Shown here in pieces: positions 1 to 16,918 of a DNA stretch of 16,918 nucleotides. The stretch is taken from the NCBI GenBank assembly GCA_021802745.1, contig JAJZRK010000050.1, positions 1-16,918 of the forward strand. The letters run 5' to 3'. This stretch comes from a bacterium. Its GTDB lineage: Bacteria > Gemmatimonadota > Gemmatimonadetes > Gemmatimonadales > Gemmatimonadaceae. A model generated the notes under the pieces. That model was not told the origin of the DNA. It was given only the letters and a program-made list of their open reading frames with translations, and did not search any database. The position numbers and the translations under genes are program-made. The number at the start of each line of letters is the position of its first letter. The first letter of the stretch is position 1.

Positions 1-1
1 A

Positions 2-232
2 TCTGCCGGCGTGCTCGCCGGTGGGGAGTTCGGCGCGGTCATCGCGATGGTGGTGGTGACCACGTTCCTCACGCCGCCGCTGCTCGGCGCGATCGCCGGG
101 GCCCCACCCACCGGTGGCAGCGATGGCAGCGGCGACAGCGACGATTCGAGCGGACTCAATGAACTCGTCTCCGAGGGCGCGCCGGCGCCGCCGGCGCCGC
201 GGGTGACGCAGGCGCGGCCGCGGCTGGGCTAA
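2..232 (+). CDS. Probable cation:proton antiporter, C-terminal fragment (5' truncated by window)
   Basis: The reading frame is open from the window edge to a TAA at 230-232, so only the C-terminal ~76 residues are visible. They hold one hydrophobic segment, with GEFGAVIAMVVVTTFLTPPLL at its core. This resembles the last membrane helix of CPA-type Na+(K+)/H+ antiporters, whose C-termini often read 'xxTTxxTPPLL'. A low-complexity Gly/Ser/Asp linker and an Ala/Pro-rich tail ending RPRLG follow, presumably cytoplasmic and disordered. The family call rests on this short stretch only. Another polytopic transporter is possible. The start lies outside the window, and no U-tract terminator is seen after the stop. 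Confidence 0.5.
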   Translation, partial: SAGVLAGGEFGAVIAMVVVTTFLTPPLLGAIAGAPPTGGSDGSGDSDDSSGLNELVSEGAPAPPAPRVTQARPRLG

Positions 233-395
233 CGCCGCGGTCAGTTGTCCCCGCAGTAGCCTCGGATCATGTCGAGTGACCGGGTGCCTTTGTGCCGCCG
301 CCACGTGATGGCGAGAGCGGGCGAGCACCCCCGCCGTCACTGCGCCAGCGCCCGTCCCCAACTCAGACGACGGTACGCGGCGCGGTCGCGTATCG
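233..395. other. Intergenic stretch with no recognised feature
   Basis: Between the antiporter stop and the palindrome at 396 there is no convincing gene, RNA or promoter. A 91-codon open frame starting at 269 runs into the SOD gene antisense, has no recognisable family character, and is treated as spurious. Confidence 0.5.
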
Positions 396-468
396 GCGCG
401 AAGTGCGCGAACCCCCGCGGCGACTGCTGCAGTAAGGCAGTCGCCGCGGGGGTTCGCGCACTTCGCGC
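396..468. repeat. Perfect 32-bp inverted repeat (hairpin) with 9-nt loop, 3' of SOD
   Basis: Bases 396-427 are the exact reverse complement of 437-468, leaving a 9-nt loop (TGCAGTAAG). The right arm ends 9 bp from the last base of the SOD stop codon on the opposite strand, so SOD transcripts run straight into the hairpin. It could act as a terminator or 3' stabiliser. It is much longer than a normal intrinsic terminator stem, and neither side has a clear U-tract. The perfect match suggests a recent insertion or selection for pairing, as in REP/MITE-like dispersed palindromes. The palindrome itself is certain; its role is inferred. Confidence 0.9.
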
Positions 469-477
469 TCTCGCCGC

Positions 478-1086
478 CTACCGCGCGGAATACCGTTCCG
501 CGACCTTCCCCCAGTTCACCACGTTCCACCACGCGTCTATGTAGTCGGGACGGCGGTTCTGGTACTTGAGGTAGTACGCGTGCTCCCAGACGTCGAGGCC
601 GAGGATGGCGTGCTTGCCGTCCATGAGCGGGTTGTCCTGGTTCGGCGTGCTCTCGATGGTCAGCGCGCCGTCGCGGCCGGCCACCAGCCACGCCCACCCG
701 GAGCCGAACCGCCCCACCGCCGCCGCCTTGAACGCATCGCGGAACTTGCCAAAGTCGCCCCACGTCTTCGCGACGGCCGCGCCCACATCGCCGCCCGGTT
801 CGCCGCCGGCGTTCGGCGCCATCAGCTCCCAGAAGAGCGAGTGGTTCCAGTGGCCGCCGCCGTTGTTGCGCACCGCGGTGCGCACCGACTCCGGCACCTG
901 CGCGATGTTCCGGCAGAGGTCGCCGAGCGTCCAGTTGGCCAGCTCCGGCGCCTTCTCGATGGCGGCGTTCAGGTTGGTGACGTAGGCGTTGTGGTGCTTG
1001 TCGTGGTGGATCGTCATCGTCAGCGCGTCAATGTGCGGCTCGAGCGCGTTGGCGGCGTAGGGCAGGGGAGGAAGCGTATGGGCCAT
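478..1086 (-). CDS. sodA: Superoxide dismutase [Fe/Mn family, Mn-type signature]
   Basis: This is a 202-residue Fe/Mn superoxide dismutase, which converts superoxide to O2 and H2O2. It shows the N-terminal [13 protein letters not shown] signature and all four metal ligands: H27 (in IHHDKHH), H82 (in [10 protein letters not shown]), D165 and H169 (in DVWEHAYY). The G-G-G-H context before the second ligand and the Q150 in TPNQDNP follow the Mn-SOD pattern rather than the Fe-SOD pattern. Mn or cambialistic use is therefore likely, though not proven by sequence. There is no signal peptide, so it should be cytoplasmic. The open frame extends far upstream, but ATG at 1086 is the start: it begins the family N-terminus and has a GGAG about 7 nt upstream. 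It lies downstream of the dedA-like gene on the same strand, separated by 95 nt that contain a possible own promoter. Confidence 0.96.
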
Positions 1087-1120
1087 GGCGGTCTCCAGGG
1101 GGCTGAAGTGTTGATGCTGA

Positions 1121-1126
1121 ATATTA
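1121..1126 (-). promoter_or_regulatory. Possible -10 box of the SOD promoter
   Basis: Read on the minus strand, TAATAT stands out in an otherwise very GC-rich 95-nt spacer. It would place a transcript start about 25-30 nt before the SOD ATG. No good -35 hexamer is visible 16-18 nt upstream, so this is tentative. Confidence 0.3.
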
Positions 1127-1181
1127 GCGCCTGCGGGGGCCGCCGGGTTCCCGTGCGCGGCACTGGCAGCCGGCGACGCCG

Positions 1182-1826
1182 CTACGGCTGCTCCCGCGCG
1201 GCCCGCCGCGCCTTGAGCGCGCCGATGATGGCCGGCGAGATGGAGATGAGCACCACAAGGATGATCACCTTCTCCACGTGCTGTGCCACACCGGGCACGT
1301 ACCGCCCGAGGAGAAAGCCGGTGAGCAGCATGGACCAGATCCAGGCCAGTCCGCCCATGATGCTGTACGTGAGAAAGACGCGGTAGCGCATCATGGCCAC
1401 CCCGGCCACCAGCGGCGCGAAGGTGCGGATGATCGGCATGAAGCGGCAGAGCACGACGGTGATGGGCCCCCACTTCTCGTAGAAGGCGTGCGCCTCGTCC
1501 ACGTACTTCTTCTTGAAGAAGAACGAATCGTCGCGCCTGAAGACGCGGGGCCCGGTGAGCCGCCCGACCCAGTAGTTCGTGTTGTCGCCGAGGATCGCCG
1601 CCGCGCTGAGCAGGCTGCCCAGCACGACGATGTCGAACTTCACCGGCGAGTCGGGGGTCGCCGAGAGCAGGCCGGCCGTGACCAGCAGCGAATCGCCCGG
1701 CAGGAAGAAGCCGAAGAAGAGCCCCGTTTCCGTGAAGATGATCACCGCGAGGCCGGCCATGCCGGCCCACGCGACGAGGGCATCGAGGTCGCGGAGTCTG
1801 TGGAAGAGGTCGAGAAGCAGATCCAT
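1182..1826 (-). CDS. DedA-family (SNARE-associated/VTT domain) membrane protein
   Basis: This 214-residue polytopic inner-membrane protein belongs to the DedA superfamily. Members have been linked to lipid scrambling or translocation, including undecaprenyl-phosphate recycling, and to membrane homeostasis. Visible hallmarks are an N-terminal re-entrant region [16 protein letters not shown], the [10 protein letters not shown] motif, the conserved [15 protein letters not shown] loop with both arginines, and 4-5 hydrophobic segments ending in a basic tail. The ATG at 1826 is chosen over a GTG six codons upstream (1844) because [11 protein letters not shown] is a typical start; neither has a clear Shine-Dalgarno. 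The gene is divergent from the trmJ-like gene across a palindromic spacer and is followed by SOD on the same strand. The exact substrate cannot be told from sequence. Confidence 0.92.
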
Positions 1827-1858
1827 GGCGGGGGAATCTAGCACCGGAGACTACCGAT

Positions 1859-1987
1859 TGAGGATTGGGAATCCGGATTGGGATCGCGGACTGCGATGAC
1901 GGAATCCGACCAGCGATTCCAGCCGACAATCGCCAATCGGCATCCGCAATCGCAATCCGCGATCCCAATCCGCATTCCCAATCCTCA
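1859..1987. repeat. Long imperfect palindrome built of ~13-nt units in the dedA/trmJ divergent spacer
   Basis: Arms 1859-1897 and 1949-1987 are 39 nt each and match as reverse complements at 37 of 39 positions. The inner ~50 nt partly pair as well (CGATT...AATCG at the centre), so nearly the whole 129 bp can form a cruciform or hairpin. Each arm reads as degenerate ~13-nt units on the pattern GGATTGGGAWYSC, GGATTGGGATCGC, GGAYTGCGAT, converging on the centre. The element fills most of the spacer between two divergent genes, where both promoters should lie. It looks like a dispersed short-sequence-repeat palindrome rather than an ordinary operator. Confidence 0.85.
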
Positions 1988-2002
1988 GTTATCTTCTGAG
2001 CC

Positions 2003-2791
2003 GTGCCTCTCCTCGATCACCTCTCCATCGTCTTCCTCTTCCCGCAGGATCCCGTGAACATCGCGGCGACCGTGCGGGCCATGAAGAACATGGGCGTCAG
2101 CGACCTGCGCCTCGTGAAGCCGTGCCCGTACGATCCGTTCCGCATCGAGGGGGTGGCGCATGGCACGCGCGACGTGGTGGAGAAGATCCGCCACTTCGAG
2201 ACGCTTGACGAGGCGCTGGCCGACTGCCATCGCGTCATCGGCTTCGCGGGCAAGCGGCGCTCGGCCAAGTGGGAGCGGCTCCCCCCGCGCGCCATCGCCG
2301 AGCGGTACCTCGAGGATCTCGCGGCAGGGCAGCGCGTCGCCCTGCTGTTCGGTCAGGAAGACCACGGCCTGCCCAATGACGCGCTCGACCGGGCGCAGGT
2401 GCTTTGCATGATTCCCACCACCGAGCACTCGTCGCTGAACCTCGCGCAGGCGGTGCTCGTGGCGCTCTACGAATTCCACCTCGCCTCGGGCGACGCCACG
2501 CGCCGGGTGGATGCGCATCGCCATCAGGCGGGTCCCGCCACGCACGAGGAGTGGGAACGGATGTTCGCCGACGCCGAGCGAGCGCTCGACGCGGTCGCCT
2601 TCTTCCGCACGCGGAATCCCGAGCTGGTCATGCGTTCCATTAGAAGCCTCGCCTTCCGGGCCAAGCCCGACGCGCGCGAGGTGACGATGCTGCGCGCCGT
2701 GGCCATCGAGGTCATGCGCACGGTGGACCGCATCACGCGCGGGCTGGCCAAGGGACCGTGGCGGCGGCGAGACGACGATGGCACCCCTTGA
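2003..2791 (+). CDS. trmJ: tRNA/rRNA methyltransferase of the SPOUT (TrmH/SpoU) family, TrmJ-like
   Basis: This is a 262-residue SPOUT methyltransferase that would use S-adenosylmethionine for 2'-O-methylation of RNA. Family motifs appear in order: motif 1 [13 protein letters not shown] (residues 19-31), motif 2 [14 protein letters not shown] (113-126), and motif 3 with the AdoMet-binding trefoil-knot segment [16 protein letters not shown] (136-151). The [19 protein letters not shown] start and the ~100-residue helical C-terminal extension after the knot resemble TrmJ, which modifies position 32 of tRNAs. The tRNA target is inferred. GTG at 2003 must be the start or nearly so, since an in-frame TGA lies at 1997-1999. 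No Shine-Dalgarno is visible, and the start is only 15 nt past the upstream palindrome. Confidence 0.88.
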
Positions 2792-2879
2792 CACCGTGAA
2801 CGGCGCAACTCCGCACGACTTCACGGGTTAGGCTTGCGCGCGGCTCCCCCTCCGGTGAAATTCTACCGCTTGCTTAGCA

Positions 2880-2897
2880 CCACGTGTCCGCACGTGG
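2880..2897. promoter_or_regulatory. Paired CACGTG boxes / short hairpin upstream of actA
   Basis: Two CACGTG hexamers, each itself a palindrome, occur at 2881-2886 and 2891-2896. They are exactly 10 bp apart and form a 7-bp inverted repeat (CCACGTG...CACGTGG) with loop TCCG. They sit about 40-57 nt before the actA ATG. Spacing of one helical turn suits a dimeric regulator operator, but the pair could equally be a 5'-UTR hairpin. No regulator can be named. Confidence 0.35.
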
Positions 2898-2937
2898 GTG
2901 TGTCCCCCCGTACTCCCTCTCTCGCGGAACTCATCCG

Positions 2938-3669
2938 ATGACGGGAAGCAGGAAGTGGCTGGCGATTCTAGGCGTCGCAGCGATAGCAGTCGCGTCGACG
3001 CTCATGTCCGCCTACGCCGGCAATTATCAGACCGCCGCCGTCGCGGCGGGCACCACCGAAACCGCGACGCAGAAAGCCAATCGCGAGGCCCTCGGCAAGG
3101 CCAAGCCGGGCCCGTGGGGCTACAGCGGCGCGTCGGGCTACACCAACTACCTGGGGCAGGGCACCGGCCGCTCGCCGGTCCAGCCCGTCATCTTTCCGCA
3201 CCCGGTGCACGTGAACACGCTCAAGATGAACTGCGTGTTCTGCCACTTCGCGGCAAGCAAGTCGCCCGACCCGGGCCTTCCCGCCGTGGCGACGTGCATG
3301 GGCTGTCACGCCATCACCGCCATCGCCCAGCCGGAAGTGAAGAAGATCGCCGAGGCGTTCAACAAGCAGCAGCCCATTCCGTGGGTGCGCGTGCACAAGG
3401 TGCCGGAGTACGTGCACTTCCCGCACGTGCGCCACGTCTACGCCGGCATCACGTGCCAGACGTGCCATGGCCAGGTGCAGAACATGGCGCAGGTCTTCCA
3501 GTACTCGTCGCTCAACATGGGCTGGTGCGTCTCCTGCCATGTGAACGGCTACTCGCGCGCCGAGGGCATGCGCGCGGCCGGGTACCAGCCCGACTCCGCC
3601 GCGCTCGCCGATGAACGCAAGGGCGTGCGCAAGGTCGCGTCCTACGATTGCGCCAACTGCCACTACTAG
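2938..3669 (+). CDS. actA: Alternative Complex III subunit ActA, pentaheme cytochrome c
   Basis: This 243-residue cytochrome c subunit of quinol:cytochrome c oxidoreductase (Alternative Complex III) sits on the periplasmic side and passes electrons out of the complex. It has an N-terminal signal/anchor segment (residues ~7-26) and five CXXCH heme c sites at 99-103, 120-124, 173-177, 197-201 and 238-242. Extra histidines (H88, H91, H153, H160, H163, H166) lie between the sites and are candidate axial ligands. The last heme site ends one residue before the stop (CANCHY), so no tail follows it. ATG 2938 is preferred over a GTG at 2884 because it gives a clean n-region (MTGSRKW) before the hydrophobic core. 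It is the first gene of the act operon; actB follows after 10 nt. Heme ligation should depend on the ccm genes downstream. Confidence 0.93.
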   Translation: MTGSRKWLAILGVAAIAVASTLMSAYAGNYQTAAVAAGTTETATQKANREALGKAKPGPWGYSGASGYTNYLGQGTGRSPVQPVIFPHPVHVNTLKMNCVFCHFAASKSPDPGLPAVATCMGCHAITAIAQPEVKKIAEAFNKQQPIPWVRVHKVPEYVHFPHVRHVYAGITCQTCHGQVQNMAQVFQYSSLNMGWCVSCHVNGYSRAEGMRAAGYQPDSAALADERKGVRKVASYDCANCHY

Positions 3670-3679
3670 AGACCGACGC

Positions 3680-6600
3680 ATGACGATCCCCGTGGAAACG
3701 ACCAACGGCGTCAAGCGCCGCGATTTCCTGAAGGTTCTCGGCGTCACCGGCGCCGCGACGACCATGGTGGGCTGCAGCACTGACCAGGTCGAGAAACTCA
3801 TCCCCTATGTCACCTCGCCCGACCACACGGTGCCGGGTGTCTCCAACTACTACGCCAGCACCTGCCGCGAGTGCGCGGCCGGGTGCGGCATCATCGTCGA
3901 GACGCGCGACGGCCGCGCCCTCAAGATCGAGGGCAACCCCGATCACCCGGTGAACCGCGGCGCTATCTGCGCGCGCGGGCAGGCGGCGCTGCAGGGACTC
4001 TACAACCCCGACCGCTTCCGCGGCCCGATGATGCGGCAGAACGGCCAGTTCGTGCCGATCACGTGGAACCAGGCGATTGACGCGCTGCAGAAGGGCGTGG
4101 ACACGGCGATGAAGAGCGGCAAGGCCAGGAACGCCGTCTTCATCAACCAGCACGAGCAGGGGCTGCTGCACACGTTCCTCGACGAATGGCTGGCGCTGCG
4201 CGGCATGCCGCCGCACATCAGCTACGACGCCGAGGCGCCCTTCGCCACCATCGCCGCCAACAAGGCGGTGTACGGCGTGTCGTGGCCCAGGCTCGACTTT
4301 GGCGCCGCCAAGGTGATTGTCTCGTTCGCCGCCGACTTCCTCGACGGCTGGGGACTGCCGGTGCCGCAGCAGCTCGATTTCGCCGACGCGCGCGGCAAGG
4401 TGGACGACGCGCCGCGTCTCATCTACATCGGGCCGCGCCGGCCGCTCACCGGCCTCAACGCCGACCAGTGGATTGCCGCCAAGCCCGGCACCGCCGGCGC
4501 GATTGCCAAGATGCTCGCCGGCAAGATGTCGCCGGCCGCCGCCGCTGCGGCGACCGACACGCCCGTGAAGGTGCTCGCCGCGCTGCAGAAGGAAGTCGCC
4601 GCCGCCAAGCCGTCGCTCATGATTGCCGGCGGATCGGGGCCGAACGCGCTCGACCTGAACACGGAAGTCGCCAATCTCAACAAGGCGCTCGGCAACGTGG
4701 GCGTCACGGTGAAACCCGCCGAAGCGTACGGCGCGTGGGAAGGGGTGGTGCCGCCGGCGGTGCTCAACGATGTGGTGGCAGCGATGGAGGCGGGTGACGT
4801 GCCCGCGCTCTTCGTGCGCGGCGCCGACCCGGTGTACAGCACGCCGGCCGGGCTGGGGTTCGCCGCCGCCACGAAGAAGGTGCCGTTCAAGGTGTCGTTC
4901 TCGTCGGTGCCGAATGAGACCACCGTGCTCTGCGACCTGATCCTTCCCGACCACCACGCGCTCGAGAGCTGGGGCATCGCCGAGCCGGTGAAGGGGACGC
5001 TCAGCCTGCAGCAGCCGACGATGGATCCCGTGTTCAACACGCGGTCAACCGCCGACGTGCTGCTGGCGTCGCTCAAGCCGATGCCATGCTTCGCCTGCCC
5101 GGAGAACCCCGCCGAGGAGAAGCAGCACGCCACCGACGTGTCCAAGTTCCCGCCCGATTATCGTGGCGTGGTGGCCAGGCACATTGGCGGCAATGGGCAA
5201 CTCCAGAACGCACTGCCCAAGGCGCTGCTCCCCGGCATGCTCCCCAAGCGCGTGGCCCCGGTGGCGAAGATCATGAAGCCGGCCATCGCCGGCGAGCAGA
5301 ATGGCGACTACTACCTCGCCACGTATTCCAATCTGTTGATGGGCGACGGCCGCGGCGCCAACAAGCCCTGGCTGCAGGAACTCCCCGACCCGGTCACCAA
5401 GGTCTGCTGGCAGACCGTGGTCGAGATGCATCCCGAGACCGCCACGAAGCTCGGCGTCGAGCGCGGCGATCACGTGACGGTGAAGACCGCCGCTGGCGCG
5501 ATCACGGCCCCTGCCTTCCTGTATATCGGCGTCCGGCCCGACACCATTGCGGTGATGGTCGGGCGCGGGCAGCAGGCGTCGGGGCGCTACGCGACCAACA
5601 CGGGGCGCAATGCGTGGGGCCTGCTCCCGGCATCGAACGACCAGGCCGGCGGCTACCAACTGGTGGGTGTGCGCTGCACCGTGACGAAGGCCGACGGGAA
5701 CTCGATGATCGTCACGACCGAGGGCTCCGGACGCCAGCACGGGCGGGGCATCGCGCGGGCGGCGACGCTGGAGGAGCTGCTCAAGGGCGAGGAGCATGCC
5801 GAGCACGCCTTCCCCGGCCAGGCTTCCACGGAGTTTCTCCCCGGTCTGCGCGCCCCGGTCGCCAATGACGCGCAAGGCGAGCTGGGCGATCCGAAGTCGG
5901 CGCAGATGGGCGAGTACGATCCCAACCACCCGAGCGGCCGCGCCAGGCGCCGCTGGGCGATGACGATTGACCTGGCCAAGTGCACCGGGTGCTCGGCCTG
6001 CGTCACCGCCTGCTACGCCGAGAACAACATCCCGACGGTCGGCGCCGAGTGGCAGGGTCCCATCCTGTATCCGGACCGCAAGTTCCCGGGCGCCAACATC
6101 ACCCGCTCGCGCGAGATGGCGTGGCTGCGCCTCGAGCGCTACTACGAGATTGATCGCGAGTACAAGGACGTGGCGTGGAATCCGGAGCATCACCCCGAGG
6201 CGCGGGTGATCCCGATGATGTGCCAGCACTGCGGCAACGCGCCGTGCGAGCCCGTCTGCCCGGTGTACGCGACGTACCACTCGCCGGACGGCCTGAACGT
6301 GCAGGTCTACAACCGCTGCGTGGGCACGCGCTACTGCTCCAACAACTGCCCGTACAAGGTGCGCTACTTCAACTGGTTCGGGTACGGCGAAGTGGACCGC
6401 GCGCAGTATGCGTTCCCGGAACCGCTCAACTGGCAGCTCAATCCCGACGTGACGGTGCGCGGGAAGGGCGTGATGGAGAAGTGCTCGTTCTGCGTGCAGC
6501 GCATCCGCGACGCGGAAACCCTGGCCAAGGTGCAGAACCGCGAGATCACCCCCGACGAGTTCACGACGGCGTGCGCACAGGCCTGCCCGTCGCGCGCCAT

Positions 6601-6754
6601 CATCTTCGGCGATGCCGCCGACGAGAACTGGTCGGTCACCAAGCTCATCGAGGACCGCCGTGCGTACCACGTGTTCGAGGAACTGAACACGTTCACCGCG
6701 GTGGTCTACCTGAAGAAGATCAACCACCCGGCCGCGGCCGGGGCCACGGCGTAA
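3680..6754 (+). CDS. actB: Alternative Complex III subunit ActB (molybdopterin-oxidoreductase-like domain fused to Fe-S ferredoxin domain)
   Basis: This 1024-residue periplasmic subunit of ACIII begins with a twin-arginine-like leader (KRRDFLK, residues 12-18) followed by VGCS at C32, which could be a lipidation site. Residues ~55-740 resemble the catalytic subunit of molybdopterin enzymes (CISM family). They include C62-X2-C65-X3-C69-X27-C97, the usual [4Fe-4S] spacing of that family. In ACIII this domain is known not to carry molybdenum. Residues ~760-1000 form the ferredoxin-like B2 domain, with 15 clustered cysteines: 768, 771, 774, 778; 848, 851, 856, 860; 880, 886, 890; 935, 938; 965, 969. 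Fifteen is the count expected for three [4Fe-4S] and one [3Fe-4S] cluster. ATG 3680 starts the Tat-like leader; the frame is open 23 codons upstream into actA and is ignored there. actC follows after 13 nt. Confidence 0.95.
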   Translation: MTIPVETTNGVKRRDFLKVLGVTGAATTMVGCSTDQVEKLIPYVTSPDHTVPGVSNYYASTCRECAAGCGIIVETRDGRALKIEGNPDHPVNRGAICARGQAALQGLYNPDRFRGPMMRQNGQFVPITWNQAIDALQKGVDTAMKSGKARNAVFINQHEQGLLHTFLDEWLALRGMPPHISYDAEAPFATIAANKAVYGVSWPRLDFGAAKVIVSFAADFLDGWGLPVPQQLDFADARGKVDDAPRLIYIGPRRPLTGLNADQWIAAKPGTAGAIAKMLAGKMSPAAAAAATDTPVKVLAALQKEVAAAKPSLMIAGGSGPNALDLNTEVANLNKALGNVGVTVKPAEAYGAWEGVVPPAVLNDVVAAMEAGDVPALFVRGADPVYSTPAGLGFAAATKKVPFKVSFSSVPNETTVLCDLILPDHHALESWGIAEPVKGTLSLQQPTMDPVFNTRSTADVLLASLKPMPCFACPENPAEEKQHATDVSKFPPDYRGVVARHIGGNGQLQNALPKALLPGMLPKRVAPVAKIMKPAIAGEQNGDYYLATYSNLLMGDGRGANKPWLQELPDPVTKVCWQTVVEMHPETATKLGVERGDHVTVKTAAGAITAPAFLYIGVRPDTIAVMVGRGQQASGRYATNTGRNAWGLLPASNDQAGGYQLVGVRCTVTKADGNSMIVTTEGSGRQHGRGIARAATLEELLKGEEHAEHAFPGQASTEFLPGLRAPVANDAQGELGDPKSAQMGEYDPNHPSGRARRRWAMTIDLAKCTGCSACVTACYAENNIPTVGAEWQGPILYPDRKFPGANITRSREMAWLRLERYYEIDREYKDVAWNPEHHPEARVIPMMCQHCGNAPCEPVCPVYATYHSPDGLNVQVYNRCVGTRYCSNNCPYKVRYFNWFGYGEVDRAQYAFPEPLNWQLNPDVTVRGKGVMEKCSFCVQRIRDAETLAKVQNREITPDEFTTACAQACPSRAIIFGDAADENWSVTKLIEDRRAYHVFEELNTFTAVVYLKKINHPAAAGATA

Positions 6755-6767
6755 GGGGGCGCGGACG

Positions 6768-8198
6768 ATGGCAACCATCGCCTACGAACCAAGGCGGCCG
6801 AACATCGCCTCGGCGAACGTGCAACTCCCGGCGGTCCGGGATTACGAGCAGGTGGACGAGGACATCACGTCCACGCTGCGGCCGACCAAGGCCTGGTTCC
6901 TGATGCTCGTGATCGCCATGGCCTTCCTGGCGATCGGCATCGCGAGCCTGACGTACCAGATCCATCAGGGACTCGGCGTGGCGGGGTACAACCCGCCCGT
7001 GATGTGGGGCGTCTACATCATCACGTTCGTCTTCTGGGTCGGCATCGGCCACGCCGGGACGCTCATCTCGGCCATTCTGTACCTCTTCCGGGCCGGCTTC
7101 CGCACCACCATCTACCGGTGCGCCGAAGCGATGACGGTGTTCGCCGTCATGACGGCCGGGCTCTTCCCGATCATTCACGTCGGGCGCCCGTGGAAGGCGT
7201 TCTGGCTGATCCCGTACCCCAACTGGCGCCTGCTCTGGCCGCAGTTCAAGTCGCCGCTCGTCTGGGACGTCTTCGCGATCTCGACGTACCTGACGATCTC
7301 GACGACGTTCCTCTTCGTCGGCCTCATTCCCGACATCGCCGTGCTGCGCGACCGCGAGAAGAACCCGACGCGCCGGGCCATCCTGGCCTTCCTGTCGTTC
7401 GGCTGGCGCAACACCGAGCGCGAGTGGCGGCACTTCGCCCGCGCCTACCTGTTCCTGGCGGCGGTCAGCACGCCGCTGGTGCTGTCGGTGCACTCCGTCG
7501 TGTCGTTCGACTTTGCCATGGCGCTGACGCCCGGCTGGCACACGACGATCTTCCCGCCCTACTTCGTGGCGGGCGCCATCTTCTCGGGCATCGGGATGGT
7601 CTTCACGATCATCATCCCGATCCGGAAATATTTCCGGCTCCAGCATTTCGTCACGCTCAACCACCTCGACGCGGCGGCCAAGCTGGCCCTCACCACGTCG
7701 CTCGTGGTCGGGTGCGCGTACCTGATCGAGTTCTTCATCGCCTGGTACGGCGGCGTGCAGGCCGAGCAGGCCTACTTCTGGAACCGCGTCTTTGGCCAGT
7801 GGTGGTGGGCGGCCTGGATCATGCTGACGTGCAACATGATCCTCCCGCTCTCGCTCTTCTCGCAGAAACTCCGCCGCAATCCGACGTGGCTCTGGATCCT
7901 GTCGATCTTCATCAACATCGGCATGTGGTTCGAGCGCTTCGTGATCGTCGTCCCGTCGCTGTCGCACGAGTTCGAGCCGTGGCAGTGGACGACGTACGCG
8001 CCCACCTGGGTGGACTACTCCATCCTGCTCGGCTCGTTCGGCTGGTTCTTCATGTGGTTCCTCCTCTTCGTCCGGCAGTTCCCGGTGATCGCCATCTCCG
8101 AGGTGAAGGAGATCGTGCCGCCGCGCGTGCGGCATGCGCACATGCACACGCCGGACGATGCGGAAGACTTTGAACCTCAAACGGGACGGGCCCACTAA
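6768..8198 (+). CDS. actC: Alternative Complex III subunit ActC, NrfD-like integral membrane quinol-binding subunit
   Basis: This 476-residue polytopic membrane protein is of the NrfD/PsrC family. It has a ~40-residue hydrophilic N-terminus and about ten hydrophobic segments. The conserved stretch HVGRPWKAFWLIPYPN, with ...WPQFKSPLVWD after it, is the characteristic part of the ACIII/NrfD family. In solved ACIII structures ActC binds quinol near the periplasmic face next to the ActB clusters and may take part in proton transfer. The function is therefore inferred by homology. It starts at ATG 6768 with a G-rich AAGGGGG upstream. Its TAA overlaps the actD ATG by one base (TAATG), suggesting translational coupling. 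Confidence 0.94.
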   Translation: MATIAYEPRRPNIASANVQLPAVRDYEQVDEDITSTLRPTKAWFLMLVIAMAFLAIGIASLTYQIHQGLGVAGYNPPVMWGVYIITFVFWVGIGHAGTLISAILYLFRAGFRTTIYRCAEAMTVFAVMTAGLFPIIHVGRPWKAFWLIPYPNWRLLWPQFKSPLVWDVFAISTYLTISTTFLFVGLIPDIAVLRDREKNPTRRAILAFLSFGWRNTEREWRHFARAYLFLAAVSTPLVLSVHSVVSFDFAMALTPGWHTTIFPPYFVAGAIFSGIGMVFTIIIPIRKYFRLQHFVTLNHLDAAAKLALTTSLVVGCAYLIEFFIAWYGGVQAEQAYFWNRVFGQWWWAAWIMLTCNMILPLSLFSQKLRRNPTWLWILSIFINIGMWFERFVIVVPSLSHEFEPWQWTTYAPTWVDYSILLGSFGWFFMWFLLFVRQFPVIAISEVKEIVPPRVRHAHMHTPDDAEDFEPQTGRAH

Positions 8199-8698
8199 TG
8201 CGCGGCGTCCTCGGTCACTTCAGGGAGCTGGACAGCGCGGTGGAGGCCATCACCGAGCTCAAGGCGGCGCGCCTCGGCGACGTGACGGTGTTCACGCCGA
8301 CGCCGCGCCACGAATTCGAGGCGGCGGTGAAGCCGCCGACCAGTCCGGTGCGCCGCTACATGCTGATCGGCGGACTCGCCGGCTGCGTATTCGGCTACTG
8401 GATCGCCATCTGGTCGTCCACGTACTGGCCGCTGGTGGTGGGCGGCAAGGCGTTCGCGTCGTGGATTCCGTACACGATCTTCGGCTTCGAGGTCTTCGTG
8501 CTCGTGGGTGCGCTCTCCACGGTCGCCGGCCTCTTCATTCACGCCGGCATTCCGCGGCTGACGATGATGGTCGGCTACGATCCGCGCTTCAGCGGCGGCG
8601 ACTACGGCATCTGGGTGGAGTGCCCGCCCGATCGCCTGGCGTCGGCCGAAGCGCTGCTGCGCAAGCACGGGGCGGTGGAGGTGCGCGGTGAACGCTAA
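8198..8698 (+). CDS. actD: Alternative Complex III subunit ActD (DUF3341)
   Basis: This 166-residue protein is of the DUF3341 type found as ActD in ACIII operons. It has a soluble N-terminal part (MRGVLGHFRELDSAVEAI), two membrane helices (about residues 54-74 and 92-114), and a C-terminal segment with the family-typical GYDPRFSGGDYGIWVECP. It is a structural membrane subunit with no known cofactor. It is translationally coupled on both sides, with a one-base overlap with actC and an 11-base overlap with actE. No unusual features are seen. Confidence 0.93.
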   Translation: MRGVLGHFRELDSAVEAITELKAARLGDVTVFTPTPRHEFEAAVKPPTSPVRRYMLIGGLAGCVFGYWIAIWSSTYWPLVVGGKAFASWIPYTIFGFEVFVLVGALSTVAGLFIHAGIPRLTMMVGYDPRFSGGDYGIWVECPPDRLASAEALLRKHGAVEVRGER

Positions 8699-9410
8699 GG
8701 CGCTCCTCCGTCGCGCGGCGTTCGCCGCGCTTCCGCTCCTGCTCGGCGCATGCAGCGGCTTCATCACCGACTTCAAGCAGCAGCCGTCGGTGGGCACGTG
8801 GCAGGTCTTCAACCCCGACTCGGCCGAGACCAAGGGCTTCCGCGGCAATCCCGCGGGCTCGGTGTCCACGAACGGCACCATGATGCCGGCGTGGGTGGTG
8901 TCGTACGGGCAGCTGCCGAGCGTCATTGACTCGATGTCCACGCTGGCCAACCCCGTGGCGCCCGACACCGCGTCGGTGCACCGCGGCCGCGTCTATTTCC
9001 AGGTCAACTGTTCGCCGTGCCACGGGCCGGCGGGGCAGGGCAACGGCACGGCCACCACGCTCGGCATGGTGCCCATGCCGCTCGTCTCGGATCGCGTGAA
9101 GAACTTCACGGATGGCTACATCTGGGGGATGATCCGCAACGGGCGCGGCCTGATGCCGTCGTACAATCGCATCGAGGAAATGGACCGCTGGGACGTCGTG
9201 AACTACATCCGCGCACTGCAGGGCAAGCTGCCCGGCATCACGCCCGACACGACGCCGGCCGGCCTGCCGGGCGAGACGGGGGACAAGCTCCCCGGCTTCA
9301 CGCAGATCGGCCCCAACCGCAACGCGGCCTTCGCCCGTCCGATCGTGACGGCGATGCCCAAGGCCGCCCCGCCGGCGGCGCCGGCCAAGACGGAGGGCCA
9401 CGAACAATGA
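8688..9410 (+). CDS. actE: Alternative Complex III subunit ActE, monoheme c-type cytochrome lipoprotein
   Basis: This is a 240-residue periplasmic cytochrome c. A lipoprotein signal runs from the N-terminus to C22 (LLGAC-S), so the protein should be anchored by lipid. A single heme c site C108-S-P-C111-H112 lies in the cytochrome c fold, with M156 (GRGLMPSY) the likely sixth ligand. The tail after residue ~200 is Pro/Ala-rich. It probably carries electrons from ActA towards the terminal oxidase or a soluble carrier. The GTG start at 8688 lies inside actD and is supported by the strong GGAGGTG about 6 nt upstream and by the lipobox position. Its TGA overlaps the actF ATG (ATGA). Confidence 0.93.
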   Translation: MNAKALLRRAAFAALPLLLGACSGFITDFKQQPSVGTWQVFNPDSAETKGFRGNPAGSVSTNGTMMPAWVVSYGQLPSVIDSMSTLANPVAPDTASVHRGRVYFQVNCSPCHGPAGQGNGTATTLGMVPMPLVSDRVKNFTDGYIWGMIRNGRGLMPSYNRIEEMDRWDVVNYIRALQGKLPGITPDTTPAGLPGETGDKLPGFTQIGPNRNAAFARPIVTAMPKAAPPAAPAKTEGHEQ

Positions 9411-10747
9411 GCGCCCACGACTCTCCCGCCCCGACGCGCGACCGCGTGCTGGCGGCGATCGACAAGCCGATTCCGGCCGTCATCAAGCAGGCGTTCCTCG
9501 CGATGTTCGTGCTCGGGTTCGCCGTCTTCGCGTACGGCGCCCTGCGCGGGAACGGCCGCGCGTGGCAGGCCTTCCACGTGAACTGGCTCTTCTTCACGAC
9601 CATCGCGTCGGCAGGCGTCATGTTCGTCGCCGTGCAGCGCATCACCACCGCGCGCTGGTCGCGCTCGGTGATCCGCCTGCTGGAAGGCTTCGTCGCGTTT
9701 CTGCCCTTTGCGTTCGTGGCCCTGATGCTGTCGGTGTTCGTGGGGGCCAGGCACATCTATCCATGGTGGGACCTGCCGGGAACCGGCCAGCTCATCCACG
9801 AAAAGGACCTCTACCTCGGGCACGGCTTCTTCTGGGCGCGCGCGGTGGGGGTGTTTGGCGCGCTGGTAGCGCTGCAGCTCTGGTATGTGTGGACGTCGGT
9901 GCGCCTCGACGTCGGCGTGAGCCCCGAGCGCGGCGCGTCGTGGGCGGCGGGACTGCGCGCGGCGATGCGCCGCGGGTTCGGCGACGAACGGCGCGAGCTG
10001 CACACGACGCACAGCCGCCAGGGGTGGATGTCCGTCGTGATGGCCCTGCTGTTCGGGTTCGGCTGGGTGGTGCTGGCGTGGGACCATTCCATGTCGCTCG
10101 ACATCCACTTCTTCAGCACGATGTACGGCTGGCAGGTCTTCATGGGCGGCTGGGTGGTGGCGCTGATGATCTTCAGCGGCCTCGTGCGCTGGTTCAACCA
10201 GCACCTCGACGCGCCCGACCTCATCACCGAAAGGCAGTACCACGACATCGGCAAGCTCTGCTTCGCGTTCACCGCGTTCTGGGGCTACCTGACCTTCTCG
10301 CAGTACCTCGTGATCTGGTACGGCAACATGCCCGAGGAGACGCACTTCTTCACGCTGCGGCTGACCGGGGCGTGGAAGGCGGTCACCGTGTCGGTGGCGA
10401 TGCTCGTGTTCACGCTGCCGTTCTTCGGCCTGTTGAGCGTGAAGGCCAAGTTGTGGACGCCGACGATGATGTTCTTCGCCGCGAGCTCGTTCATTGGGCT
10501 GTGGCTGGCGCGCTACACCGAGGTGTATCCCTCGATCTACGGGCCGCGCGCGCTGGGTACCCTGCCGCTCGGCAAGTGGGAGTTGGCGCTCTTCGTCGGC
10601 TTCCTCGGCGCGTTCGGCTGGTTCTACGCGCAGTTCATGGACGGCTTCCCCAAGATGCGCGTCTTCCTGATGACGTCGGAGTATCGGGATGAGGTGCAGG
10701 TGCCGTGCGATCCGGAGACGATGGAGCCGTTGCCGGCGCATGAGTAG
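9407..10747 (+). CDS. actF: Alternative Complex III subunit ActF, NrfD-like integral membrane subunit
   Basis: This is a 446-residue multi-spanning membrane protein (about ten hydrophobic segments), a paralogue of ActC in the NrfD-like ACIII family. Recognisable parts are ARHIYPWWDLP, LAWDHSMSLDIHFFSTMYGW and FSQYLVIWYGNMPEETHFF, typical of ActF. In ACIII it packs opposite ActC and is proposed to help form a proton path. The ATG at 9407 overlaps the actE stop and has GGAGGG upstream. The stop codon TAG at 10745-10747 is itself the first three bases of the downstream heptamer array, so the 3' end of the gene is fused to a repeat. No actG or oxidase genes follow in this window. Confidence 0.94.
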   Translation: MSAHDSPAPTRDRVLAAIDKPIPAVIKQAFLAMFVLGFAVFAYGALRGNGRAWQAFHVNWLFFTTIASAGVMFVAVQRITTARWSRSVIRLLEGFVAFLPFAFVALMLSVFVGARHIYPWWDLPGTGQLIHEKDLYLGHGFFWARAVGVFGALVALQLWYVWTSVRLDVGVSPERGASWAAGLRAAMRRGFGDERRELHTTHSRQGWMSVVMALLFGFGWVVLAWDHSMSLDIHFFSTMYGWQVFMGGWVVALMIFSGLVRWFNQHLDAPDLITERQYHDIGKLCFAFTAFWGYLTFSQYLVIWYGNMPEETHFFTLRLTGAWKAVTVSVAMLVFTLPFFGLLSVKAKLWTPTMMFFAASSFIGLWLARYTEVYPSIYGPRALGTLPLGKWELALFVGFLGAFGWFYAQFMDGFPKMRVFLMTSEYRDEVQVPCDPETMEPLPAHE

Positions 10748-10863
10748 ACGGTAGACGGTGGACGGTGGACGGTGGACGGTAGACGGTGGACGGTGGACGG
10801 TAGACGGTGGACGGTAGACGGTGGACGGTGGACGGTAGACGGTAGACGGTGGACGGTGGATGG
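10745..10863 (+). repeat. Heptamer array 1: 17 units of TRGACGG
   Basis: This is an uninterrupted tandem array with a 7-bp period. Sixteen units are exactly TAGACGG or TGGACGG, and the last is TGGATGG. Only the second base varies among the first 16 units; the order is A A G G G A G G A G A G G A A G. The first unit supplies the TAG stop of actF, and the last ends 7 nt before the stop codon of the minus-strand four-helix-bundle gene. There are no spacers, so it is not CRISPR. Confidence 0.97.
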
Positions 10864-10870
10864 CGGCGGG

Positions 10871-11245
10871 CTAGGGGTGACTCCTGGTCCGCCGCGCTGC
10901 GTTGGCGCGTACGGCAGCGAGGAGACGTACGAGGCGCGGAGCGAGGTTGCGAAGCTGTGCCGTCAGGTCCGCGTGGGTTTGCGGGGTGAGGGCGCCGGTG
11001 TCGCGGGCGAACTCCACGTGGCACTCAGATTCCTTCGCGGAAGCGAGCGCAATCGCGATATAGCGCGCAAAAGTCGCCTGCGATTCGCTGCCGGCCCCCT
11101 CCGCGAGGTTCGCGGCGATTGACCGCACGGCGCGCAGCAACTGCCACCGCAGGTCTCGGTCGCTCATTGCGGCTGTCGCCTGCCGGCAAGCCTCGGCGAG
11201 CGTCCTCGCTTGCGCGTAGACCTCGAGTTTCTCGAGTGGATGCAT
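10871..11245 (-). CDS. Four-helix-bundle protein (S23 / 23S rRNA-intervening-sequence / Avd-like family)
   Basis: This 124-residue protein has the pattern of the TIGR02436/PF05635 four-helix-bundle family: N-terminal 'PLEKLEVYAQARTLAEACRQ', central LLRAVRSIAANLAEGAGSES (consensus 'RaaxSIxxNIaEGxgr') and FARYIAIALASAKESECHVEFARD (consensus 'SxxElexhl'). Members are encoded in 23S rRNA intervening sequences, and the same fold is used by Avd, the accessory protein of diversity-generating retroelements. Avd binds RNA together with the reverse transcriptase, but no reverse transcriptase is present here. Length matches the family (~115-125). The gene runs against act and ccm and lies between two heptamer arrays in opposite orientation, one 7 nt from its stop. 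The start ATG at 11245 has no clear Shine-Dalgarno. The biochemical role is unknown; RNA binding is only suggested by relatives. Confidence 0.85.
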   Translation of the reverse strand: MHPLEKLEVYAQARTLAEACRQATAAMSDRDLRWQLLRAVRSIAANLAEGAGSESQATFARYIAIALASAKESECHVEFARDTGALTPQTHADLTAQLRNLAPRLVRLLAAVRANAARRTRSHP

Positions 11246-11342
11246 GCGCGCAAATTGACGGAAGGCGTGAAGACTTCATCACCATTTGCCTGCATCCAGT
11301 GTGAAACGTGCGCCGTTTAGCCGGAAGTACTGCGTGAGGCCA

Positions 11343-11412
11343 CCGTCTACCGTCCACCGTCCACCGTCCACCGTCCACCGTCCACCGTCTACCGTCTACC
11401 GTCTACCGTCTG
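11343..11412 (-). repeat. Heptamer array 2: 10 units, inverted relative to array 1
   Basis: On the + strand the units are CCGTCYA, the reverse complement of TRGACGG. Nine are perfect (order T C C C C C T T T at the variable base) and a tenth is CCGTCTG. It lies 97 nt upstream of the four-helix-bundle start and 36 nt before the tRNA. With array 1 it forms inverted terminal arrays around that gene. Confidence 0.96.
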
Positions 11413-11448
11413 GAAGCCACCCCTCCCAGTCCTTAGATTCCACACCTC

Positions 11449-11521
11449 GGGGCGTTAGCTCAGTTGGGAGAGCACCGGCTTTGCAAGCCGGGGGTCATCG
11501 GTTCGAGCCCGATACGCTCCA
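11449..11521 (+). tRNA. tRNA-Ala (anticodon UGC)
   Basis: This 73-nt tRNA has a full cloverleaf. Acceptor arm GGGGCGT/ACGCTCC carries the G3-U70 wobble pair, the main alanine identity element, and a discriminator A. The D arm is GCTC...GAGC, the anticodon arm is CCGGC-TTTGCAA-GCCGG with anticodon TGC at 11482-11484, and the T loop is GTTCGAG. The 3' CCA is not encoded (TGA follows), so it must be added after transcription. It stands alone, with no rRNA genes nearby, between heptamer arrays 2 and 3. Confidence 0.97.
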
Positions 11522-11532
11522 TGAACTGCTCG

Positions 11533-11556
11533 AGCGGCCGGCACATGCCGGCCGCT
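11533..11556 (+). terminator. Probable terminator hairpin after tRNA-Ala
   Basis: A perfect 10-bp GC-rich stem (AGCGGCCGGC / GCCGGCCGCT) with a 4-nt ACAT loop starts 12 nt after the tRNA. The tail is only weakly T-rich (TGTG). It may serve as a 3' processing or termination signal for the tRNA transcript. Confidence 0.55.
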
Positions 11557-11627
11557 TGTGCGTCGGTGGCTGAGAGGTGGTTCTCTCGCGGTGTGCGTGG
11601 ATCGCGATCTCCCGCGTCCGTTGCACA

Positions 11628-11704
11628 CCGTCTATCGCCTACCGTCTGTCGTCTACCGTCCACCGTCTACCGTCTACCGTCTACCGTCTACCGTCTACCG
11701 TCTC
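11628..11704 (-). repeat. Heptamer array 3: 11 units, same orientation as array 2
   Basis: These are eleven contiguous heptamers on the pattern CCGTCYA (+ strand). The downstream half has five identical CCGTCTA units followed by CCGTCTC. The upstream half is degraded (TCGCCTA, CCGTCTG, TCGTCTA). The array ends 106 nt before the ccmA start and about 27 nt before a possible -35 region. Confidence 0.95.
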
Positions 11705-11730
11705 TATCCAACCCCTTATCCCACAACGGT

Positions 11731-11761
11731 TTGTCGTGTAGGGGAAAGTCGTACATTTTAT
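11731..11761 (+). promoter_or_regulatory. Possible promoter of the ccm operon
   Basis: TTGTCG (11731-11736) followed by an AT-rich TACATTTTAT (11752-11761) is the only promoter-like sequence in the ~105 nt between array 3 and ccmA. The spacer is 15 nt to TACATT, or 19 nt to TTTTAT, so the fit is imperfect. The AT richness in a GC-rich genome is the main support. Confidence 0.3.
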
Positions 11762-11810
11762 CGGCTTCCTCTGGCTGGAAAAGAAGGGTGCAATTGCCCT
11801 GATTTCTTGC

Positions 11811-12548
11811 GTGACCAGCGCCGCCCCCCTTCGCACCCCTGATCTCGCGCTCGATGCGCGCGGGGTGGCGCGCCGATTTGGCGCCCGCTGGGTGTTGCGC
11901 GGCATCAATCTGCAGGTTCGCGCCGGCGAAATGGTTGGCCTGCTTGGCCACAATGGCTGCGGCAAGAGCACGTTCATGCGCATCGTCGCCACGCTCCTCA
12001 AGGCGTCGGCCGGCGACTGCTTCGTCTATGGCGCCAACGTGAAGACCGAGGGCGACGACGTGCGCCACCACGTGGGCTTCTTCTCGCACGTGCCGGGGCT
12101 CTACGACGACCTGACGGCCCGCGAGAACCTGGCCTTCGCCGCGACGATGCTCGGCTTTCCCGCGGCGGACATTGACGCGGCGCTCGACCGCGTCGGCCTC
12201 ACGCACGTCACGCACGAACGCGTCCGGGGCTTTTCCGCCGGCATGCAGCGCCGCCTGTCGCTGGCGCGCCTCATCCTGCAGCGGCCGCGCCTCCTCCTCC
12301 TCGACGAGCCGTACAACAATCTCGACGTGGCGGGGATCGCGCTCATGAACAGCTTCATTCACGAGCTCAACGCGGCAGGCGGCGCCGCGGTGGTGGTGCT
12401 GCACGACCTGGTGCCGGCGCAGGGCGTGATTGACCGCACCGTCACCATCCGCGACGGGCGCGTGCACGTTCCGTCGGCCGACGACCTGCTGCACGGCGCG
12501 TCGCCGCAGGCGATCACGCTCCCGGCTGGCGCGGCGGGGATTTCCTGA
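11811..12548 (+). CDS. ccmA: Heme exporter ATP-binding protein CcmA
   Basis: This 245-residue ABC ATPase of the cytochrome c maturation (system I) complex CcmABCD has a role in releasing heme-loaded CcmE. It shows Walker A GHNGCGKST, a Q-loop region around HVGFFSHVPGLYDDLT, ABC signature FSAGMQRRLSLARLIL, Walker B LLLLDEPYNNLD and an H-loop histidine in VVVLHD. It is ~35 residues longer than typical CcmA, with extra residues at both ends. The GTG start at 11811 is supported because an in-frame TAG lies at 11739 and the protein homology begins shortly after; no Shine-Dalgarno is visible. It overlaps ccmB by one base (TGATG). Identity as CcmA rather than a generic ABC ATPase rests on the ccmBCDEFG genes that follow. 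Confidence 0.93.
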   Translation: MTSAAPLRTPDLALDARGVARRFGARWVLRGINLQVRAGEMVGLLGHNGCGKSTFMRIVATLLKASAGDCFVYGANVKTEGDDVRHHVGFFSHVPGLYDDLTARENLAFAATMLGFPAADIDAALDRVGLTHVTHERVRGFSAGMQRRLSLARLILQRPRLLLLDEPYNNLDVAGIALMNSFIHELNAAGGAAVVVLHDLVPAQGVIDRTVTIRDGRVHVPSADDLLHGASPQAITLPAGAAGIS

Positions 12549-13234
12549 TGGCCTTCCGCGACGACATCCGGCGCACGCGCGCGATCGTGTGGAAGGACCT
12601 GACCACGGAGCGGCGCTCCAGGGCGGGCTTCAACTCGGTCGCCTCGCTCGGCGTCACCATCCTCGTGCTCTTCGGCCTCGCGCTCGGCCCCGACGGCAAG
12701 GCGCTGCACGACGCCGCCGCGGGCGCGCTGTGGCTGGCCGTGCTCTTCGCCGGCGTGCTCGCCTTCAACCGCTCGTACCAGGTGGAACTCGACGGCGGCG
12801 CGCTCGAGGCGCTGCTGCTCTACCCCGGGTCGCGGTGGGCGATCTTCGCCGGCAAGCTGATCGCCAACCTGATCTTCGTGACGCTGATGCTCGTGATCGT
12901 CGTCGCGGTGGGGATCGTGCTGTTCTCGGTGACCGTGCCGTCCACGTGGCCGGCGATAGTCGGCATCATGATGCTCGGGGTCGTCGGCATCGTGGCGCTG
13001 GGCACCTTCTACGCGGCGATGTCGAGCCGCAGCCGGGCGCGCGAGGTGCTGCTCCCGCTGCTGCTCTACCCCATGCTCATCCCGGTGCTGCTCGCCGCGA
13101 TGTCGGCCACCAAGGCCCTGCTCTTCGGCGACCTGCTGAACGAGTCGGGCGCGTGGGTGCAGATGCTGGCGCTCTTCGACGTAATCTTCCTGGTGGCGAC
13201 CTTTCTTGCCTTCGAATACGTGATCGAGGTCTGA
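12548..13234 (+). CDS. ccmB: Heme exporter membrane protein CcmB
   Basis: This 228-residue inner-membrane permease is the partner of CcmA in the CcmABCD complex. It has a short cytoplasmic N-terminus with WKDLTTERRSR, the typical CcmB 'kDlxxExRsr' motif that contacts the ATPase. About six hydrophobic segments follow, with FNRSYQVELDGGALEALLLYPGS between the second and third and a REVLLPLLLYPMLIPVLLAA helix. Length is normal for the family. Its ATG overlaps the ccmA stop by one base, and ccmC follows after 8 nt. Confidence 0.95.
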   Translation: MAFRDDIRRTRAIVWKDLTTERRSRAGFNSVASLGVTILVLFGLALGPDGKALHDAAAGALWLAVLFAGVLAFNRSYQVELDGGALEALLLYPGSRWAIFAGKLIANLIFVTLMLVIVVAVGIVLFSVTVPSTWPAIVGIMMLGVVGIVALGTFYAAMSSRSRAREVLLPLLLYPMLIPVLLAAMSATKALLFGDLLNESGAWVQMLALFDVIFLVATFLAFEYVIEV

Positions 13235-13242
13235 CCCTTCCC

Positions 13243-13956
13243 ATGCCTCCCGCTTCCCCGAACCAATTCGGCCCGCCGAAGCCGACCCCCGCCTGGCTTG
13301 GCTGGGGCGCCTTCCTCTTCTTCGTCTTTGCGCAGGTCTACTCCGTCGCCACGTCGCCGGCCGACGCGATGATGGGCCACCTGCAGAAGATGATGTACGT
13401 GCACGTCCCGGCGGCGTGGGTGACCTTCGCCGCCTTCGGTGTGGTGCTCGTCGCCTCGGTGCACTTCCTGTGGAAGGAAGACGAACGCGCCGACCTCCTC
13501 GCTGCCTCGTCGGCCGAGGTGGGGTCGATGTTCTGCGGGCTGACGCTGGTGCTGGGCATGCTCTGGGGACGTCCTACCTGGGGCGTCTGGTGGTCGTGGG
13601 ACGCCCGCCTGACGAGCACGCTGGTGCTCTTCCTTATCTTTGTGGGGTATCTTGCCCTGCGGTCGTTCGTCGAGGATCCGCAGCGGCGCGGACAGTGGAG
13701 CGCGGCCGTGGGCATCCTCGGCGCGATCAACGTGCCGATCGTCTGGATGTCGGTGAAGTGGTGGCGCACGCTGCACCAGATCCAGAGCAATCCGCGGTCG
13801 CTCTCGCCCGAGTACCTGCGCGGGCTGCTGTTGAACGTGGCGGCCTTCACGCTGCTGATGCTCTGGTTCATCTGGCGGCGGTATGAGGCGGCGCGCTACG
13901 AGCGCGCGGCGGAGCACGCGGCGCAGGCGGCGGCGCTGGGAGGGAACAATGGTTAG
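13243..13956 (+). CDS. ccmC: Heme-handling protein CcmC
   Basis: This 237-residue member of the heme-handling protein family presents heme to CcmE on the periplasmic side. It has six membrane segments. The Trp-rich WWD motif (WGVWWSWDARLTS, residues 113-125) lies between the two histidines expected to ligate heme, H54 (MMYVHVPAAW) and H178 (WWRTLHQ). The ~20-residue Pro-rich N-terminus and a C-terminal amphipathic Ala/Glu/Arg tail are extensions of low complexity. ATG 13243 is the first start after the ccmB stop. The gene overlaps ccmD by 8 nt. Confidence 0.95.
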   Translation: MPPASPNQFGPPKPTPAWLGWGAFLFFVFAQVYSVATSPADAMMGHLQKMMYVHVPAAWVTFAAFGVVLVASVHFLWKEDERADLLAASSAEVGSMFCGLTLVLGMLWGRPTWGVWWSWDARLTSTLVLFLIFVGYLALRSFVEDPQRRGQWSAAVGILGAINVPIVWMSVKWWRTLHQIQSNPRSLSPEYLRGLLLNVAAFTLLMLWFIWRRYEAARYERAAEHAAQAAALGGNNG

Positions 13957-14107
13957 CGGTCTGGAAAATGGCGGCATGGCCTACGTGGTGGCGTCGTACG
14001 TCATCACGTGGGTGGTGCTCGGGGTCATGCTGGTGCGGCTGGTGGGCGCCGTGCGCCGCGCCCGGGCGGAATACGATCAGGCGGCAAAGGGAGAATTCAG
14101 GACATGA
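13949..14107 (+). CDS. ccmD: Small membrane protein CcmD-like
   Basis: This 52-residue protein has a single membrane helix (about residues 10-31, MAYVVASYVITWVVLGVML) followed by a basic, helical cytoplasmic tail (RLVGAVRRARAEYDQA). Size, topology and position between ccmC and ccmE match CcmD, which stabilises the CcmC-CcmE-heme adduct. Sequence conservation in this family is weak, so the call rests on position as much as sequence. The start has an excellent GGAGGG upstream at 13940-13945, inside ccmC. Its TGA overlaps the ccmE ATG. Confidence 0.85.
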   Translation: MVSGLENGGMAYVVASYVITWVVLGVMLVRLVGAVRRARAEYDQAAKGEFRT

Positions 14108-14556
14108 CGACGAAACGGACCAAGTGGGGCGCGCTGGCCGCGGTTGGCGTGCTCGTGATTGCCTTCGGCTGGCTCATTTACGGCGGCCTCGACAGCAACG
14201 TGGTGTACTTCCTCACGCCCAAGGAGCTGCTGGCGAAGGGGGTCGAGGGCTATGACAAGCCGGTGCGGCTGGGCGGGCAGGTGAAGCCCGGCTCGGTGGT
14301 GTGGGACGAGAAGGCGCTCGACCTGCGCTTCGCCGTCACCGACGGCACGGGCGAGATTGCCGTGCACTCGAAGGGGGCGCCGCCGACGATGTTCAAGGAC
14401 GGCCAGGGGGTCGTGGTGGAGGGGCGCTACGGCAAGGACGGCGTCTTCGTCAGCACGAGCCTGATGGTGAAGCACTCCAACGAGTACAAGGCGCCGACCA
14501 AGGGCGAGCGGCCGTCGGAGATGTACAAGTCCCTGATGAAGAGCACGGGTACATGA
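14104..14556 (+). CDS. ccmE: Periplasmic heme chaperone CcmE
   Basis: This 150-residue chaperone binds heme covalently and carries it from CcmC to CcmF. It has one N-terminal membrane anchor (residues ~9-27) followed by an OB-fold domain with PVRLGGQVKPGSV, FAVTDGTGEIAVHSKGAPP and GQGVVVEGRY. The heme-binding motif is H124-S-N-E-Y128, matching the conserved HxxxY of the histidine-type CcmE; the cysteine variant is not used here. Its start overlaps ccmD by 4 nt and its stop overlaps ccmF by 4 nt. Confidence 0.96.
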   Translation: MTTKRTKWGALAAVGVLVIAFGWLIYGGLDSNVVYFLTPKELLAKGVEGYDKPVRLGGQVKPGSVVWDEKALDLRFAVTDGTGEIAVHSKGAPPTMFKDGQGVVVEGRYGKDGVFVSTSLMVKHSNEYKAPTKGERPSEMYKSLMKSTGT

Positions 14557-16547
14557 CCCGCCTGCTCGCCTTCAACGCCATCGTCGTCGCGCTCGCCGTC
14601 TCCCTGCTTGGCGCGACGTTCGGCCCGATCGCCGTGCGGCGCGGCCGCCGCGACTGGCTGATGTACCTGTACGCCGCGGTGTACACCAACTTCGTGCTGG
14701 TGACGGTGTCGGCGCTCGCCCTGGTCTACGGGCTGGTGTCGCACGACTTCAGCATCTCGTACGTCGCGCAGGTGGGCAGCCGCGCGACGCCGACGTTCTA
14801 CACGATCATCTCCCTGTGGGGCGCCCTCGAGGGCTCCATCGTGTTCTGGGCGTGGGTGCTCGGCATGTACGCGGCCGCGGTGGTCTGGTTCAACCGCAAG
14901 CGCGAAGGCAACCTGGTGCCCTACGCCGCGGTCACCCTGCTCGTGGTGGCGGTCTTCTTCCATATCCTGCTCGTCGGGCCGGCCAATCCGTTCCAGCCCG
15001 TCTTCCCGGTGCCGTTCGACGGGCCGGGGCCGAACCCGCTGCTGCAGAACCACATCCTGATGGGGGTGCATCCACCGCTCCTCTATCTCGGGTACGTCGG
15101 ACTCACCGTGCCGTTCGCCTTCGCGGTGGGCGCCATGCTCTCGGGCGAAGTGGCCGGCGACGACTGGATTCGCCTGACGCGCCGCTGGACGCTCACGGCG
15201 TGGGCCTTCCTCACGGCCGCGATCATCGCCGGCATGTGGTGGTCCTACGAAGTGCTCGGCTGGGGCGGCTACTGGGCCTGGGATCCGGTCGAGAACGCCT
15301 CGTTCATCCCGTGGCTTACCGTGACCGCGTACCTGCACTCGGTGATGGTGCAGGAGCGCCGCGGCATGCTGAAGCTGTGGAACCTGAACCTGATGGTCGG
15401 CACCTTCGTGCTGACGATCCTCGGCACGTTCCTGACGCGCTCGGGCATCATCTCGTCAGTGCACGCGTTCACGCAGGGCACGATCGGCTACTACTTCCTC
15501 GGCTTCATCGCGTTCGTGCTGGTGAGCGCGCTCTTCATGGTGGCCGGCAACAGCGACAAGCTGGCGTCGGAGGGGCGGCTCGACGCGCCGCTGTCGCGCG
15601 AGACGGTCTTCCTGCTGCAGAACCTGCTCTTCACGACGTTCATGTTCACGGTGCTCATCGGCACGCTCTTCCCGCTTGTCGCCGAAGCCGCGCGCGGCGT
15701 GAAGGTGAGCGTGGGGACGCCGTTCTTCAACCGGATGAGCGTCCCGCTGATGGTCGCGCTCCTCTTCCTCATGGGCGTCGGTCCGGCGCTGCCGTGGAAG
15801 AAGGGGGCAGGGCCCGAACTGAAGGGGCGGCTGCTTCCGGGCGTCGTCCTCGGCGCGGCGTTGGCCATCGTGGCGCTCGTGGCGGGGGCGCGCAATGTCT
15901 ACTCGGTGCTCGCGTTCGCGTTCGCGGGCTTTGCGCTCGCCGTCAATGCCGGCGAGTTCGTGCGGGGTGCCAACGCCCGCGTGAAGGCGCAGGGCGAGCC
16001 GTGGGTGGTGGCGCTCTCGCGCCTCATCAGCGGCAACCGCCGTCGCTACGGCGGCTACATCGCGCACATCGGCGTCGTGCTGGTCGCGCTCGGCGTCGCC
16101 GCCTCCTCGACGTTCCGCACGGAGCAGGAGGCGACGCTCAAGCCGGGCGAGACGGTGACGGTCGCCGGCCACACGGTGCGGTTCAAGAATGCGTGGGGCA
16201 AGCAGGAACCGCAGCGCGAGGTGATTGGCGCGACGATGGAGCTGATGGACGGCGCGCGCGTGGTCGGCACCGCCGAACCGCGCATGAACTACTATCCGAC
16301 GTCGCAGCAGCCCGTGCCGACGCCCGACGTGCGCAGCATGCTGTCGGGCGACCTCTACTTCAACCTGATGGCGTTCAAGCAGGATGGGTCGAACGTCACG
16401 GTCAAGGTCATCTGGGAGCCGCTCATTCCCTGGATCTGGTTTGGCGGCCTCGTGCTCTGCATCGGCGCCATCGTCGGCATGCTGCCGCAGCGCCAGCGGG
16501 TCGCCGCGGCGGTGCGGTCGCCGGCGCTCACGGAGGGCCAGTCGTGA
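14553..16547 (+). CDS. ccmF: Cytochrome c heme lyase subunit CcmF
   Basis: This 664-residue polytopic protein catalyses, with CcmH/I, the thioether ligation of heme to CXXCH apocytochromes. The WWD domain (WGGYWAWDPVENASF, residues 237-251) is intact. Four histidines match the functional ones of the E. coli protein: H173 (HPPLLY) and H304 (SSVHAF) flanking the WWD domain, and H262 and H505 (GGYIAHIGV) as likely ligands of the transmembrane heme b. A periplasmic loop domain (residues ~520-620) precedes the last helix. It starts at ATG 14553 within the ccmE stop, and its TGA overlaps the GTG start of ccmG. Confidence 0.97.
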   Translation: MTRLLAFNAIVVALAVSLLGATFGPIAVRRGRRDWLMYLYAAVYTNFVLVTVSALALVYGLVSHDFSISYVAQVGSRATPTFYTIISLWGALEGSIVFWAWVLGMYAAAVVWFNRKREGNLVPYAAVTLLVVAVFFHILLVGPANPFQPVFPVPFDGPGPNPLLQNHILMGVHPPLLYLGYVGLTVPFAFAVGAMLSGEVAGDDWIRLTRRWTLTAWAFLTAAIIAGMWWSYEVLGWGGYWAWDPVENASFIPWLTVTAYLHSVMVQERRGMLKLWNLNLMVGTFVLTILGTFLTRSGIISSVHAFTQGTIGYYFLGFIAFVLVSALFMVAGNSDKLASEGRLDAPLSRETVFLLQNLLFTTFMFTVLIGTLFPLVAEAARGVKVSVGTPFFNRMSVPLMVALLFLMGVGPALPWKKGAGPELKGRLLPGVVLGAALAIVALVAGARNVYSVLAFAFAGFALAVNAGEFVRGANARVKAQGEPWVVALSRLISGNRRRYGGYIAHIGVVLVALGVAASSTFRTEQEATLKPGETVTVAGHTVRFKNAWGKQEPQREVIGATMELMDGARVVGTAEPRMNYYPTSQQPVPTPDVRSMLSGDLYFNLMAFKQDGSNVTVKVIWEPLIPWIWFGGLVLCIGAIVGMLPQRQRVAAAVRSPALTEGQS

Positions 16548-16918
16548 ACTGGAAGCGGGCGTCCATTGCCGCGGCCACGGCCGCGCCCGTGATTGCGCTG
16601 TTCGCCTGGGGGCTGACGCGCGATCCGAACAACATCCCGTCGCCCCTGCCCGGGCGCGAGGCGCCGCCGTTCGCGCTGCAGGTCTTCGCGCCCGGGCAGG
16701 CCGGCCTGTCGCGCCCGATCGGCGACACCGTGCGCCTGGCCGACCTGCGCGGCAAGGTGGTGGTGCTGAACTTCTGGGCGTCGTGGTGCCTGGCGTGCCG
16801 CGATGAGCATGCGTCACTCTCGGAAGTCGCGCAGACGTATGTGGGCCAGCCGGTGCAGTTCCTCGGCGTGCTCTACAACGACGTGCCCGACAAGGGCACG
16901 GCGTGGATCATGGAGATG
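16544..16918 (+). CDS. ccmG: Thiol:disulfide interchange protein CcmG/DsbE, 3' truncated by window
   Basis: The frame is open from GTG 16544 to the window end (125 residues visible). A hydrophobic N-terminal anchor (residues ~6-23) leads to a periplasmic thioredoxin-like domain. This begins with PLPGREAPPFAL and contains VVVLNFWASWCLACRDEHASL, whose redox pair is C82-L-A-C85. This is the CcmG/DsbE type of thioredoxin, which keeps apocytochrome CXXCH cysteines reduced for CcmF. A strong GGAGGG lies 6 nt upstream, and the start overlaps the ccmF stop by 4 nt. A general TlpA/ResA-like thioredoxin is the alternative, but the operon position favours CcmG. ccmH/I would be expected beyond the window. 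Confidence 0.9.
   Translation, partial: MNWKRASIAAATAAPVIALFAWGLTRDPNNIPSPLPGREAPPFALQVFAPGQAGLSRPIGDTVRLADLRGKVVVLNFWASWCLACRDEHASLSEVAQTYVGQPVQFLGVLYNDVPDKGTAWIMEM

Follow-up and report, generated by a model that had tools for sequence, protein, structure and literature searches.

In REPIN-RAYT systems, the repeat that flanks the gene occurs elsewhere in the genome too, as single copies and as inverted doublets, and the type of repeat matches the gene. Cyanobacterial STRRs are arrays of heptamers that lie dispersed in genomes as well. Heptamer arrays have also been described as dispersed in the genomes of Xanthomonas (unit GGGAATC; PMC4692102) and Geobacter (unit GGACCGG; PMC2700814), including 70 convergent array pairs in Xcc (PMC4692102). 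The accessible portion of the Xcc paper makes no mention of S23, intervening or four helix and proposes no linked gene, and the parts of the literature surveyed offer no agreed origin for such arrays, whether in cyanobacteria, in xanthomonads, in Geobacter or elsewhere. Another type of element is the intervening sequence (IVS) in the 23S rRNA of Leptospira, Coxiella and others, in which inverted ends enclose a gene of the S23/IVP family. According to the available sections of one report, the IVS has been called a selfish element, and the structure of the S23/IVP family has been solved while its function is not established (PMC4990558).

Here we analyze a window of 16,918 nucleotides (the whole stretch of DNA studied) from a member of the Gemmatimonadaceae, which holds a cassette of about 670 bp. 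Its best reading is a small selfish element that is organized like a REPIN-RAYT system and whose sole gene encodes a putative array-binding protein. On the left lies a host gene (9407..10747, plus strand, an ORF) that we take to be actF, for a subunit of alternative complex III, and its TAG stop codon forms the first three bases of the first heptamer. The left array (10745..10863, plus strand), which is the 3' arm relative to the IVP gene, consists of 17 TRGACGG-type heptamers, namely 16 TRGACGG and one TGGATGG. The IVP gene (10871..11245, minus strand) encodes a four-helix-bundle protein of 124 amino acids, and its last codons are overlapped by a GC-rich, terminator-like hairpin between arm and gene (10862..10895, read by eye in the sequence), a counterpart of which is carried by locus L203. 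The 5' arm (11340..11412, minus strand, its start being approximate) is made of 10 heptamers in the orientation opposite to the left array, nine TRGACGG and one CAGACGG. This layout of 17 heptamers, a minus-strand S23/IVP-family gene and 10 inverted heptamers had been given in a preliminary description, and it was confirmed by the sequence, TRF, exact reading and matches to TIGR02436 and PF05635.

To the right of the cassette is a tRNA-Ala(TGC) gene (11449..11521, plus strand, ARAGORN and Rfam tRNA), which was the single Rfam match over positions 10600-11800. Two further arrays, which the preliminary description omits, are present in the window. A third, solo TRGACGG array of 11 units (11627..11703, minus strand, TRF) lies past the tRNA in the orientation of the right array, and a 13-bp array detected by TRF at 1934-1984 has a unit that resembles the arms of another class of PF05635 gene.

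The two arms pair with each other in the arm alignment and in the predicted fold, and can form a long stem. The transcript of 10745-11412 from the minus strand is predicted to fold at -362.7 kcal/mol, versus -272.2 +/- 7.3 kcal/mol for 20 shuffles (z -12.4), in keeping with the stem envisaged at the outset. Inverted ends that enclose a gene of this protein family are also a feature of the 23S rRNA IVS, for which excision by RNase III is a further characteristic. In contrast to the IVS, the cassette is positioned outside 23S rRNA, between actF and tRNA-Ala, its ends are tandem arrays of a short unit, and copies of the array are dispersed in trans.

The protein matches TIGR02436 (1.6e-19) and PF05635 (1.4e-20), and its AlphaFold2 model (pLDDT 93) retrieved 2gsc (TMq 0.86, E 1e-5) and 2rld (TMq 0.75, E 4e-4) with Foldseek. 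Matches to the Avd fold of diversity-generating retroelements (DGRs) were also obtained (TMq about 0.71-0.73, weak by E-value at 0.055-0.15), among them Avd itself (4dwl; TMq 0.73, E 0.055) and a DGR ribonucleoprotein (8ub7; TMq 0.73, E 0.15), and a sequence search between IVP and Avd gave no match. This likeness of fold is what would be expected of a DGR-like retroelement in which a reverse transcriptase acts in trans and IVP serves as an Avd-like accessory, but such an arrangement appears very unlikely given the distribution of the enzyme. RVT_1 was detected in one of 11 clade genomes, one of six other PF05635-rich genomes and two of 10 genomes without PF05635, all of them assemblies whose completeness is not known, and no reverse transcriptase is present among the large ORFs of the window as read from the ORF list.

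Members of PF05635 are present in 116 of 148 sampled genomes in the phylum of genome G010 and in 64 of 121 in that of G003, and plasmid C of Trichormus variabilis ATCC 29413 carries an IVP gene. Our main set comprised 119 PF05635 genes, one entry per ORF, of which 116 are from Gemmatimonadota. With complementary flanks called at an own-arm score of at least 40, 88 of the 119 genes have them, versus 0/119 for distal windows, 9/119 for direct orientation and 23/4000 for mismatched pairs. Scores below 36 were found for 23 genes, and L007 has no recognizable partner arm. A mostly cyanobacterial plasmid set agrees (complementary arms for 11 of 15 genes versus 8 of 210 mismatched pairs), as do Bacteroidota more weakly (median own-arm score of 31 versus 19, with 9/30 at 36 or above). 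The association of PF05635 genes with inverted arrays of a short unit far exceeds what chance would give, in support of the preliminary description. The arm unit varies from 7 to 13 bp among cassettes, and both arms of one cassette tend toward one unit. In this set, dominated by Gemmatimonadota, a purine-rich 5' arm was observed for 77 of 88, versus 41/88 for distal sequence, and because Bacteroidota show only 6/11, this feature is not claimed as general.

With actF as query, 238 of the 249 genomes sampled from the phylum of G001 gave matches, of which the weaker ones (about 30-40% identity) are not necessarily ActF. In the eight genomes whose ActF is 83-89% identical, the cassette is kept at the actF site in every case. 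No PF05635 gene lies beside actF in any of the 22 next-best genomes read (ActF 60-70% identical), most of which have a tRNA-Ala near actF without a cassette. Conservation of the cassette at its locus across distant relatives had been named beforehand as evidence against a mobile element; the cassette proved to be conserved at one locus within the clade, and no PF05635 gene lies there in the 22 outer genomes. Behind this tRNA, arrays are also present in G009, G003 and G004, and there is none in G074, G006, G001, G382 and G007.

In the actF clade, the cassette has stayed at one site. The IVP gene has pN/pS values of 0.24-0.40 in five comparisons, and in this lineage the cassette has the look of a long-standing resident subject to purifying selection, not of a recent jumper. 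IVP and ActF identities are weakly correlated, and not significantly so (Spearman 0.39, Mantel p 0.13). Even at this fixed site the arms co-vary, with a median score of 64 for own pairs versus 35 between orthologues (0/20000 permutations as high), and the own partner is the single best-scoring arm for 4 of 12 cassettes. Passive DNA behavior might be at work, with slippage growing the arrays, quasi-palindrome template switching keeping the arms complementary, and the IVP gene a hitchhiker in a fragile site. Homogenization of arms by template switching is well established, and array copy number does differ between relatives. This account nevertheless seems rather improbable, as it leaves unexplained the lack of any complementarity signal in flanks beyond 400 bp from PF05635 genes, the recurrence of the layout around these genes in several phyla, and the sharing of units between the cassette and many distant arrays.

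A target duplication is not readable in the window itself, and a tblastn search of plasmids with the IVP of the window gave no match. For other PF05635 cassettes, the comparison of occupied sites with similar DNA that carries no PF05635 gene covered seven plasmid sites. Clean 5-bp target duplications are seen at two of them, GTAAT at a site where filled and empty flanks are about 97% identical and TTCTA at a site where they are about 92% identical, and the remaining five sites are too diverged. Of the two features that mark transposons and MITEs, inverted ends are general among cassettes, and target duplications were clear at these two of the seven sites. Furthermore, cassettes that are 78-81% alike occupy different plasmid sites. 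These pairs and the inner and outer genomes at the actF locus show that the same sites occur with and without a cassette. Plasmid cassettes sit inside cas, nrd and conjugation operons, and simple insertion there may be another reason for finding PF05635 genes beside CRISPR-cas genes.

Dispersed arrays were counted as overlapping 21-mer matches in six genomes for three units. TRGAYGG gave 377 matches in G382 and 215 in G001 versus 0-27 in ten others, GGCRGAT, the unit type of the sister cassettes of G008, G009 and G074, gave 178, 66 and 36 in three genomes versus 0-13 in nine others, and GGGAGAC gave 37 in one genome versus 0-8 in eleven others. In all six genomes the dispersed arrays match the unit of the resident cassette. 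G001 contains 41 arrays in 399 kb, head-to-tail heptamers dispersed in the manner of STRRs. For 60 permuted motifs the median was 0 and the highest counts were 31 (G001) and 14 (G382), none reaching the real count. A backward-motif control was poor (41 real versus 4 in G001; 16 real versus 14 in G382), as TAGACGG arrays, when rotated, fit that motif too. In these two sampled genomes, 18/41 and 6/16 arrays have a convergent partner, and none in either has a divergent one. Genome-level co-occurrence, proposed as a check in the preliminary description, was not seen in a small sample of the phylum, each genome being represented by a single piece no longer than 20 kb: 20 PF05635-bearing genomes had 2 arrays in 328 kb and 20 without had 3 in 301 kb, with no excess. 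The opposite outcome it had considered, arrays scattered without association to the gene, is seen as far as the scatter goes, but the unit is that of the cassette.

Matching units in trans, along with the long stay at one site under purifying selection, could also point to a regulatory system. In that case IVP would bind RNA as a regulator, with the dispersed arrays in untranslated regions making up its regulon and the arms providing autoregulation, and the co-evolution of protein and unit would be that of a regulator with its operator. The G001 arrays tend to lie outside genes (14/41 versus about 12% expected), as judged, like the gene orientation of solo arrays, from a crude ORF proxy. In Geobacter metallireducens, a regulatory role has been proposed for heptamer arrays (PMC2700814), and such a role is discussed for Beggiatoaceae (PMC4679880), in the accessible parts of both papers. 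We consider this reading unlikely, since empty sites, 5-bp duplications, plasmid insertions inside operons, a solo array that is missing from some relatives, and exclusively convergent pairing all speak against it.

One gene with doublets and singlets around it is also the layout of REPIN-RAYT, and same-type repeats with inverted doublets are dispersed in the relatives. It might be supposed that a Y1 tyrosine transposase moves the arrays and that IVP is incidental. Yet the flanked position in the cassette is held by PF05635 and not by a Y1 transposase, and the repeat is a head-to-tail heptamer array whereas a REPIN is a single palindrome. Y1_Tnp (PF01797) was detected in two of 11 clade genomes, once with a stop and once as a contig-end fragment, and in none of the other nine, making this explanation scarcely credible. 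With reverse transcriptase likewise not detected in 10 of the 11, no enzyme was found for the machinery in trans that the preliminary description had postulated.

Overall, a mobile element with an array-specific IVP is the reading that we regard as probable. The association, the filled and empty sites, the matching dispersed units and the stem all agree with the original proposal of a mobile or repeat-propagating element; the trans enzyme is the part that found no support. The cassette would be related to the elements in some 23S rRNA genes, with the IVP gene inside a stem whose two ends, oppositely oriented tandem arrays of a short unit, act as terminal inverted repeats. We infer that IVP binds the array and acts in its spreading. 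IVP probably recognizes its own cassette's array in single-stranded form, either RNA or DNA, and might promote the annealing or copying of that array, with annealing offered here as a tentative mode of action. The products of spread could be whole cassettes, convergent array pairs that lack IVP, and solo arrays, all with units kept alike, and cutting and joining might be provided by host replication or repair or by some transposase.

It is possible, albeit somewhat doubtful, that PF05635 proteins more broadly confer specificity on a widespread class of selfish DNA that does without a transposase, each protein reading the short unit that its cassette carries. They might seed and rewrite arrays of that unit genome-wide, through annealing or templated copying, such that when the unit changes, the arms and dispersed arrays change together; 23S rRNA IVSs, cyanobacterial STRRs and the Xanthomonas GGGAATC arrays would be members or products. 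A small mobile element with a dispersed repeat may help to explain long-known bacterial heptamer repeats, and the link between array and IVP gives both a testable role, namely possible binding of the own unit by the protein and possible movement of the unit with it.

Searches with XCC0516 extend the survey to other sequence collections. There was no match in the phages collection, and in viral contigs the GGGAATC pattern occurs in one contig, with no PF05635 match within the 4.2 kb of it that were covered. The XCC0516 query itself found 11 loci in viral contigs, of which four (L164, L165, L169 and L171) have an own-arm score of at least 40 and four have identical low scores and no arms. Long PF05635 proteins with a relationship to XCC0516 run into a heptamer unit of this kind: as read by eye, 12 of 13 terminate in the translation of an inverted unit, which is GATTCCC-like in nine and GAATCCC-like in three.

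The arrangement put forward in the preliminary description, with 17 heptamers, a minus-strand four-helix-bundle gene, and 10 inverted heptamers between actF and a tRNA, was found intact when the sequence was re-read. The left array of 17 TRGACGG-type heptamers (10745-10863; sequence and TRF) opens at 10745 with the TAG stop codon of actF. It is followed by the IVP gene (10871-11245, minus strand), whose 124-aa product belongs to PF05635 and TIGR02436, and by a right array of ten heptamers (about 11340-11412, minus strand; sequence and TRF) that is inverted relative to the left one. A tRNA-Ala(TGC) called by ARAGORN comes after the right array, and past this tRNA there is a third array with no gene (11627-11703; TRF). 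The suggestion that a cassette transcript could form a stem was borne out by the predicted fold of the minus-strand transcript, which is far better than those of 20 shuffles (z -12.4). An AlphaFold2 model of the IVP (pLDDT 93.1) was matched by Foldseek to XCC0516 (2gsc; TMq 0.86, E 1e-5) and BT_0352 (2rld; TMq 0.75, E 4e-4), and also, with weak E values of 0.055-0.15, to Avd (4dwl) and the ribonucleoprotein of diversity-generating retroelements (DGRs; 8ube, 8ub7), at TMq of about 0.71-0.73.

The inverted-array layout around PF05635 genes is general. When an alignment built from 21 of 45 relatives was run over species genomes, ten loci were recovered (eight titled Gemmatimonadetes, Gemmatimonadota, or Gemmatimonas, L002 titled only 'bacterium', and one Bacteroidetes), and in the first nine TRF found an array of seven-base units on one or both sides of the gene. 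Units vary among genomes (TRGACGG, AGACGGG, AGATGGT, AGATGGC, and others) and range from 7 to 13 in length around PF05635 genes, and many cassettes end in long, irregular inverted stretches rather than clean arrays. The family is present in 64 of 121 sampled genomes from the phylum of the relative G003, with up to 14 matches in one genome, and in 116 of 148 from that of the Bacteroidetes genome G010. Among the papers listed by searches of open-licence PubMed Central, subscription journals and preprints aside, none ties S23/IVP genes to short tandem arrays.

Arm scores were obtained by aligning the 400 bp upstream of each gene to the reverse complement of the 400 bp downstream. The main set, collected with a profile from our loci, held 131 genes (one entry per ORF), of which three with short flanks and nine duplicates were removed to leave 119, three of them from G010 (L012, L021, L031). 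The median score was 56, with 88/119 genes at 40 or above and 23/119 below 36; the controls gave scores of at least 40 in 0/119 cases for the next 400 bp outward, 9/119 in direct orientation, and 23/4000 mismatched pairs. For the 30 best-scoring PF05635 loci from Bacteroidota, G010's phylum, the median was 31 versus 19 in both distal and mismatched windows. Scores of at least 36 were reached by 9/30 of these best-scoring loci versus 27/870 mismatched pairs, the latter perhaps reflecting a unit common to some loci. On plasmids, 15 loci were chosen from 28 records (13 cyanobacterial, Gemmatirosa, and Azospirillum), and 11/15 scored at least 40 versus 8/210 mismatched pairs, with a distal maximum of 36. 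The downstream window for this count was opened 45 bp inside the gene because the last codons and stop codon sit in the array in some cases; windows starting from the gene's end gave 8/15. The cyanobacterial plasmid units (GGGAGTA, GGGAACA, AGGGTGT, CAGGTGA, TCAGGAG) resemble the heptamer arrays (STRRs) known from cyanobacteria. A second PF05635 class (L013-L019, L022) has arms of 9-11 bp; its flanks are common to six loci in six genomes, with L017 and L022 at other sites.

Evidence for movement comes from plasmids, where seven occupied sites were set against similar DNA in which the gene is missing. At site 1, L183 and L190 have the cassette and L187-L189 do not, with flanks about 97% identical; the empty sequence is AAAAAGTAATTAAC, and GTAAT stands on both sides in the occupied one. 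At site 4 (L184 occupied, L228 empty, flanks about 92%), TTCTA is duplicated. At sites 2, 3, 5, 6, and 7 the sequences are too diverged for a duplication to be read. At both clean sites the duplicated bases overlap the stop codon of the gene upstream, and their 5-bp length suggests a staggered cut. In addition, L191 carries a decayed version of the cassette at site 1, an array pair with no IVP gene occupies site 2 in L194, and cassettes 78-81% alike occupy other plasmid sites. Plasmid cassettes lie within operons or pairs of genes, as between nrd genes, between genes for conjugation, and in cyanobacterial cas operons (cas10-IVP-cmr3 and, twice, cas6-IVP-cas4; L177, L178, L180). PMC10053308, the only open-licence PubMed Central paper in which the text string PF05635 was found, names this family as the most common in its aggregated DGR neighbourhood data; IVP insertion beside cas genes may contribute to the reported co-occurrence with CRISPR/DGR loci. 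PMC5524665 places a four helix bundle gene between the guanylate kinase and nicotinate mononucleotide adenylyltransferase genes in both Flavobacterium columnare strains, and a table there counts it among phage sequences; this, too, looks like an insertion.

For the window's own site, 249 genomes were searched for ActF and the 30 best matches were examined. At all eight loci with ActF 83-89% identical to the window's, the IVP gene is present in the order actF-cassette-tRNA-Ala, with arrays found by TRF at the five plus-strand loci and, in the scan of species genomes, at the other three (L004, L006, and L007). At the remaining 22 of these best loci, where ActF is 60-70% identical, a PF05635 gene was not detected within 1.5 kb; tRNA-Ala is present in 20, and in 15 lies at most 300 bp from the end of the ActF match. 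Comparison of the actF-tRNA-Ala gap, as proposed, thus gives no PF05635 gene in 22/22 outer genomes read and the cassette in 8/8 inner ones, so that the cassette appears to have been inserted in the ancestor of a single clade and to have stayed for a long time. The outgroup G082 (L212) has heptamers of opposite orientation without an IVP gene in the actF-tRNA gap. Its opposed arrays (2833-2938 and 3612-3686 of L212) lie on either side of the same tRNA-Ala, and one array pair flanks a terminator-like hairpin.

Purifying selection acts on the IVP (pN/pS 0.24-0.40 over five comparisons). Its sequence changes faster than that of ActF (50-79% versus 79-94% identity, 36 pairs), with weakly correlated identities (Spearman 0.39; Mantel p 0.13). 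Both arms at the actF site have changed together: in 12 orthologous cassettes the median arm score was 64 with the own partner versus 35 between orthologues, and the own-partner mean was matched by 0/20000 permutations. The own partner was the single best in just 4/12, and no recognisable partner arm was found in L007. Besides the window, G009, G003, and G004 have an array behind the tRNA; five other genomes lack it.

Three 21-base patterns derived from cassette arms were counted in one common set of 12 genomes as overlapping matches on both strands, which are not array numbers. TRGAYGG gave 377 matches in G382 and 215 in G001 (others 0-27), GGCRGAT 178 in G009, 66 in G074, and 36 in G008 (others 0-13), and GGGAGAC 37 in G002 (others 0-8). 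For these three units, which cover the six genomes named but not the individual units of G003 to G007, the genomes with the highest counts have the unit concerned in their actF cassette. Backward-pattern controls also match in some genomes (188 in G382 for GGCRGAT, for example) since reversing a pattern can yield a sister unit. In partial samples of 20 stretches each, arrays of at least three TRGACGG-type units numbered 41 in 399 kb of G001 and 16 in 387 kb of G382, counts never reached by 60 permuted motifs (median 0 in both, maxima 31 and 14). For 18/41 and 6/16 of them, respectively, an oppositely oriented array of two or more units lies within 200 bp, always convergently. Among the TRF arrays of G001, 33/36 of period 7 are TRGACGG-type, period-10 arrays correspond to the unit of L019, its second PF05635 cassette, and period-11 arrays to that cassette class in sister genomes. 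With one stretch per genome, arrays with periods not divisible by three numbered 2 in 328 kb from 20 PF05635-bearing genomes (G003 included) and 3 in 301 kb from 20 genomes without the family; massive dispersal is therefore shown for the actF-cassette clade only. Co-occurrence of arrays with PF05635 genes, the check originally proposed, holds for the complementary flanks (88/119 genes) but not for the small PF05635-bearing sample as a whole, which is not array-rich.

The findings are consistent with a small element whose ends are the inverted arrays and whose putative array-specific protein is the IVP; IVP-less pairs and solo arrays would be its derivatives, in the way that REPIN doublets and REP singlets derive from RAYT. 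The strongest rival is a regulatory reading of the IVP and arrays. That arms and dispersed arrays change jointly points to annealing or template switching between arrays, a process to which a pentameric ring like that described for XCC0516 in PMC4990558 might be suited. For Beggiatoaceae TAACTGA repeats, PMC4679880 proposes a repeat-binding protein as a possible mobile element. Machinery supplied in trans, as first supposed, is not supported by the family searches: in possibly incomplete assemblies, RVT_1 occurs in 4/27 genomes (1/11 of the clade, 1/6 other PF05635-rich, 2/10 without PF05635) and Y1_Tnp in 7/27 (2/11 of the clade). Of the array-richest genomes (G001, G382, G009), neither was detected in G382 and G009, nor was a reverse transcriptase in G001, although these assemblies may be incomplete.

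Proteins that run into heptamers were found among relatives of XCC0516. For the GGGAATC heptamer of xanthomonads, PMC4692102 reports 70 convergent pairs in Xcc. The query was XCC0516 behind a translated GGGAATC lead, and the N-termini of the matches are therefore biased; heptamer-like C-termini are absent from it. Among the 120 matches listed of 7861 proteins, 13 have at least 135 aa, and 12 of these 13 close with what by eye reads like an inverted heptamer in translation: nine have the GATTCCC-like form (SDSPFPIPDSR) and three the GAATCCC-like one (IPNPESPIPNP). The latter three also open with the corresponding sister unit (RDSGFGIRDSG and similar).

Elsewhere in the window, a 13-bp array (CAATCGCAATCCG) at 1934-1984 is similar to arms of another PF05635 class (L033, L036, L038) and to an array of G001 (L241:967-1025); it is taken as a lone copy from a second type of element. 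ARAGORN also calls a tRNA-Ile (AAT) at 15914-15988, probably falsely, within a long, cytochrome c biogenesis-like ORF (14301-16547).
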